64,000 nt of DNA, from contig NZ_MKSM01000138.1 in assembly GCF_001897285.1 (NCBI RefSeq), positions 1-64,000 on the forward strand. The letters are read 5' to 3'. The DNA comes from Nitrobacter sp. 62-23 (GTDB taxonomy: Bacteria; Pseudomonadota; Alphaproteobacteria; Rhizobiales; Xanthobacteraceae). The position numbers and the translations under genes are program-made. Within the stretch, counting starts at the first letter, position 1, and each line of letters begins with the position of its first letter. This document shows, piece after piece, positions 1-64,000 of this stretch. The notes beneath the pieces are model-generated. The model saw only the letters and a list, made by a program, of their open reading frames with translations. It had not been told where the DNA came from and made no database searches.

Positions 1-88
1 TAAACCTGCTTCGCCATCCAAGCCCCCAGATCATGGAAAGCTTGAATCACATAGCCCCGCTCGTGGGAATCCTTATTGAGTACGGACC
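1..88 (-). other. Unidentified coding fragment at left edge
   Basis: Read leftward, these bases hold an uninterrupted frame that looks protein-like (it includes HERGYVIQAFHDLGAWM). The frame runs off the left edge, and upstream it continues into palindrome A1 as far as a TAG formed by the repeat end. No ATG is visible. I do not recognise the family. It may be the end of a gene truncated by the repeat, or chance. Confidence 0.2.
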
Positions 89-165
89 CTAGTGGTCCTT
101 TGATTCTAACATTTGCAGGAACTCCCTGCCGCAACGGGATGCAAATGTTAGAATCGGACCACTAG
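89..165. repeat. CTAG-bounded palindrome A1
   Basis: This 77-bp element starts and ends with CTAG and has outer arms TGGTCC/GGACCA. Its inner arms are ATTCTAACATTTGCA and TGCAAATGTTAGAAT, around a short GC-rich loop. It is the inverted copy of the element at 1160-1236, differing at one base. Its right CTAG supplies the TAG stop codon of the adjacent leftward phosphoesterase gene. Confidence 0.9.
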
Positions 166-1070
166 ATCAACCGTATCCGCTGCAATTCGGTGACCTCGGC
201 GCGCTCGGCCGCCGCGCCGTCGGCAAAACCGCGCACCCGCTGCTCGCAGCGCCAGGCGTCGTCTTCGCGGCAGATCGAAAACAGGTTGTAGGCGGCGGCC
301 GGATAGTGCCGGTATGCCGTTGCGGACGCCGACGGCACGCCGATAGCGGGCACGCGGCCGTGCGGTCCCTCGAACCACATGGTGGAATGAATATGATCGT
401 GTCCGTGCAGGACCAGATCGACGCGATGCCGCTTGATGAGCGCCAGCAGCGCGTCCGCATCGGTCAGCCGCTTGTACGAGGCTTTTGAAGACAGCGGATG
501 ATGGATCAGCAGCACGCGAAAGTTCGGATCATCCGCGATCTGTGAAAAACCCTGCTCCAGCATATCGAGCTGGCTCGGCCCCAGCCGGCCGGTGGCCATG
601 AACGGCCCTGTCGGCACCGCAGATGACACGCCGATCAGCGTTAGCGGCCCTCGGCGGCGCAGGAACGGAAACGAAAACGGCGCGCCTGCGCGGGCGCTGT
701 CGCCGTGCATATATTCGGCCCATTGGGCGGTCTGTTTTGTCGTCACGCGAACATAGGCGTCGTGGTTGCCGGGCACGAGGGTGACGTCGGCGGGAGCGCC
801 GACGCTCTCGAGCCATGCGCGCGCCTGGGTGAATTCGCCCGGCAGCGCGAGATTGACGAGGTCGCCGGTGATCGCGATATGGCCGGGCGATTGCGCCTTG
901 ATATCGGCGACCAGTGCGTCGGCAATGTCACGCCGATGAATCTTATGGCGGTAGCGTTTCCAGTTCACATAGCCGAGCACGCGCTTGCCCGCGAGTTCAT
1001 ATAGCCGCGGCTGAGGCAGCGGCGCCAGATGAGGGTCGGAGAGGTGTGCAAGCGTGAATGCGGTCATCAT
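162..1070 (-). CDS. Metallophosphoesterase (calcineurin-like)
   Basis: A 302-residue calcineurin-like phosphoesterase, probably cytoplasmic. The dinuclear-metal motifs appear in the usual order: LSDPHL near residue 10, GDLVN in the first third, GNHDA near residue 100, then HHPL and GHDHIHS in the C-terminal half. The family hydrolyses phosphomonoesters or diesters; the substrate here cannot be told. The start is one of two adjacent ATGs (1070 or 1067), with no strong ribosome binding site. The gene sits alone between inverted copies of a 77-bp palindrome, and its TAG stop lies in the repeat end. The C-terminus may therefore have been reset by the insertion. Confidence 0.85.
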   Translation of the reverse strand: MMTAFTLAHLSDPHLAPLPQPRLYELAGKRVLGYVNWKRYRHKIHRRDIADALVADIKAQSPGHIAITGDLVNLALPGEFTQARAWLESVGAPADVTLVPGNHDAYVRVTTKQTAQWAEYMHGDSARAGAPFSFPFLRRRGPLTLIGVSSAVPTGPFMATGRLGPSQLDMLEQGFSQIADDPNFRVLLIHHPLSSKASYKRLTDADALLALIKRHRVDLVLHGHDHIHSTMWFEGPHGRVPAIGVPSASATAYRHYPAAAYNLFSICREDDAWRCEQRVRGFADGAAAERAEVTELQRIRLI

Positions 1071-1112
1071 GACTACTGCTATCGAACCGACAAACGTCGT
1101 GGTTTTTCTTGT

Positions 1113-1159
1113 CGCATGATCTCTCCGGAAAACCGGTGCCCACTTTTCCGGATCATGCG
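1113..1159. repeat. GATCATGC palindrome (family B)
   Basis: Imperfect palindrome with ends GCATGATC/GATCATGC and a core containing TCCGGAAAA, CCGGTG and TTTTCCGGA. Related copies lie near 36807-36871, where the repeat is translated as the end of MutY, and 59620-59684. Confidence 0.75.
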
Positions 1160-1236
1160 CTAGTGGTCCAATTCTAACATTTGCATCCCGTTGCGGCAGG
1201 GAGTTCCTGCAAATGTTAGAATCAAAGGACCACTAG
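1160..1236. repeat. CTAG-bounded palindrome A2
   Basis: 77 bp with CTAG at both ends. Its reverse complement matches 89-165 at 76 of 77 positions by eye. Together the two copies bracket the phosphoesterase gene in opposite orientation. Confidence 0.9.
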
Positions 1237-1250
1237 CAACTATCAGGTTT

Positions 1251-1329
1251 CTAGTGGAGTTTTGAATTTGACATTCGCCTGACACGTTCGCTGCAAAGTG
1301 GGTAGCGAATGTCAAATTCATTCCACTAG
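1251..1329. repeat. CTAG-bounded palindrome A3
   Basis: 79 bp with CTAG at each end, outer arms TGGA/TCCA, and inner arms GAATTTGACATTCGC and GCGAATGTCAAATTC. It has the same architecture as A1/A2 but a diverged sequence. Its right CTAG is shared with the next element. Confidence 0.85.
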
Positions 1330-1403
1330 TGTGGTTTAGGTTCAGAAGTTCGCTTGACGGACTTGATTGAGCACTGAAGCGAACTTCTGAACCACCACAC
1401 TAT
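1326..1403. repeat. CTAG-bounded palindrome A4
   Basis: Palindrome with arms TAGTGTGGT/ACCACACTA and inner arms GGTTCAGAAGTTCGCTT and AAGCGAACTTCTGAACC. The right end (CTAT, 1400-1403) contains the TAG stop codon of the leftward mbfA-like gene. Decayed relatives occur at 13937-14006 and 39369-39433. Confidence 0.85.
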
Positions 1404-2356
1404 GCGCTGCCGATCAGGATGCCGGCGAGAAACACCAGCGCGCCGCCGACTGCGATCTGGAACGTCGCTTGCAACAATGGCGTATCCATGAAGCGGTGGC
1501 GTATCCAGGAGATGACGCCGAGTTCGACGATCACGACAGCGATCGCCAGCACTGTTGCCACGTAGAAATCCGGAATCAGATAGGGCAGGGTATGGCCGAG
1601 GCCACCGACCGCCGTCATCAACCCGCAGACGCCGCCGCGAATCCACGGCGAGCCGCGGCCGCTTAAGCTGCCGTCGTCCGACAGCGCTTCGGCGAATCCC
1701 ATGGAGATGCCGGCGCCGACGGAAGCCGCCAGACCCACCAGAAAGGTCTCGAATGGCTCGCGGGTGGCGAAGGCCGCCGCGAACAGCGGCGCCAGCGTCG
1801 AGACCGAGCCGTCCATGAGCCCGACGAGGCCTGGCTGCACATACTGCAAAATGAACGCTCGGCGCTCGCTATCGGATTCGCCGGCCTTGGTCTCCTCCGT
1901 CAGGTGTTTCGCGATGAGCTGCCCGGCCAGCGAATCGTGCCTGTCTTCCTCCTCGGCCAGCCCGATCAGCAACTCGCGGATCGATGCATCGCGCGTGGTT
2001 TCCGCAGCCTTGCGATAGAACCGCGCCGCCTCCTTCTCCATGCCGAGGACATACTTACGCACATCCTCCAGGTGCAGCGGCCGCGTCAGCCATAGCGGCT
2101 TTCGCTTGATGAAGCCCTTGACGTCATGGCGGCGGATCAACGGCAGGTAGTCGCCGAATTTTTCGCGGTAGAGATCGAACAGCCTGCCGCGATGGCGAAT
2201 CTCTTCCTCCGCCATGCCGGAGAGAACGGCGGCCGAGGCGGGAAACGGCTCGGCCAACCCTTCGGCGAATCCGTGGTAAATGCGGCTGTCCTCCTCCTCG
2301 TTGGAGATGGCGAGCGCCAGGATCTCGCGTTCTGTCAAATCCGCAAACTGCTTCAC
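1400..2356 (-). CDS. mbfA: Membrane-bound ferritin / VIT1-like iron transporter (MbfA)
   Basis: The N-terminal half is a ferritin-like/rubrerythrin domain with di-iron motifs (NEEEDSR, EEEIRH, EKEA and EEEDRH). The C-terminal half is a VIT1/CCC1 domain with about five membrane segments ending [12 protein letters not shown]. This fusion matches MbfA of Bradyrhizobium and Agrobacterium, an inner-membrane iron exporter used under iron excess and acid stress. The frame extends to a TTG at 2395, but I prefer the GTG at 2356: it has GAGG just upstream and gives the usual beginning ([13 protein letters not shown]). The TAG stop is formed by palindrome A4. I found no convincing Irr box upstream. Confidence 0.8.
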
Positions 2357-2469
2357 TACTGCCTCGTGCCCCGGAATGTTCCAAGGTTTTGGCAAGAGGA
2401 CCGCTTTGATGCAAGGATCATGAGAATACGAATTGCCGCGAATCGCTGCGGCGGAGAGGCGCGCGGGTC

Positions 2470-2958
2470 ATGATTGTCGGGGGGGAGCGTCGCGGTTTGG
2501 AGCGCGCGCTGCGGCGAGTGTTTCACCTGTATTGGCGGTTTGCCCGCGGCATGACGCTGGGCGTGCGCGGCGTGGTGCTCGACGGCGAAAACCGGGTGTT
2601 TCTGGTCCGCCACAGCTATGTGTCCGGCTGGCATCTGCCGGGCGGCGGCGTCGAGGTCGGCGAGGTGTTTCGCACGGCGTTGCAACGCGAACTGATGGAG
2701 GAGGGTCGAATCGAGATATCGGGCGAGCCCGTGTTGCACGGCATTTTCCTCAATAGCCACGTCTCGCCGCGCGACCATGTCGCGGTCTACATCGTCAGGG
2801 ACTTTCGGCAGGATCGCAAACCGGAGCCAAACCGTGAGATCGTCGATTGCGGCTTTTTCGCCCCCGATTCCCTGCCGGCGGAGACCACGGTCGGTACGCG
2901 GCTGCGGATTGCTGAAGTCCTTGATCAGGCGCCGCCGACGCTGACCTGGCGTCGGTGA
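2470..2958 (+). CDS. Nudix hydrolase
   Basis: A 162-residue Nudix protein. The full Nudix box GX5EX7REUXEEXGU is present as GGVEVGEVFRTALQRELMEE. Members hydrolyse nucleoside diphosphates linked to another moiety; the substrate is not deducible, and the sequence resembles the generic ADP-ribose/8-oxo-dGTP type. It lies head to head with mbfA. The stop overlaps a possible GTG start of the next gene, so the two are probably cotranscribed. Confidence 0.85.
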   Translation: MIVGGERRGLERALRRVFHLYWRFARGMTLGVRGVVLDGENRVFLVRHSYVSGWHLPGGGVEVGEVFRTALQRELMEEGRIEISGEPVLHGIFLNSHVSPRDHVAVYIVRDFRQDRKPEPNREIVDCGFFAPDSLPAETTVGTRLRIAEVLDQAPPTLTWRR

Positions 2959-3026
2959 CCGGGTCAGTCACCATATCGGCGGCGGGCGATGGACCGCGCC
3001 CGTGGCAGGTGCTATCCGCCTCTCCC

Positions 3027-3557
3027 ATGTCCGATCTGTCCCTCACCATCCTGACCGAGACCGTCAACGACGCGCAGGCCATCGAGCGTCTGCACGAACG
3101 CACCTTTGGCCCCGGCCGTTTCGTGCTCAGCGCGTACCGGCTGCGCGAGCATGTCGATCACCTGCTTGAGTTGTCCTTGACCGCCCGCATCGGCACGCTG
3201 CTGGTCGGCTCGGTCCGGCTGTTGCCGGTCTGCATCGGCGACACGCCGGCGCTGCTGCTCGGCCCGTTGACGGTCGAGCCGCCGTTCCGCGGTCGCGGGA
3301 TCGGCCGCGCGCTGCTTGATCGCGCGCTGGGCGAGGCGAAAACAAAAGGACATCGTCTCGTGGTTCTGGTCGGCGACGAGCCCTATTACGGCCGCGTCGG
3401 CTTCAAGGTAATTCCGAAAGGGCAGGTCGATATGCCGGGCCCGGTCGATCGGGCGCGGCTGTTGGTGTGTGAACTCGTCCCCGGCGCGTTCGAGGGCGTG
3501 TCCGGCATGATCCGGCCGGACTGGACGTTCGCGCGGAAGACGCCGACGGCAAGTTGA
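3027..3557 (+). CDS. GNAT family N-acetyltransferase
   Basis: A GNAT acetyltransferase with an acetyl-CoA loop of the type GRGIGRALLDRAL and a following VLVGDEPYYGRVGF segment, typical of the YhbS-like subgroup. It transfers acetyl from acetyl-CoA to an unknown amine. The frame is open from a GTG at 2955 overlapping the Nudix stop. I chose the ATG at 3027 (MSDLSLTIL, 176 aa) because the fold begins right after it. It probably forms a two-gene unit with the Nudix gene. Confidence 0.8.
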   Translation: MSDLSLTILTETVNDAQAIERLHERTFGPGRFVLSAYRLREHVDHLLELSLTARIGTLLVGSVRLLPVCIGDTPALLLGPLTVEPPFRGRGIGRALLDRALGEAKTKGHRLVVLVGDEPYYGRVGFKVIPKGQVDMPGPVDRARLLVCELVPGAFEGVSGMIRPDWTFARKTPTAS

Positions 3558-3669
3558 GGTTGATACCCTTTGCCGCGTCTGCTGTTTGTTGCTGTCGTCA
3601 TGCCCGTGCGTGTCACTGGCATCCACGTCTTTAGCTAACTTCAGCAGAAACGAAAAAGACGGGCGCGCG

Positions 3670-3702
3670 CGCCTGGATGGCCGGAATAAATCCGGCCATG
3701 AC
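3670..3702. repeat. GGCCGGA inverted repeat (family D)
   Basis: Short palindrome GATGGCCGGA-ATAAA-TCCGGCCATGA between convergent genes. Related forms occur near 22611 and 35614-35705. It could act as a bidirectional stop signal, but there is no T-run. Confidence 0.6.
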
Positions 3703-3711
3703 AGGACGAAC

Positions 3712-6054
3712 TCAATACGTCACGTTCGCGAACAGCCGCACGTTCAGCCCGGGCAGTAATACCTCGTCCTTGTTGTAGGCGACGGCGTTGCGCATCTGCT
3801 CGTTCAGCAGATTGTCGCCGACGAGACCGACGGTCACCTTCTGCGCCCCCCACCAGTCGTTTTTGGCGAGAATGGTCGTATAGCTGACCTCGGCGCGGAG
3901 CCGATTGTAGCCGGGGGTCGGCGTCTCCACGCCGCTGACGTCATTCTGCGCGAAGGCGTGGAGCAGGTTGACGCGAGCCAGCCAGTTGGCGTCGTGATAG
4001 TAGACGCCTCCGCCGAGACGCTGCGGCGGAATTCGCGGCACGTTGGAGCCGTCCGTAAAGGTCGCGCGAACAATATCGTACTGCCCCTCGATGCCGAACA
4101 GGCCGGCCCACGCCGGCAGGACATCGTATTGAAACTGGAATTCGCCGCCGCGGAAAACGGCGTCGGTCTGGGAATAGACGGCCTGGTTCAGTTCCAGACC
4201 CGGCCCGGCTGCGCAAGTCGTCTCCTCGCAGGTGTTGCCGGTCAGGCGCCGGTAGATGAAGCCATTGAACCGTGTGTAGTAGCCGGTCAGTTCAAAGCGC
4301 AGCGGTCCGGCCGCACGGCGCAATCCTGCCTCGATCGACTTCGCGGTCTCGATGCCGAGGTTCGGATTGCCGATGTCGAAGGTTTCCGTCGCATCATGCG
4401 CGCCGCGCGAGAACAGTTCGGCCGGCTTTGGCGCGCGCTGGACGTATTGCCCGGTCAGGCTGGCCACGAGATTCCAGGGCAGATCATGGATCAGGCCGAT
4501 GCTGGCGCTTGCCGGCGTGAAGTTCAGCGCGCGCGGCATTGCGGCGCCGATCGCACCGGGGTCGGTGGTGAGATCGAACAGTTCGGGGATGACGCTGGGG
4601 GTCGAGCCGCTGAGGTTCACGTGTTCGATCCGGCCAGCGATCTGAGCCCTGGTTGTCTCGCTGAATTTGAACTCGTTGAAGATGTAGCCGGCAAGCTTTG
4701 CGTTGCTGTTTGGATCCCACAGGCCGTTGAGCGGGCTGCCCGGATCGTCAGGACTCGGCGCGGTCAGGTCCTGATGCGACGCCTGCACGCCGATCGCGGT
4801 TGTCAGGGCGGCGAAGCGCAGGTCGAACGGAGCGAGTTGCACTTCCATCCGGCCTTCCTGCTCCTTGTTGGTGAAGGTCTGGCGTACGCCGTCGCTGGAC
4901 GGATCGGCCGCATCGGCAAGCCCGAGTTCGTTGTGGCTGTAGTCGGTCGCGCCGATCCAGAAGCGGATGGCATCGACCGCCGCTGCGTCGGGGCGATATT
5001 CGCCTTTTGCGGTGAACTTGGTCTGGTGTGCGTCGATCCGGGTGCCGACCTCTTCGCCCTCGCGGCCCGGAATATGGTACAGGCTGTTGTTCTGGGTGAT
5101 CGCCGCGCCGACGAACCCGCCGTCGAACAGGTACGAGCCGCCGACCGAGCCTCCGTTCGAGGCGGTCGAGGAGTTCTTCTGCACGCCGCCGGGGATCGCA
5201 TAGTCATCGGTCCGCCGCGCGAAGGCATCGGCGTGAATCGCGACGTTGTTGCCGCCCGCATCGAGCAGCACCGCGCCTTCGCGACCCTGGTCCACGCTGG
5301 ACAACGCGCCCCGGGTCTCAAAGTTTGCGCAGCCGGAGGGCGTCGACAATTGCGGCGCCTTGACGTCGTAGCCATAGGTCTGCGTCGTCAGCGGCGGCGC
5401 GCACGGCGTGGTTTCGGGAATGCGGTTGTTGCTGGCGCTGACGACGCCGCCGATCGCTGTCGAGCCGTAGCGCAGCGTGGCGGGGCCGCGGATCACCTCG
5501 ACCTGATTGGTCGAAAGCGGATCGATCGGCACGAAATGGTCCTCGCCGAGATCGGATGCGCCGTTGCTTCCGACGCCGTTTTCCACGATTCCGACGCGAT
5601 TGACGTCGAGTCCGCGAATGATGGGCCGGCTCGATGCGCCAGGTGCGAAGGAGGAGCCGGTGATGCCCGGCTTGTTGTTGAGCAGGTCGCCGAGCGTGGC
5701 GGCTCCGTTGCGCCGGATCTCGTCATTGGGGACCACAGTCACGGTGGCGAACTGATCGGTCACGATAGGCAACGTGCCCGGCAGATCAGCGGGAGGCGAG
5801 GCCGGCGGCGCAGCGGCAGCTTCCTCGGTTTGTCGCGCGGTGGATGGAGGCGTTGTCCTGCCGCGGCGGACCGTGTGCGTGGGTTTGGTCCGTGAAGGCC
5901 GCGCGCGGTGCACGATGGGGCTGGGCGCGTTGACCACGATCCCGGGCAGGGCGGTTTGAGCCGAGGCTTGATCGGGGATCGCCATGGCAAGGGCTGGAAG
6001 CGACGCCGCGCCGAGGCGCGCGATCGCCAGAAAACGACCGGAAGAAAATGACAT
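3712..6054 (-). CDS. ZnuD-like TonB-dependent outer-membrane receptor
   Basis: A TonB-dependent receptor of 780 residues from the ATG at 6054, which has AGGA upstream and is followed by a signal peptide ending near ASAQT; the frame continues open to 6144. A proline-rich linker follows, then a plug domain (VIRGPATLRYGSTAIGGVV) and a barrel ending in an aromatic-rich strand (LNVRLFANVTY). The segments GEDHFVPIDPL, HADAFARRTDDYAIPGG and GGSYLFDGGFVGAA recall the zinc receptor ZnuD. It follows a small His/Cys-containing gene with a Zur-box-like palindrome upstream, so outer-membrane zinc uptake is the best reading. Copper or another metal chelate is the alternative. Confidence 0.82.
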   Translation of the reverse strand: MSFSSGRFLAIARLGAASLPALAMAIPDQASAQTALPGIVVNAPSPIVHRARPSRTKPTHTVRRGRTTPPSTARQTEEAAAAPPASPPADLPGTLPIVTDQFATVTVVPNDEIRRNGAATLGDLLNNKPGITGSSFAPGASSRPIIRGLDVNRVGIVENGVGSNGASDLGEDHFVPIDPLSTNQVEVIRGPATLRYGSTAIGGVVSASNNRIPETTPCAPPLTTQTYGYDVKAPQLSTPSGCANFETRGALSSVDQGREGAVLLDAGGNNVAIHADAFARRTDDYAIPGGVQKNSSTASNGGSVGGSYLFDGGFVGAAITQNNSLYHIPGREGEEVGTRIDAHQTKFTAKGEYRPDAAAVDAIRFWIGATDYSHNELGLADAADPSSDGVRQTFTNKEQEGRMEVQLAPFDLRFAALTTAIGVQASHQDLTAPSPDDPGSPLNGLWDPNSNAKLAGYIFNEFKFSETTRAQIAGRIEHVNLSGSTPSVIPELFDLTTDPGAIGAAMPRALNFTPASASIGLIHDLPWNLVASLTGQYVQRAPKPAELFSRGAHDATETFDIGNPNLGIETAKSIEAGLRRAAGPLRFELTGYYTRFNGFIYRRLTGNTCEETTCAAGPGLELNQAVYSQTDAVFRGGEFQFQYDVLPAWAGLFGIEGQYDIVRATFTDGSNVPRIPPQRLGGGVYYHDANWLARVNLLHAFAQNDVSGVETPTPGYNRLRAEVSYTTILAKNDWWGAQKVTVGLVGDNLLNEQMRNAVAYNKDEVLLPGLNVRLFANVTY

Positions 6055-6171
6055 CTGTTTGGTCCTGACGTGGCCGATTGACCCGTGGCGGGGCTGGCGG
6101 CCGTCGAAATCGATGGCGAAACTCCTCGGCAGCGGCCGCGCCAACGCGCGGGCGTCGCCGAGTGATCGATG

Positions 6172-6588
6172 TCAGGAGGCGGGAGGTGCGCGCGGCTGTG
6201 AAACGACGTGCCGCGGCTTGATGTGGTTGAACTCGGCGTCAGTGGTCAGATAGAGAAAATGATACGCCTCGGGCAGCAGCAAAACCGCAGGCTCGGTGAA
6301 CAGCACCGTGCTTGTGAGCGCCATGACGGCGCAAATGGCGCAGGTGTCGCTGTCCTGATGGTGGCCTGTCGCGGGCCCGGCCGGACTCTCGGCCGATGCC
6401 CCGGCGGGATTCGCGACGGCGGCTTTGGTCGTGAGAGGCGTGGATGCGCCGCTTGGCTGCATCGCGACCGCCGGTGACGCGAGCGCGGCAGTGCCGTGAT
6501 GATGTCCGAACGACAGCACCAACTGGATCGCAAGCGCGAGCAGCGCGAGCCGCGATCCATGTTTGATGTTCGACCGGAACCACTTCAT
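6172..6588 (-). CDS. Small exported His/Cys protein (DUF2946-like)
   Basis: A 138-residue protein from the ATG at 6588, which has a G-rich stretch upstream. The longer frame start at 6654 falls inside the operator and is unlikely. It has an N-terminal hydrophobic segment (LALLALAIQLVLSF), then GHHH, an Ala/Pro-rich stretch, a GHHQDSDTCAICAVMA motif and a second hydrophobic stretch. Such DUF2946-type proteins often sit beside metal TonB receptors. The histidines and the CxxC suggest metal handling at the envelope, but no function is established. It is probably cotranscribed with the receptor downstream. Confidence 0.6.
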   Translation of the reverse strand: MKWFRSNIKHGSRLALLALAIQLVLSFGHHHGTAALASPAVAMQPSGASTPLTTKAAVANPAGASAESPAGPATGHHQDSDTCAICAVMALTSTVLFTEPAVLLLPEAYHFLYLTTDAEFNHIKPRHVVSQPRAPPAS

Positions 6589-6637
6589 GCAGTGACAAGC
6601 CCCCCCGCCGCGGAGGTTCGTCCTCGGCGCGCCCAAG

Positions 6638-6654
6638 ATGTTATAATGTAACAT
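6638..6654 (-). promoter_or_regulatory. Candidate Zur box
   Basis: ATGTTATAATGTAACAT is a palindrome with perfect 6-bp arms (ATGTTA/TAACAT) around TAATG. It closely resembles the zinc-uptake regulator operator of proteobacteria (GTTATA...TATAAC core). It lies 50-66 bp upstream of the small His/Cys gene that leads into the ZnuD-like receptor. Confidence 0.65.
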
Positions 6655-6813
6655 CGCCTCATTGGACCGCGGATGTCAACCGGAGTTTGCCGCGCCGAGG
6701 CCGGGCGACATCATTGACCGGGAAGTGTGGGATCGCGGTCACGGTCGTCGGGGCCTTTCGGGCGAGCGGACCGGTTTCGCGGGTCGCGTCACATCAAGCC
6801 GGTTGCGCCGGGG

Positions 6814-8877
6814 TCAGCGCCCTTCGCGCAGCCAGGTCGCGGCGAAGGCGCCGAGCAGCATCAACAGGCCGATCAGTCCGGTGAACACCGGCAGCACGCC
6901 GACGCCGCGCACCATGCTGGCGTCACGCATCCGTACGCCCATCCAGCCGTCGCCGCGAAACACGCTCGAGGCGTGCACAGGAACGATGCGCGGAATGTCG
7001 ACGCCCGAACCATCCGCGATCCGCCGGACATCGCCGCCGCTGGCCTGCGCCAGTGGCTTGAGCTCTTCGACAGTCGAGGTCACCTCGGAGAATTCCTTCG
7101 GATTGACCGGACCGACATTGACCAGCGCGTTCAGCGTCCCGTCGGTGGCCTGCCACAATCCGAGTTCGTCCGCCGTTAATGTCGCCTGCCACAGGCCGGG
7201 CTCGCCGGCGCTCAGCGTCAGTTCGCGTTTCTTGCCGGACGGCGACGTCACGACGACCGGCGTGACGCTGTCGGCCATGGTCTGGCGTTGCACGACGAGG
7301 TCCTTGCCATGGACTTCGAGCCGCAGTGCCTCTTCGTCGAGGTCTGGCTGCTTCATCAGCCAGTGGGCAGTCCGCCGCAGCAGGTCAAGATATGGACCGC
7401 CGCCCTCATAGCCGCGCGCCCACAGCCAGATGTGATCCGACAACAGCAGCGCGACGCGTCCTTCGTCATAGCGCGACAGCAACAATAGCGGCTTGCCGTC
7501 CGCGCCGGTCATCACCGGCGGCACCGAAACGTTGCGGGTATCGACCTCGCGGAAAAACCGGCTCCAGTGCGGCGGATCGTTCGCGGATCCTTCGAGGGCG
7601 CGGGTGACCGGATGGCGCTTGCCGGCATCGCTCAGCCGTGCGTGGAACGGCTTTTCGGTGACGCCGACGGGCTCGGCGGGCAGCACCGTATCCAGCGGCG
7701 TCCGCCAAATGCTGGTGTTCGAGGCGTAATCGGGACCGGCCGAGACCAGCACAGCGCCGCCTGCGCGCACGTAACGTGCGATGTTGTCGAAATAGGCGGT
7801 CGGCAGCACGCCCTGGCGCGCATAGCGGTCGAAGATGATCAACTGGAATTCGTTGATCTTCTGCTGGAACAGCTCGCGCGTCGGAAATGCGATCAACGAC
7901 AGCTCGTTGATCGGCGTGCCGTCCTGCTTCTCGGGCGGACGCAGGATCGTGAAGTGGACCAGATCGACGCTGGGGTCCGACTTGAGCAGGTTGCGCCAGG
8001 TGCGCTCGCCGGAATGCGGCTCGCCCGATACCAGCAGCACGCGCAGCTTGTCGCGGACGCCGTCGATCGGCACCACGGCTCGGTTATTGATCGGCGTCAG
8101 TTCGTTCTCAAGCGGCGAGGCCTCGATCTCGACGATGTTCTGTCCGGCGTGTTTGATGGCGACATCGACATTGACGGTCTGTCCGCTCAGAACGGTGCGC
8201 TCGCTGACGACCTCGCCGTCGCGGCGCACGACCACTTTCGCGCGCTCGCCGCTGACGCCCTGATCGTCGAGGCGGTAGGTGATGGTCTGGCTCTGGCCGA
8301 CGATGCCGAAGCGCGGCGCCGCCACGATCGCGACACGGCGATCGCGCTCATCCTTGCGGCCGGTGATCAGGGCGTGGACCGGCGCCTTGAACCCCAGCGC
8401 GGCGACGTTGTCCGGAATATCGTGAACGCGCCCGTCGGTGATCAGGAACGCGCCGGCGACGCGATCGGTCGGCACGTCCGACAGCGTGGAGGACAGCGCC
8501 GAGAACAGCTTGGTGCCGTCGGTCTCGCCGTCCGCCTGGCCCGCATCGACGACCCGGACCTCGAGTCCCTTGATCTGTTTGAGGCGGTCGACCAGCGCCT
8601 CGCGCGCTCTCGCGGTCTGGTCGGTGCGGTCGCCGAAATCCTGGCTCGGGCTCTTGTCGACGATGACGGCGGCCACCGACGACAGCGGTTCGCGCTCCTC
8701 GCGGGTGAATGACGGATTGGCGAGTGCGAGCAGGATCAGCGCCAGCGCGGCCACGCGTACCGCAGCGCCCCGCGCGCGCGCGATCACGAGCAGCACCGCG
8801 ATCACGATGATCGCGGCGAGCGCGGCCCACAGCACGATCACGGGAACCAGCGGGGTGAAGGCGACGCCGTAGGTCAT
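6814..8877 (-). CDS. Membrane protein with amidotransferase-like domain (DUF1355 type)
   Basis: A 687-residue protein. Two N-terminal transmembrane helices (VIVLWAALAAIIVIAVLLVI and a second near residues 40-52) are followed by a von Willebrand-like region beginning AAVIVDKSPSQ, then beta-rich and glutamine-amidotransferase-like regions, and a C-terminal helix near the end (VFTGLIGLLMLLGAFAATWL). It is the last gene of the moxR cluster, 52 bp after the DUF4159 gene. In many Rhizobiales this set is conserved; it is thought to be an envelope complex driven by the MoxR ATPase, but its role is unknown. Confidence 0.7.
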   Translation of the reverse strand: MTYGVAFTPLVPVIVLWAALAAIIVIAVLLVIARARGAAVRVAALALILLALANPSFTREEREPLSSVAAVIVDKSPSQDFGDRTDQTARAREALVDRLKQIKGLEVRVVDAGQADGETDGTKLFSALSSTLSDVPTDRVAGAFLITDGRVHDIPDNVAALGFKAPVHALITGRKDERDRRVAIVAAPRFGIVGQSQTITYRLDDQGVSGERAKVVVRRDGEVVSERTVLSGQTVNVDVAIKHAGQNIVEIEASPLENELTPINNRAVVPIDGVRDKLRVLLVSGEPHSGERTWRNLLKSDPSVDLVHFTILRPPEKQDGTPINELSLIAFPTRELFQQKINEFQLIIFDRYARQGVLPTAYFDNIARYVRAGGAVLVSAGPDYASNTSIWRTPLDTVLPAEPVGVTEKPFHARLSDAGKRHPVTRALEGSANDPPHWSRFFREVDTRNVSVPPVMTGADGKPLLLLSRYDEGRVALLLSDHIWLWARGYEGGGPYLDLLRRTAHWLMKQPDLDEEALRLEVHGKDLVVQRQTMADSVTPVVVTSPSGKKRELTLSAGEPGLWQATLTADELGLWQATDGTLNALVNVGPVNPKEFSEVTSTVEELKPLAQASGGDVRRIADGSGVDIPRIVPVHASSVFRGDGWMGVRMRDASMVRGVGVLPVFTGLIGLLMLLGAFAATWLREGR

Positions 8878-8929
8878 ATGGCTTGCCTCTCAACCGGCAT
8901 GACGGCTGAATGTGATGGCGACTGCATAG

Positions 8930-11740
8930 CTATTGCCCCAGCCGTTCGATCAGCGCCGGCGCATGGACCTGGTCGGCCTTGTAGTTGCCGGTCAGCGTGT
9001 ACATCACGATGTTCACGCCCGCGCGAAAGGCGAATTCGCGTTGCCGCGGTTCGCCCGGCGAGAGCGGCAGCATCGGCTGGCCGTCCGGACGCATCGCCCA
9101 TGCGCCCGCGAGATCGTTCGAGGTGATGATGATCGGCGAGACGCCGTCGCCGCCACGGGCTGGCCGCGATGCAGCGTCGTCGTCCTCGTCGCGCGGCAGC
9201 GCCTCCACCCAGGTCTGGCCGGTGGTGAAGCGGCCGGGAAAGTCGTGCAGCAGATAGAACGTCTTGGCCAGCACATGCTCGTGCGGCACCGGCTCGAGTT
9301 CGGGGATGTCGAGTGATGAAAGAATGGTGCGCAGTTCCTGCATCCCCGGCGTTTGCGATTCGCCCTCGCCCGGCAGCGCATCGATCGCGTCGCGGGTATC
9401 GAACAGAACCGTTCCGCCCTGCTTCATGTAAGCGTCGATCTTGTTGAGGGCGCTTTGCGACGGCTTCGGCGCGCCCGTCACCACCGGCCAGTAGATCAGC
9501 GGGAAGAACGCCAGTTCGTCGCGCGCCGGGTCGATGCCGACCGGATCGCCGGCTTCCAGCGCCGTGCGTTGCGCGAGGAACAAAGTAAGTCCGCTCATCC
9601 CGGCCTTGACGATGGTGTCGACGTCGGCATTGCCGGTCACGACATAGGCCAGCCGTGTTTGGGAGGTGGCCTTCATCGCGAATTCGTCCTTCGCGCTGTC
9701 GGCGCGCGCGGGCGAAGGCATCATTGCGATCGTCGGCAGCGCCAGAGCGAGCAACAGCGCGGCAGGGGCGGCGCGGCGACGCAGCAGCATGGCGAGGCCA
9801 CCGCCAAGCAGCGCAACGATCACGGCGTCGACCAGAAACAGTGCAAGCGCCGACGACAGCAGGATGCCGCGGATGTCGTGCGGTTCGGCATTGGTGAAAC
9901 TCGCCCGGCGCGCGGTCAGTGTCGAGGTGTCCAGCGGCACGATCCGATCGGTGGCCGCCAGCGTATTGACCGCGATCGGGCCATCGGCGGGTCCGTAGAA
10001 TCCGGGGGGATGTTCGATGGTGCCGCGGCCGCGGTAGCTGACCGGCAGGGGTTTGGCGGTAGCTGGCGGCGGCGTGAAAGCGCCGAAGCCGTCGAGCGTC
10101 CGCAGCGGCGCGACTGTTTCAGCCTTCGTGTCGGTGTCGGTCTTGCCGGTGTTCGCCGTATAGCCGGAGGCATCGACGATCCGCCGCAGCATCTCGACGA
10201 AGGTGCCCGACATCGGCAGGTCGGACCAGCGCATGTCGGAGCTGACGTGGAACAGCGCCAGCAGGCCCCTGCCGCGGCGTTCGCCGGTCACGAGCGGCGT
10301 TCCGTCGATCAGCGACGCCCAGCTCTTCGCCGCCAGCGCCGCATCCGGTTCGGCCAGCACCTGCCGGCTGACGGTGACGTCGTTCGGCACCGCGAGGCCC
10401 GCGAACGGCCCGTCCGCTGCGAAAGCGGCGAGATGCTGCGGCTTTTCCCACGTCATGCTGCCGCCGAGGCTGCGGCCGCCGTGGCGCAATTTCACCGGCA
10501 CCAGATCGTCGTCGGCCTGCGCCAGCCGCGGCCCCGCGAATCGCACCAGCACGCCGCCGCGCTCAAGCCAGCCGTCGATGCGCTGGCGCAGCTCCGGCGA
10601 CAGCGCGCCGACGTCGGCCATGACGATCATCGGCAGCTTCTGATCGAGGAACTGGGTGACGACCTGCTGCGGGGCGCCCTTGTCGCCGAGCCGCACATCG
10701 GCGAACGGCCCCAGCGCGCGCGTCAAATAGAACGTCGAGGCGAGCAGCGGCTGCGACGTATCCGCGCTCGATCCGCTGACCACGCCGATGGCGCGGCGGC
10801 GCCAGCGCTTGTCCAGCAATTGCACAGCGCCCGCGGAGCGTTCGCCGGCGATCTCCAGCCGCGCGATGTCGTTGCGCAATTCCAGCGGCAGGTCAAACGC
10901 GGCTTCGGTCTCGCGGTCCTGCGGCGGAAACGCGAAGCGCGTCTCGCCGATCGGCGAGCCCTTCTGGTCGAGTGCCCGGACGACGCCGGCTTGCGGACCA
11001 TTTACGGCGCTGCGCAAGACCTTCACCGTCATTCGGGCGGCGGCATTTTCCGCTGCGACCAGCGCATGCGCCGGCGGCGCGCCGCCCTCGACAATGGTGA
11101 GGGAACGGTCGCCGATCGCTTTGCGAAGACCGTCGACGAATTCCGCCCCGCGTCCGCTGTCGATTCCATCGGACAGCCAGACGACGTTGCTGTCGCCGGT
11201 TGCCTTCAGGAAGCGTTCGAGCGCCGGCAGCGTCTCGACGCGCTCGACGGCGAAGGGTTTCGGTGCGAGCTGGCGCAGCGCCACGCGCGCGGTGCCGGCC
11301 GGCATCAGCGTGATGTCATGCGTCGGTTCTGATAAGGGAACGATGGCGACGCCGCGCTGGTCGCGGTCGGCCTCGGTGATCAGTTCGTCCGCCGCCCTGA
11401 TCCGCGTTTCCCAGCTCGATGCCGCGCTCCAGCCATCGTCGAGCAGGATCGTCAAGGGCGCGCTCGAGCCTGTCGCGCCGGCCTTGGGATTCCACACCGG
11501 TCCGGCCGCCGCGAAGATCACCAGCGCCGCCGCCGCAAGCCGCAACGCCGTCAGCCACCACGGCGTGCGCGAGGGTGTCTCTTCCTTCGCGGCGATGTCG
11601 AACAAGAGCCGCGTCGGCGGAAAATCGACCCGTCGCGGTCGCGGCGGCATCACCCGCAACAGCCACCACAGCAGCGGCAGGCTGAGCAGGCCGAGCAGCA
11701 TCAGCGGCTGAAGGAACGACAGCGGAAACGCCGACATCAT
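8930..11740 (-). CDS. BatA/DUF4159 domain membrane protein
   Basis: A 936-residue protein. The N-terminus is a BatA-type region with two hydrophobic segments (LMLLGLLSLPLLWWLL and LTALRLAAAALVIFAAAGPV) and the conserved FPPTRLLFDI stretch, followed by a VWA-like domain. Two more membrane segments occur near residues 630-690, and a C-terminal DUF4159 domain includes FPLIYWPVV and GGTVLFDTRD. The start overlaps the end of the DUF58 gene by 4 bp, indicating coupled translation. It is probably a periplasm-facing structural partner in the MoxR/DUF58 complex; no specific function is known. Confidence 0.75.
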   Translation of the reverse strand: MMSAFPLSFLQPLMLLGLLSLPLLWWLLRVMPPRPRRVDFPPTRLLFDIAAKEETPSRTPWWLTALRLAAAALVIFAAAGPVWNPKAGATGSSAPLTILLDDGWSAASSWETRIRAADELITEADRDQRGVAIVPLSEPTHDITLMPAGTARVALRQLAPKPFAVERVETLPALERFLKATGDSNVVWLSDGIDSGRGAEFVDGLRKAIGDRSLTIVEGGAPPAHALVAAENAAARMTVKVLRSAVNGPQAGVVRALDQKGSPIGETRFAFPPQDRETEAAFDLPLELRNDIARLEIAGERSAGAVQLLDKRWRRRAIGVVSGSSADTSQPLLASTFYLTRALGPFADVRLGDKGAPQQVVTQFLDQKLPMIVMADVGALSPELRQRIDGWLERGGVLVRFAGPRLAQADDDLVPVKLRHGGRSLGGSMTWEKPQHLAAFAADGPFAGLAVPNDVTVSRQVLAEPDAALAAKSWASLIDGTPLVTGERRGRGLLALFHVSSDMRWSDLPMSGTFVEMLRRIVDASGYTANTGKTDTDTKAETVAPLRTLDGFGAFTPPPATAKPLPVSYRGRGTIEHPPGFYGPADGPIAVNTLAATDRIVPLDTSTLTARRASFTNAEPHDIRGILLSSALALFLVDAVIVALLGGGLAMLLRRRAAPAALLLALALPTIAMMPSPARADSAKDEFAMKATSQTRLAYVVTGNADVDTIVKAGMSGLTLFLAQRTALEAGDPVGIDPARDELAFFPLIYWPVVTGAPKPSQSALNKIDAYMKQGGTVLFDTRDAIDALPGEGESQTPGMQELRTILSSLDIPELEPVPHEHVLAKTFYLLHDFPGRFTTGQTWVEALPRDEDDDAASRPARGGDGVSPIIITSNDLAGAWAMRPDGQPMLPLSPGEPRQREFAFRAGVNIVMYTLTGNYKADQVHAPALIERLGQ

Positions 11741-12681
11741 GCCATGTGCCCCGCTTTGACGGAGCCCACCATACCGCTCTTGCTGGCCGTCATGCCGGCA
11801 TGGAGGAACAGCAGCAATTCGGCGGCGGAGCGGTCGGTTCTGTGGGTCGAAAACAGCCAGCCAAGCGCGTCGGTTTCCTCGCGGATCTGGTCACGATGCA
11901 GCGCGACGCGCGCGACGTAGTCGTGGGCCCATCGCTCGGCGCGGCCCGCGGTGATGACACGCCCGTCTTCGGGTTCGACGAACTCGACGCGGCCCGAATA
12001 GGGGAACGTCTCTTCGGCGGGATCGACCACCTGCAGCAGCGTGCCATGCGCGCCGGAGGCTGACAGTCCGGCGAGCATGGTCTGGATATCTGCGATCGGC
12101 GACCAGAAGTCGGACAGCATCACGATCTCCGATCGCGCCGGCGGCACGAATGATGGCGGCAGGCTGGCGCGCGCGAGGTCGTCGTGCAGCATCGCCTGCG
12201 CCATCCTGTCGATGACGTTGCGGCTCGCGGTCGGATTCATCAAGCCGGGAACGCCGACCCGCTCGCCGCCGGCCACCAGCAGTTCGGCCAGCGCGAAGGT
12301 CACGATCAGGGCACGTTCGAGCTTGCTGTCGCGCGCGCCTCGGGAGGCAAAGGCCATCGAGGCCGAGCGGTCCGGCCAGAGCCACACGGTATGTGCAGCC
12401 TCCCATTCGCGCTCGCGGACATAGAGATGATCGTCGCGCGCGGAGCGCCGCCAGTCGACATTCTGCGACGGTTCGCCGGACACGAAGCGGCGATACTGCC
12501 AGAAGTTTTCGCCAGAGCCCGCGCGACGGCGGCCGTGCAGGCCGTGAATCACGTTGGCGGCGATACGGCGGGCTTCCAGCACGAGACGCGGCAGCGACGC
12601 CGCCAGCGTGCGGCTTTCACCGTCGGCACGTCTGACTGCTTCGATTTCCTGCCTGACATGGTCGGCGGCTGCGACCATCAA
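11737..12681 (-). CDS. DUF58 domain protein
   Basis: A 314-residue DUF58 protein. The diagnostic segment GSGENFWQYRRFVSGE followed by DWRRSARDDHLYVRE is present near residues 55-95, and a VWA-like fold follows, including WPDRSASMAF. DUF58 proteins are regular partners of MoxR ATPases and are thought to be adaptors or targets of MoxR remodelling. The gene overlaps both neighbours by 4 bp, so translation of the three proteins is tightly coupled. Confidence 0.85.
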   Translation of the reverse strand: MMVAAADHVRQEIEAVRRADGESRTLAASLPRLVLEARRIAANVIHGLHGRRRAGSGENFWQYRRFVSGEPSQNVDWRRSARDDHLYVREREWEAAHTVWLWPDRSASMAFASRGARDSKLERALIVTFALAELLVAGGERVGVPGLMNPTASRNVIDRMAQAMLHDDLARASLPPSFVPPARSEIVMLSDFWSPIADIQTMLAGLSASGAHGTLLQVVDPAEETFPYSGRVEFVEPEDGRVITAGRAERWAHDYVARVALHRDQIREETDALGWLFSTHRTDRSAAELLLFLHAGMTASKSGMVGSVKAGHMA

Positions 12682-13688
12682 CCGATCCGCGTTTTCAGTT
12701 GTCCGATCACGTCGGAAATGGTGCGGCCCTCTGCGCGGGCCGAGAACGTCAGCGCCATGCGATGTTTCAGCACCGGTTCGGCGAGGTCGAGCACGTCGTC
12801 GATCGAGGGCGCAAGACGTCCGTCGAGCAGCGCGCGGGCGCGCACCGCGAGCATCAGCGACTGGCTGGCCCGCGGGCCCGGTCCCCAGGCGATCAGTTTT
12901 CCGGCGTCGCCGCTTTCAGGTCCGGGGCGCGCCGAGCGCACCAGCGACAGGATCGCTTCGACCACGCTGTCGCCGACCGGCAGCCGCCGCACCAGCCGTT
13001 GCGCGGCGAGGACGACATCGGCGCTCATCGCGGCCTTCGCCAGTGTTTCCTCGGCGCCGGTGGTCTCGAACAGGATGCGCCGTTCCGCGTCGCGATCCGG
13101 GTAGTCGACATCGATCTCCATCAGGAAACGGTCGAGCTGCGCTTCCGGCAGCGGATAGGTTCCTTCCTGCTCCAGCGGATTTTGCGTCGCCAGCACGTGA
13201 AAGGGTTTCGGCAGGTCGTGACGCGCGCCGGCGACGGTGATGTGCTGCTCCTGCATTGCCTGCAACAGCGCCGATTGCGTGCGCGGGCTGGCGCGGTTGA
13301 TTTCATCCGCCATCAGAAGCTGCGCGAACACCGGTCCGGCGATGAAGCGGAACGAGCGCTTGCCCGCGCTGCTCTCGTCCAGCACCTCGGCGCCGAGGAT
13401 GTCGGAGGGCATCAGATCCGGCGTGAACTGAACCCGCTTGGCATCTAACCCGAGCGTGAGGCCGAGCGTCTCCACGAGCTTGGTCTTGGCAAGACCAGGG
13501 ACGCCGATCAGGAGCGCGTGGCCACCGGACAGGATGGTTACCAATGTGTTTTCGACAACACGGTCCTGACCGAAGATCACGGTGGAAATCGCGTCGCGCG
13601 CCGCACGGATCTGCTCCGCGACCTGCTCGGCCGAGCGGACGATCACGTCTTCCAGCTTCTCGACGCCCTTGTCAGCTTCCACAGCCAT
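12678..13688 (-). CDS. MoxR family AAA+ ATPase
   Basis: A 336-residue AAA+ ATPase. Walker A is GVPGLAKTKL near residue 80, Walker B is LLMADEINRASP, and sensor 1 is ATQNPLEQEGTYPLPEAQ. The C-terminal lid domain ends with the DVIGQL region. MoxR proteins act as chaperones that mature enzyme complexes or envelope proteins. It is the first gene of a leftward operon with DUF58, BatA/DUF4159 and amidotransferase-like genes, and is the likely motor of that complex. Confidence 0.9.
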   Translation of the reverse strand: MAVEADKGVEKLEDVIVRSAEQVAEQIRAARDAISTVIFGQDRVVENTLVTILSGGHALLIGVPGLAKTKLVETLGLTLGLDAKRVQFTPDLMPSDILGAEVLDESSAGKRSFRFIAGPVFAQLLMADEINRASPRTQSALLQAMQEQHITVAGARHDLPKPFHVLATQNPLEQEGTYPLPEAQLDRFLMEIDVDYPDRDAERRILFETTGAEETLAKAAMSADVVLAAQRLVRRLPVGDSVVEAILSLVRSARPGPESGDAGKLIAWGPGPRASQSLMLAVRARALLDGRLAPSIDDVLDLAEPVLKHRMALTFSARAEGRTISDVIGQLKTRIG

Positions 13689-14063
13689 CCGTCACTCCTT
13701 GCGCGAGGCCACGCCGTTTGCGTCGTCATATCCGTCAAACATATGCGAGCGCCGTGTATTCCGAGAATTAAACTCTTGCCACACAATACCGGATATTCGA
13801 GCCATCGGATCACGAAGTGGCGAGTATCTCGCTGGTTCCGGAGTTGAGCCGCGGTCGTGCCCGATTTTCCAGGTTGGCCGCTGCGAATGCGGCTTGGCGA
13901 AGGTCAGATCCACTTCACTGGCCACTTTATGATGCCGGTACGGTTCGGGTTCAGAACTTCGCTTGACCGCCGGGCATGATGAAACGAATTTCTGAAACCA
14001 CCAGACGAGTGGGCTTGCGTCCCTCTTTGTGCCAGAACAGAGCGACCAAGGTCGGGGTAAACC
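13689..14063. other. Intergenic region between divergent operons
   Basis: A 375-bp gap separates moxR (leftward) from DUF1285 (rightward). The left two thirds is somewhat AT-richer and should hold the moxR promoter. The right third holds decayed palindrome A5. No gene is visible; the short frames here overlap the repeat and look spurious. Confidence 0.6.
13937..14006. repeat. Decayed palindrome A5 (A4 type)
   Basis: Contains GGTTCAGAACTTCGCTTGAC and, inverted, GAAACGAATTTCTGAAACCACCAGAC. It matches the A4 element at 1326-1403 with several mismatches and has lost the CTAG ends. Confidence 0.7.
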
Positions 14064-14669
14064 ATGGCGAAGCAAGGGCGGTCCGATCACCGGACGCTGG
14101 ACGGGTTGGCGACTGCGGCGCGTGATGCCGCGGGCCCGGCCGGCAAGGGTCTGCCGCCGGTGCATCTGTGGAATCCGCCGTTTTGCGGCGATCTGGACCT
14201 ACGAATCGCCGGCGACGGCACCTGGTTTTACATGAAAACGCCGATCGGCCGGCCGGCGCTGGTGCGGCTGTTCTCCACGATTTTGAAGCGGGAGGATGAC
14301 AAACACTTTCTGGTGACGCCGGTGGAAAAGGTCGGCATCCGCGTCGACGACGCGCCGTTTGTCGCCGTCGAGATGACCGGGGAGGGGGACGAACACGGCC
14401 GCCTGCTCCGGTTCCGCACCAATGTCGGCGACTGGGTGCCATGCGATTCCGGGCATCAGTTGCGCTTCGAGCCCTCGGAGAAGGGCGGGTTGAAGCCCTA
14501 TCTGCACGTCCGGGCCGGCCTCTGGGCAAAGGTGACGCGGGCGTTGTATTACGATCTTGTTGACATCGGCGAGCAACGAATGATCGATGGCCGGATGATG
14601 TTCGGTATCGAATCGGGCGGAGAGTTTTTTGCGATGGCGGATGCGGAGCAGGTGAGGGACGCAGGTTGA
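14064..14669 (+). CDS. DUF1285 domain protein
   Basis: A 201-residue DUF1285 protein, recognised by PPVHLWNPPFCGDLDLRI, GTWFYMKTPIGRPALVRLF and DVGEQRM-like segments; here the last reads DIGEQRMIDG. Structures of this family show a two-domain beta-rich fold of unknown function. It is the first gene of a compact rightward operon: its stop overlaps the start of the next gene by 4 bp. It is conserved beside the moxR cluster in related genomes, which hints at a link, but no role is known. Confidence 0.8.
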   Translation: MAKQGRSDHRTLDGLATAARDAAGPAGKGLPPVHLWNPPFCGDLDLRIAGDGTWFYMKTPIGRPALVRLFSTILKREDDKHFLVTPVEKVGIRVDDAPFVAVEMTGEGDEHGRLLRFRTNVGDWVPCDSGHQLRFEPSEKGGLKPYLHVRAGLWAKVTRALYYDLVDIGEQRMIDGRMMFGIESGGEFFAMADAEQVRDAG

Positions 14670-15340
14670 ACGTGCCGGTGGAGGAAACGGGCCCCGCGAC
14701 CGATGATGGCTCCGGAGATTTTTTCGTCCGCGCGCGGGCGCGGCTGCGCTTTGACATCCCCGCCGGGCTGACCGACGCCGGCATCGCCCCCTCGACCGGC
14801 GATCAGGGCCGCGATTTCATAGTTCAGGAAATTGCCCTGGACGAGCCGCTGCGGGCTGCGGCGGTGCTGATTCCGGTGGTGGCGCGGCAGGAGCCGACCG
14901 TGCTGCTGACGCGCCGCGCCGCCCATCTCAGCGATCACGCCAACGAGATCGCGTTTCCCGGCGGCAAGATCGACGCGGCCGATGCCTCTCCGGTCGATGC
15001 CGCGCTGCGAGAGGCATGGGAGGAGGTCGGCCTTCCCCGCGACTTCGTCGAGCCGATCGGCTATCTCGACCTCTACGGCACGAGCGTTGGCTTTCGAATC
15101 CTGCCCACGGTGGCGCTGGTGAAGCCGGGATTTGACCTTCGCCTCAATGTGGGGGAAGTGGAGGAGGCGTTCGAAGTGCCGTTGGCGTTTCTGATGAACC
15201 CGGACAATCACAAACAGGGCTGGAAGCTATCCCGCGGCAGAATGCGCTCGTTCTACGAGATGCCGTTCGAGGAGCGTTATATCTGGGGCGCTACCGCCGG
15301 TATCCTGCGCGTGCTGTATGAGCGAGTCTATCTCAAATGA
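14666..15340 (+). CDS. CoA pyrophosphatase-type Nudix hydrolase
   Basis: A 224-residue Nudix protein of the NudL/CoA-diphosphatase type. The LLTRRAAHLSDHANEIAFPG stretch just before the Nudix box is the UPF0035-like signature, and the box reads GGKIDAADAS...REAWEEVGL. It would hydrolyse CoA or its derivatives to 3',5'-ADP and 4'-phosphopantetheine. The start is a TTG overlapping the preceding TGA; a GTG at 14672 is an alternative. The stop overlaps the DUF6111 start (ATGA), so translation is coupled on both sides. Confidence 0.85.
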   Translation: MNVPVEETGPATDDGSGDFFVRARARLRFDIPAGLTDAGIAPSTGDQGRDFIVQEIALDEPLRAAAVLIPVVARQEPTVLLTRRAAHLSDHANEIAFPGGKIDAADASPVDAALREAWEEVGLPRDFVEPIGYLDLYGTSVGFRILPTVALVKPGFDLRLNVGEVEEAFEVPLAFLMNPDNHKQGWKLSRGRMRSFYEMPFEERYIWGATAGILRVLYERVYLK

Positions 15341-15600
15341 TACGTCCGGTTCTTATGGAGATCGGAATCTTCCTGGTTCCGTTCGCGATCTATGTTGCGT
15401 ATCTGATCGCCAACCGCGTCGACTTCATGATCGCCGCCTCGTGGCCGGCGCACATCGTCCTGAGGCTCTCGCTTGCGGCGCTGGTACTGGTCGTCGTCAG
15501 TTTCATCCTGCTGGCGCATTTTTCGGGCGCGCCGCCGGATTCGACCTACATTCCGGCGCATATGGAGAACGGCAGGCTCGTACCCGGAGCCGAGAGGTGA
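15337..15600 (+). CDS. DUF6111 small membrane protein
   Basis: An 87-residue protein with two predicted transmembrane helices (IGIFLVPFAIYVAYLIA near residues 8-24 and LSLAALVLVVVSFILLAHF near 45-63) and a hydrophilic tail ending in ENGRLVPGAER. It matches DUF6111, which is regularly found between the CoA-pyrophosphatase Nudix and CCA-adding enzyme genes in Rhizobiales. Function unknown. It overlaps both neighbours by 4 bp. Confidence 0.75.
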   Translation: MIRPVLMEIGIFLVPFAIYVAYLIANRVDFMIAASWPAHIVLRLSLAALVLVVVSFILLAHFSGAPPDSTYIPAHMENGRLVPGAER

Positions 15601-16853
15601 CCACGGTCCGCTCGCTGCGTGAGGCGGGCTGGCTGAAATCTGGTCCGGCGGCGCATGTTCTTGCGCTGCTCGATGAAAAGGGCGAGGAGGCGCGGGTCGT
15701 CGGCGGCGCGGTGCGCAACGCCTTGATGGACCTGCCGGTCGGCGAGATCGACATCGCCACCACCGCGCTTCCCGAGGAGGTGGTCCGCCGCGCGGCCGCC
15801 GCCCGCATCAAGAGCATTCCGACCGGCATCGAGCACGGCACCGTCACCCTGATCGTCGAGGGCAAACCCTTCGAGATCACGACGCTGCGCGAAGACGTCG
15901 AAACCTTCGGCCGCAAGGCCCGGGTCGCGTTCGGCCGCGACTGGGCGCGAGATGCCGAACGCCGCGATTTCACCATCAACGGCCTGTCGGTCGACCGCGA
16001 TGGGGCCGTGCACGACCATGTCGGCGGGCTCGACGACATCGCGGCGAGGCGGGTGCGCTTCATCGGCGATCCGGACCGGCGCATCGCCGAGGACTACCTG
16101 CGTATCCTGCGATTCTTTCGCATCCATGCCGCCTATGGCGCCGGCGAGCCCGATCGGGCCGGCTATCTTGCCTGCATTCGCGGCCGCGCCGGACTTGCCA
16201 CGCTGTCGGCCGAACGGCTGCGGGCGGAAATGCTGAAACTGCTGGTCGCGGAGGGCGCCGTGGAGGCGCTGATCGCGATGGAGGATGGGGGTCTGCTGCT
16301 GGCTATTCTCGGCGGTGTCGCCTATCGCGGGCCGCTAGCGGCAATGATCGCCGCCGAGCACGCGCTCGGGCTCGCGCCGGATCCGGTCCGTCGGCTCGCG
16401 GCGCTTGCGGTGTCGGTCACCGAGGATGCGCGGCGGATCGCGCAGCGGCTGCGGCTCTCCAATGCGGAGGCCAAGCAACTGGATTCGATGGGCCATCGCT
16501 GGTGGCGTTTGGGCGGCATGGATGAGGCGACCGCGCGGCGGCGGCTGTACCGGCTTGGCGCACTGCGCTTCCGCGACCGGCTGATGCAGGGCTGGGCGCG
16601 GGCGGGTCTCGGGGCCGATCCGGCGCCGTGGCTAAACGTCGCAACCCTGCCGCAACGCTGGCAGCCGCCGGCGTTCCCATTGAAGGCGGAGGATTTCACC
16701 GCCCGCGGAATAGCGGCGGGTCCGGCGCTCGGTCATGTCCTGACGATCGCGGAAGATGCCTGGCTGGCGGCGGATTTCCCGCTCGGTTCGGCGGCACTTT
16801 CGGAGATTGCGGATCAGACCGTCGCGCGATTCACGCGCGATCACCGGCTGTGA
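15597..16853 (+). CDS. cca: CCA tRNA nucleotidyltransferase
   Basis: A class II nucleotidyltransferase of 418 residues that adds or repairs the 3' CCA end of tRNA. The head domain has VVGGAVRNAL and EIDIATTALPEE (metal-binding acidic residues). The neck has ERRDFTINGL and the RRVRFIGDPDRRIAEDYLRILRFFR region, followed by an alpha-helical body. I chose the GTG at 15597, which overlaps the DUF6111 stop as GTGA; the open frame starts earlier at 15318 only by chance. It ends a four-gene chain joined by 4-bp overlaps. Confidence 0.88.
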   Translation: MTTVRSLREAGWLKSGPAAHVLALLDEKGEEARVVGGAVRNALMDLPVGEIDIATTALPEEVVRRAAAARIKSIPTGIEHGTVTLIVEGKPFEITTLREDVETFGRKARVAFGRDWARDAERRDFTINGLSVDRDGAVHDHVGGLDDIAARRVRFIGDPDRRIAEDYLRILRFFRIHAAYGAGEPDRAGYLACIRGRAGLATLSAERLRAEMLKLLVAEGAVEALIAMEDGGLLLAILGGVAYRGPLAAMIAAEHALGLAPDPVRRLAALAVSVTEDARRIAQRLRLSNAEAKQLDSMGHRWWRLGGMDEATARRRLYRLGALRFRDRLMQGWARAGLGADPAPWLNVATLPQRWQPPAFPLKAEDFTARGIAAGPALGHVLTIAEDAWLAADFPLGSAALSEIADQTVARFTRDHRL

Positions 16854-16870
16854 GCGCGGTCGCGGGATAG

Positions 16871-16978
16871 CTCGAGCGTTTCCGCCTTTGACGAGATCAG
16901 AAGCGGGGCTTCATGAATTTGCTTTGGCGCGTTTTTGTCACGCGAACCGGTATCCACTCCGCTCGAAAACGCTATAGT
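16871..16978. repeat. Family C composite repeat
   Basis: Contains GAGATCAGAAGCGGGGCTTC, then GGCGCGTTTTTGTCACGCGAACCGGT, then CGCTCGAAAACGCT. The same order of blocks recurs at 45039-45144 (inverted), 59756-59852 and 60539-60641. It fills the gap between convergent cca and hemF. Confidence 0.75.
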
Positions 16979-17862
16979 CACGGCCACTTCACCTCCGGCG
17001 GCATCGAGGACAGGATCGACTCGACGTTGCCGCCGGTCTTCAGCCCGAAGATGGTGCCGCGGTCGTAGAGCAGGTTGAATTCGGCGTAGCGTCCGCGCCG
17101 GATCAACTGCTCCTCGCGGTCTGTGGCGGTCCATGGCGTATTGAAGTTGCGGCGCACGAGTTCGGGGTAGACCTTGAGCAGCGCCCGTCCGACATCCTGC
17201 GTGAAGGCGAGGTCGGCATCCCAGTCGCCGCTGTCGTGCCAGTCGTAGAAGATGCCGCCGATGCCGCGCGCTTCCTTGCGGTGCGGCAGATAGAAATACT
17301 CGTCGCACCAGGTTTTATATTTATCATAGTCGGCCACGGCGTGGCCATCGCACGCGGCCTTCATCGCCGCGTGGAATGCGACGCTGTCGGCGTCTTCCTG
17401 GGTGCGCCGCCGCATGAGCACGGGCGTCAGGTCGCCGCCGCCGCCGAACCAGGCTTTCGTCGTCACCACGAAGCGCGTGTTCATGTGGACAGCGGGGACA
17501 TGCGGATTGCGCATGTGGGCGATCAGGGAGATCCCCGAGGCCCAGAATTTGGGATCGGCCTCGGCCCCCGGAATCTGCGCGCGAAACTCCGGCGCGAATT
17601 CGCCATACACGGTCGAGCAATGCACCCCGACTTTCTCGAACAGCCGTCCATGCATCATCGACATGACGCCGCCCCCGCCCGGTTGGCCGGTGTGATCGGT
17701 GCGCTCCCACGCCGTGCGCACGAAGCGGCCGGCCTCGCCGGGATAGAGCCCGGCCGGCGCGTCGTCCTCCAGCTTTTCAAAAGCCGCGCAGATATCGTCG
17801 CGCAGTTGTTCGAACCAGTTTCGAGCACGGGACTTGCGGTCGTCGAGAGAGGAGGTATCCAT
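16978..17862 (-). CDS. hemF: Oxygen-dependent coproporphyrinogen III oxidase
   Basis: Aerobic coproporphyrinogen III oxidase (294 aa from the ATG at 17862), which converts coproporphyrinogen III to protoporphyrinogen IX in heme synthesis. Family hallmarks are visible: [11 protein letters not shown]-type residues, [35 protein letters not shown] and [18 protein letters not shown] longer frame opens at 17919, but the sequence before MDTSSLDDR is not conserved-looking. It is monocistronic; the right flank carries a 30-bp hyphenated repeat also found near 34248. Confidence 0.93.
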
Positions 17863-17930
17863 ACCCGGTTCCTGACAAATGCGTGTGGTGGGAAAGATCG
17901 GTGGGTCTACGGTCGGCATACCGATTTACC

Positions 17931-17960
17931 GGATCGTCCGCTTTCGCGGATGATGACGCC
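17931..17960. repeat. GGATCGTCCGCTTTCGCGGA repeat F1
   Basis: A near-perfect copy of a 30-bp sequence also at 34248-34277 (one clear mismatch in GGATCGTCCGCTTTCGCGGA plus GATGACGCC). It contains the small hairpin TCGTCCGCTTTCGCGGACGA. Both copies lie upstream of leftward genes. Confidence 0.7.
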
Positions 17961-18006
17961 TGATTTTCGGCAAGGCTTCGTTTGCGCTTTGAGGTGACAG
18001 ACCCGA

Positions 18007-18372
18007 TCATTTCCGCGGTCCGAAATAAGTGCAGCTTTCGCCGCAACTGTCGCGATGCACGCTGACGCGTGTCACATGGCCCGCATGCTGGACATGCCCC
18101 CAGATGAAGCGCGCCAGGTTTTCCAGCGTCGGCAGGCCCAAACCATCCACGTCGTTGAGGAGCCGATGATCGAGCTTGTTCCGGACCTCGTCCATGCTGC
18201 GTGCGAGCAGGCCGAGATCGAGCACCATGCCGGTGGCGGGTTCGGGCGTGCCGCGGACGCTCACCTCGGCGCGGAAGGAATGGCCGTGGATTTCCATGCT
18301 CGCGTCCCCCAACGTCGTTCCAGGCAGCGCATGCGCAGCCTCGAAACGGAATGATTTCGTCAACTCCCACAT
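18007..18372 (-). CDS. queD: 6-carboxytetrahydropterin synthase-like (QueD)
   Basis: A 121-residue PTPS/QueD-fold protein, which would make 6-carboxy-tetrahydropterin in queuosine precursor synthesis. The zinc histidines are in FEAAHAL and EIHGHSF, and the catalytic Asp-His pair is in KLDHRLLND. Aligning on HGHSF, the catalytic cysteine position of E. coli QueD (C27) is serine here (GDASMEIHGH). Whether this variant is active through another residue cannot be told. Its neighbour queE, in the same direction, supports the pathway assignment. Confidence 0.82.
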   Translation of the reverse strand: MWELTKSFRFEAAHALPGTTLGDASMEIHGHSFRAEVSVRGTPEPATGMVLDLGLLARSMDEVRNKLDHRLLNDVDGLGLPTLENLARFIWGHVQHAGHVTRVSVHRDSCGESCTYFGPRK

Positions 18373-18569
18373 TCGTCAAACCGGCTCCTGACAACCTGCC
18401 CCGGGCGCGATGCGGCATCTTCGATGCCGCTTCGCAGAGCCGGGACGCTTCCAAGCGCTCCCTTCATAACGGTCCGGATCGGCAGCCCGCCACACTGTCG
18501 GCAGCGTAATGCGCCGCGCGGAGGGAGTCGCTGCGTCTGCGCAACGTTGATGGCGCCGCTCTGGCATTC

Positions 18570-19202
18570 CTACCTTATTCCCAGCGTTTTGTGCGTCTGC
18601 AGGCTGAGCCGCCACTGCGGATGCCGCAGGCAGTAGTCGATGGCGCGCGCGGTGTTGCCGGCCGCGTCCGGTCCGTCCATGGGCTGCAACGAAAACCGCT
18701 CGAAGGCGAGGTCTGCGAAGTCCTCGGGCCGCGCGTCCGCCTGCGGATAGACCAGCTTGAGTTCCTGCCCCCTGGTGACGCGCAAATCGGCGCCGGCCTT
18801 GGGACTGACGCACAGCCAGTCGACGCCGTCGGGCGGCGCGATGGTGCCGTTGGTCTCGATGCCGATCTCGAAGCCGCGGGCATGCAGCGCGTCGACCAAC
18901 GCCTTGTCCACCTGCAACAGCGGCTCGCCCCCCGTCAACACCGCATAGCGCCGGGCGGGCGGGCCAGCCCATTGCGTGGCGATGGTGTCGGCGAGCCTGT
19001 CGGCGGTGGCGTAGCGCCCGCCGAGCGTCCCGTCCGTACCCACGAAGTCGGTATCGCAGAACCGGCAGGTGGCCGAGGCGCGGTCTTCCTCACGGCCGCT
19101 CCACAGGTTGCAGCCCGAGAAGCGACAGAATACCGCAGCCCGACCGGCATGGGCGCCTTCGCCCTGCAGGGTCAGAAAAATCTCTTTGACCGCGTAGCTC
19201 AC
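18570..19202 (-). CDS. queE: 7-carboxy-7-deazaguanine synthase
   Basis: Radical SAM enzyme (210 aa) that converts 6-carboxytetrahydropterin to 7-carboxy-7-deazaguanine for queuosine tRNA modification. The cluster motif is the extended CX14CX2C form: CNLW..., then CRFCDTDF. This variant is known from other proteobacterial QueE proteins. VLTGGEPLLQVDK follows. The start is a GTG at 19202 that overlaps the trmL stop (GTGA); the long frame upstream is trmL read in another phase. Translation is probably coupled to trmL. Confidence 0.9.
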   Translation of the reverse strand: MSYAVKEIFLTLQGEGAHAGRAAVFCRFSGCNLWSGREEDRASATCRFCDTDFVGTDGTLGGRYATADRLADTIATQWAGPPARRYAVLTGGEPLLQVDKALVDALHARGFEIGIETNGTIAPPDGVDWLCVSPKAGADLRVTRGQELKLVYPQADARPEDFADLAFERFSLQPMDGPDAAGNTARAIDYCLRHPQWRLSLQTHKTLGIR

Positions 19203-19669
19203 GAAACCCTTTCCTGGATGGCTGATCCTGTCTGCCGCAGGGCTTCGCCCACGGCCATGGCGGCCGCCACCGCGACGTTCAGCGACCGTAATCCGGACCT
19301 TACAGGTATCACCAGACGCGCGTCCGCGGCCGCGGCGACGGCGTCCGGGACGCCCGCGCTTTCGCGCCCGAACAACAGGATATCGGTAGCCGCATAGCAA
19401 TGGTCCAGATAGGGCAGGGCACCCCTGGTCGTGAATAGCACCAGCCGTCCGCCGTCTCCGGCGCGCCACTCCTGGAATTTCGGCCAGGAATCGTGACGCA
19501 CGATGGTCACCTGGTCGAGATAGTCCATTCCCGCCCGGCGGAAATGGCGATCGGAGACCGGAAAACCGGCCGGCTCGATGATATGGGCTTGGAGATCCAG
19601 GCAGGCGCACAGCCGCAGAATGGTCCCGGTGTTCTGCGGGATATCGGGTTGAAAGAGCGCGATCCGCAT
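19199..19669 (-). CDS. trmL: tRNA (cytidine/uridine-34-2'-O)-methyltransferase
   Basis: SPOUT-class methyltransferase (156 aa) that 2'-O-methylates the wobble base of tRNA-Leu isoacceptors. It starts at the ATG at 19669 with MRIALFQPDIPQNTG, a family hallmark. The SAM-binding knot appears as LLFGRESAGVPD and LVIPVRSGLRSLNVAVAAAM. Its stop overlaps the queE start, linking two genes that both serve anticodon position 34. It is divergent from the Rieske gene. Confidence 0.9.
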   Translation of the reverse strand: MRIALFQPDIPQNTGTILRLCACLDLQAHIIEPAGFPVSDRHFRRAGMDYLDQVTIVRHDSWPKFQEWRAGDGGRLVLFTTRGALPYLDHCYAATDILLFGRESAGVPDAVAAAADARLVIPVRSGLRSLNVAVAAAMAVGEALRQTGSAIQERVS

Positions 19670-19854
19670 CAACTCAAGGCTCTCATGATATGACTTCGCG
19701 GCCGCCGCGGATTTGTGCACTGCACGAATGAGACGGATAGCGCACTTGCGCACACTCTGCGACGATGCCAATAGAACGGCCGCTCGCAAGATGCATCCCC
19801 GGAGTGGCTACACCAATAGACAAGACCGGCAGCGGATAAGAAAGGGTTGGAATC

Positions 19855-20382
19855 GTGACGACATCGTCTTCGGCAGGACATAGCCGCCGTGATTTCCTTT
19901 TCGTGGCAACCGGCGCCGTCGCCGCCGTGGGTGCGGCCGCCGTGGCGTGGCCGCTGGTGGCCCAACTGAACCCGGATGCTTCCACGGTCGCCGCCGGCGC
20001 GCCCATCGAGGTCGATCTTTCCCCGATCGCCGACGGGCAGGACATCAAGGTGTTCTGGCGCGGCAAGCCGATCTACATCATGCACCGGACCGCCAAGCAG
20101 ATTAAGGAAGCGCAAGCGGTCAACGTGTCGAGCCTGCCCGATCCGGAGCCGGATTCGGCGCGCGTCAAGGAAGGTCATGACCAGTGGCTCGTCGTGATCG
20201 GCATCTGCACCCATCTCGGCTGCATCCCGATCGCGCACGAAGGCAACTACGACGGATTTTTCTGTCCGTGCCATGGTTCGCAGTATGATTCCTCGGGCCG
20301 TATCCGTCAGGGGCCGGCGCCGCTTAATCTTCCCATCCCGCCTTACGCCTTTGTTTCCGACAGCAGGATCAAGATCGGATAA
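19855..20382 (+). CDS. petA: Rieske iron-sulfur subunit of cytochrome bc1
   Basis: A 175-residue ubiquinol-cytochrome c reductase Rieske protein. The N-terminus has a twin-arginine-type anchor ([20 protein letters not shown]). The [2Fe-2S] ligands are in CTHLGC (residues 118-123) and CPCHGS (137-142). The start is GTG at 19855. It forms the fbcFH operon with the next gene, 51 bp downstream, and transfers electrons from quinol to cytochrome c1 on the periplasmic face. Confidence 0.95.
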
Positions 20383-20433
20383 GGCCCGAAAGACCCGAAC
20401 CGAACGCGTCGTTTCATTCGTCAGGATCGCATC

Positions 20434-22494
20434 ATGAGCGGACCATCCACCTTCCAGCCGCAAAATCCCGTCCTTAAATGGATCGAGCGGCGCTTGCCGA
20501 TCTTCGGCCTCGTCCATTCCTCGTTCGTCGCCTATCCGACGCCGCGCAACCTGAATTACTGGTGGACGTTCGGCGGCATCCTCTCTTTCATGCTGGGGGT
20601 GCAGATCGTCACCGGCGTCATCCTGGCGATGCACTACACGCCGCACGCCGACCTCGCATTCAACTCGGTCGAAGCCATCGTTCGCGATGTCGATTACGGC
20701 TGGCTGCTGCGCTATCTCCATTCCAACGGCGCCTCGATGTTCTTCATCGCCGTCTATATCCACATGCTTCGCGGCCTGTATTACGGCTCCTACAAGGAAC
20801 CGCGCGAGGTGCTGTGGATCCTCGGCGTCATCATCTACCTCCTGATGATGGCGACCGGTTTCATGGGTTATGTGCTGCCATGGGGCCAGATGAGCTTCTG
20901 GGGCGCCACCGTCATCACCAATCTGTTCTCAGCCATTCCCTATTTCGGCGAAAGCATCGTGACGCTGCTGTGGGGCGGCTATTCGGTCGGCAATCCGACG
21001 CTGAACCGCTTCTTCTCGCTGCACTACCTGCTGCCGTTCGTGATCGCGGGCGTGGTCGTGCTGCACGTCTGGGCGCTGCATGTCGCCGGTCAGAACAATC
21101 CGGCCGGCGTCGAGCCCAAGACGGCGAAGGATACGGTGCCGTTCACGCCCTACGCGACCATCAAGGACGGGTTCGGCATCGCCTGCTTCATCCTGTTCTA
21201 TTGCTGGTTCATCTTCTACATCCCGAACTATCTCGGCGATCCCGACAACTACATTCCCGCCAATCCTGGCGTGACGCCCGCGCACATCGTGCCGGAATGG
21301 TACTACCTGCCGTTCTACGCGATCCTGCGCTCGATCCCGAACAAGCTTCTGGGCGTGGTGGCGATGTTCAGCGCGATCCTCGTGTTGGCCTTCCTGCCCT
21401 GGCTCGATTCCGCCAAGACCCGCTCGATGCGCTATCGTCCACTCGCCAAGCAGTTCTTCTGGATCTTCGTCGGCGTGTGTCTCGGTCTCGGTTATCTCGG
21501 CGCGCAACCCCCGGAAGGCATTTATGTGATCGCCGGGCGCATCCTGACGGCGTGCTACTTCGCCTATTTCCTGATCGTGCTCCCGGTTCTGAGCCGCATC
21601 GAGAAGCCGCGGCCCGTGCCCAATTCGATCGCCGACGACGTGCTGGGGAAGAAAGGCGTCGTGGCCTCGCTTGCGGCTATCTTCGCTGTCGCGGCGCTGC
21701 TGGTGTGGGATAGCGGTTCCAGGGCTCAGGCGGCGGGCCATTCGCCGACCCCGCCGTCGCTGAGCTGGTCGTTCGCGGGCCCGTTCGGAAAATTCGATCA
21801 GGCCCAGTTGCAGCGCGGCTACAAGGTCTACAAGGAGGTCTGCTCGGCCTGCCATTCGATGAACCTGGTGCATTATCGCAACCTCACCGATCCCGGCGGT
21901 CCAGGCTTCTCGGTTGCCCAGGCCGCGGCGCTGGCTGCCGAAATCCAGGTGAAGGATGGTCCCAACGACGCCGGCGACATGTTCGAGCGGCCCGGGCGGA
22001 TCGCCGACAGGTTTCCGTCGCCGTTTCCGAACGAGAACGCCGCGCGCACGGCCAATGGCGGCGCGGCGCCTCCCGATCTTTCATTGATGGCCAAGGCGCG
22101 GGGCTACGAGCGCGGCTTTCCGCAATTCATCTTCGACGCCTTCACCCAGTTTCAGGAAAAAGGACCCAACTACATCCACGCGCTCCTGACCGGCTTCGAG
22201 GACACCCCGCCGCAAGGGTTCGCGCTGCCGGAGGGCTCGTTCTACAACAGATATTTCCCGGGTCATGCCATCAAGATGCCGAACCCGTTGTCGGACGATC
22301 AGATAACCTACGACGACGGCACACCGCAGAAGGTCGATCAATACGCGACGGACGTCGCCGCCTTCCTGATGTGGGCGGCCGAGCCGAAGCTTGAGGAGCG
22401 CAAGCGGATCGGGTTTCAGGTCATGATTTTCATGGTCGTCTTTGCCGGGCTGCTTTACTTCACCAAGAGGGCGGTCTGGGCCGACGCGCATTGA
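20434..22494 (+). CDS. fbcH: Cytochrome b / cytochrome c1 fusion precursor
   Basis: A 686-residue precursor carrying both bc1 haem subunits. Residues 1 to about 420 are cytochrome b, with eight membrane segments, LNYWWTFGG, the Qo PEWY motif, and the paired haem histidines. After a signal-like hydrophobic stretch ([13 protein letters not shown]) comes cytochrome c1, with haem motif CSACH at 470-474 and a C-terminal anchor ([15 protein letters not shown]). This fusion, cut after export, is characteristic of the Bradyrhizobium/Rhodopseudomonas group. A strong terminator follows. Confidence 0.96.
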
Positions 22495-22517
22495 GGCGCA
22501 GCCGTCGTCTCCAAGTC

Positions 22518-22547
22518 AAAAAGGCTCCCGCGAGGGAGCCTTTTTTG
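22518..22547 (+). terminator. Rho-independent terminator of fbcFH
   Basis: Stem AAGGCTCCC / GGGAGCCTT with a GCGA loop and a run of T immediately after, 24 bp past the fbcH stop. The A-run on the left could let it work in both directions. Confidence 0.9.
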
Positions 22548-22610
22548 TTTGCAACCAAGCCTGTTCAAACAGCGAAGGGACATTTTTTCTTTTTTGTCGA
22601 TTGCCAAGAC

Positions 22611-22640
22611 GTGGATGGCCGGAACAGGTCCGGCCATGAC
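22611..22640. repeat. GGCCGGA inverted repeat (family D)
   Basis: GTGGATGGCCGGA-ACAGG-TCCGGCCATGAC, the same palindrome type as at 3670 and 35614. Confidence 0.55.
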
Positions 22641-22692
22641 GGTGGTGGAGTGAATTGCCGCTCGCCTCTCGCATTCGCCCGACTGACGTCGT

Positions 22693-23190
22693 TCAGCGTT
22701 TGAACAGGCCCATTATCGCCGACTTCGCCAGTGTGTTGAAATGAAGCTGGAACCCGATCACCGCCGCCGAGGTGTCGGCGGTCGCGTTGATGTTGCCTCC
22801 GACGGCGTGCACGGTGAAGAAATAGCGGTGCGGGTGATCCCCTTCGGGCGGGCAGGGGCCGCCATAGCACGCGGAGCCGAAGTCGGTGCGGGTCTGCAGC
22901 GCTCCCCTCGGAAGCTTGCCGCTGTCGGGATTGCCGGCGTCGAGCGCAAGCTCCGTCACCGATGGCGGGATATTGATGACAACCCAGTGCCAGAAGCCGC
23001 TGCCGGTCGGCGCATCCGGATCGTAACAGGTTACGGCGAAACTCCTGGTGCCCGCCGGCGCGCCGCTCCAGCGCAGGTGTGGCGACAGGTTGCCGCCCGC
23101 GCAGCCGTGACCGAAATCCGCCGACAGGATATGATCCTTGGCGAGGTAGTCGCCATCTTTGAAACTGTCGCTCACGACCTTGAACGCCAT
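22693..23190 (-). CDS. YbhB/YbcL family Raf kinase inhibitor-like protein
   Basis: A PEBP-fold protein of 165 residues from the ATG at 23190 (MAFKVVSDSFKDG). The anion-binding pocket motifs are present: CYDPDAPTGSGFWHWVV near residues 60-76 and the GPCPPEGDHPHRYFFTVHA segment. Bacterial members are cytosolic or periplasmic proteins of uncertain function; none of the eukaryotic kinase roles should be assumed. It is single and convergent with fbcH. The frame opens earlier (23310), but that part is repeat-rich. Confidence 0.85.
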   Translation of the reverse strand: MAFKVVSDSFKDGDYLAKDHILSADFGHGCAGGNLSPHLRWSGAPAGTRSFAVTCYDPDAPTGSGFWHWVVINIPPSVTELALDAGNPDSGKLPRGALQTRTDFGSACYGGPCPPEGDHPHRYFFTVHAVGGNINATADTSAAVIGFQLHFNTLAKSAIMGLFKR

Positions 23191-23689
23191 GTTGTTCTCC
23201 CGGTTCAGGTCAGGGGAATCTAGCGCTTTTTCGATTTTGATGGAAACACCTGCCACGAAACGACGCGCGCTCCCTCTTCTATCCACGCTCGGGTTTGCCC
23301 GTTTGGGCATCCATGATTCTGAAGTCGGATATATCCGACTTGAGCGAGAGAGGAGGGCGAGGGGGTTACACCTTCAAGGATGCTCGAATGCCCCCTCACC
23401 CGATCGGGAGAGGTGAAATATCGTCCGGATCGAGCCCCTCTGGGGGCTGTTTGGAAAGTCACCGGGCATCTCCCGGCCGTCTCCCGGAGGCAGCGCAGCA
23501 TGAGACGGCGCGCTGCTGAGCCGGGGTCTTTGCGAGGTTTTCTGCAACGATCCCGGGTCTGCGCAGCGTCACTTCGTGCCGCGGCGCGCCCGGAACACCT
23601 GGAAAGCAAACTTTTCAAACAGGCTCTTGGCACGGATCCCGGATCGAGCGCCCTTGACAGCGCCGCATCGGAATGATGATTTTGCGGCC
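23191..23689. other. Repeat-rich gap before trpL
   Basis: 499 bp with no credible gene. It contains short inverted repeats, such as CCCCCTCACCCGATCGGGAGAG around 23388-23414 and CCGGGTCTGCGCAGCGTCAC near 23563, which resemble the scattered intergenic repeats of this group. The last 40 bases hold the trpL promoter. Confidence 0.6.
23654..23682 (+). promoter_or_regulatory. trpL promoter
   Basis: A perfect -35 TTGACA at 23654-23659, a 17-bp spacer, and a weak -10 (TGATTT, 23677-23682). Transcription would then begin about 7 bases further on, essentially at the A of the trpL ATG at 23690. That implies a leaderless leader-peptide mRNA, as known for rnTrpL in Sinorhizobium. Confidence 0.55.
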
Positions 23690-23737
23690 ATGATCAGCGC
23701 CGTCCGCCCGTTCCGTCTCTGGTGGTCCACCTTCTAA
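23690..23737 (+). CDS. trpL: Tryptophan leader peptide TrpL
   Basis: A 15-codon frame, MISAVRPFRLWWSTF, with two tandem Trp codons near its end. The stop lies inside the first hairpin (CCACCTT-CT-AAGGTGG, 23727-23742). Ribosome stalling at the Trp codons would control the choice between this hairpin plus the terminator at 23775-23806 and an alternative pairing. It is placed directly before trpEG, as in other alphaproteobacteria. There is no Shine-Dalgarno sequence, consistent with leaderless translation. Confidence 0.8.
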   Translation: MISAVRPFRLWWSTF

Positions 23738-23774
23738 GGTGGCCGGTGCGATTTTGTTTCAATTCCGATCGTCG

Positions 23775-23806
23775 AAGGCCGTCATGCAGAAACGACGGCC
23801 TTTTTC
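23775..23806 (+). terminator. trpL: trp attenuator terminator
   Basis: Stem AAGGCCGTC / GACGGCCTT with a 10-nt loop, followed by TTTTT. It lies between trpL and trpEG. The 7-nt GGTGGCC of the upstream hairpin can pair, with wobbles, to GGCCGTC of this stem, giving the antiterminator. Confidence 0.85.
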
Positions 23807-23853
23807 GTTTGTCCTGTGTGGCGCTTCTTCCTCAGGTCTCGTAAGAGGACTCC

Positions 23854-26016
23854 ATGAACAGGACCGTCTTTTCCCTTCCCGCGCAAAGCGAGTACGCGAC
23901 CGCCGGCGGTCTCGCCGTCAGCAGGTCGATCGAGCATTTTACCGGCGGCAGGCGGCTGGACGACCTGATCGACCTGCTCGACCGCCGTCGCGGCCTGGTG
24001 CTGTCGTCGGGCACCACGGTGCCGGGACGCTATGAGAGTTTCGACCTCGGTTTCGCGGATCCGCCGCTCAGGATCGAAACCACGGGTCTGAATTTTTCCA
24101 TTGAAGCCACCAATGCCCGCGGCGAGGTGCTGATCGCCTTTCTGGGCGAGGCCCTGAGCGAGCCTTTTGTGGTTGTCACCGAAAGCACCGCGCTCCGCAT
24201 CGCCGGCCACATCGTGCGCGGCGATGCGCCGGTGGAGGAGGATCAGCGCACCCGGCGCGCCAGCGTGATGTCGCTGGTGCGCGCGCTGGTCGCGGCGTTC
24301 GCATCAGACGCCGATCCCATGCTCGGGCTCTACGGTGCGTTTGCCTATGACCTCGTGTTCCAGATGGAAGACCTGGTGCAGAAGCGCGCGCGCGAGGCCG
24401 ACCAGCGCGACATCGTGTTGTTCGTGCCCGACCGTTTGCTGGCTTACGACCGCGCCACCGGCCGCGGCGTCGTGCTGTCCTATGATTTCGCGTGGAACGG
24501 CCGCTCGACCGCGGGCCTGCCGCATGACACGCCGGAAAGCGTCTACGCCAGGACGGGACGGCAGGGTTTCACCGATCACGCTCCCGGCGAATATCAGGCC
24601 ACGGTGGAGACGGCGCGCGCCGCGTTCGCGCGCGGCGACCTGTTCGAAGCGGTGCCCGGGCAGTTGTTCGCCGAGCCCTGCGAACGCTCGCCGGCCGAAG
24701 TGTTTCAGCGGCTGTGCCGGATCAATCCGTCGCCCTATGGTGGTCTTGTCAATCTCGGCGACGGGGAATTCCTGGTTTCCGCTTCCCCGGAAATGTTCGT
24801 ACGCAGCGATGGCCGCCGGATCGAGACCTGTCCGATCTCCGGCACCATCGCGCGCGGCGCCGATGCCATCGGCGACGCCGAGCAGATCCGCGAGCTGCTC
24901 AACTCGGAGAAGGACGAGTTCGAGCTCAACATGTGCACCGACGTCGATCGCAACGACAAGGCACGCATCTGCATGCCGGGAACGATCAAGGTGCTGGCGC
25001 GACGCCAGATCGAGACCTATTCGAAGCTGTTTCACACCGTCGATCACGTCGAGGGCATTTTGCGGCCCGGTTTTGACGCGCTCGACGCGTTTCTCACCCA
25101 CGCCTGGGCGGTGACGGTGACCGGCGCGCCCAAGAAGTGGGCGATGCAGTTCGTCGAGGACAACGAGCGTTCGGCGCGGCGCTGGTATGCCGGCGCGTTC
25201 GGCGTCGTCGGCTTCGACGGCTCGATCAATACCGGCCTGACCATCCGCACCATCCGCATGAAGGATGGACTGGCCGAGGTGCGCGTCGGCGCGACCTGCC
25301 TGTTCGACAGCAAGGCGGAGCTTGAGGATCGCGAATGCCAGACCAAGGCGGCCGCGCTGTTCCAGGCGTTGCGCGGCGACGCGCCGAAGCCGCTTTCGGC
25401 GGTGGCTCCGGACGCGACCGGCTCCGGCAAGCGCGTGCTGCTGATCGATCACGACGACAGTTTCGTGCATATGCTGGCGGATTATTTCCGTCAGGTCGGC
25501 GCACGCGTCACGGTGGTGCGCTACGTCCACGCGCAGGACATGCTGAACACGCAGACCTACGACCTGCTGGTGCTGTCGCCCGGTCCCGGCCGGCCCGAGG
25601 ATTTCGGCATGGCCAAAACCATCGGCACCGCGCTGGAGAAGAAACTGCCGGTGTTCGGCGTCTGCCTCGGCGTGCAGGGAATCGGCGAGTATTTCGGCGG
25701 CCGGCTTGGCCAGCTCGCGCAACCGGCGCACGGCCGTCCCTCACGCGTGCAGAATCGCGGCGGACGCTTGATGCGCAATCTGCCGAACGAGATCGTGATC
25801 GGCCGCTATCATTCGCTGTATGTCGAGCGCAACGGCATGCCCGACGTGCTGGAGGTGACGGCGACCACCGACGACGGCGTGCCGATGGCGATCGAGCACA
25901 GGACGCTGCCGGTCGGCGGCGTGCAGTTTCACCCCGAATCGCTGATGTCGCTCGGCGGCGAGGTGGGCTTGCGGATCGTGGAGAATGCGTTCCGGCTGGG
26001 GCAGGGAGATAGCTGA
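23854..26016 (+). CDS. trpE(G): Anthranilate synthase, fused TrpE-TrpG
   Basis: A 720-residue fusion that converts chorismate plus glutamine to anthranilate, the first step of tryptophan synthesis. Residues 1 to about 515 are the TrpE component (NPSPYGGLVNLGDGEFLVSA, CPISGTIARG, DVDRNDKARIC). Residues from about 525 to 720 are the TrpG glutamine amidotransferase, with catalytic Cys604 in FGVCLGVQG and a VQFHPESL triad segment. The fusion is typical of Rhizobiales. Expression is controlled by the trpL attenuator just upstream; feedback inhibition by Trp is known for the family. Confidence 0.96.
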   Translation: MNRTVFSLPAQSEYATAGGLAVSRSIEHFTGGRRLDDLIDLLDRRRGLVLSSGTTVPGRYESFDLGFADPPLRIETTGLNFSIEATNARGEVLIAFLGEALSEPFVVVTESTALRIAGHIVRGDAPVEEDQRTRRASVMSLVRALVAAFASDADPMLGLYGAFAYDLVFQMEDLVQKRAREADQRDIVLFVPDRLLAYDRATGRGVVLSYDFAWNGRSTAGLPHDTPESVYARTGRQGFTDHAPGEYQATVETARAAFARGDLFEAVPGQLFAEPCERSPAEVFQRLCRINPSPYGGLVNLGDGEFLVSASPEMFVRSDGRRIETCPISGTIARGADAIGDAEQIRELLNSEKDEFELNMCTDVDRNDKARICMPGTIKVLARRQIETYSKLFHTVDHVEGILRPGFDALDAFLTHAWAVTVTGAPKKWAMQFVEDNERSARRWYAGAFGVVGFDGSINTGLTIRTIRMKDGLAEVRVGATCLFDSKAELEDRECQTKAAALFQALRGDAPKPLSAVAPDATGSGKRVLLIDHDDSFVHMLADYFRQVGARVTVVRYVHAQDMLNTQTYDLLVLSPGPGRPEDFGMAKTIGTALEKKLPVFGVCLGVQGIGEYFGGRLGQLAQPAHGRPSRVQNRGGRLMRNLPNEIVIGRYHSLYVERNGMPDVLEVTATTDDGVPMAIEHRTLPVGGVQFHPESLMSLGGEVGLRIVENAFRLGQGDS

Positions 26017-26061
26017 CTGTTTGACGCTGTCGTCGCGAAAGCGAACGCGACGAAGCATGGA

Positions 26062-26104
26062 CTGCTCCCCTCTCCCTTGTGGGGAGGGGTTGGGGGTGGG
26101 GTTA
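26062..26104. repeat. CCCTCCCC-type repeat E3
   Basis: Contains CTCTCCCTTGTGGGGAGGGG followed by TTGGGGGTGGGGTT. It is a relative of the elements at 55681 and 56114. A further imperfect copy lies just to its right, up to about 26172, filling the trpEG-apt gap. Confidence 0.6.
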
Positions 26105-26203
26105 CCACGAAGGCAGTGCTCGCCGTTCATTCCCTCCGTGACCCTCGCCCATAAGGGGCAGGGAACTGAGGGGCAATGCCAACACGATCGGATGTGAATA
26201 CTC

Positions 26204-26743
26204 ATGGTCCTTGAAGACGATCTGAAAGCCGCTGTCCGCACCATTCCGGATTATCCAAAGCCGGGGATCATGTTCCGCGACATCACCACGCTGCTTGGAG
26301 ATGCCCGCGCGTTCCGCCGTGCGGTCGATCAGCTCGTGCATCCCTGGGCGGGCTCGAAGATCGACAAGGTCGCAGGCATCGAGGCGCGGGGTTTCATTCT
26401 CGGCGGCGCGGTGGCGCATCAGGTCTCCGCCGGCTTTGTGCCGATCCGCAAGAAGGGCAAGCTGCCGCATCAGACCGTGCGGATGGCCTACGCGCTCGAA
26501 TACGGCACCGATGAAATGGAGATGCACGTCGATGCCATCGCCAAGGACGAGCGCGTCATTCTGGTCGACGACCTGATCGCCACCGGCGGCACGGCGGAGG
26601 GCGCGGTGAAGCTGCTGCGCCAGATCGGCGCCAATGTGGTGGCGGCCTGCTTCATCATCGACCTGCCGGACCTCGGCGGCGCCGCCAAGCTGCGCGCGAT
26701 GGACGTTCCGGTGCGGACGCTGATGGCGTTCGGCGGACACTGA
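26204..26743 (+). CDS. apt: Adenine phosphoribosyltransferase
   Basis: A 179-residue type I phosphoribosyltransferase that salvages adenine to AMP using PRPP. The PRPP-binding motif [13 protein letters not shown] is near residues 119-131, and the family start ([18 protein letters not shown]) and [15 protein letters not shown] are clear. It is separated from trpEG by repeats, so it probably has its own promoter. It is convergent with the ParA-like pair. Confidence 0.95.
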
Positions 26744-26786
26744 GGATTTTCTTCACCTCATCCCCGCAACAAGGCGGGGAGGACGC

Positions 26787-27455
26787 TCAATCCTGCTGTT
26801 GCGCCAGTCGCTGCTCGATCTCGCGGAAGCTGAAATAGTTGCTGCGGATCCACTGATGCAGTTCGGTTGAGGTATCCTTCTCGGTTCGCAGATAGTTGGT
26901 GAAGGAAAAGGTGAGCCGTTCGATGTAGCTCTTGAGGAACGCCGGAAGCACCGCGACGCGCATCAACTGACCGTGCATGAAGGTTTCGGGCAGGTCTCCG
27001 CGCAGGACGTATTCGTTGTCGACGATGACGAGCGCGTTGGGCGGCAGTGTTTCCCGCAGGGTGTGATAGCCGCGCGTGGACACGCGGTCGCTGTCGGCCA
27101 CGAACAGGACAACGGGCGCCACGTTGCTCCGGGCGGCTTCCTTGATGAAACCGATTTCCGCGATCATCCCGAAGAATTCGTCGAACGCGTGGTAGCCGAG
27201 GTCGATCACCTTGGCGAGGCCGTCATCGACGATCAGCCGGTCCATCAGCGCCATCTTGCCGTAGGTGTCGTCGATCTCGGCGGTCTCGGTGAGACGCGGC
27301 AGGTAGTCGACCAGCGATGGCTCCTGGATGTTGACGTCGAACGCCAGGACATCGCCCCGCTGCAGGCGCAGAAACTCGCTGAGTTGCCGCGCGATCAGCG
27401 TCTTGCCGACTTGCGGCCGTGGCGAGCAAATGATGTAGACGGGCGTGCGGGGCAT
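26787..27455 (-). CDS. ParA/MinD-like P-loop protein, signature lysine absent
   Basis: A 222-residue P-loop protein starting at MPRTPVYIICSPRPQVGKTL. The Walker A matches the ParA/MinD layout, but the N-terminal signature lysine (KGGxGKT) is replaced by Arg (PRPQVGKT). AFDVNIQEPSLVDY follows in the switch I/DxD position. The C-terminal third is helical and charged. It lies 138 bp behind a second ParA-like gene in the same direction, with a perfect hairpin between. I do not recognise a function; a positioning or signalling partner for the upstream ATPase is an inference. Confidence 0.65.
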   Translation of the reverse strand: MPRTPVYIICSPRPQVGKTLIARQLSEFLRLQRGDVLAFDVNIQEPSLVDYLPRLTETAEIDDTYGKMALMDRLIVDDGLAKVIDLGYHAFDEFFGMIAEIGFIKEAARSNVAPVVLFVADSDRVSTRGYHTLRETLPPNALVIVDNEYVLRGDLPETFMHGQLMRVAVLPAFLKSYIERLTFSFTNYLRTEKDTSTELHQWIRSNYFSFREIEQRLAQQQD

Positions 27456-27554
27456 GACCGATATATTGGAGAGGGCATCCCGATCTAGCAGGATGTCGAA
27501 AAACTCTCCACCGTCATTCTCGACGCGCATGCACGTCTGCGCGATCCGCGCTAA

Positions 27555-27573
27555 CGCGAGGGCTTCCCTCGCG
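27555..27573 (-). repeat. Hairpin between the two ParA-like genes
   Basis: A perfect 8-bp stem CGCGAGGG/CCCTCGCG with a 3-base loop, 20 bp past the stop of the upstream gene. There is no T-run, so it is more likely an mRNA processing or stability element than a full terminator. Confidence 0.55.
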
Positions 27574-27593
27574 CGCTTCGTTCAAACGACCGG

Positions 27594-28349
27594 TTACTTG
27601 GCCGAGGCGCGGCTGGCTTTCTCCTTCGAGGTGACGATGTCGGTGAGCTTGATGCGGTCGAATTCGCTCCAGACGTTCGCGAGCCAGTGACGGACGTAGC
27701 CGCGCAGGACGAACGAGTAATTGGCGGACTCGTTCTTGTGTCCCTTGTTGGCCACGAATTTGAGGAACGGCACCGAGGATACCTCGACCTGCTCGTAGGC
27801 CATCTCGTTGAGTTTCGGGATGGTGATCTCGGTCGCGTCCTTGATCTTGCGGAAGTAGGCGTTGTAGGTCGCCTGATCCCACTCGAAAAAGTTCGTGTTG
27901 TTGATGAAATTCTTGACGAGGAAATATTTCGCGCCGGACATGAAGTTCGCGGTCTCCGCGATCTCGTCGAGCGAGGCGATCGAGGGACCGAGAATATGGA
28001 ACACCGCGAAGGTGATCTGCCCGGACTTTGCCGCATCGAGGAACCCGATGTCGCGAAGCGAGGCCAGCGCCGGCGACATCAGTCCGGCGCGGACGTCGAT
28101 CACCGTGACGCTGGCCTTGGCCGTGTTCAGCGTGTCGAAGATCTTCATCTGGTCCGCGGTCGTCGTCATATCAACGATCTCGGTGATGTCAGGGTGAAAG
28201 CGCTTCAGCGTGCCGCGCGGCGATTCGGTGTCGAACGCCCGGGTTGGCACGTTGTTGGCACTGAAATAGTCGAGCACGGTGCGCGAGACCGTGGTCTTGC
28301 CGACCCCGCCCTTGTCCGCACCCACCACAATTACTGCTGGCTTCGCCAT
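27594..28349 (-). CDS. ParA/MinD family ATPase
   Basis: A 251-residue ATPase with a canonical deviant Walker A (GADKGGVGKTTVSR, residues 10-23), a switch I region (FDTESPRGTL) and Walker B (VTVIDVRAG). The second half (ISGAKYF..., FFEWDQATYNAYFRKI) matches no ParA, Soj, MinD or MipZ signature that I know. The Lys-rich end (TSKEKASRASAK) might bind DNA. It is the first gene of a two-gene leftward unit with a degenerate P-loop partner. It is not near parB or the origin, so plasmid or chromosome partitioning is unproven. Confidence 0.7.
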   Translation of the reverse strand: MAKPAVIVVGADKGGVGKTTVSRTVLDYFSANNVPTRAFDTESPRGTLKRFHPDITEIVDMTTTADQMKIFDTLNTAKASVTVIDVRAGLMSPALASLRDIGFLDAAKSGQITFAVFHILGPSIASLDEIAETANFMSGAKYFLVKNFINNTNFFEWDQATYNAYFRKIKDATEITIPKLNEMAYEQVEVSSVPFLKFVANKGHKNESANYSFVLRGYVRHWLANVWSEFDRIKLTDIVTSKEKASRASAK

Positions 28350-28660
28350 GAGACCCCTTTAAGCAAGCTGAAAGCCGAAAACCGCGCATGGTCGCGCGTG
28401 CGGCATATCCCCGATGTTTGCTTGGGGCGCGACCATGGCAGAAACGAGGGAGAATTCAATTCGATATATTGAATCCGGTGAAATTCGTCATGGCGTTGGG
28501 AAAACGCGGCCTCTTGCGAAAGGTGGGCAAGCGCGAAAATGACGTGGCGAGCGGTGGGAACCTTCGGGAAGAGCATCTTCTGGCGTGAAAAATCCTTAGA
28601 AAAGTTCAAGTTGTCGGGTACCTTGTTCTGTGGAAGCATAACTTTGCAGGAAAATTTTTT
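28350..28660. other. Intergenic region between divergent genes
   Basis: A 311-bp gap between the ParA-like ATPase (leftward) and the YbaN gene (rightward). It is noticeably AT-richer than its surroundings on the right side, where promoter elements for the YbaN gene and a possible Irr box lie. No gene or repeat is seen. Confidence 0.6.
28596..28610 (+). promoter_or_regulatory. Possible Irr (ICE) box
   Basis: TTAGAA-AAG-TTCAAG matches the TTAGAA-N3-TTCTAA iron-control element at 10 of 12 defined positions. It lies 51-65 bp upstream of the YbaN-family start. YbaN/DUF454 genes are often in iron-responsive contexts in this group. Suggestive only. Confidence 0.3.
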
Positions 28661-29113
28661 GTGACTGACCAGAATGGCGAGGCAATGATCGCGGACGAGC
28701 AGTCTTTTGACGAAGGGGCGGCCGGTGTCGTTGAACCGCGCGCCACCACGCCGCGGATGATGCGCGGCGTGTTTCTGGTGCTGGGCGTCTGTTTCGTTGC
28801 GCTCGGCTTTATCGGCGCATTCCTGCCGGTGCTGCCGACGACGCCGTTCCTGATCCTGGCCGCCGCCTGCTTTGCGCGCTCTTCCCCGCGGCTGGAAAAC
28901 TGGCTGTTGCAGCATCAGCGTTTCGGTCCGCTGCTGCGCGGCTGGCGCGAGCGCGGCGCGATCCCGCCAAAGGCCAAGCTGATGGCGCTGGGCGGCACGG
29001 CGCTCGGTTTCGTACTGTTCTGGCTCGGCGGCCATCCCGGGCCATGGCTCATGGCGGCGGTGGCATTGTTGATGCTGACCGGGCTGGTCTACGTCTTCAC
29101 GCGGCCGTCATAG
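28661..29113 (+). CDS. YbaN family (DUF454) inner-membrane protein
   Basis: A 150-residue protein with a GTG start. An acidic N-terminal tail is followed by DUF454: a first helix pair (VFLVLGVCFVALGFIGAFLP), then the conserved VLPTTPFLILAAACFARSSP, then a final helix pair (LGFVLFWLGG, AAVALLMLTGLVYVF). YbaN function is unknown; in related genomes it lies near iron or haem genes. A possible Irr box lies upstream. Confidence 0.85.
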   Translation: MTDQNGEAMIADEQSFDEGAAGVVEPRATTPRMMRGVFLVLGVCFVALGFIGAFLPVLPTTPFLILAAACFARSSPRLENWLLQHQRFGPLLRGWRERGAIPPKAKLMALGGTALGFVLFWLGGHPGPWLMAAVALLMLTGLVYVFTRPS

Positions 29114-29123
29114 TCTTCGGGAG

Positions 29124-30173
29124 CTACCCGCTCGCGCGGGGCGCGACGGTGTCGCCCCAGCCGATCCGGCGCATCCCGGCATAGGCGGCCTTGTCGCGAC
29201 GGGGAATGGTCACGATGCCGGCACTGCCGTCCGCGCGGCATAATTTGATCCGCATCCCGGCCTTACTGACGAGCGGCTGCGCCAGCACGCGCGCCGGACG
29301 TTGCCGGACGGGCGTTCGAGCCAGCGCGACGTAGCTGAACTTCTCGTCCTCGAAGGGAAGCTCCGCGCCCTTGACGTGCTTGTGGGCGCGCGACCGCGGC
29401 AGCCGCTGCACGAAATGGCACCAGTCCGCAGCGGCTTTTTGTTTTGACGCGTTCTCTTCATGCGGAACGGCGCCTGCCTCGTTTGAAGATGTCATGAGCG
29501 GGCATTCGCGGTCGTGTGGGCAAGGCGCGAGGACATGAGCGCCTTGCGCAATCAGGCGGCGGCGCAGGTCGAGGATGCGTCGGTAGCCGGCGGGCGTGCC
29601 GGGTTCCACGACCAGCAGCGTGTCGCGCGTCGCCGCCCACATCAAATCAGTGAGCGCGGCCAGCCGGTCGGCGTTCATCTCGCCGATGACATAGCTTGCG
29701 ACGACGAGATCGGCGCTCGCGGTCCTGTCGCGAAACCCGGCGATTGCGTCGCTTTGCATATAGCGGACGCCGTGCAGCCGCGCCTCAGTGGAGAGGAGGT
29801 CGAGCGCGAGCGTCCGCAGCGCCGGATTGGCGTCGATGGCGGTGAATTCGTCGAGGCAATCAAACGCCTGCGCCGCCGCCCACGTCGCGGTGCCGGGGCC
29901 GGCGCCGACGTCGAGCAGGTCTTGCGGCGCGAATTCCGGACGGATCTTGCGGATCGCATTGAGGCTGGCGACGACGGCCGCATAGGTCGCGGGCATCCGC
30001 GCCAGCGCATAGGCGAGCGCGTCGGATTCACTGCGGATCGCCTCCGAGCCGCCGCCGCCGCGATAGGTCTGCGAGATCGTCGCCGCGCGAACCGCGGCGT
30101 CACTGCGGGAGAGGCCCTGTGCCTTTTGTTCGAGTGCGGCGCGCAATGCAGCGGGGAGGGAGGGCGGAATCAT
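29124..30173 (-). CDS. Rsm22-like ribosomal methyltransferase-associated protein
   Basis: A 349-residue protein from the ATG at 30173 (MIPPSLPAALRAAL). It has the Rossmann SAM-binding region (DLLDVGAGPGTATWAA near residues 90-105) and a Cys-containing segment (CPHDRECPL) that in the Rsm22 family binds zinc or Fe-S. Mitochondrial Rsm22/METTL17 assists small-subunit assembly; the bacterial role is not settled. It is convergent with the YbaN gene, 10 bp apart. The C-terminal basic segment is RRDKAAYAGMRRIGWGD. Confidence 0.8.
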   Translation of the reverse strand: MIPPSLPAALRAALEQKAQGLSRSDAAVRAATISQTYRGGGGSEAIRSESDALAYALARMPATYAAVVASLNAIRKIRPEFAPQDLLDVGAGPGTATWAAAQAFDCLDEFTAIDANPALRTLALDLLSTEARLHGVRYMQSDAIAGFRDRTASADLVVASYVIGEMNADRLAALTDLMWAATRDTLLVVEPGTPAGYRRILDLRRRLIAQGAHVLAPCPHDRECPLMTSSNEAGAVPHEENASKQKAAADWCHFVQRLPRSRAHKHVKGAELPFEDEKFSYVALARTPVRQRPARVLAQPLVSKAGMRIKLCRADGSAGIVTIPRRDKAAYAGMRRIGWGDTVAPRASG

Positions 30174-30459
30174 GTTTGAGGCGGACGCCGGATGCGACAA
30201 AACCCGTCATGGCCGGCAGGTTTCGACCGAAACCGACACCTGCCGGGGGCGGAGTTCTGGTACTCGCTATCCGGCGGCCTCGCCAGAGCAGGCTCGGCGT
30301 CGGCAGGTTGTTGAAAGAACGCATTCAGTCTGGCTGGATTCGGGTTCGGATCGCTGGACAGGCCCGCGTCCGCAAGGTTCACCGATGAAGCGCGTGACAG
30401 GAATTCGTCCATTCTGGTTCGGCAGCACTGTCCCCTGCGCAACTCGGGAACGCGGCGCT

Positions 30460-33400
30460 CTACGCCACGTTCTGGTCGAGAATTTTCACTGCGTTCTCGA
30501 GATCGACCGACACCAGTTGCGAGACGCCGCGCTCGGCCATGGTCACGCCGAACAGCCGGTTCATGCTCGCCATGGTGATCGGATTGTGGGTGATGATGAT
30601 GAAGCGCGTCTCCGTGGACGAGGTCATCTCGTGCAGGAGGTTGCAGAAGCGTTCGACGTTGTGGTCGTCGAGCGGTGCGTCGACTTCGTCCAGCACGCAG
30701 ATCGGCGATGGGTTGGTGAGGAACACCGCGAAGATCAGCGCCATCGCGGTGAGCGCCTGCTCGCCGCCCGAGAGCAGCGACAGCGTCTGCGGTTTCTTGC
30801 CGGGCGGCTTGGCGATGATCTCCAGCCCGGCTTCCAGCGGATCATCGCTCTCGATCAAGTGCAGCGCCGCCTCGCCGCCGCCGAACAGCTGGGTGAACAG
30901 CCGCTTGAAATGGGTGTTGACGGTCTCGAACGAGTTCAGAAGCCGCTCGCGCGCTTCACGGTTGAGACTCTGGATGCCGGTGCGCAGCTTCTTGATGGCT
31001 TCGACGAGGTCGTCGCGCTCGGTGGCGAGCGAGGTGTGCTGGGTCTCGACACCGCGCAGTTCCTCCTCGGCGCGCAGGTTGACAGCGCCGAGGCGGTCGC
31101 GGTCCCGGCGCAGCTTTTCCAGCTCCGTCTCGATCTCCGGCAGCGGCGGCAGGTCGACACCGTCCTGGACCTCGGCCAGCGAGGCCACCACGCCGGGCTC
31201 GACCTCGAGCATGTCGCGGATTTCCCGTTCGGTATCCTCCAGACGCCGCTTGCTGCCGTCCATGCGCTCCTCGGCGCGGGCGGTGGCTTCGCGCGCGCTC
31301 GACAGCGCCTCCAGCGAGATTTTTGCGCGGCGATCGGTGTCCGCCATCGCGGCTTCGGCGCCGACGAGCGTATCAGCCGCGTCGCGGCGATCCTTCTCGG
31401 CGTGCTCGATCTCGCTGATGATGGCGCTGCGCTTCTCGGCGAACAGGGTCGGCGCATTCTCGAGCTCGGCGCGCTCGGCCTTCACATCGGTGACGCGCGC
31501 TTCGATGGTCGCGATCTGCGAGGCCGCGCTCTGCTTGCGGGTCTGCCATTCGTTGCGTTCGGCCGAGATCGCCTGCAGGCGGCGGTCCGCAAGCTCGGCT
31601 TCGCGGGCCAACGCCTGCGCTTCGGCGCGCACCTGCGCGGCGAGCCGGCGATGGCCGTCGATCTCGGTCCGCACGTCGCCGAGCTTGGTTTCGGTATCGA
31701 GGCTCGGCGGCAACTCGCCAAGCGCAGCCGTCGCAGCTTCATGGGCAGTGGCCGCCTCCAGGCGATCGCTGGCCAGGCGGTTGTGCGCCTCCGTCAGCGC
31801 CGAGCGGCGCGCGGCATGGCGATTGATCTCGCGCTCGGCGCTGGCATGACGCTCGCGCGCGGCATCGGCCTCGCGCTGCGCCGTGCGCCAGGCATTGCGC
31901 GCCTCGCTCTCGGTTGAGGCGGCAGCGGTGACGGTGTGAGCGGCGGCGGCGACAACCTGCTGGGCCGCCTCGAGCGCCTGCCGCCGCTCGGCGACCTCAG
32001 CGCGCGCGCGCTCAATCTCGCTCTCGATATCGGCAAGACGTGCGCGCTCGGCGAGGCGGCGCGCAGCCCCGGTCGGCGCATGGGCGGCGGTCACGAAGCC
32101 GTCCCAGCGCCAGACGTCGCCTTCGAGCGACACCAGCCGCTGGCCGGTTTTCAGATGCGCGACCAGCTCCGCGCCGCGCTCCCTGGCGACGACGCCGATC
32201 TGGGCCAGACGTCGCGCCAGTTCCGGCGGCGCCTGCACGTGGACCGCAAGCGATTCCACGCTCCCGGGCAATGCCGGGTCCTCGGTCGTCACGGTCGCGC
32301 CGGTCCAGCGCATCGGCGCGGACTGGTCCACCGGTGCGTCGAGGTCGTCGCCGAGTACGGCGCCGATCGCCTTCTCATAGCCCTTGTCGACGCTGATGCC
32401 GTCGATGATCGGCGGCCACAGGTTCTTGCTTTCGCCGTTCAGGATCTTGGCGATGGTCTTGGCTTCGGTTTCGAGCCGCTGGGCCCGCTTGTCGGCTTCC
32501 TGCAATGGTCCGCGCGCCGTTTCGACGCCGGAGCGGGCAGCTTCGAGCTGCCCTCGCGCGGCGGCATGTTCGGCCTCGCGTTCTCGGCTCAGGCTTTCCG
32601 ATTGCGCGAGCGCCTGCTGCGCGCCCTCGATCGCCGCGCTCAGCGCATCGAGATCGCCGAAGCCGCTGGTCTGCTGCGCCAGCGCCTCGGTCTCGCGTTG
32701 CACGTCTGCGATCTGCTGATCGATGCGCGCCAGACGGTCGCGATGGGTCCGTACGTTCGATTCGAGTTGGTTACGTTTCGCGGTGAGGTCGGCCAGCGCG
32801 CGGGTCAATTCCGCGAACGTGGCCTCTGTCGCGGCGAGGGTTGCTTCCGCCTGCGCCGCCCGCTCGTCGACGCCGCTGCGGGTCTCGACGCGCGACTTGA
32901 TCTCCTCCTTCAGCTCGGTGTCCTCGGCCTCCAGCCGCCGCAAGGCGTCATCGGCATCGGAGGATTGCCGCTGCTCGCGCTCGATGTCGGATGCAAGCTG
33001 CGTCAGCCGGCGATCGAGTTCGGCGGCGCGCTCCTTCGCGCGCTCCTCCTCGCGGTCGAGCGCCTCGCGCGCGCTGGTGAGGCGCTGCAGTCCGGCGGCG
33101 GCGCGGGCTTCCGCCTCGCGCAGCGCCGGCAGTTCGGACGCGCGTTCCGCCTGGAGGCGGGCGGCTTCCGCCTGCTCGCGGGTGCGTTCGGCCAGTTCGC
33201 GAACGTTCAAATCGTGAATTCTGGCGGCTTCCGTCACCTCGGCCTGCGCGTCCAGCCAGCGCAGGTGGAACAGCATGGCCTCGGTCTTGCGCACTTTCGC
33301 CGCGACGTCGCGATAGCGGATCGCCTGCCGCGCCTGCTTCTTGAGGCCATCCATCTGGCCGGAGAGCTGGCCGATCACGTCCTCGACGCGGGTGAGATTG

Positions 33401-33966
33401 GTTTCGGCGGCCTTCAGCCGCAATTCGGCTTCATGGCGTCGTGCATGCAGGCCGGCGACGCCGGCGGCGTCCTCCAGCACGCGACGGCGCTGTTCGGGCT
33501 TGGCCTGGATGATCTCGCCGATCTTGCCCTGATGCACCAGCGCCGGCGAACGCGCGCCGGTGGCGGCGTCGGCGAACAGGATCTGCACGTCGCGGGCGCG
33601 AACGTCGCGGCCGTTGATGCGATAGACCGAGCCTGCCTCGCGCTCGATCCGGCGTGAGATCTCCAGCGTCTCGGAATCGTTGACGGCCGCAGGGGCGGAG
33701 CGATCGGTATTGTCGATCGTCATCACCACTTCAGCGTGGTTGCGCGCCGGGCGGTTGCCCGAGCCTGCGAAGATCACCGCGTCCATGTCGGCGGCGCGCA
33801 GCGACTTGTACGAAGTCTCGCCCATCGCCCAGCGCAGCGCTTCGACCAGGTTGGACTTGCCGCAGCCGTTCGGCCCGACCACGCCGGTGAGACCCGGCTC
33901 GATCACGAAATCGGTGGGCTCGACGAACGACTTGAATCCGTGAAGGCGAAGGCGCGTGAGTTTCAT
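30460..33966 (-). CDS. smc: Chromosome segregation protein SMC
   Basis: Full-length SMC ATPase of 1168 residues from the ATG at 33966 (MKLTRLRLHGFKSF); the frame is open further upstream but only by chance. Walker A GPNGCGKSNL is at residues 32-41. Two very long coiled coils flank a central hinge (roughly 500-650). The C-terminal half-head has the ABC signature LLSGGEQALTAMAL and Walker B PICVLDEVDAPLDD. It condenses and resolves the chromosome with ScpA/ScpB, whose genes are not in this window. The DsbA-like and DUF721 genes upstream have the same orientation. Confidence 0.96.
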   Translation of the reverse strand: MKLTRLRLHGFKSFVEPTDFVIEPGLTGVVGPNGCGKSNLVEALRWAMGETSYKSLRAADMDAVIFAGSGNRPARNHAEVVMTIDNTDRSAPAAVNDSETLEISRRIEREAGSVYRINGRDVRARDVQILFADAATGARSPALVHQGKIGEIIQAKPEQRRRVLEDAAGVAGLHARRHEAELRLKAAETNLTRVEDVIGQLSGQMDGLKKQARQAIRYRDVAAKVRKTEAMLFHLRWLDAQAEVTEAARIHDLNVRELAERTREQAEAARLQAERASELPALREAEARAAAGLQRLTSAREALDREEERAKERAAELDRRLTQLASDIEREQRQSSDADDALRRLEAEDTELKEEIKSRVETRSGVDERAAQAEATLAATEATFAELTRALADLTAKRNQLESNVRTHRDRLARIDQQIADVQRETEALAQQTSGFGDLDALSAAIEGAQQALAQSESLSREREAEHAAARGQLEAARSGVETARGPLQEADKRAQRLETEAKTIAKILNGESKNLWPPIIDGISVDKGYEKAIGAVLGDDLDAPVDQSAPMRWTGATVTTEDPALPGSVESLAVHVQAPPELARRLAQIGVVARERGAELVAHLKTGQRLVSLEGDVWRWDGFVTAAHAPTGAARRLAERARLADIESEIERARAEVAERRQALEAAQQVVAAAAHTVTAAASTESEARNAWRTAQREADAARERHASAEREINRHAARRSALTEAHNRLASDRLEAATAHEAATAALGELPPSLDTETKLGDVRTEIDGHRRLAAQVRAEAQALAREAELADRRLQAISAERNEWQTRKQSAASQIATIEARVTDVKAERAELENAPTLFAEKRSAIISEIEHAEKDRRDAADTLVGAEAAMADTDRRAKISLEALSSAREATARAEERMDGSKRRLEDTEREIRDMLEVEPGVVASLAEVQDGVDLPPLPEIETELEKLRRDRDRLGAVNLRAEEELRGVETQHTSLATERDDLVEAIKKLRTGIQSLNREARERLLNSFETVNTHFKRLFTQLFGGGEAALHLIESDDPLEAGLEIIAKPPGKKPQTLSLLSGGEQALTAMALIFAVFLTNPSPICVLDEVDAPLDDHNVERFCNLLHEMTSSTETRFIIITHNPITMASMNRLFGVTMAERGVSQLVSVDLENAVKILDQNVA

Positions 33967-34307
33967 GGGCACTCTGCTTGCTGGCAAGACGCGAATCAGC
34001 CCGCAGTGACAATACCATAAGCGGTATTGACGCGGCCCCTGAGTCGCACCCCGCGGACACCTGACAATGACGAGGGCGTCGCGTCCCGGCAACCACCGGG
34101 ACCGGCTTTTCCAGAGGCTTTTACGGGAGTTAGGCAGAACATCCGGTCGATCGCGCGGGGGCGCGGCTGCGGAAAAGTTCCGACATCCTCTGCGCCGGTT
34201 TGAATACGGCGTGTCAGCCAAATCCTCTCGCGGCCGCCTCGATTATCGGATCGTCCGCTTTCGCGGACGATGACGCCTCCGGGTAATCACGCCGAAGGAG
34301 CGGTGCT
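33967..34307. other. Intergenic region upstream of smc
   Basis: 341 bp without a gene. A small palindrome CAATACC-ATAAGC-GGTATTG (34011-34030) lies about 45 bp upstream of the smc start and could be an operator or hairpin. Repeat F2 lies at 34248-34277, next to the DsbA-like stop. The rest shows nothing recognisable. Confidence 0.55.
34248..34277. repeat. GGATCGTCCGCTTTCGCGGA repeat F2
   Basis: The second copy of the 30-bp sequence at 17931-17960. Here the inner palindrome TCGTCCGCTTTCGCGGACGA is perfect. Confidence 0.7.
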
Positions 34308-35012
34308 TCAGCCCTTCAACAGCGGGTCGATCTTCTTCTTGAACTCCTCGAACGAGGTCTCGCCCTTCACCATCTCGCCATTGATGAAGAACGTTGGCGT
34401 CGAATTCACCTTCAGAACCTCGTTGGCGTATTTCTGGTCGGCCGCGATCTTGTCGAGCAGGGCCTGATCCTTGAGGCAGGTTTCGACCTCCTGACCGCTA
34501 AGGCCGGCCTGCTTGCCGATCTGCTTGAGCGATTCCGTGGTCTTCGATCCGGTCCATACATCCTGCGACTTGAACAGCGTGTCGATGACGGCGAAGTATT
34601 TTCCCGCGTCGTCCTTGGCGATGCAGCGGGCCAGCATCGAGCCGGCCGCCGCCTTGATGTCGAGCGGGAATTCGCGGAACACGTAGCGGACCTTATTGGT
34701 GTCGATGTATTCCGCCTTGATCTTCGGGAACACGCTTTCGGCAAAGCGCGCGCAGTGCGGGCAGGTCATCGAGGCGTATTCGGTGATGGTGACGGCGGCA
34801 TCCTTGGGACCGAGCGCCATGTCCGGCAGCGAGACCGGTTTGGCGACGTCGGCGGCGGTGACGCTCTGGGCCATGGCCTCACCGATCAGGCGCCACGGCG
34901 AGAGACCTGCGAAGGCGGCGAGTCCGCTCAGCGAGAGGGCGGCGGTGAAGGCGCGGCGCGTGATGATCAAGGGGTTTGCTCCCGAAACGGCGCAAGCGCG
35001 CCTGAAAGACAT
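34308..35012 (-). CDS. DsbA-family thiol:disulfide interchange protein
   Basis: An exported thioredoxin-fold protein of 234 residues from the ATG at 35012. An export signal (ITRRAFTAALSLSGLAAFAG) carries a twin Arg. The active site CPHC is at residues 84-87 (SMTCPHCARF), and the cis-Pro segment is STPTFFINGE. It is of the DsbA/Com1 type: oxidises or shuffles periplasmic disulfides. The signal has an RR pair but not a full Tat consensus, so Sec or Tat export cannot be decided. Confidence 0.88.
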   Translation of the reverse strand: MSFRRACAVSGANPLIITRRAFTAALSLSGLAAFAGLSPWRLIGEAMAQSVTAADVAKPVSLPDMALGPKDAAVTITEYASMTCPHCARFAESVFPKIKAEYIDTNKVRYVFREFPLDIKAAAGSMLARCIAKDDAGKYFAVIDTLFKSQDVWTGSKTTESLKQIGKQAGLSGQEVETCLKDQALLDKIAADQKYANEVLKVNSTPTFFINGEMVKGETSFEEFKKKIDPLLKG

Positions 35013-35079
35013 TTGTTCGCTAGCTTGAAACCACAATTGTGGCAATGGCGCGCTGTCGGAAGCCTATTCCATGGTCGCG

Positions 35080-35562
35080 TCAATTTCGCTTGATCGAGGC
35101 ACCGAGCCGCGCCAGCGCCGCGCGCAGGCCGTCATCTTCGATCGATGACAGCGTCCCGGCGACACTGGCGACCTCCGCCTCGTCCGGCGGTCGGGCGGCC
35201 TTTCGCTGCCGGGTCTTGCGCGACAGCGGCGCCTGCCGCAAAGCGAGCCGGCCAACCGCGTTCCAGCCGAAGAAGCGATTCACCCGTTGCAGGATGATGT
35301 CGGAGGCGTGCTGGATTTCCAGCGCCGCCGGGCCTTCGACCCGCAGCACGAGCGTCGCCGGTCGCTCGGGTTGTCCTTCGACGGGGCGGGGCCACTGGAT
35401 TTTCATCGGCTCGGAATGCGCGGCGATCTCGGGTCCCGCGATCTCCGCCCAGCGCGTCACCAGTTCGCGCGTTGCAAATCCCTGCCGCGCATAGGCGTCG
35501 GAAAAGACATCGCCGAGCAGCGCGGACAACGGCTTGGCCGAAATCGGGCCGGGCTTGGACAT
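35080..35562 (-). CDS. DUF721 (DciA-like) protein
   Basis: A 160-residue DUF721 protein from the ATG at 35562 (MSKPGPISAKPLSALLGDVF). The conserved block is VTRWAEIAGPEIAAHSEPMK, then LVLRVEGPAALEIQHASDIILQRVN. DUF721 includes DciA, the ancestral loader of the replicative helicase DnaB; whether this alphaproteobacterial form does that job is an inference. It precedes the DsbA-like gene in the same direction, a conserved pair in this group beside mutY. Confidence 0.75.
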   Translation of the reverse strand: MSKPGPISAKPLSALLGDVFSDAYARQGFATRELVTRWAEIAGPEIAAHSEPMKIQWPRPVEGQPERPATLVLRVEGPAALEIQHASDIILQRVNRFFGWNAVGRLALRQAPLSRKTRQRKAARPPDEAEVASVAGTLSSIEDDGLRAALARLGASIKRN

Positions 35563-35613
35563 CCGCGCCTTATAGCATGTCGGCATCTGGTTGGGGATGC
35601 GGTTCAAAATATG

Positions 35614-35705
35614 CCGTCATGGCTAGGCTTGTTCCGGCCATCCACGCCTTGCCGCTCCAGAATGAATAAAGGCGTGGATGGCCGGACCAAGCGCGGGCAT
35701 GACAT
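35614..35705. repeat. Family D double palindrome
   Basis: GTCATGGCTAGGCTTGTTCCGGCCAT...GCC followed by an inverted form GGCGTGGATGGCCGGACCAAG...GGGCATGAC. The two arms are complementary over about 25 bp. It is the full-length version of the short palindromes at 3670 and 22611, placed between the divergent DUF721 and mutY genes. Confidence 0.7.
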
Positions 35706-35739
35706 GGAGAGGATTTCGTCGAACGTCTAGAGTCTATAC

Positions 35740-36900
35740 ATGGCGCTGTCCGTGGAAAACAATGAGCGAAGGAGCCGGTCCGCGCGGCTGCTTGCCTGGT
35801 ACGACCGGAACCGCCGCCGCCTGCCGTGGCGTGCGCTGCCGGGCGAGGCCGCAGACCCTTATCGGGTCTGGCTGTCGGAGATTATGCTGCAGCAGACCAC
35901 GGTGAAGGCGGTCGGGCCCTATTTCGAAAAGTTCCTGGCGCGCTGGCCGGACATTGATGCGATGGCGAACGCATCGCTCGACGATGTTTTACGGATGTGG
36001 GCCGGGCTCGGCTATTACTCGCGCGCGCGCAATCTCCATGCCTGCGCCGTGGCGGTGCGGCGCGATCACGGCGGCGCATTTCCCGATACGGAAGAGGGCT
36101 TGCGCGCGCTGCCGGGGATCGGCCCCTACACGGCGGCGGCGATCGCCGCGATCGCGTTCGGCTGCCGCACCATGCCGGTGGACGGCAACATCGAGCGCGT
36201 GGTGTCGCGGCTGTTCGCGGTGGATGAGCCGCTTCCGAAGGCGAAGCCGCGCATCCGGGAGCTTGCGGCGACGCTGCTCGGCGAGACCCGCTCCGGCGAT
36301 TCCGCGCAGGCGCTGATGGATCTCGGCGCCGCCATCTGCACGCCGAAGAAGCCGGCCTGCGCGCTGTGTCCGCTGGGCGATGATTGTGTCGCGCGACTGC
36401 GCGGCGACCAGGAGACCTTTCCGCGCAAGACGCCGAAGAAGGCGGGCGAGTTGCGGCGCGGCGCGGCTTTCGTGGTGAGGCGCGGCGCTGACCTGCTGGT
36501 CCGGACGCGGCCGGCGAAAGGGCTGCTCGGTGGCATGACGGAAGTGCCGACATCGGACTGGCTCGCCGCGCAGGACGATGCGACCGCACGGAAGCAGGCG
36601 CCGTCAATCGGCGGCGCGTGCTGGCGGCGCAAGGCCGGCACCGTGACGCATGTCTTCACGCATTTCCCGCTGGAGCTTGCGGTTTACACCGCGACCGCCG
36701 CCGCGCGTACCCGCGCGCCCGATGGCATGCGCTGGACGCCGATCGCAACGCTGCAGGATGAAGCCTTGCCGAACCTGATGCGCAAGGTCATCGCGCACGG
36801 GTTAGGGCATGATCCTGACCCCAAGGGCCGCGCCAGCGCAAAGCGGGAACCGGTTTTCGGACAAGATCATACTCAATCCAAAGTGCGCGAAAAAATCTGA
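35740..36900 (+). CDS. mutY: A/G-specific adenine DNA glycosylase
   Basis: MutY (386 aa) removes adenine paired with 8-oxoguanine. Glu47 is in LSEIMLQQTTV; HhH is LPGIGPYTAAAIAAIAFG; the catalytic Asp is in PVDGNIERV. The [4Fe-4S] motif is C-X6-C-X2-C-X5-C (CTPKKPACALCPLGDDC), and a C-terminal NUDT1-like domain follows. The last roughly 30 residues (from HDPDPKGRASAKREPVF) are encoded by a family B palindrome, so the natural end was probably near LGHD and the tail is repeat-derived. Confidence 0.94.
   Translation: MALSVENNERRSRSARLLAWYDRNRRRLPWRALPGEAADPYRVWLSEIMLQQTTVKAVGPYFEKFLARWPDIDAMANASLDDVLRMWAGLGYYSRARNLHACAVAVRRDHGGAFPDTEEGLRALPGIGPYTAAAIAAIAFGCRTMPVDGNIERVVSRLFAVDEPLPKAKPRIRELAATLLGETRSGDSAQALMDLGAAICTPKKPACALCPLGDDCVARLRGDQETFPRKTPKKAGELRRGAAFVVRRGADLLVRTRPAKGLLGGMTEVPTSDWLAAQDDATARKQAPSIGGACWRRKAGTVTHVFTHFPLELAVYTATAAARTRAPDGMRWTPIATLQDEALPNLMRKVIAHGLGHDPDPKGRASAKREPVFGQDHTQSKVREKI
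36807..36871. repeat. GATCATGC palindrome (family B) inside mutY end
   Basis: GCATGATC ... AAAGCGGGAACCGGTTTTCGGA ... GATCAT, the same type as at 1113-1159. It lies wholly inside the mutY reading frame. Confidence 0.7.
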
Positions 36901-36931
36901 CGTCGTCGCCGTGTCGTCGCGCCGCGCAAGC

Positions 36932-36964
36932 AAAAGGCCCTCCGGCGTGCGCCGAAGGGCCTTG
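36932..36964 (-). terminator. Terminator of the GST gene
   Basis: Read leftward, the stem AAGGCCCT/AGGGCCTT with inner CGGCG/CGCCG pairing is followed by TTTTG. It is placed 21 bp past the GST stop and may also stop mutY transcription. Confidence 0.8.
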
Positions 36965-36984
36965 TTGCCGAAGATGACAGGAGG

Positions 36985-37671
36985 TCAGGCTACCTTGGTC
37001 GTCATGTGGCGGTACAGGAAGCCCTTGGCTTCGTCGTCGTTCTCGGTCTTGAAGGTGAACTTGTCCTTCAGCGCGATTGCCCTGGCCGCGGCCGGCCGCG
37101 CCGAGATCTCGTCGAGCAGCCGCTTGAAGTTCGGATATTTGGCGACCGCGCTCTCGCCGATCACGCGAGGCGCCATGCGCGCCCAACCCCAGAACGCCAT
37201 GTCGGCGATGGTGTAGGTGTCGCCGACCATGTAGCGGCTGTTGGCGAGATGATCGTCGAGAACCTTGTAGTGACGATGCGCCTCGAACAGATAGCGGTTG
37301 ACCGCGTAGTCCATGCCTTTTGGCGCATAGTCCTTGAAATGGATGGCCTGCCCGCCATAGGGCCCGAGGCCGCTCGCGATGAACATCAGCCACGACAAGA
37401 GTTGCGCGCGATTGGCGGGTGTATCGGCCGGCATGAACTTGCCGGTCTTTTCGCCGAGATAAAGCAGGATGGCATTGCTGTCGAATACAAACACGCCGTC
37501 GTCATCGATCGCCGGCACCTTGCCGTTCGGGTTCACCTTCAGGAATTCCGGCTTGAACTGGTCGCCCTTGCGGGTGTCGATCGGCACCAATTCGAAGGGC
37601 AGGCCGGTTTCTTCCAGAAACAGCGCGACCTTGTTCGGGTTCGGCGCGCCGTTGAAATAGAACTTGATCAT
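36985..37671 (-). CDS. Glutathione S-transferase
   Basis: A 228-residue GST from the ATG at 37671. The thioredoxin-like N-terminal domain begins IKFYFNGAPNPNKVALFLEE and has the glutathione-site NPNGKVPAIDDDGVFVFDSNAIL (E/DS motif). The all-helical C-terminal domain follows, with the N-capping DTYTIADMAFWGW. It resembles YfcG/Ure2p-type GSTs, which often have disulfide-reductase activity; the substrate is unknown. A strong terminator follows. Confidence 0.9.
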   Translation of the reverse strand: MIKFYFNGAPNPNKVALFLEETGLPFELVPIDTRKGDQFKPEFLKVNPNGKVPAIDDDGVFVFDSNAILLYLGEKTGKFMPADTPANRAQLLSWLMFIASGLGPYGGQAIHFKDYAPKGMDYAVNRYLFEAHRHYKVLDDHLANSRYMVGDTYTIADMAFWGWARMAPRVIGESAVAKYPNFKRLLDEISARPAAARAIALKDKFTFKTENDDEAKGFLYRHMTTKVA

Positions 37672-37857
37672 CGAAAACTCCACTGTCGGTGTGCTTGGGG
37701 ATGGCTGGGTTTGAACTGGAGCGCGCGGGAGAGGGAGGATGCCCGCGGACGGCCATTTCATGCGTGGATTTTCAGACCAATGCAACCGACGCGTTTCGTG
37801 ATCCGCTGTGCGTTGGCTGCACAGCTTTCCGTCGACAGGTGGATGCGACGGACCGTC

Positions 37858-39007
<1,150 letters not shown>

Positions 39008-39069
39008 AGGCGACGCTGTCGGCGACGCGGGACCAAACAACCGACTGGCGCTACAATGACCTGCCAAAG

Positions 39070-39084
39070 TAAAAATCGACTTAA
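39070..39084 (-). promoter_or_regulatory. Possible CtrA site upstream of ccrM
   Basis: Read leftward, TTAA-GTCGATT-TTTA matches the CtrA consensus TTAA-N7-TTAA at 7 of 8 positions, about 82-96 bp before ccrM. CtrA activates ccrM in Caulobacter. The match is short, so chance is possible. Confidence 0.35.
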
Positions 39085-39368
39085 TCGCGGATGCCTTTCG
39101 TTGATTGCAGATACGTTTTTGCTACGCGGCGCGCAGAGCTTCGCAATGTGGTGCGCAGAATCGCGATCGCTTTCGCATCATGCGTGCGTTGCGGCCACAG
39201 CCTTCGTCGTCAATGCGATCGGACTGAAGCGACGGGAAGCAGAATCGGTGGAGGCGGCGCCACGGGGGTTTTTCGCGACGCCGCGCGATCATGCGCGAAT
39301 GCCGCGGTCCGGACATTCGTTTTCGATGTTCCGATAGATCGGTCGGGCGAACGTCCCGACCTGAACCG

Positions 39369-39433
39369 CACTGGTGTCCCGATTCAGAAGTTCGCTTGAC
39401 GGATTCGATTGGGCAACTGAACCACCGCACTAG
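39369..39433. repeat. Decayed palindrome A6 (A4 type)
   Basis: Left arm ATTCAGAAGTTCGCTTGACGGATTCGATTG is near-identical to element A4; the right arm is shortened (ACTGAACCACCGCACTAG), missing about 12 bases of the inner arm. It keeps CTAG at its right end. Confidence 0.75.
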
Positions 39434-39531
39434 GCAATTATTGCCGGGCAGGCTATTGATTAACGAAGGGGAAATTTTACGTTGGCGTCGCCGGTCGCGG
39501 TGATGTCGCGGTCGAGACGAGGACGGACGCC

Positions 39532-40455
39532 ATGCGTGATGACGATTTTCGCCGCAGCGACAACATCGACGACCGTCGCGATGGCGGCGGGGGATTTGGT
39601 GGAGGCGGTGGTTTCGGCCGGCGCGGCGGCCTCGGCATCGGCACGGTTCTGATCCTCGGCCTGGTCGGCTATGCCTTCGGCATCGACCCGCGCATCCTGA
39701 TCGGAGGCGCGGAAATCCTGACCGGCGGCGGCTCGGCGCCGAGCTATCAGACCGACAGCTCCTCGTCGAAGGGCAAGACCGGCGCGCCGACCGACGAAAT
39801 GGGCAGCATGATCTCCGGCGTGCTCGGCGAAATTGACGATCGCTGGGACGAAATCTTCAGGGCCAGCGGACAGAGCTATTCGGGGCCGCGCATCGTGCTG
39901 TTCCGGGGCGCCACCAATGGCGGCCGCTGTGGCATGGCGCAGTCCGCGATGGGGCCGTTCTATTGCCCGCCGGACAAACAGATATTCCTCGACACCAGTT
40001 TCTTCAAACAGGTGGAAACGCGCTTCCATGGCTGTTCGGGCAGCGCCTGCAGGTTCACCGCGGCCTACATCATTGCGCACGAGGCCGGGCATCATATCCA
40101 GAACCTGCTCGGCATCCTGCCGAAGGTGACGCGGTTGCAGCAGCAGGCCGGCAGCAAGGCCGAGGCGAACGCGCTGCAGGTCAAGGTCGAGCTGCAGGCG
40201 GACTGCCTCTCCGGCGTTTGGGTCAACCGCGAGGAGAGGAAGCGTCCGGGCTTCCTCGAAGCCGGCGATATCGACGCCGCGCTGACCACGGCGTCGGCGA
40301 TCGGCGACGATACGTTGCAGCGGCAGGCGACCGGCCGCGTGGTGCCGGATTCATTCACGCACGGCTCGGCGGCGCAGCGCAAGCGCTGGTTCATGATCGG
40401 CTATCAGCAGGGCAGCGTGCAGGCTTGCAACACCTTCGCTGCGGATAGTTTGTAA
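39532..40455 (+). CDS. Neutral zinc metallopeptidase (YpfJ / KPN_02809 family)
   Basis: A 307-residue YpfJ-type predicted peptidase. A Gly-rich N-terminus is followed by one membrane segment (LGIGTVLILGLVGYAFG, near residues 36-52), then the family block GMAQSAMGPFYCPPDKQIFLDTSFF (split by a few variable positions), and the zinc motif HEAGHH at residues 183-188 with the later acidic ligand region ELQADCLSGVW. It probably sits in the membrane with the catalytic domain outside. Substrate unknown. It is followed by repeats and then moaB. Confidence 0.88.
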   Translation: MRDDDFRRSDNIDDRRDGGGGFGGGGGFGRRGGLGIGTVLILGLVGYAFGIDPRILIGGAEILTGGGSAPSYQTDSSSSKGKTGAPTDEMGSMISGVLGEIDDRWDEIFRASGQSYSGPRIVLFRGATNGGRCGMAQSAMGPFYCPPDKQIFLDTSFFKQVETRFHGCSGSACRFTAAYIIAHEAGHHIQNLLGILPKVTRLQQQAGSKAEANALQVKVELQADCLSGVWVNREERKRPGFLEAGDIDAALTTASAIGDDTLQRQATGRVVPDSFTHGSAAQRKRWFMIGYQQGSVQACNTFAADSL

Positions 40456-40605
40456 TGTTGCGTGCTCCGGACGCGATGCAATACCAGAGTATTGCTTCGC
40501 AGAGCCGGAGCCGTTGCGAGCGATCAGATCCTTAACGATCCCGGCTCTGCGGTGCACCGTCGACGAGACGTTGCACCGCGTCCAGGACACGGGGAATTAA
40601 GTGCC

Positions 40606-41169
40606 ATGCCGTCCATCGACGAGACAAAAGCCTTCGTTCCGCTCAACATCGCGGTGCTGACGGTATCCGATACGCGCTCGCTCGCTGATGATAAATCAGG
40701 CACGACGCTGGCGGAGCGGTTAACCGCCGCCGGTCACAAGCTCGGCGCGCGCGAGATCGTCACCGACGACGTCGAGGCGATCCGCGCCGTCATCAAAAGA
40801 TGGATCGCCGACGCGGGCATCGATGTCGTCATCACCACGGGCGGGACCGGGTTCACCGGGCGTGACGTCACCCCCGAGGCCGTCGAGCCGCTGTTCGAGA
40901 AGCGGATGGACGGTTTCTCGGTCGCCTTCCACATGATGAGTCACGCCAAGATCGGCACCTCGACGATCCAGAGCCGCGCTACCGCCGGCACCGCGGGCTC
41001 GACCCTCGTCTTCTGTCTGCCCGGCTCTCCGGGCGCCTGTCGCGACGGCTGGGACGGCATCCTGGCGCCGCAGCTCGATTACCGCACCCGTCCCTGCAAT
41101 TTCGTCGAGATCATGCCGAGGCTCGATGAACATCTGCGCCGGCCGAAGGCCAGGGGCGCCTCGGTCTGA
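40606..41169 (+). CDS. moaB: Molybdenum cofactor biosynthesis protein B
   Basis: A 187-residue MoaB/Mog-fold protein. It starts at the ATG at 40606 (MPSIDETKAFVPLNIAVLTV); the frame extends upstream only through a repeat. Molybdopterin-binding motifs are TTGGTGFTGRDVTPEA and the later TLVFCLPGSPGAC. It acts in molybdopterin adenylylation or an equivalent step. It stands apart from other moa genes here. Confidence 0.92.
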   Translation: MPSIDETKAFVPLNIAVLTVSDTRSLADDKSGTTLAERLTAAGHKLGAREIVTDDVEAIRAVIKRWIADAGIDVVITTGGTGFTGRDVTPEAVEPLFEKRMDGFSVAFHMMSHAKIGTSTIQSRATAGTAGSTLVFCLPGSPGACRDGWDGILAPQLDYRTRPCNFVEIMPRLDEHLRRPKARGASV

Positions 41170-41204
41170 CGGCGCGCCACGGCCGGGGGACACGTTGAGA
41201 TTTT

Positions 41205-41219
41205 GTTCTTGATTTGTTC
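41205..41219 (+). promoter_or_regulatory. SOS box (alphaproteobacterial LexA site)
   Basis: GTTC-TTGATTT-GTTC is a perfect GTTC-N7-GTTC direct repeat, the LexA operator type of alphaproteobacteria. It overlaps a promoter (-35 TTGATT at 41209, 16-bp spacer, -10 TATTGT at 41231) and lies 24 bp before the ATG of the radical SAM gene. Confidence 0.7.
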
Positions 41220-41242
41220 TAATTGCATGTTATTGTCCATGC

Positions 41243-42409
41243 ATGAGCAGAGCGTCTTCTCTCGCCCGCAGGCGTCCACCGGTCACGTCGTCTCCCGGGC
41301 CGGCAGACGCCGCCCCTTCTTCCTTCGTCGAGCTTGAGGTCGCGATCGATCGCGAGCGGAGGAGGGGGCGCGGCGCGCAGTCCAATGCCAGCGGCCGATA
41401 TGAGATCGAAGCGCGCACCGCCTTCGACGACGGCTGGCGGAGCCTCGACGAACTGCCGCCATTCAAGACCACGGTCGCGATCGACACCGCGCGAAAAGTC
41501 ATTACCCGTAACGACTCGCCCGACATCAGCTTCGACCGCTCGATCAACCCCTATCGGGGTTGCGAGCACGGTTGCGTCTATTGTTTTGCGCGGCCGACCC
41601 ACGCCTATCTCGGCCTGTCGCCGGGGCTGGATTTCGAATCGAAGCTGTATGCGAAGCCGGACGCCTCCGCCTTGCTGGAGAAGGAACTGGCAGCCGACGG
41701 CTACGAGCCGAAAATGATCGCGATCGGGACCAATACCGATCCCTACCAGCCGATCGAACGCGACCGGAAGATCATGCGCGGCATTCTCGAAGTGTTGGAG
41801 CGTGCGGCGCATCCGGTCGGCATCGTGACGAAATCGGCGCTGGTGACGCGGGACATCGACATCCTGTCACGCATGGCGAAGCGCAATCTCGTCAAGGTCG
41901 CGATTTCGGTGACCTCACTCGATCCCAGGCTGGCGCGCACGATGGAGCCGCGCGCATCGACGCCGATGAGGCGGCTGGAGGCGCTGCGAATGCTGTCGGA
42001 GGCCGGCATTCCGACCACGGTGATGGTGGCTCCCGTGATTCCGGCGCTGAACGACTGCGAGATCGAGCGGATTCTCGATGCTGCGGCCCATGCCGGCGTC
42101 AGGGAGGCGAACTATGTGCTGCTGCGCCTGCCGCTAGAGGTGCGCGACCTGTTCCGCGAATGGCTGATGGCGAACTACCCCGATCGCTATCGCCATGTCT
42201 TCACGCTGATCCGCGACATGCGCAACGGCCGCGACTATGATTCGCAGTGGGGCACGCGGATGAAGGGCGCCGGGCCGATGGCCTGGATGATCGGCCGCCG
42301 CTTCGAGGTCGCCTGTGAAAAACTTGGCCTCAACAAAAAGCGTTCAAAACTGACGACGGAGCATTTTGCGAAGCCCGAACGCAGTGGACAGCAGTTGAGC
42401 CTGTTTTAG
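41243..42409 (+). CDS. PA0069-family radical SAM protein
   Basis: A 388-residue radical SAM protein of the PA0069 / spore-photoproduct-lyase-like group. The cluster motif is C107-EHG-C-VY-C114 in [21 protein letters not shown]. The N-terminal 60 residues are basic and low in complexity; the C-terminus ends GQQLSLF. The substrate is unknown for the family. A perfect SOS box in its promoter suggests induction by DNA damage and fits a DNA repair role, but that is an inference. No partner gene is in the operon. Confidence 0.88.
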
Positions 42410-42462
42410 AGTCTTCCTGCGTCTGATGGAAGTATCATCGTCATGTCCGGACTTGATCCGGG

Positions 42463-42520
42463 CATCACCCTCGCCCCATCCCCTCCGCAAGCGGGGAGAA
42501 ATAGAGGGAGGGGGATGGAT
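42463..42520. repeat. CCCTCCCC-type repeat E5
   Basis: CATCACCCTCGCCCCATCCCC...GGGGAGAAATAGAGGGAGGGGGAT, an imperfect palindrome of the same type as the elements at 26062 and 55681, in the gap before rnhB. Confidence 0.55.
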
Positions 42521-42683
42521 TGCCGGGCTCCTGGGCAAGCGAAAGCGATGCTGTTCTTCGCACATGCTGGTGGAAGCGACGCCGTTCTTCAAACGGCTAT
42601 GTCCGGCAATGAGGCGCCGGAATAACGGGCATGGCGTCCGGTTCCTGGTTGCGCCGGCGGGTTGGTTTTCGCACCATCCACGT

Positions 42684-43415
42684 ATGATTCGGGATCCGTC
42701 CAGGGACAAGCCGGGGAGATCGAGCGCCGTCGTGCAGCCGAGCTTTCGGCGCGAGCGTGCGCTCATCAAGCGCGGCGTGTGGCCGGTCGCGGGTTGCGAC
42801 GAGGTTGGACGCGGGCCGCTGGCCGGACCGGTGGTCGCCGCCGCGGTGGTGCTCGACCCGAAACGAATCCCGAAAGGCATCGACGATTCCAAGCGCCTGA
42901 CTGCGGCGCGGCGGGAGGAACTGTTCGAGGAGATCACCGCGACCGCGTCTTTCGCGGTGGCCTGCGCATCGACCGCGCGGATCGACCGCGACAATATCCT
43001 GCGCGCGTCGTTGTGGGCGCTGGGGCGCGCGGTCCATGCGCTGCCGGACATGCCGCAGCACGTATTCGTCGATGGCCGCGACCGGATCGAGATCGCTTGC
43101 GCGTGCGAGCCGGTGATCGGCGGTGATGGCCTCGTGCTGTCGATCGCGGCCGCCTCGATCGTCGCCAAGGTCACGCGCGACCGGCTGATGTGCAAGCTGG
43201 CGCAGGATTGTCCGGGCTACGGCTTTGAGTCTCACAAAGGCTATGCGGTCCCCGAGCATCTTGATGCGTTGGGCCGTCTCGGACCGAGCCCGCATCATCG
43301 CAGCTACTTCGCGCCGGTGGTTGCGGCGCGCGAACGCCGCCGCGCGGCGCCGATTGGGGAAAGCGCCCCCGCGAGCGAGACATCGGCCGGGACAGCCGTC
43401 GAGGCGGCGATGTGA
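42684..43415 (+). CDS. rnhB: Ribonuclease HII
   Basis: RNase HII (243 aa) cuts RNA in RNA-DNA hybrids and starts ribonucleotide excision repair. The catalytic Asp-Glu pair is in [15 protein letters not shown]; the later acids are in VFVDGRD and [17 protein letters not shown]. It starts at the ATG at 42684 (MIRDPSRDK); the frame upstream runs through repeats. About 35 basic residues precede the catalytic domain, and the C-terminal tail is Ala/Thr-rich. Confidence 0.92.
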
Positions 43416-43520
43416 TCTGTCGGGCCGGTTGCCTCGCCGGCTCCCGCGCCTTATCAATCACACCCGCCTCACTCGCGCACCCGGAAACTTCGCAAAGACC
43501 CGCCGCCAATCAGGCCCTTC

Positions 43521-45026
43521 ATGCGCTTTACCTCGCTGGTTGTCGAACTGATCCGCGCCCGGCCGTTGCTGGTGGTCTGGATCGTGGTGCTGTTTCAGGC
43601 GATCTGGCTCACGGTGCCGCTGCTGCTGTATCGAGGTCCGCCGGGTGATCTCGCAACCGCGCTGGCGTTCGGCCGTGAGTATCGGGTCGGAACGGATCTC
43701 GGGCCGCCGCTGGCGTTCTGGCTCGGCGACATCGCCTACCGCGCCGCCGGCAACCATATGTTTGGCGTCTACTTGCTGTCGCAGCTCTGCTTCATTGTTG
43801 CATTCCGCGTTCTGTACGAGCTGGCCAGGACCATCGTCGGCGGTCCGCAGGCGGTTCTCGCGATCCTGCTGACCATGACGGTCACCGCGTTCGGAGCGCC
43901 CGGCCTGACGTTCGGTCCGCTGGTGCTCGCCTTCCCGCTATGGTCGCTGCTGTTGCTGCATTCCTGGCAGATCATCGCCCAGGGTCGCCGCAATGCGTGG
44001 TTCGCCCTGTCGATCGAAGCCGGTGTGCTGCTGCTGACCACGCCGGCGGCTGCCGGGTTATTGCTGTTGCTGGCCGTGTTCGCAATGGCGACGGCGCGCG
44101 GCCGAAAGGCTCTGGAATCCGTCGAGCCGCTGTTCGCGCTGCTGGTGATTGCCGTGCTCGCGCTGCCTTATCTGATCTGGCTGGTGAGGGCCGACGCGCT
44201 CGGCGAGCCGCCCTGGCCTCCCATTTTTGAGTTGCACCTGCGGCTGTTGCGCTGGGGTGAATTGCTCATCTCTCTTATCATCGCGATGTCCGGGCTTGCC
44301 CTGCTGGTCGTCCTCAATTCGAATCTCGTCAACTGGAAACCCGAAGACGCGCCGGTGATCGTCCGCCCTCCGGTCGACCCGCTGGCGCGGAATTTCGTCT
44401 ATGTCTTTGCGCTTGCGCCGGCGCTCGGCGGAAGCCTGGTCGCGGCGCTGTTCGGAATCGATCACGTCGTCGGCGGTGCGGCGATTGCGCTGTCGATGTC
44501 GGGGCTTGCGGTCGTCCTGCTCTCGGGCGAGGAGATTTATCTGCGTCGCCTGCGTGTGCTGCGCGTGGCGTGGCTCGCCGCCGTTGTGGCCCCGGCGTTT
44601 GTGGTGATCGCGACCATCGTCGTTCAGCCGTGGTTCGCGAGCAGCGAGGTCGCGACGTCCATTCCTGCCTCGGCGATCAGTCGTTTCTTCGGCGAGAATT
44701 TTCAGCGCCGCACCAGCCGGCCGCTGCAGGCGGTCGCCGGCGATCCGCAACTCGCGGCATTGGTCGCGCTTGGTCCGTCGCGGCCGCATCTCCTGCTCGA
44801 TGCAACTCCCGGGCGCACACCCTGGATCACTCTGGAGAGATTCAACGAACTCGGCGGCGTCGTGGTCTGGCGTGCATCTGATACCGCGGGCACGCCGCCC
44901 GCTGCCATCGCGCAGCGGTTTCCCGGCATCGTTCCGGAAATTCCGCGGGCGTTCGACCGTCTCGTCAACGGCCGGCTTCCCCCGTTGCGGATCGGCTGGG
45001 GCATCGTCCGGCCGAAAGCGTCGTGA
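43521..45026 (+). CDS. Polytopic membrane protein, glycosyltransferase family 39-like
   Basis: A 501-residue membrane protein with about ten hydrophobic helices, the first at LLVVWIVVLFQAIWLTVPLL. Features such as DLGPPLAFWLGDIAYRAAGNH with the first acidic residue in an extracytoplasmic loop fit the ArnT/PMT-like GT39 fold. It would transfer a sugar from a polyprenyl-phosphate carrier to an envelope target, but the acceptor is unknown and no glycan genes are adjacent. The C-terminal region from about residue 380 is soluble. Confidence 0.7.
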   Translation: MRFTSLVVELIRARPLLVVWIVVLFQAIWLTVPLLLYRGPPGDLATALAFGREYRVGTDLGPPLAFWLGDIAYRAAGNHMFGVYLLSQLCFIVAFRVLYELARTIVGGPQAVLAILLTMTVTAFGAPGLTFGPLVLAFPLWSLLLLHSWQIIAQGRRNAWFALSIEAGVLLLTTPAAAGLLLLLAVFAMATARGRKALESVEPLFALLVIAVLALPYLIWLVRADALGEPPWPPIFELHLRLLRWGELLISLIIAMSGLALLVVLNSNLVNWKPEDAPVIVRPPVDPLARNFVYVFALAPALGGSLVAALFGIDHVVGGAAIALSMSGLAVVLLSGEEIYLRRLRVLRVAWLAAVVAPAFVVIATIVVQPWFASSEVATSIPASAISRFFGENFQRRTSRPLQAVAGDPQLAALVALGPSRPHLLLDATPGRTPWITLERFNELGGVVVWRASDTAGTPPAAIAQRFPGIVPEIPRAFDRLVNGRLPPLRIGWGIVRPKAS

Positions 45027-45038
45027 CGAAAGAAAGCT

Positions 45039-45144
45039 GGAGTGTTTTCAAGCGAAGTGGCTACCGGTTCGCGTAGAAGAAAACGCATCAAATCAAAAAC
45101 ATAGGGCTTCGCTTCTGATTCATCAGAAGCGGAAAGGCTTCTAT
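45039..45144. repeat. Family C composite repeat
   Basis: AGTGTTTTCAAGCGAAGTGG, then CCGGTTCGCG, AAAACGCATCAAATCAAAA and the hairpin GCTTCTGATTCATCAGAAGC. It is in the opposite orientation to 16871-16978 and 60539-60641. Confidence 0.75.
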
Positions 45145-45962
45145 GAGGCCGTCTCTTCCAGCACCCTGGCGATCGCGCGCAGGTCGAGCCACGCCATGCG
45201 CTTGTAGGACGGCGAGCGCAGAAGATATGCCGGATGGAACGTCGCGATGGCGCGGACCGTTCGCGTGCCGGTGTCGTAGTCGAACCATTTGCCGCGGGTC
45301 TTCATGATGCCCTCGCGGGTCTGCAGCAGCGTCTGCGTCGAGGGATTGCCGAGCGTGACCAGAACGTCGGGATTCACGAGTTCGATCTGGCGCCGGATGA
45401 ACGGCAGGCAGATCTGGGTTTCCTGCGGCGTCGGCGTCCGGTTGCCGGGCGGCCGCCATGGAATGACGTTGGCGATGTAGACGTCGCTGCGCTTGAGGCC
45501 GATCGCCGCGATCATCCGGTTGAGTAGCTGGCCTGAACGGCCGACGAACGGCAGGCCTTCGATATCCTCGTCCCGTCCCGGCGCCTCGCCGACGAACATC
45601 AGCCGCGCCTGTGGATTGCCGTCGGCGAACACCAGCCGCGACGCGGTGAATTTCAGCGAACAGCCTTCGAAGCCGTCGAGCAGCGTCCGCAGCGCCTCCA
45701 GCGAGGGAGCGGTGCGGGCGGCCTCGCGCGCGGATTCGATGGCAATCTCGGGCGGCGGCGCGATCGCGCCGCGAGGCGCCGCCGCGGTCGCGCGGTCGGG
45801 CGGCTGCCGGGCCGGAGCGGGAGGCGTTTCGGCGAGTGGGGCGGTCGGTCTGTCGCAGGTGGACAGACGATCGATCGGCTCCTCCTCAAGCGCACAATCC
45901 ACCCCCGCCTCAAGATAAAAGGCGATGAGATCTCGGGCGGTGGGTGCGGGATCGGAACTCAT
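45141..45962 (-). CDS. Uracil-DNA glycosylase, family 4 (Fe-S)
   Basis: A 273-residue family 4 UDG from the ATG at 45962 (MSSDPAPTARDLIAFYLEAG); an ATG at 46031 would add 23 residues. The N-terminal Pro/Ala-rich stretch (residues 45-90) is typical of alphaproteobacteria. The catalytic motif MFVGEAPGRDEDIEGLPFVG, IANVIPWRPPGNRTP and a final FHPAYLLRSP are present, and Cys residues for the Fe-S cluster occur around CSLKF and CLPF. It removes uracil from DNA. It is divergent from the ETF-QO gene. Confidence 0.9.
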   Translation of the reverse strand: MSSDPAPTARDLIAFYLEAGVDCALEEEPIDRLSTCDRPTAPLAETPPAPARQPPDRATAAAPRGAIAPPPEIAIESAREAARTAPSLEALRTLLDGFEGCSLKFTASRLVFADGNPQARLMFVGEAPGRDEDIEGLPFVGRSGQLLNRMIAAIGLKRSDVYIANVIPWRPPGNRTPTPQETQICLPFIRRQIELVNPDVLVTLGNPSTQTLLQTREGIMKTRGKWFDYDTGTRTVRAIATFHPAYLLRSPSYKRMAWLDLRAIARVLEETAS

Positions 45963-46113
45963 GACGGCATCCACGGGTTTTGAGACGACCTTGGCGGCGC
46001 CCCGCGCGGAACGCCGAAAGGCGCTTTCCATGGTTGTTCTCAAACAAAAAATCGGAAACAACAAGGCTTGAACGCTCGACAGACGCAGAGACCGCCGGTT
46101 GCAGAAACAGATC

Positions 46114-47775
46114 ATGAGCAGCGACGAATTGCCGCCCCGTGAAGCCATGGATTTCGACGTCGTTATTGTCGGCGCCGGACCGTCGGGTCTGTCGGCTGCG
46201 ATCCGGCTCAAGCAGCTCGATGCCGGTCTCAGCATCGTCGTTGTCGAAAAGGGCTCCGAGGTCGGCGCGCATATTCTGTCCGGTGCGGTGATCGATCCGG
46301 CCGGGCTCGACGCCCTGGTGCCGGACTGGCGCGGCGACGCCGACTGCCCGCTGAAGACGCGGGTCAAGGATGACCGGTTTTTCTGGATGACGCCGCGCCG
46401 CGCGATCCGGTTGCCCGGTTTCCTCATGCCGCCGCTGATGAACAATCATCGCTGCTACATCGGTTCGCTCGGCAACCTCTGCCGTTGGCTCGCGCAGAAG
46501 GCGGAGGCGCTCGGCGTCGAGATCTATCCCGGCTTTGCGGCGACGGACGTGCTTTACGACGACAGCGGCGCGGTCCGTGGCATTGCGACCGGCGACATGG
46601 GTATCGCGCGCGACGGCTCGCACAAAAGCTCCTACGTGCGCGGCATGGAGCTGCGCGGCAAGTACACGCTGTTCGCCGAAGGCGCCCGCGGCAGCCTGTC
46701 CAGGCAGTTGATCGCAGGGTTTGGACTCGACAAAACGAGCCAGCCGCCGAAATTCGGCATCGGTCTCAAGGAAGTTTGGCAGGTCGATCCCGCCAGGCAC
46801 AGCAACGGGTTGATCCAGCACTCGTTCGGCTGGCCGCTCAACAATTCCACCGGCGGCGGCTCGTTCCTCTATCACTACGACGACGATCGCGTGGCGGTTG
46901 GCTTCGTCGTGCACCTGAATTACGACGATCCCTATCTGTCGCCGTTCGAGGAATTCCAGCGGTTCAAGACGCACCCCGCGATCCGCGGCGTGTTCGAGGG
47001 CGGCAAGCGGTTGGCCTATGGTGCGCGCGCCATCACCGAGGGTGGCTATCAGTCGGTGCCGCGACTGACGTTTCCGGGCGGCGCGCTGATCGGCTGCGCG
47101 GCCGGTTTCGTCAACGTTCCGCGCATCAAGGGCGTTCACAACGCGATGGGTAGCGGCATGCTGGCCGCCGAGCATGTCGCGGCGGCGCTTGAGGCCGGGC
47201 GCGCCAACGACGAGATTGCCGGTTACGAGAATGCCTGGCGCGAATCCGCGGTCGGCAAGGACCTGTTCAAGGTCCGCAACGTCAAGCCGTTGTGGTCGAA
47301 GTTCGGCACCATCGTCGGCGTGGCGCTGGGCGGTCTCGACATGTGGACCAACACGCTGTTCGGGTTCTCGCTGTTCGGCACCTGGTCGCACGCAAGGCCG
47401 GACCGCAAGACGCTCGATCCGGCGAGGGCGCACGCGCCGATCGCCTATCCGAAGCCGGACGGCAAGCTGACCTTCGACAGGTTGTCCTCGGTGTTCCTGT
47501 CCAACACCAATCATGAGGAGGACCAGCCAGTTCATCTGAAGGTCGCCGATATGACCCTGCAAAAAACCTCGGAGCACGATGTCTACGCCGGGCCTTCGAG
47601 CCGTTATTGTCCCGCCGGTGTTTACGAATGGATCGAGGGGGACGACGGTCCGCGCTTCCAGATCAACGCCCAGAACTGCGTCCATTGTAAAACCTGCGAT
47701 GCGAAGGACCCCAACGGCAACATCACCTGGGTTCCGCCGGAGGGCGGCGGCGGTCCCAACTACGAGGCGATGTGA
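46114..47775 (+). CDS. etfD: Electron transfer flavoprotein-ubiquinone oxidoreductase
   Basis: ETF-QO (553 aa from the ATG at 46114; the frame also opens at TTG 46099). It passes electrons from ETF, fed by fatty acid and amino acid dehydrogenases, to the quinone pool at the inner membrane. FAD-binding GAGPSGL is at residues 20-26, the quinone-binding amphipathic region is mid-protein, and the C-terminal [4Fe-4S] domain has CPAGVYEW and CVHCKTCDAKDPNGNI. It is a stand-alone gene with its own promoter region. Confidence 0.94.
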   Translation: MSSDELPPREAMDFDVVIVGAGPSGLSAAIRLKQLDAGLSIVVVEKGSEVGAHILSGAVIDPAGLDALVPDWRGDADCPLKTRVKDDRFFWMTPRRAIRLPGFLMPPLMNNHRCYIGSLGNLCRWLAQKAEALGVEIYPGFAATDVLYDDSGAVRGIATGDMGIARDGSHKSSYVRGMELRGKYTLFAEGARGSLSRQLIAGFGLDKTSQPPKFGIGLKEVWQVDPARHSNGLIQHSFGWPLNNSTGGGSFLYHYDDDRVAVGFVVHLNYDDPYLSPFEEFQRFKTHPAIRGVFEGGKRLAYGARAITEGGYQSVPRLTFPGGALIGCAAGFVNVPRIKGVHNAMGSGMLAAEHVAAALEAGRANDEIAGYENAWRESAVGKDLFKVRNVKPLWSKFGTIVGVALGGLDMWTNTLFGFSLFGTWSHARPDRKTLDPARAHAPIAYPKPDGKLTFDRLSSVFLSNTNHEEDQPVHLKVADMTLQKTSEHDVYAGPSSRYCPAGVYEWIEGDDGPRFQINAQNCVHCKTCDAKDPNGNITWVPPEGGGGPNYEAM

Positions 47776-47960
47776 CCACGATTCCGTGAACGTCTGGACA
47801 ACGCCGCTTTTTAAGCCTCCCTTGATTCCCAGCGGTCCCAAAGACCCTCGCGCAAAGCCGGCGCGAATGTTAGAAGCGGGCGTCGCGATGCGAGCCGGCC
47901 GCCTACCCGCATCCGAAACTGCCAAAGGCCGCCGTCAAACCTGGAGCTGAGCGAATCCCG

Positions 47961-49742
47961 ATGTTGTCAATTCGTTTCAATCGCTTGGCGATCACCATTG
48001 CTGCCGCGGCCTCGTTCGTGCTGGCGGGCCCGCTGGCGGCGCAGACGCCCGACCATCCGACCGATACCGCACAGTTTCCCAGCGCGCGCGATTTGCGCGT
48101 CATGACCAGGACGGGCAGCTATCTTGCTGCGCGCCATGCCAGCGTGGAACGCGACGCCAGGTCCGCGGCGGCGTTCTATCGCACGGCGCTGCGGACCGAC
48201 CCGAAAAACAACGAGCTTCTTGATCGTGCGTTCATTTCGTCGCTGGCGGAGGGCGACATCGATGCGGCCGTGAAGCTCGCCGACCGCATCCTCGTGGTCG
48301 ACAAATCCAATCGCGTCGCCCGCTTGGTGATCGGCGTTCATAATCTCAAATTGAAGAAGTACGCCGCCGCCCGGAAAAACATCGATCAGTCCGTTCGCGG
48401 CCCCATCACCGATCTGGTGGCGACGCTGCTGTCGAGCTGGGCCGACTATGGCGCCGGCGAGGTCAAGCGGGCTGTCGCCAATATCGACAAGCTCACCGGT
48501 CCGGAATGGTACCCGATCTTCAAGGACCTGCACTCGGGGATGTTGCTCGATCTCGCCGGCCGGGAAAAGGAGGCTGGCGTTCGCCTTGAGCGCGCTTACA
48601 AGCTCGACGATTCCGCGCTTCGCGTGGCCGATGCCTATGCGCGATGGTTGTCGCGCAACAAGGACGATGCGGCGGCGTTGGCCGTGTACGAATCGTTCGA
48701 CAACAAACTGGCGCGGCACCCCCTGATTCTGGAAGGCATCAGGGAGACCAAGGCCGGCAAGAAACTGCCCCAGCTCGTCAGCTCGCCGCAATCCGGCGCC
48801 GCCGAAGCTCTTTACGGCATCGGCGCGTCTCTGACCCGGCGCGGCGGCGAGGATCTGGCGCTGGTCTATCTGCAGCTCGCGCTCTATCTCGCCCCCAACC
48901 ATCCGATGGCGCTGTTGTCGCTCGCCGATCTCTATGAATCGGTGAAGAAGCCGGAGATGGCGATCGGCGTCTATCAGCGCATGCCCGCCGATTCGCCGCT
49001 GAAGCGCAACGCCCAGATTCAACTCGCGACCAACCTCGACGCCGTCGATCGCAGTGACGAGGCGATCAAGATTCTCAAGGATGTCACGGAGCAGGATCCG
49101 AAGGATCTGGAAGCCATCATGGCGCTGGGCAATGTCGAGCGCGGCCACAAGAAGTTCGCCGATTGCGCGAAAACCTATGCCAAGGGCATCGACGTGATCG
49201 CCGAGGCCAAGGACAAGCCGAACTGGGTCTACTATTATTTCCGGGGCATCTGCGAGGAGCGGTCGAAGAACTGGGACAAGGCCGAAGTCGACATGAAGAA
49301 GGCGCTCGAAATTCAGCCCGAGCAGCCGCATGTCCTGAACTATCTCGGCTATTCCTGGATCGACCGCGGCCTCAACCTCGACGAAGCCATGAAGATGATC
49401 AAGCGCGCCGTCGATCAGCGGCCGGACGACGGCTACATCGTCGACAGCCTCGGCTGGGCCTATTACCGCATCGGCAATTACGAGGAGGCGGTCAAGACGC
49501 TGGAGCGCGCCATCAACCTCAAGCCCGAGGACCCGACGGTGAACGATCACCTCGGCGACGCCTACTGGCGCGTCGGCCGGACGCTGGAGGCGAAATTTCA
49601 GTGGGCGCACGCGCGCGACCTGAAGCCGGAGCCCGAAGAGCTGCCGAAGATCGAGGCCAAGATCGAAAACGGCCTGCCGGCGGATGACACGCCGTCCGCG
49701 GCGTCAGCGGACAAAAAGAAGGAAGACGGCAAGGGCGGCTGA
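47961..49742 (+). CDS. Exported tetratricopeptide repeat protein
   Basis: A 593-residue TPR protein with a signal peptide (AITIAAAASFVLAGPLAAQ, cut near residue 28). At least eight TPR-like helical pairs follow; the clearest are at residues 430-545 (VDMKKALEIQPEQPHVLNYL, AMKMIKRAVDQRPDDGYIVD, AVKTLERAINLKPEDPTVND). The tail is acidic/Lys-rich. It is probably a periplasmic or outer-membrane-facing scaffold. The partner is unknown. It is followed by ispE after 158 bp, a common arrangement in the group. Confidence 0.85.
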   Translation: MLSIRFNRLAITIAAAASFVLAGPLAAQTPDHPTDTAQFPSARDLRVMTRTGSYLAARHASVERDARSAAAFYRTALRTDPKNNELLDRAFISSLAEGDIDAAVKLADRILVVDKSNRVARLVIGVHNLKLKKYAAARKNIDQSVRGPITDLVATLLSSWADYGAGEVKRAVANIDKLTGPEWYPIFKDLHSGMLLDLAGREKEAGVRLERAYKLDDSALRVADAYARWLSRNKDDAAALAVYESFDNKLARHPLILEGIRETKAGKKLPQLVSSPQSGAAEALYGIGASLTRRGGEDLALVYLQLALYLAPNHPMALLSLADLYESVKKPEMAIGVYQRMPADSPLKRNAQIQLATNLDAVDRSDEAIKILKDVTEQDPKDLEAIMALGNVERGHKKFADCAKTYAKGIDVIAEAKDKPNWVYYYFRGICEERSKNWDKAEVDMKKALEIQPEQPHVLNYLGYSWIDRGLNLDEAMKMIKRAVDQRPDDGYIVDSLGWAYYRIGNYEEAVKTLERAINLKPEDPTVNDHLGDAYWRVGRTLEAKFQWAHARDLKPEPEELPKIEAKIENGLPADDTPSAASADKKKEDGKGG

Positions 49743-49900
49743 GCGGAGGACCAACGGGGCCGACGTCTTCGGTCCGCTCAACCCGGCGTTTTCGGTGCGG
49801 TCGATTTTGCACATTCGATGAAGTCTCCGCCGAATCGCGGAGCGCGGCGCAATCGCAAAAACCATTTGATTCGCGCGCGGTTTTGGATTTGACATCCGCC

Positions 49901-50818
49901 ATGATCGTCACCGGCGCCACCAGCATGACATCGGCCGCTCCGGCGTTGAGCGAGACCGCGCGCGCCAAGGTCAACCTGACCCTGCGGGTGCTGGGCCGGC
50001 GTGTCGATGGTTTTCACGATCTCGAAAGCGTGGTCGCATTTGCCGATTGCGCCGACCGCCTCACTTTGACGCCGGCCGCGAACCTGTCGCTCGCGGCCGG
50101 CGGTCCGCGCGCGCATGAGTGCGGCGAGGTTGCGGACAATCTGGTGCTCAAGGCGGCGCGGCTGCTCAGTGAGCGGGTCGCAAACCTGAAGACGGGCGTT
50201 TTCGCGTTGGACAAGCATTTGCCGGTCGCGGCTGGCATCGGCGGCGGCTCGGCGGATGCGGCCGCGGCGTTGCGGCTGCTCGCGGAGGCCAATGGCGTCG
50301 CGATCGACGATCCGCGATTGACAGAGGCGGCGCGGCTGACGGGCGCCGACGTGCCGGTATGCGTCCGCTCGGAAGCCTGCGTGATGACGGGCGTCGGTGA
50401 ATCCTTGCAGCCGCTGGGTTTGCCGGCGATGCCGGCCGTGCTGGTCAATCCGCGCATTGCCGTCGCCACGAAGGACGTCTTCGCCGCGCTTGGCCTCCGC
50501 AAAGGCGAGCTGCACGCCGGCGTTTCCGATGTGATCGAAGCGATCGCGTGGCCGAAAGCCGGCGCACCGATAGAAGACTGGCTCGCCTTACTCGCGGACG
50601 GCGTCAACGATCTCGAAGCGCCCGCTATCCGCATCCAGCCGGTGATCGGCGAGGTGCTCGCGAGGTTGCGGGCAACCGGCGCGCGGCTCGCGCGGATGTC
50701 GGGCTCGGGCGCGACGTGCTTTGCGATCTTCAGCAACGAGGCGGACGCGCTTCGCGCCGCGCAGACGATCGAACGCGATCATCCGCAATGGTGGGTCCAT
50801 GCGGGGGTGCTGAGTTAA
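49901..50818 (+). CDS. ispE: 4-diphosphocytidyl-2-C-methyl-D-erythritol kinase
   Basis: IspE (305 aa) is the GHMP kinase of the MEP isoprenoid pathway. The ATP-binding motif LPVAAGIGGGSADAAAAL is near residues 107-124. The N-terminal ARAKVNLTLRVLGRRVDGFHDLES and C-terminal MSGSGATCFAIF blocks are typical. It starts at the ATG at 49901; an ATG at 49925 is an alternative closer to the conserved core. The next gene, convergent, makes long polyprenyl diphosphates, so substrate supply and use are neighbours. Confidence 0.93.
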   Translation: MIVTGATSMTSAAPALSETARAKVNLTLRVLGRRVDGFHDLESVVAFADCADRLTLTPAANLSLAAGGPRAHECGEVADNLVLKAARLLSERVANLKTGVFALDKHLPVAAGIGGGSADAAAALRLLAEANGVAIDDPRLTEAARLTGADVPVCVRSEACVMTGVGESLQPLGLPAMPAVLVNPRIAVATKDVFAALGLRKGELHAGVSDVIEAIAWPKAGAPIEDWLALLADGVNDLEAPAIRIQPVIGEVLARLRATGARLARMSGSGATCFAIFSNEADALRAAQTIERDHPQWWVHAGVLS

Positions 50819-50865
50819 GGCTGTTGAAAAGTCTTTCAGGTCGGGTGCGCGAAGCGCGACCCGGA

Positions 50866-50936
50866 ATCCGGCGACAAGAGAAAATCCGTGAATACTGGAT
50901 TCCGGATCGCCGCCTTGCGGCGTCCGGAATGACGAT
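50866..50936. repeat. GGAATCCGG-type repeat
   Basis: GACCCGGAATCCGG ... TACTGGATTCCGGATC ... GCGTCCGGAATGACG, a palindromic intergenic repeat between the convergent ispE and polyprenyl synthase genes. It may serve as the shared transcription stop. Confidence 0.6.
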
Positions 50937-50958
50937 TGGGGAGTTGCCGATCTTTTTT

Positions 50959-51969
50959 TCAGTGTGACCGCGCCAGGCAGAACGCCACGACCTGCTCCAG
51001 TGCGATCTTCATCGGCGATCGCGGAAACAGCGCCAGCGCGTCCACCGCCATCGCGCCATAGTGCTGGGCGCGGGTGAGGGTATCCTCCAGGGCGCGATGC
51101 TTGGTCATCAGCCCGATGGCTTGATTGAGATCGTTGTCGCCGATCTGGCCTTCCTCCAGCGCCCGCACCCAGAATTCACGCTCGCTATCGTTGCCGCGGC
51201 GGAACGCCAGCACCACCGGCAGCGTGATCTTGCCCTCGCGGAAATCGTCGCCGACGTTCTTGCCGAGCTTTGCCGATTTGCCGCCGTAATCGAGCACGTC
51301 GTCGACGAGCTGGAAGGCGATTCCGAGATTCATCCCGAAGGAGGCCGCCGCCGTCTCCTCGGCTTTCGGACGGCCGCCGAGCACCGGCCCCACTTCGCAG
51401 GCGGCGGCGAACAGCTCGGCGGTCTTGCCGCGGATGACCGCGAGGTATTCGTCTTCGGTGGTGGCGGTGTTCTTCGCCGCCGCGAGCTGCATGACTTCGC
51501 CTTCCGCGATGGTGGCGGCAGCCGACGACAGGATGTCGAGGGCGCGCAGCGAGCCGACTTCGACCATCATGCGGAATGCCTGTCCAAGCAGGAAGTCGCC
51601 GACCAGAACGCTGGCCTCGTTGCCCCACACCATGCGCGCCGACAGCTTGCCGCGGCGCAGCTCGCTCTCATCGACCACGTCGTCGTGCAGCAGGGTCGCG
51701 GTGTGCATGAATTCCACGGACGCCGCGAGCTTGATGTGGCCCTCGCCGGAATAGCCGGCGAGATGGGCCATCGCCAGCGTCAGCATCGGGCGCAGCCGTT
51801 TGCCGCCGGACGAGATCAGGTGGTTCGCGACCTCCGGGATCATCGTCACGTCCGACCCGGTCCGCGACAGGATGGTGGCGTTGACGCGTTCCATGTCGGC
51901 GGCGACGAGCTCGACGAGCTGGTCGATGGAAGCCGTCGAGTGGCTTTCGAAGGGGACGATGACCGCCAA
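50959..51969 (-). CDS. Long-chain trans-polyprenyl diphosphate synthase
   Basis: A 336-residue polyprenyl synthase that makes the side chain of ubiquinone (octa- to decaprenyl). The first Asp-rich motif DDVVD is at residues 96-100, followed by ELRRGKLSAR; the second is QLVDDVLDYGGK near residue 220. In this group the product is usually the C50 chain, but sequence alone does not decide. It starts at the ATG at 51969, divergent from the DUF2007 gene. Confidence 0.92.
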   Translation of the reverse strand: MAVIVPFESHSTASIDQLVELVAADMERVNATILSRTGSDVTMIPEVANHLISSGGKRLRPMLTLAMAHLAGYSGEGHIKLAASVEFMHTATLLHDDVVDESELRRGKLSARMVWGNEASVLVGDFLLGQAFRMMVEVGSLRALDILSSAAATIAEGEVMQLAAAKNTATTEDEYLAVIRGKTAELFAAACEVGPVLGGRPKAEETAAASFGMNLGIAFQLVDDVLDYGGKSAKLGKNVGDDFREGKITLPVVLAFRRGNDSEREFWVRALEEGQIGDNDLNQAIGLMTKHRALEDTLTRAQHYGAMAVDALALFPRSPMKIALEQVVAFCLARSH

Positions 51970-52123
51970 GCAAGGATCTCCGAATTTACTCTATCCGCGC
52001 CGTTTGCGACGGTTACAATAGAAAGAGGCGGTTGGCGCGGCAAGCGCAGGTAGTTGTTGACATGTCGCGGTTGACATGGGCCACAGGGCCGTGAAGCTGC
52101 GCGAGGCGCGGGAGAATGCGGGA

Positions 52124-52360
52124 TTGCGCGAACTGGTCCGAACCAACGATGTGGTGCTGGTGTCGGCGATCGGCGCGCTGCTGGACGGCGCCGACATCCA
52201 TCATCTGGTGCTGGACCAGAACATGAGCGTGGTCGAGGGCTCGCTTGGCATCCTGCCGCGCCGCATTCTGGTGCATGACGAGGACAACGCCGAAGCACGC
52301 CGGCTTCTCACCGAAGCCGGGCTGGGCCATGAATTACGGCCCGACGACTCCGGACGATGA
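52124..52360 (+). CDS. DUF2007 domain protein
   Basis: A 78-residue DUF2007 protein (RTNDVVLVSAIGALLDGADI ... SLGILPRRILVHDEDN). DUF2007 is a PII-like ferredoxin fold, thought to be a small signal-transducing protein. I place the start at a TTG at 52124, which has GGGAGA about 9 bases upstream and matches the usual beginning (RELVRTND); an ATG at 52076 would add 16 residues. Its stop overlaps the next start (ATGA), so the two are translated together. Confidence 0.75.
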   Translation: MRELVRTNDVVLVSAIGALLDGADIHHLVLDQNMSVVEGSLGILPRRILVHDEDNAEARRLLTEAGLGHELRPDDSGR

Positions 52361-53115
52361 CCGGCACACGACCTGAAGTGCGCGAAGATGCATTTCTTGG
52401 CGGGCGGCTGCGGCTGTATCAACCCCTGTCCGGCCATCGCGCCGGCCATGACGCCATGCTGCTTGCCGCCGCGACGCCGGGCAGGAGCGGCGATCGGATC
52501 GTTGATTTCGGGGCGGGTGTCGGCGCGGCTGGATTAGCGGTGGCCACGCGCCTTGCCGGCATCGACCTGACGCTGGTCGAACGCGACGAAGCCCTTGCCG
52601 ACCTGGCGCGCCGCAATGCGGTTCTCAACGGGATCGCGGCGCAGGTCTGCACCCTCGATGTCACAGCCGGGGCGGAGGTTTTCTCAGACGCCGGTCTCGG
52701 TCCCGACAGCGCCGACGTGGTGCTGATGAATCCTCCGTTCAACGATTCGGAGCGGCACCGGCCGTCGCCGGATCAGAATCGTCGCGCGGCTCATCTCGCT
52801 GAGCCCGCCACGCTGGACAGGTGGGTCCACGCGGCGCGGCGCGTGCTGAAATCCGGCGGCGCGCTCAGCCTGATCTGGCGCAGCGACGGTCTGGCGGAAG
52901 TGCTGGCCGCGCTCGGCCGCGGCTTCGGTGGCGTCGCGATACGGCCGGTGCATCCGGATGCCGGCAAGCCCGCGATCCGCATCCTGGTTCGCGCCGTCAA
53001 AGGCAGCCGCGCGCCGCTCCGGCTTTGCCCGGGTTTGGTGCTCGCCGACGAGACAGGCCTGCCGGGCGAAGAGAGCCTTGAGATTTTGGCCGGCGCGCAG
53101 GTCTTGGCGATGTGA
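52357..53115 (+). CDS. TrmN6-like methyltransferase
   Basis: A 252-residue class I methyltransferase of the tRNA1(Val) m6A37 (TrmN6/YfiC) group. The SAM motif is IVDFGAGVGAAGLAVA near residues 48-63, and the catalytic motif is NPPFND near residue 124. It begins with the family-specific DAFLGGRLRLYQPLSGHRAG. It is coupled to DUF2007 by a 4-bp overlap. Substrate assignment to tRNA is by family only. Confidence 0.85.
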   Translation: MTGTRPEVREDAFLGGRLRLYQPLSGHRAGHDAMLLAAATPGRSGDRIVDFGAGVGAAGLAVATRLAGIDLTLVERDEALADLARRNAVLNGIAAQVCTLDVTAGAEVFSDAGLGPDSADVVLMNPPFNDSERHRPSPDQNRRAAHLAEPATLDRWVHAARRVLKSGGALSLIWRSDGLAEVLAALGRGFGGVAIRPVHPDAGKPAIRILVRAVKGSRAPLRLCPGLVLADETGLPGEESLEILAGAQVLAM

Positions 53116-53285
53116 CGGCGGATGAGCCGTTGTGCACGGCGCTCGCGCATCCTTTGCGGCCGTTTGAAGCAGATGTGAGGTAAAAGGCTTTGAGAAGACT
53201 ACCGATAATCATCTCAGCTGCATACATCCTTGTGTAACTTCCGGCGGTTGCATGATGCAGAACCACCGGAGCGGAAGGAGACGGC

Positions 53286-54155
53286 ATGAGAGCAGCGTTG
53301 ATGAAACTAGTTCCTGCGCGATGGCGTCCCGGCACGACGGTGGTCCCGGTAGTACGGTTGTCCGGCGTGATCGGCGCCGTCACGCCGCTCAGGCCCGGCA
53401 TGACGCTTGCGGGTGTCGCCAGAACGCTGGAGCGGGCGTTCGCAGTGGACAACGCCAAGGCGGTGGCGCTGGTTGTCAATTCGCCGGGCGGCTCGCCGGT
53501 GCAGTCGCGTCAGATTTACCTGCGCATCCGGCAGCTCGCGAAGGAGAAAAAACTTCCAGTCCTGGTATTCGTCGAGGATGTCGCAGCCTCCGGCGGCTAC
53601 ATGATCGCGTGCGCGGGCGACGAGATTTTCTGCGATCCGTCCTCGATCCTGGGGTCGATCGGCGTGGTCGGCGGCAGCTTCGGCTTCACCGAGTTGATCC
53701 GGAAGATTGGCGTCGAGCGCAGGCTCTACACGTCGGGTGAACACAAGGCGACGCTCGATCCGTTTCTGCCCGAGAATCCCGAGGATGTGGCGCGGCTGAA
53801 AGCGATCCAGCGCGAGATTCACGCCACCTTCATCGAACTGGTCAAGGCAAGCCGCAGGACGCGCCTGAAGGGATCGGACGATCTCCTGTTCACGGGCGAA
53901 TACTGGGCAGGCGAGCGCGCCGTTGCGCTCGGCCTTGCGGACGCGATCGGCGATCTCCGTTCGACGCTGCGGGCGCGCTTCGGCGATAAGGTCGTGACTC
54001 CGCTGATCGCGCCATCGAGCGGTTTTCTGGCCGGACTGTTTGGCCGCAAGGCGGGAGCCGGGACCCTGGCCTCGTTCGATGGGATCGCAGGCCTGCCGGA
54101 CGATCTGATTTCCGCGCTTGAGACCCGGGCGATTTGGGCCAAATTCGGCTTTTAA
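53286..54155 (+). CDS. S49 family signal peptide peptidase-like protease (SppA)
   Basis: A 289-residue S49 protease. The nucleophile is Ser102 in DVAASGGYMIAC and the base is Lys154 in TSGEHKATLDPF, spaced 52 residues apart, as in Bacillus SppA. NSPGGSPVQSRQI forms the oxyanion/binding region. There is no clear N-terminal transmembrane helix, only a weakly hydrophobic VVPVVRLSGVIGAV strand, so it may be cytoplasmic or peripheral (SohB-like). It is separated from the methyltransferase by 170 bp with an imperfect hairpin near 53240-53270. Confidence 0.88.
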   Translation: MRAALMKLVPARWRPGTTVVPVVRLSGVIGAVTPLRPGMTLAGVARTLERAFAVDNAKAVALVVNSPGGSPVQSRQIYLRIRQLAKEKKLPVLVFVEDVAASGGYMIACAGDEIFCDPSSILGSIGVVGGSFGFTELIRKIGVERRLYTSGEHKATLDPFLPENPEDVARLKAIQREIHATFIELVKASRRTRLKGSDDLLFTGEYWAGERAVALGLADAIGDLRSTLRARFGDKVVTPLIAPSSGFLAGLFGRKAGAGTLASFDGIAGLPDDLISALETRAIWAKFGF

Positions 54156-54273
54156 GGCCCGCCGCGCCGAAATTCTGCACTATTTGGTCTTGAAACAGCG
54201 ATTGCGGGAACGATCAGGTTGGGCAAGAATATAAACAAATATGAGTCCGACAACGAAGGAAAAGGATCGACCG

Positions 54274-54462
54274 ATGCCGCCGCTGATTGCACTTGCAGCT
54301 ACCCTCGGTGGACTAGTCGCGTTCCGCTGGCTCTACAACACCGCCAGACGGATCAATCAGGAGCTTGAGGAAGCGCGGATGGCCCGTGTTGCAGAGCCGG
54401 CGCGCCGCGACATTCCGACCCTGCGGCGCGATTCCCGCACCGGCGCCTACCGGCCCGACTAA
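54274..54462 (+). CDS. Small single-helix membrane protein
   Basis: A 62-residue conserved hypothetical starting MPPLIALAATLGGLVAFRWL. The ATG at 54274 has AAGGAAAAGGA just upstream and is preferred over the ATG at 54241. One N-terminal transmembrane helix is followed by a charged helix (INQELEEARMARV) and an Arg-rich tail ending GAYRPD. It is regularly found between the SppA-like and glyQ genes in this group. Function unknown. Confidence 0.65.
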   Translation: MPPLIALAATLGGLVAFRWLYNTARRINQELEEARMARVAEPARRDIPTLRRDSRTGAYRPD

Positions 54463-54685
54463 ACCCGGCTGGGACGGGCGCGCGAACGGCTTTGCCCGTG
54501 GCCGGACCGCCATGAAAAGCGGGCACCGATATCTACAGGTCCGGCGGTGAGACCGGCGGACTGGGTTGTGCGCGCCGTCATCGCTGGAATGCCGGCTTTG
54601 GTAGCGCTTGTTCCGCCATCGCTTGATTTGGGTTTCTCCGGCCGATACGGTCCCCGCGCATTCACCCGAATCTCCGACAAGTCCG

Positions 54686-55633
54686 ATGGATACCCAGCCT
54701 CCGCACATGCGCCCGGAACGCTCGTTCCAGGGCTTGATCCTGACCCTGCAACGCTACTGGGCGGACTATGGCTGCGTGATTTTGCAGCCCTATGACATGG
54801 AGGTGGGGGCGGGCACCTTCCACCCCGCGACCACGCTTCGCGCACTGGGGCCGAAACGGTGGAACGCGGCCTATGTGCAGCCCTCGCGCCGTCCCAAGGA
54901 CGGCCGCTACGGCGAGAATCCGAACCGCCTGCAGCACTATTATCAGTTCCAGGTGATCCTCAAGCCGTCGCCGCCGGACATCCAGGACCTCTATCTGAAA
55001 TCCCTGGCCGCGATCGGGGTCGACAGCGCGCTACACGACATCCGCTTTGTCGAGGACGACTGGGAAAGCCCGACGCTGGGGGCGTGGGGTTTGGGGTGGG
55101 AGTGCTGGTGCGACGGCATGGAAGTCAGCCAGTTCACGTATTTCCAGCAGGTGGCGGGCGTCGAATGCGCTCCGGTGGCGGGTGAACTCACCTACGGGCT
55201 GGAGCGGCTGGCGATGTTCGTGCAGGGCGTCGACCGCGTCTACGATCTCAACTTCAACGGCCGCGAGGGCGCCGACAAAGTGAGCTACGGCGATGTGTTC
55301 CTGCAGGCCGAGCAGGAATATTCGCGGCATAACTTCGAGCACTCCGACACCGCGATGTTGTTCGAGCAGTTCAGGATGGCCGAAAGCGCGTGCAAAACAT
55401 ACCTCGACGCCGGCTGGCAGGACGATCCGAAGCAGCCCGGCAAGCACGAGGCGCACCTGATGGCGCTGCCGGCCTACGACCAGTGCATCAAGGCGAGCCA
55501 CGTCTTCAATCTGCTCGACGCGCGCGGCGTGATCTCGGTGACCGAGCGGCAAAGCTACATCCTGCGCGTGCGCGACCTGGCGAAGGCCTGCGGCGAGGCG
55601 TGGCTCCATACCGAAGCGGGCAGGGCGGGGTGA
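54686..55633 (+). CDS. glyQ: Glycyl-tRNA synthetase alpha subunit
   Basis: GlyQ (315 aa from the ATG at 54686; an ATG at 54707 is possible) forms the catalytic part of the alpha2beta2 glycyl-tRNA synthetase. Conserved runs are [51 protein letters not shown] and [15 protein letters not shown]. It is followed not directly by glyS but by a 550-bp insert holding a DUF559 gene between inverted repeats. Confidence 0.96.
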
Positions 55634-55680
55634 GCAATTGTATCGAAGTCGGAATGAGCGGAAGCGGGGGTGTGGGCTTT

Positions 55681-55754
55681 CACCCTCCCCTTGAGGGGGA
55701 GGGTCGGCGAGCTTGCAGCGCTCTTGCGCGCATGAGCGAGCCGGGGTGGGGTGC
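55681..55754. repeat. CCCTCCCC-type repeat E1
   Basis: CACCCTCCCCTTGAGGGGGAGGGTCG, a variable loop, then CCGGGGTGGGGTG. The element at 56114-56168 is the same in inverted orientation. The two flank the DUF559 gene between glyQ and glyS. Confidence 0.85.
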
Positions 55755-56188
55755 ACTCCGTGATCAAAAGGACGGTTAGTGATTTCAAACGCCAGTCTGC
55801 AAGACGCTTGCGGTCCGACAGTACGAATGCCGAAGCAGTTCTCTGGCGTCATCTTCGCCAGCTTAATGTGAAAGGAAGTCATTTCAGACGGCAGGCCGTG
55901 ATTGGTCCCTACATTGCAGACTTCGCCTGTCTGGCAGCGCGGCTGATTATCGAGGTCGACGGATCACAGCATGGAACGGATGGCGGCAAACGTCGCGACG
56001 ATGCCAGAACGCGCTGGCTGAATGCAGAAGGTTATCGTGTGCTGAGGTTCTGGAATAACGACGTTATGAACAAACCGAAGTCTGTGATGGAAGCAATTTA
56101 TCGGGCGCTTGATGTCACCCCACCCCGCCTGCCTCCGGCAGACGACCCTCCCCCTCAAGGGGAGGGTGGACTTCTGCGCTCGGAGTAG
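55751..56188 (+). CDS. DUF559 endonuclease-domain protein
   Basis: A 145-residue protein with a DUF559 (Vsr/PD-(D/E)XK-related) domain: ARRLRSDSTNAEAVLWRHLR, GSHFRRQAVIGPYIADFACL and LIIEVDGSQHGTDGGKRRDD, the last two carrying the catalytic acids. GYRVLRFWNNDVMNKPKSV closes the fold. It is probably a DNA nuclease of unknown target. The start lies at the right end of repeat E1, and the last 25 residues (from TPPRLPPADDPPPQGEGG) are translated from repeat E2. The gene and the inverted repeats look like one inserted unit separating glyQ from glyS. Confidence 0.8.
   Translation: MHSVIKRTVSDFKRQSARRLRSDSTNAEAVLWRHLRQLNVKGSHFRRQAVIGPYIADFACLAARLIIEVDGSQHGTDGGKRRDDARTRWLNAEGYRVLRFWNNDVMNKPKSVMEAIYRALDVTPPRLPPADDPPPQGEGGLLRSE
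56114..56168. repeat. CCCTCCCC-type repeat E2
   Basis: Inverted relative of E1: CACCCCACCCCG ... CGACCCTCCCCCTCAAGGGG AGGGTG. It lies within the end of the DUF559 reading frame and stops 24 bp before glyS. Confidence 0.85.
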
Positions 56189-56191
56189 CGA

Positions 56192-58450
56192 ATGCCCGAT
56201 CTTCTGCTTGAACTATTCTCCGAGGAAATTCCCGCGCGCATGCAGGCGAAGGCGGCGGACGACCTGCGCAGGCTTGTCACCGACAAGCTGGTCGCCGAGG
56301 GTCTCGTCTATGAAGGCGCGAAAGCCTTCGTCACGCCGCGCCGCCTCGCGCTCACGGTGCACGGCGTCCCGCTGCGTCAACCCGATCTCAAGGATGAGCG
56401 CAAGGGACCGAAGGTCGGCGCGCCCGACGCTGCGGTGCAGGGATTCCTGAAGGCGGCCGGATTGAAATCGCTGGATGAAGCCAAGATCCAGCGCGATCCG
56501 AAGAAGGGCGATTTCTACGTCGCGCTGATCGAGAAGCCTGGTCGTCCGGCGATCGACGTGCTCGCGGAATTCCTGCCTGTGATCGTGCGCACCTTTCCGT
56601 GGCCGAAGCAGATGCGCTGGGGCGAGCGTTCGGCCAGGCCCGGCGCGCTGACATGGGTGCGGCCGCTGCATTCGATCGTTGCCACCTTCGGCATGGAGAC
56701 CGAGGAGCCGGACGTGGTGTCGTTCGAGGTCGCCGGCATCAAAGCCGGGCAGGTAACGCGCGGTCACAGGTTCATGGCGCCGGACGAATTCAGCGTGCGC
56801 CGCTTCGAGGATTACGAAGCGAAATTGCAGGCGGCGAAGGTCGTGCTCGATCCGCAGCGACGCAAGGACATCATCCTCGCCGACGCGAAAGATCTGGCGT
56901 TCGCGCAAGGCTATGAGCCGATCGAGGATCAGGCGCTGCTTGACGAGGTCGCGGGCCTCGTTGAATGGCCGGTGGTGCTGATGGGCTCGTTCGACAAGGA
57001 ATTTTTGTCGATACCGGGCGAGGTGATCCGCGCCACCATCCGCAACAACCAGAAGTGTTTTGTCGTCAACGATCCGAAATCCGGCAAACTCGTCAATCGC
57101 TTCATTCTCGTCGCCAATATCGAGGCGAGCGACGGCGGCAAGGCGATCGTCGCCGGCAATGAGCGCGTGATCCGCGCGCGGCTGTCGGACGCGAAGTTCT
57201 TCTACGAGACCGACCTGAAGACCAGGTTGGAAGACCGGCTACCGAAGTTCGAGCAAATCGTGTTTCATGAAAAGCTCGGCACCCAGGCCGAGCGGATCGC
57301 GCGCATTAAGGCTTTGGCGCGCGTGATCAGTGAGCGGCTTCAAAAGTGGGATCAGGTCGTTCGTCCTCGTTATCAAGACACAACCAAAAACTTCTTTAAT
57401 GATGTTCAGAGGGCTGCCGAATTAGCCAAAGCCGATCTGCTCACCGAGGTCGTCGGCGAATTCCCCGAGTTGCAGGGCCTGATCGGAAAATACTACGCGC
57501 TCGCGCAGGGCGAGAATGCATCCGTCGCCGCGGCGTGCGAGGAGCACTACAAGCCGCAGGGACCGAACGACCGTGTGCCGAGCGATCCCGTCTCGATCGC
57601 GGTGGCGCTCGCCGACAAGATCGACACGCTGGTCGGGTTTTGGACGATCGATGAAAAGCCGACGGGATCGAAGGATCCCTATGCGCTGCGAAGGGCAACG
57701 GTTGGCGTAATCAGGCTGGTGCTGGAAAATGGGATACGGCTTTCGTTCACTCCATTGCTCTCACAACACCAGAGTATCATCCATGAGCAAGTGCACGGAA
57801 CAAAGACTGTCTTTGATACCGTCAAGGATAGCCAAGGAGATATCGATCTGGTGAATCCGAGATCGGTTCCGGTTGAGCCAGAGCTGATATCAAACCTTCT
57901 CGCCTTCTTCGCCGATCGCTTAAAAGTTCAGCTTCGCGAGCAGGGCGCGCGGCACGATCTGGTCGATGCGGTGTTTGCGCTTGGCAATAGGGATGCCGAA
58001 GGTAATCCCGTCTTGGAAAATGCTCAGGACGACCTCCTCATGATCGTCCGCCGCGTCGAGGCGCTCGGAAAATTCCTCGACACCGACGACGGCAAGAATC
58101 TTCTGGCCGGCACCAAGCGCGCGTCCAACATCCTCGCCATCGAGGAGAAGCGGGATAAGCGCACGTTCGACGGCGCGCCGGACGCCTCGCTTTACAGGCT
58201 CGACGAAGAGAAGTCGCTCGCAAAGGCCGTCGATGGAGCAAAGCGCGAGGCGAGTGCCGCCGTGGCCAACGAGGACTTCGCCGCCGCCATGGAGGCCATG
58301 GCGACACTGCGCCCCGCAGTCGACGCCTTTTTCGACAAGGTGAAGGTCAACGACGACAAGCCCGAGATCCGTGAAAATCGCCTCAAGCTGCTCAACGAAA
58401 TTCGCGCCGCGACACGCACGGTCGCGGATTTCTCCAGGATTCAGGATTGA
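56192..58450 (+). CDS. glyS: Glycyl-tRNA synthetase beta subunit
   Basis: GlyS (752 aa) is the tRNA-recognising subunit. Family blocks are [69 protein letters not shown] and [20 protein letters not shown], each given here in part. Two stretches are lower in GC and use unlike codons: about 57340-57420 ([19 protein letters not shown]) and 57710-57900 ([20 protein letters not shown]). By hand count 57721-57840 is about 48% GC against about 65% in an upstream line. The protein seems some 50 residues longer than relatives I recall. Confidence 0.94.
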
Positions 58451-58490
58451 CGTTGCAACGGTGCCGGCGCCCCTCGCGGTAAACCGGAAA

Positions 58491-58524
58491 CCCCGTCCCT
58501 GGAGGTGGCGGGACGGGGCTCCTT
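58491..58524 (+). terminator. Terminator of glyS
   Basis: A perfect 9-bp stem CCCCGTCCC/GGGACGGGG with a 10-nt loop, then CTCCTTCT, 41 bp past the glyS stop. The T-run is weak, but placement is apt. Confidence 0.65.
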
Positions 58525-58634
58525 CTACCCGCGTGGCGGCGGCTCCGATCGTGCCGTTGTCGTCACACGAATCGCTTGAAGGGAAAATGCCGAATGCGCG
58601 GCATCGAAGCGATGCGGGGCCCGGCGCGGAAGCA

Positions 58635-59012
58635 TCAGTCGATCACCTGCATGATGCGGCGCGTGCGCGGCTCGATCAGCACGGTTTCACCATTCACGAC
58701 GGTGTAGCGATACGGCGTCGCGCCGAAACGCTGCGGCACGTCGTAGAGGGTCACGCCTTCATCGGCCAGGACCGCGCCGACAACGATGCGCTGTGAAACA
58801 GTGTAAGAGGGAATGCGCTCGGTCACGACGTAGTCGCGAAACGCCGGACGCTGATCGTCGACAATCCCGCCGTGGGCGTCGACTTCGACCTGCTGGGTGA
58901 CGGGCATATCGGTCGACGGCGCGACGCCGACGGTGGCGCCTTGCGCGTGAGCGGCGAAGGTGGTGCCGAGTGCAGTCACAAATGTAGCAACAGCCAGGGC
59001 CGTATGGCGCAT
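58635..59012 (-). CDS. Exported DUF1236 protein
   Basis: A 125-residue protein with a signal peptide (MRHTALAVATFVTALGTTFAAHAQ) and a DUF1236 domain that ends GETVLIEPRTRRIMQVID. The start at 59012 has the strong AAAGGAGGT site 5-13 bases upstream. DUF1236 is common and multicopy in Rhizobiales; function unknown, presumed periplasmic. It is alone and convergent with glyS. Confidence 0.85.
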   Translation of the reverse strand: MRHTALAVATFVTALGTTFAAHAQGATVGVAPSTDMPVTQQVEVDAHGGIVDDQRPAFRDYVVTERIPSYTVSQRIVVGAVLADEGVTLYDVPQRFGATPYRYTVVNGETVLIEPRTRRIMQVID

Positions 59013-59265
59013 TGGTTGACCTCCTTTGTGGTGTCGAACACTTCGCAGTGCCGAACGCGCGCCTTTAGCGCGCAGTCGGGTCGTCATGCCAATTCATCCG
59101 GCCTGCCAACGTTCCCCGACGCGGTTCGGCATTTCTGCGGCAATTTTCGGCAACGCCATAAGTGAGGCGGAACCGGCGGCATCGTCTGCGGCCGCTATCA
59201 CGAAGCGGGTGCGGCGGATAAAGTTTTTCGCGATTCGCAAAATCGCTTCAGGGGAGATATTCTCA

Positions 59266-59421
59266 ATGGTCATCACGGCAGCGCATATCCAGCCCATCGT
59301 GGCATTGATCGCAGGCATCCTGATCCTGCTGATGCCGCGCTTCCTCAATTTCGTCATTGCCATCTATCTCATCTTCGTCGGCCTCCAGGGGCTTGGCGTG
59401 TTGAAGATGCTTCACCTCTGA
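59266..59421 (+). CDS. Small membrane protein DUF3096
   Basis: A 51-residue protein, almost all membrane: MVITAAHIQPIVALIAGILI, then LMPRFLNFVIAIYLIFVGLQ. It matches the DUF3096 pattern of two helices joined by a short basic turn. GGGGAG 9 bases upstream supports the ATG at 59266; the longer frame to 59026 has no such signal. Function unknown. Confidence 0.75.
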   Translation: MVITAAHIQPIVALIAGILILLMPRFLNFVIAIYLIFVGLQGLGVLKMLHL

Positions 59422-59619
59422 TGTCTGCGATGTCGGCTCGCGCGCCGTAGCGGAGCGCACCGACGCATTCCGACACGAGGCGCAGGCGGGATTGCGCATC
59501 CGATCACAGGTTACGCTGCCGCGATGACGATCATGGCGGGCGGTTCGAATGCTGCTTGCCTTCCGGCCTGAACAGGTATTCAGTCCTTCCGCTGCCAGAG
59601 CCGGCTGTGTCCGCCGGGA

Positions 59620-59684
59620 CATGATCCGAAAAAGCCTGCCCGGGATTCGATCCAGGGTCGAGACTGGTTTCAGGAAAGATCATG
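59620..59684. repeat. GATCATGC palindrome (family B)
   Basis: CATGATCCGAAAAAGCC ... GGTTTCAGGAAAGATCATG, related to 1113-1159 and 36807-36871, with an unusual inner sequence containing GGGATTCGATCC. Confidence 0.6.
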
Positions 59685-59755
59685 CCCGGTCAGGAGGCCG
59701 GATGAGAGGCTGGTTCAACGCAAGTTGAATCGAGACCTCCAGAGCTCAGAAACCG

Positions 59756-59852
59756 GCTCTAGGATTTTGATTTGGCGCGTTTTCTTCACGCGAACCGGTA
59801 TCTGTTCCTCGGTCGCGCCCGAGGACGTGCTTCGCTTGAAAACGCTGTAGGG
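59756..59852. repeat. Family C composite repeat
   Basis: CTAGGATTTTGATTTGGCGCGTTTTC, TTCACGCGAACCGGTATC, then GCTTCGCTTGAAAACGCTGTAG, with a 20-bp GC-rich insertion compared with the other copies. It lies immediately left of the TetR gene. Confidence 0.75.
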
Positions 59853-59862
59853 ACATAAGCGC

Positions 59863-60540
59863 ATGGTCTATCGGCGCACCCATCAGGTCATGAAGCGCCT
59901 TGCGGCGCGGCGGCGCGCCATCCTGGCGGCAGCGCGTGATAGGGCCATTAGCGGCGGCATGGCGGCGGTGCAGATCGCGCCGGTCGCGGTTCGCGCCGAT
60001 GTCGCCGCCGGTACGGTTTATCGTTATTTCCCCTCGAAGGCGGATCTGATTTCCGAACTGATCAAGGAAGTCTCGCGCGACGAACTGACCGCGATACGCG
60101 CCGCAGCCGACGCAGCGCCGGGGCCGTCTTCAGCGCTCGCTGCCGCCCTCGCCACCGTCGCGGTGCATGTTGTGTCGCACCGGAAACTGGCCTGGGGCAT
60201 TCTGGCCGAACCGGTCGATGTCGATGTGGCAGCGACGCGGCTGGAAAGTCGCCGCGAAATCGCCGGGGAGATTGAAGCCCGCATCGCCGCGGCGCAACGT
60301 GCCGGGCATCTGCCGGCGCAGGATACGTCGCTGGCCGCGACCGCGCTGCTTGGCGCGCTGCATGAATCTCTTGTCGGTCCGCTGGCGCCGGACAACCTCG
60401 ATGATGCGGCGAAGCTCCGCGACGCCGTGCAGACCGCAACCCTGCTGGCGCTGCGCGCGGTCGGCGTGACCGATGCGCGTGCGCGTGGTCTTGTGGTGCA
60501 GGCTGCCCTGCCGGCCATGATGCCGGCAGGGGATTGCTAG
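59863..60540 (+). CDS. TetR/AcrR family transcriptional regulator
   Basis: A 225-residue TetR-type repressor. The N-terminal helix-turn-helix spans about residues 18-62 (RRRAILAAARDRAISGGMAA, then AVRADVAAGTVYRYFPSKAD). The C-terminal ligand domain is Ala-rich and not assignable. It lies between family C repeats on both sides, with no adjacent target gene in the same unit, so its regulon cannot be guessed. It may control itself. Confidence 0.85.
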   Translation: MVYRRTHQVMKRLAARRRAILAAARDRAISGGMAAVQIAPVAVRADVAAGTVYRYFPSKADLISELIKEVSRDELTAIRAAADAAPGPSSALAAALATVAVHVVSHRKLAWGILAEPVDVDVAATRLESRREIAGEIEARIAAAQRAGHLPAQDTSLAATALLGALHESLVGPLAPDNLDDAAKLRDAVQTATLLALRAVGVTDARARGLVVQAALPAMMPAGDC

Positions 60541-60641
60541 AGCCTTTCCGCTTCTGATGGAATCAGAAGCGGGTATGATTTTGATTGGACGCGTTTCCTT
60601 CACGTGAACCGGTCTCCACTTCGCTCGAAAACGCTCTAGAG
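60539..60641. repeat. Family C composite repeat
   Basis: The most complete copy: hairpin GCTTCTGATGGAATCAGAAGC, GGACGCGTTTCCTTCACGTGAACCGGT, then CGCTCGAAAACGCTCTAGAGC. It begins at the stop codon of the TetR gene. Confidence 0.8.
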
Positions 60642-60743
60642 CATTGTTCCCGGCGAAGTGGCTATCGTTTCGTCGCAAGCAATGCGACCAGACAACGCTT
60701 TCGAGAGCATGCTCCGCTTCGACTTGATCGGATCACGCTCTAT
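60641..60743. repeat. Diverged family C repeat
   Basis: GGCGAAGTGGCTATCGTTTCG ... CAACGCTTTCGAGAGCATGCTCCGCTTCGACTTGATCGGATCACGCTC. An inverted, decayed relative of the copy just to its left, so the two form a head-to-head pair before the cytochrome c stop. Confidence 0.55.
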
Positions 60744-60748
60744 GGCGG

Positions 60749-61150
60749 TTACTTCGCCGCGATCTTGCCGTCCTTATCGAACTGCGAGACGTAGGCCCAG
60801 AGATTGTCGAGTTCGCTCTGCTTGGTGATGCCGGCGAACACCATTTTGATGCCCGGAATCTTGGCCTTGGGGTTCTTGATGTATGACTCGAACTCCGCCT
60901 GATTCCAGGTGATGCCGGAATTCTTCATGGCGTCAGAAAAAGCATAGCCCGGCAGGCTACCCGCCTTGCGTCCGTCCAGACCGTTCAGTTCTGGTCCGAC
61001 CTTGTTCGCAGCGCCCGGGCCGATGGTATGACAGGCCATGCACTTGTTGAAGGCTGATTTTCCGGCCTCTACGTCCGCCGCGGACGAGCTGCCTACGCTA
61101 GCAAGCGCGAAACCGAGGACGGTCAGTGCGGAGATGGCGAACGTTTTCAT
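60749..61150 (-). CDS. cycA: Class I cytochrome c (c2/c550 type)
   Basis: A 133-residue periplasmic cytochrome c. Signal peptide MKTFAISALTVLGFALAS, cut near SSSA. Haem motif CMACH (residues 37-41); the Met ligand is in GIKMVFAGI, and the end SELDNLWAYVSQFDKDGKI resembles Nitrobacter and Bradyrhizobium cytochrome c2/c550. It carries electrons from bc1 to the terminal oxidases or other acceptors. It is monocistronic. Confidence 0.9.
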   Translation of the reverse strand: MKTFAISALTVLGFALASVGSSSAADVEAGKSAFNKCMACHTIGPGAANKVGPELNGLDGRKAGSLPGYAFSDAMKNSGITWNQAEFESYIKNPKAKIPGIKMVFAGITKQSELDNLWAYVSQFDKDGKIAAK

Positions 61151-61557
61151 GGAGACCTCTGAGTTTCTAGGTGGCTTCAGGTTGAAGCGGTTGGGAATTT
61201 ACCTCTCCAGACAGGAAAGGTCGGGTGTCTCGATATCTGAAGCGCGCAGGTCGTGCGACAACCTTGGATGCGAACCGCAGAATCGAAGGATACCACTGAT
61301 CTTAGAATGATTCGAGTGTGATTGAGGCGCAAAAAAGGCCGCTCGACGGGCTTGCCGGGCAAGCGGCAGCCGGTTCTTTTTTGGGGCGATCGTGCCTGGA
61401 GCACAACCGCCTCATACAAGCGTAGCATTCGACTGAAACCCGATCAATCCTGTTTAATTAGAACAGGCGATGCCTACACAAGACATGCAAAATATGTTTG
61501 ATCCAGAACGCCTTTTAGCGGTCGCTGCGGTGCGGTCGCGAGTCGGAGCACCTGTTC
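61151..61557. other. Intergenic region between cytochrome c and glcD
   Basis: 407 bp between divergent genes. Its left part holds the cytochrome c promoter. The centre holds a terminator-like hairpin with T-runs, not adjacent to any gene end, which I read as the end of a possible small RNA. The right 90 bp would hold the glcD promoter. Confidence 0.55.
61331..61412 (-). ncRNA. Candidate small RNA
   Basis: Read leftward: a -35 TTGATC (61442-61447), 17-bp spacer, -10 TACGCT (61419-61424), predicted start near 61412. About 80 nt later a GC hairpin GCCGCTTG...CGAGCGGC ends in CTTTTTT (to 61331). No gene ends here, so a terminator needs another explanation. The promoter is weak, and the hairpin alone is the firm part. 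Confidence 0.3.
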
Positions 61558-63051
61558 ATGACCATCATGATGCCCGCATCGGATCGGATGGTTCTCGAAC
61601 GCCGCGAGGCCATCGTTGCCGATTTGCGCGCGATCGTGCCCGGCGAGGGCGTGATCTCCAGCGCCGCGGAAATGCTGCCGTATGAATCGGATGCCCTGAC
61701 CGCCTATCGCCAGCCGCCGATGGTCGTGGTGCTGCCGGAAACAACGGAGCAGGTGTCGCGCGTTCTGAAATATTGCTTCGACAACGGCATCAAGGTGGTG
61801 CCGCGTGGCTCCGGCACCTCGCTGTCGGGAGGAGCATTGCCGCTGGAGGATGCGGTGCTGTTGGGTCTTGGCAAGTTCAAGCGCATCCGCGAGATCGATT
61901 TCGACAACCGCGTCGTCGTCACCGAGCCCGGCGTCACCAACCTCGCCATCAGTCAGGCGGTGGCCCATGCGGGCTTCTATTATGCGCCCGATCCCTCGTC
62001 GCAGATCGCCTGCTCGATCGGCGGCAACATCGCGGAGAATTCCGGTGGCGTTCACTGCCTGAAATACGGCATGACCACCAACAACGTGCTCGGCTGCGAG
62101 CTTGTGCTGATGTCGGGCGAAGTCCTGCGCATCGGCGGCAAGACGCCGGAGAACGCAGGCTACGACCTCATGGGCATCATCACCGGCTCCGAAGGGTTGC
62201 TCGGCGTTGTCACCGAAGTCACGGTTCGTATCCTGAGAAAGCCGGAAACCGCGCGAGCATTGATGGTCGGTTTCGCGCAAGTCGAGGCGGCCGGGGAGTG
62301 TGTGGCGCGGATCATCGGCGCCGGCATCATTCCCGGCGGCATGGAGATGATGGACAAGCCCGCGATCCACGCGGCGGAGGCTTTCGTTCATGCCGGCTAT
62401 CCGCTCGACGTCGAGGCGTTGCTGATTATCGAGCTTGACGGTTCTTCAATCGAGGTCGACGAACTCATCAAGCGGGTCGAGGCCATCGCGCTGGGTTGCG
62501 GATCGACCACCTGCCGGATTTCCGGTTCGGAAGCCGAGCGCGACCTGTTCTGGGCTGGGCGCAAGGCGGCGTTTCCGGCGGTCGGCCGCATCTCGCCGGA
62601 CTATCTTTGCATGGACGGCACCATCCCGCGCGGCGCGCTGCCGCGGGCGCTGACGCGTATCCGCGAGTTCAGCGAGAAATACGGTCTCGGCGTCGCCAAC
62701 GTATTCCATGCCGGCGACGGCAATCTTCATCCACTCATCCTGTACGATGCCAACAAGCCGGGGGAGATGGAGAAGGCGGAGGCGTTCGGCGCGGAGATTC
62801 TGCGCTGCTGCGTCGAGCTTGGCGGCGTCCTGACCGGCGAGCACGGCGTCGGCATCGAGAAGCGCGACCTGATGCCGCATATGTTCAGCGAGGTCGATCT
62901 CGACCAGCAGCAGCGGCTGAAATGCGCGTTCGACCCGCAAGGGCTGCTCAATCCGGGCAAGGTGTTTCCCACGCTGCACCGCTGCGCCGAACTCGGCCGC
63001 GTCCATGTGCACGGCGGCAAGCTGGCGTTTCCGGACCTGCCGAGGTTTTGA
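61558..63051 (+). CDS. glcD: Glycolate oxidase subunit GlcD (FAD-linked)
   Basis: A 497-residue FAD-linked oxidase of the VAO/PCMH fold, the catalytic subunit of glycolate dehydrogenase. The FAD-binding PPMVVVLPETTEQVSRVLKY, VPRGSGTSLSGGALP and GGNIAENSGGVHCLKYG motifs lie in the N-terminal half; the C-terminal end has FHAGDGNLHPLILYD and GEHGVGIEK. It oxidises glycolate to glyoxylate and passes electrons via GlcF to the quinone pool. GGAG lies upstream of the ATG at 61558. glcE follows after 160 bp of repeat. Confidence 0.92.
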   Translation: MTIMMPASDRMVLERREAIVADLRAIVPGEGVISSAAEMLPYESDALTAYRQPPMVVVLPETTEQVSRVLKYCFDNGIKVVPRGSGTSLSGGALPLEDAVLLGLGKFKRIREIDFDNRVVVTEPGVTNLAISQAVAHAGFYYAPDPSSQIACSIGGNIAENSGGVHCLKYGMTTNNVLGCELVLMSGEVLRIGGKTPENAGYDLMGIITGSEGLLGVVTEVTVRILRKPETARALMVGFAQVEAAGECVARIIGAGIIPGGMEMMDKPAIHAAEAFVHAGYPLDVEALLIIELDGSSIEVDELIKRVEAIALGCGSTTCRISGSEAERDLFWAGRKAAFPAVGRISPDYLCMDGTIPRGALPRALTRIREFSEKYGLGVANVFHAGDGNLHPLILYDANKPGEMEKAEAFGAEILRCCVELGGVLTGEHGVGIEKRDLMPHMFSEVDLDQQQRLKCAFDPQGLLNPGKVFPTLHRCAELGRVHVHGGKLAFPDLPRF

Positions 63052-63080
63052 GGGTGGTTGTGCTGCACCAGATGTGCTGC

Positions 63081-63199
63081 GTCGGCCCCGCGAACGCAGC
63101 AACCCATAACCACCGTGGTGGTGGAAAGAGAAAACCGGAGAGACAGCGATCCTGTCGAGAGTGCACGGCGTATCGGTCCCTGCGTTCGCGGGGACGACG
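63081..63199. repeat. CCCCGCGAACGCAG inverted repeat
   Basis: The arms GTCGGCCCCGCGAACGCAG and CTGCGTTCGCGGGGACGAC are about 80 bp apart, enclosing another small palindrome (CATAACCACCGTGGTGGTG). It separates glcD from glcE, which are usually close together. Confidence 0.7.
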
Positions 63200-63211
63200 A
63201 GGGGTGGCGCC

Positions 63212-64000
63212 GTGACCGTGCTGCGCATCCGCGACGCCGCCGATGTCGAAGCCGCCGTGCGCGCCGCGATCGCCGGCGAGCAGCCGCTCGAGATCATCGG
63301 TCACGGCTCGAAGCGGCCGATCGGCCATGCAATGGCGACCAATGCGGTGCTCGACGTCTCGGCGCTGAATGCGGTGACGTCCTATGAGCCGAGCGAACTG
63401 ATCATCACGGTGCAGGCCGGCGCTGCACTGGATGAGGTGCTGTCGCTGCTTGATTCAAGCAATCAGCAGTTTGCGTTCGAGCCGATGGACACCGCCGCGC
63501 TGCTCGATGCTTTCTCCGGCCGCGGCACCATCGGCGGCATGATCGGGGCCGGGCTCGCCGGCCCGCGCCGCATCAAGGCCGGCGGCGCGCGCGATCATCT
63601 GCTCGGCGTTCACGCGGTCTCCGGCTTCGGTGACAGTTTCAAGGCCGGCGGCCGGGTGGTGAAGAACGTCACCGGATACGATCTCTGCAAGCTGCTGGCG
63701 GGATCGTGGGGCACGCTCGCGGTCATGACCGAGGTGACGCTCAAGGTGATGCCGAAGGCAGAAACAGAACGCACGCTGGTGCTGCGCGGGCTCGATGACG
63801 TCGCCGCCAACCGAGCGATGACGGCGGCGCTGGGCTCGCCGTACGACGTCTCGGGAGCGGCGCATGTGCCGGGCACGGCTCTCGGGGCCGCGCAAGGCGC
63901 GCTTTCCGGCCTCACAACGGCAGGAAAGGCCATAACGCTGTTGCGGCTGGAAGGCATCGCCGCTTCGGTCGCTCACCGCGCCTCGGCGCTTGCAGCGGAC
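63212..64000 (+). CDS. glcE: Glycolate oxidase subunit GlcE, partial
   Basis: The first 263 codons of glcE; the gene runs off the right edge. It starts at the GTG at 63212 with GAGGGG upstream. It shares the FAD-binding fold of GlcD but is shorter: EIIGHGSKRPIG, ELIITVQAGAALDEV, GRGTIGGMIGAGLAGPRRIK and GRVVKNVTGYDLCKLLAGSW are visible. It forms a glycolate dehydrogenase with GlcD and the Fe-S subunit GlcF, whose gene probably follows outside the window. Confidence 0.9.
   Translation, partial: MTVLRIRDAADVEAAVRAAIAGEQPLEIIGHGSKRPIGHAMATNAVLDVSALNAVTSYEPSELIITVQAGAALDEVLSLLDSSNQQFAFEPMDTAALLDAFSGRGTIGGMIGAGLAGPRRIKAGGARDHLLGVHAVSGFGDSFKAGGRVVKNVTGYDLCKLLAGSWGTLAVMTEVTLKVMPKAETERTLVLRGLDDVAANRAMTAALGSPYDVSGAAHVPGTALGAAQGALSGLTTAGKAITLLRLEGIAASVAHRASALAAD

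Follow-up and report, generated by a model that had tools for sequence, protein, structure and literature searches.

A 488-nt block (positions 55681-56168) separates glyQ from glyS in Nitrobacter sp. 62-23 and consists of a DUF559 gene between two inverted ends, E1 and E2. Its architecture, the recurrence of this architecture in many bacterial groups, the matching of left and right ends and their covariation with the protein are supported by the data, as are gene-less doublets and presence/absence polymorphism at glyQ-glyS. The block is likely to be a co-mobile unit, in which the DUF559 nuclease would act on its own folded ends and host repair would complete the move; recognition, cleavage and mobility are inferred.

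Organization of the glyQ-glyS locus

The window (the whole 64,000-nt stretch analysed, positions 1 to 64,000 of contig NZ_MKSM01000138.1) contains the following features:

26067..26101, + strand: gene-less solo module (palindrome at 26067-26089 and tract GGGGGTGGGG at 26092-26101, joined by a 2-nt linker)
54686..55633, + strand: glyQ, upstream neighbour (PF02091, TIGR00388)
55681..55753, + strand: left end module E1, 73 nt, inverted repeat of E2
55683..55703, + strand: E1 outer palindrome CCCTCCCCTTGAGGGGGAGGG (palindrome pattern match and end layout)
55704..55742, + strand: E1 linker hairpin, 39 nt (a similar linker, that of L084 in G006, folds end to end)
55743..55751, + strand: E1 inner purine tract GGGGTGGGG, which mirrors the purine arm (T in place of A)
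55751..56188, + strand: DUF559 Vsr-like PD-(D/E)XK nuclease gene (PF04480, 7e-39; start GTG at 55751 or 55760)
56116..56168, - strand: right end module E2, 53 nt, inverted, inverted repeat of E1
56118..56126, - strand: E2 inner tract, GGGGTGGGG on the - strand (end layout)
56127..56145, - strand: E2 linker hairpin, 19 nt (end layout)
56146..56166, - strand: E2 outer palindrome (palindrome pattern match and end layout)
56192..58450, + strand: glyS, downstream neighbour (PF02092, TIGR00211)

Each end has three parts: a palindrome CCCTCCCC-TTGAG-GGGGAGGG, a linker and an inner tract GGGGTGGGG. The outer 26 nt of E1 and E2 form a perfect inverted repeat (55681-55706 / 56143-56168), and a second, imperfect inverted pair (85%) joins 55734-55753 to 56116-56135. 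Inverted similarity between the two flanks stops about 4 nt outside the palindromes, and this point is taken, by inference, as the element boundary. A palindrome pattern derived from the element itself, with up to 3 mismatches allowed, has 5 matches in the window against 0.01 expected in window shuffles; four of the five are the two strands of E1 and E2. Rfam gave no match across 54500-57000 at E <= 1. The solo triplex-type module at 26067-26101 sits between the ORFs 23854-26016 and 26204-26743.

The first-pass annotation, made from the sequence alone, had described a DUF559 gene that is bounded by inverted repeats and splits glyQ from glyS. This held, on the evidence of inverted-repeat, PF04480 and neighbour matches, with small corrections. 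The description of E1 and E2 as inverted copies is only partly right: palindrome and inner tract are identical, whereas the linker hairpins differ in sequence and length (39 vs 19 nt). The gene was said to start at one repeat, and it does begin just inside E1, but at the inner end of the module and not at its outer edge. It was also said to end inside the other repeat, which failed, the frame reading through E2 to a stop codon 20 nt beyond it. The last 25 residues had been called repeat-derived; about 18 of the last ~25 are encoded by E2. It seems possible, though only by inference, that the inner tract of E1 doubles as a ribosome-binding site. Among 58 two-ended elements (see below), a start codon lies 2-20 nt after the left inner tract in 30; the stop codon lies beyond the right module in 45, within it in 4 and ahead of it in 9.

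The nuclease

The window protein belongs to the DUF559 Vsr-like PD-(D/E)XK family by profile, conserved residues and fold, while nuclease activity itself is inferred. Its PF04480 score is 132.5 bits (E 7e-39) against a curated cut-off of 20.6, and D57, E68, D70, H74 and D83, conserved acidic and histidine residues which we take to be catalytic, are among the residues invariant in 47 sequences. The structure model (pLDDT 86) has its best fold match in NGO0050 (3HRL, E 1.4e-7) and its next in the homing endonuclease I-Bth0305I (E 1.2e-3); a sequence-profile search agrees with both. Vsr is weaker among the fold matches (ranks 9 and 10, E 0.025 and 0.061), and some mitochondrial ribosome proteins match the model at similarly weak E-values. 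Matches in PHROGs are weak and are to endonuclease families. Many relatives also contain longer ORFs (about 400-470 aa) carrying a second kind of DUF559 match.

Two other identities were rejected: phage or plasmid cargo, since the protein has matches at E <= 1e-5 in just 3 phage and 44 plasmid records, and a defence system, PADLOC matches being weak and all to much longer proteins.

A further possibility is that this is a housekeeping mismatch-repair gene of the Vsr type, as proposed for Caulobacter VsrA, and that the flanking repeats are irrelevant. In its favour, cells lacking ScmA require VsrA, a protein with a DUF559 domain, for their SOS response (PMC12907096), and Vsr does appear, weakly, among the fold matches. 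However, the gene is patchily present and multi-copy, it is placed between co-directional operon genes, and modules flank most of the loci examined. We consider this reading very unlikely.

Recurrence of the flanking modules

PF04480 was found in 47 of 61 relatives, often in several copies. Of 84 matches with E <= 6.3e-26, 81 were studied (80 other loci and that of the window); G007:C881, G055:C1:1052358 and G059:C1448 were left out, as were weaker matches, many of them in ORFs of more than 400 aa. A Y/R palindrome lies within 600 bp of the DUF559 gene in 75 of the 81 loci and on both sides in 58. For the 78 loci with at least 300 bp of flank on each side, 57 have palindromes within 250 bp on both sides, against 0 of 2008 control windows from the same stretches, and 72 have at least one, against 45 of 2008. 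The control windows are mostly coding, which somewhat flatters the contrast. Within the order, palindrome density at DUF559 loci falls from 6.08 per kb within 150 bp to 0.03-0.09 beyond 600 bp. At one locus (L131, G009:C226) the palindromes are repeated upstream of the gene, six within 540 bp.

A broader set was drawn from a scan of one genome per species in 84,980 species, with 80 of 573 confirmed relatives kept. One of them, L237, probably duplicates L091 from the first set, since its contig has the same length and it occupies the same place there. Where the title is informative, over half are Alphaproteobacteria. Others belong to Beta-, Gamma-, Delta- and Zetaproteobacteria, Nitrospirae, Chloroflexota and Binatia, and the set also spans Marinimicrobia, Planctomycetota, Bipolaricaulota and Gastranaerophilales. 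The full module (palindrome and mirror tract) occurs within 300 bp in 69 of the 80 loci, and on both sides in 48; of the 11 loci without it, a palindrome is nevertheless present in 7, and 2 are located at the end of a contig. The density, 6.18 per kb up to 200 bp away, drops to 0.07-0.17 beyond 800 bp. Each of eight loci read from a plasmid collection (two Deinococcus, Synechocystis, Azospirillum, Sinorhizobium, Sphingomonas, Klebsiella, Shinella) has, on inspection by eye, palindromes of this type on at least one side. The layout is not uniform, since in the copies from Deinococcus and Synechocystis the tract appears, again by eye, outside the palindrome.

DUF559 genes elsewhere are thus usually flanked by the same kind of repeat. 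Genes that never were, or relatives with the gene and no repeats, had been named as refuting the idea of a mobile unit; relatives of the latter kind exist but are few by the definitions used (6 of 81 and 11 of 80), and neither observation refutes it.

At the genome level, the palindrome is present in every one of the 39 genomes whose DUF559 hit is strong (E <= 1e-24), with a median count of 33 per genome. The pattern used genome-wide covers the common 23-nt type, which a pattern with a fixed 5-nt loop misses. From such counts it can be inferred that only a small share of intergenic regions carries a palindrome. Genomes without a strong hit still have palindromes in 13 of 22 cases, with up to 78 copies in one. 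The co-occurrence is significant (Fisher p 2.9e-5; outside the element's own family, Mann-Whitney p 0.001), with shared ancestry ignored in these tests.

Matching of the ends to the nuclease

The ends belong to their nuclease: the left and right ends of one element match, other elements of the same genome have different ends, and end and protein sequences covary. These comparisons, like the first mirror test below, used only the 58 elements with palindromes found on both sides (116 modules). The mean edit distance between left and right palindromes is 1.60 within an element and 5.16 between elements; between different elements of one genome it is 5.43. Protein and palindrome distances are correlated across the 58 elements (Mantel r 0.345, p 0.001), and the correlation persists when only comparisons between genera are kept (r 0.318, p 0.001). 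Two sister nucleases of one genome (L098 and L116), 62% identical, have the same left palindrome at two places.

These data bear on a second reading, in which the modules belong to the host, as terminators, mRNA stabilisers or instability elements, and DUF559 genes settle, survive or are expressed best beside them. The palindromes in 13 of 22 genomes without a strong DUF559 hit speak for it, as does the occurrence of BoxC-like places without the gene in 5376 of the 5426 E. coli genomes searched (E <= 10). Against it stand the inverted two-sided arrangement (57 of 78 loci), the left-right identity of each element and the covariation of protein and ends; moreover, earlier work cited in PMC4666352 found no promoter or terminator activity for such motifs. 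There is little to recommend this explanation, and the co-mobile unit remains the preferred one.

Gene-less copies

The genome of the window contains six palindrome pairs without a gene, 124-156 nt long, on contigs C10, C31, C41, C123 and C128 (two); most keep both inner tracts. BLAST searches also found gene-less units in other members of the genus. At two doublet sites, congeners have only a solo palindrome, partly decayed: in G001 at a helicase-like site (uvrD-like by eye), and in G001 and G003 at the other. Such lone palindromes may be what excision left behind, products of recombination or an earlier state of the site. No target-site duplication was seen at glyQ-glyS or at the two doublet sites, where the flanks have diverged. 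One doublet (L197, G000:C128, about 40526-40653) lies, by eye, inside a reading frame for a uvrD/pcrA-type helicase, the place at which G001 has a solo palindrome.

Dispersed inverted palindrome doublets without a gene are a criterion for REPIN-like elements, and it is met. The units might therefore be suspected of belonging to a REP/RAYT (REPIN) system whose transposase lies elsewhere, DUF559 being a passenger. The layout is indeed similar, with inverted palindrome doublets, a linked gene and gene-less doublets (PMC3116915). However, no Y1_Tnp (HUH, RAYT-type) transposase was matched in the window's genome at E <= 0.001, and the ends are Y/R motifs of triplex type. A Y1 transposase is present in 15 of the 61 genomes and is unrelated to palindrome number (p 0.60). 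Membership of a REP/RAYT system was rejected on the absence of a Y1_Tnp match and this lack of relation, and can be regarded as all but excluded.

Occupancy of glyQ-glyS and other junctions

The first-pass annotation had proposed that clean glyQ-glyS junctions be sought in relatives. They are present: in four congeners (G003, G004, G005 and G008) the two genes are separated by a clean 3-nt gap, and the proposal of a mobile unit is not refuted on this point either. A readable glyQ-glyS junction was obtained for 43 of 60 glyS loci, and 9 of the 43 hold a DUF559 element (G000, G006, G002, G007, G012, G032, G034, G035 and G055), in every case oriented as glyS. Upstream of glyS in G027:C92 (L160) there is a 518-nt gap from glyQ with module-like sequence, and no PF04480 match is listed there.

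The nucleases of G000 and G006 on the one hand and of G002 and G007 on the other fall in different parts of the nuclease tree and have different palindromes, and glyQ-glyS has therefore probably been occupied at least twice within one genus. This is an inference, and the data also allow a single origin: the glyQ-glyS label must change 3 times on the full tree, yet only 1 change is forced by the strongly supported branches alone. The tree rests on 108 columns and a quick search and is weakly resolved. Judged by flank similarity, recurrent sites among the 81 loci are glyQ-glyS (9), pheS-pheT (9), the position after cysS (7) and nuoD-nuoE (at least 2).

A recurrent insertion site with clean empty alleles is a criterion for homing genes, and glyQ-glyS meets it. 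The strongest rival explanation is a free-standing homing endonuclease, which would cut empty alleles at conserved operon junctions and be copied in by recombination, the palindromes being incidental or serving expression. It is supported by the recurrent sites at glyQ-glyS, at pheS-pheT and after cysS, apparently with more than one lineage per site, by the clean empty glyQ-glyS junctions and the shared direction of all 9 occupants, and by I-Bth0305I being the nearest solved relative outside DUF559. Homing, however, needs no terminal palindromes, and here the ends match and covary with the protein; moreover, doublets that have ends of this kind but no gene occur at scattered sites. On balance, homing alone is an unlikely account compared with a unit that carries its own ends.

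Triplex-type anatomy of the modules

The first-pass annotation had not recognized that the ends are compound modules of triplex type, of the kind of E. coli BoxC, nor that gene-less doublets are dispersed. Of the 116 modules, 3 lack an inner tract (leaving 113 for linker analysis) and 8 lack a tract or a usable arm (leaving 108 for the mirror test). When the inner tract is compared with the purine arm, T being allowed for A, the mirror run is longer in 62 of 108 modules, the direct run in 2, and 44 are tied. In a stricter test of 255 asymmetric arms, both strands counted, with gene ends approximated for most broader-set loci, 59 arms have a mirror match and 33 a direct match, against 11.1 for permuted arms; 42 are mirror-only and 16 direct-only (sign test p 0.0009). 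The mirror relation of tract and arm is a real preference, but not an exclusive one.

Linkers fall into two length classes, 2-5 nt (48 of 113 modules) and 14-57 nt (65 modules), with none of 6-13 nt. The long ones fold end to end in 63 of 65 cases, with a mean energy of -13.5 against -6.6 for shuffled sequences; since an end-to-end span also occurs in 0.73 of shuffles, the energy is the informative number. Short and hairpin linkers alike may bring arm and tract together. It is possible in principle for the module to fold on a single strand, as a hairpin and then a purine-motif triplex; for the ends in the window, triplex formation is inferred.

An intrastrand triplex motif is defined by a Y-loop-R hairpin with a mirror third strand on the R side, and this criterion is met. 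The 1-6 nt loop of a 2015 survey (PMC4666352) is not, the linkers in the window being 39 and 19 nt long, and the ends may be viewed, on sequence grounds, as a long-linker variant of this motif (BoxC/PIT/TM). BoxC/PIT/TM repeats have been known in E. coli since the 1990s and have been tied to genome instability. According to the survey, MG1655 has 23 BoxC copies and five inverted pairs; the E. coli motif forms a stable triplex in vitro, with no sign of a triplex in vivo. Variability is raised around the copies, no mobility function was found in their surroundings and their spread was left unexplained (PMC4666352).

BoxC-like places were found in 5376 of 5426 E. coli genomes, with a median of 19 (76-base query, E <= 10). 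In E. coli K-12 the DUF559 gene ycjD adjoins fabI, with a BoxC-like module between them. At this locus (L134), the gap between the two genes also holds a partial repeat of the ycjD 3' end, with a degenerate palindrome on one side and the BoxC-like module on the other. A long perfect inverted repeat, CACCTCATTCTGACA...TGTCAGAATGAGGTG, unlike the GC-rich modules, immediately precedes the ycjD start.

A model for the proposed mobile unit

In the proposed mechanism, a Vsr-like PD-(D/E)XK (DUF559) gene would be carried between two inverted copies of its recognition module. The nuclease would most likely recognize the folded module when it is single-stranded, during replication or repair, and would cut at or near it. 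The final step would fall to host repair, joining the unit into a new place or copying it there, in many cases an operon junction. On this view the elements without a gene, both doublets and solo modules (BoxC/PIT/TM), would be non-autonomous derivatives mobilised in trans, or what is left of them. PD-(D/E)XK enzymes hydrolyse DNA and do not rejoin it, and integration would for this reason need host factors.

The claim of a small mobile unit, with a nuclease travelling with its own palindromic ends, is thus supported. Against it count the absence of any observed transposition, excision or cleavage, the lack of a target-site duplication in the diverged flanks, the loci without the signal as defined here (6 in 81 and 11 in 80) and the palindromes in 13 of 22 genomes without a strong DUF559 hit. 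Recognition, cleavage and mobility rest on inference only, as do a role for the triplex and the idea that different lineages have occupied one site repeatedly.

A bolder reading, for and against which the arguments seem to us evenly weighted, is that these units form a separate class of mobile elements in many phyla, in which a lone Vsr-like nuclease would recognize triplex-forming ends and spread both itself and gene-less triplex motifs. The BoxC repeats of E. coli would then be non-autonomous members and YcjD the resident nuclease. If true, this would possibly be the first transposition system to read a DNA triplex. The link between DUF559 and BoxC provides a testable agent for the spread of BoxC/PIT/TM repeats. 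It also suggests what a nuclease family that is widespread but little characterised, and to which ycjD of E. coli K-12 belongs, may do. The elements also offer a case in which triplex-forming DNA may serve as a recognition signal.

Comparison with known systems

NGO0050 (3HRL), E. coli YcjD and Caulobacter VsrA are, like the window protein, members of the DUF559 family, but no link between them and flanking triplex motifs appears in the literature searched, and VsrA has been proposed for mismatch repair (PMC12907096). The open-access literature, searched incompletely and mostly without subscription papers, contained no paper joining DUF559 to BoxC, PIT or triplex motifs; such a link may be in print. 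The Vsr-like homing endonuclease I-Bth0305I (3R3P) is nearest in solved fold and in sequence outside DUF559. However, it is annotated as a mobile-intron protein, whereas the elements described here have palindromic ends. MITEs are also short gene-less units with inverted ends, but no target duplication was found for the present units, whose flanks have diverged.

REPIN-RAYT systems (PMC3116915) share inverted palindrome doublets, gene-less copies and a repeat type tied to the linked enzyme. They differ in the enzyme, a Y1 HUH transposase there and a Vsr-like PD-(D/E)XK nuclease here; in the present elements, the ends are Y/R palindromes with a mirror tract and the gene lies inside one pair of ends. 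In BoxC/PIT/TM_ECO repeats, by comparison, the linker is 2-5 nt long, whereas it is a hairpin of 14-57 nt in 65 of the 113 modules examined here, and the module here flanks a nuclease gene where PMC4666352 gives no linked mobility function. The anatomy is nevertheless shared part for part, with a Y arm, a loop, an R arm, a linker and a mirror purine third strand, in dispersed copies that occur both singly and as inverted pairs.
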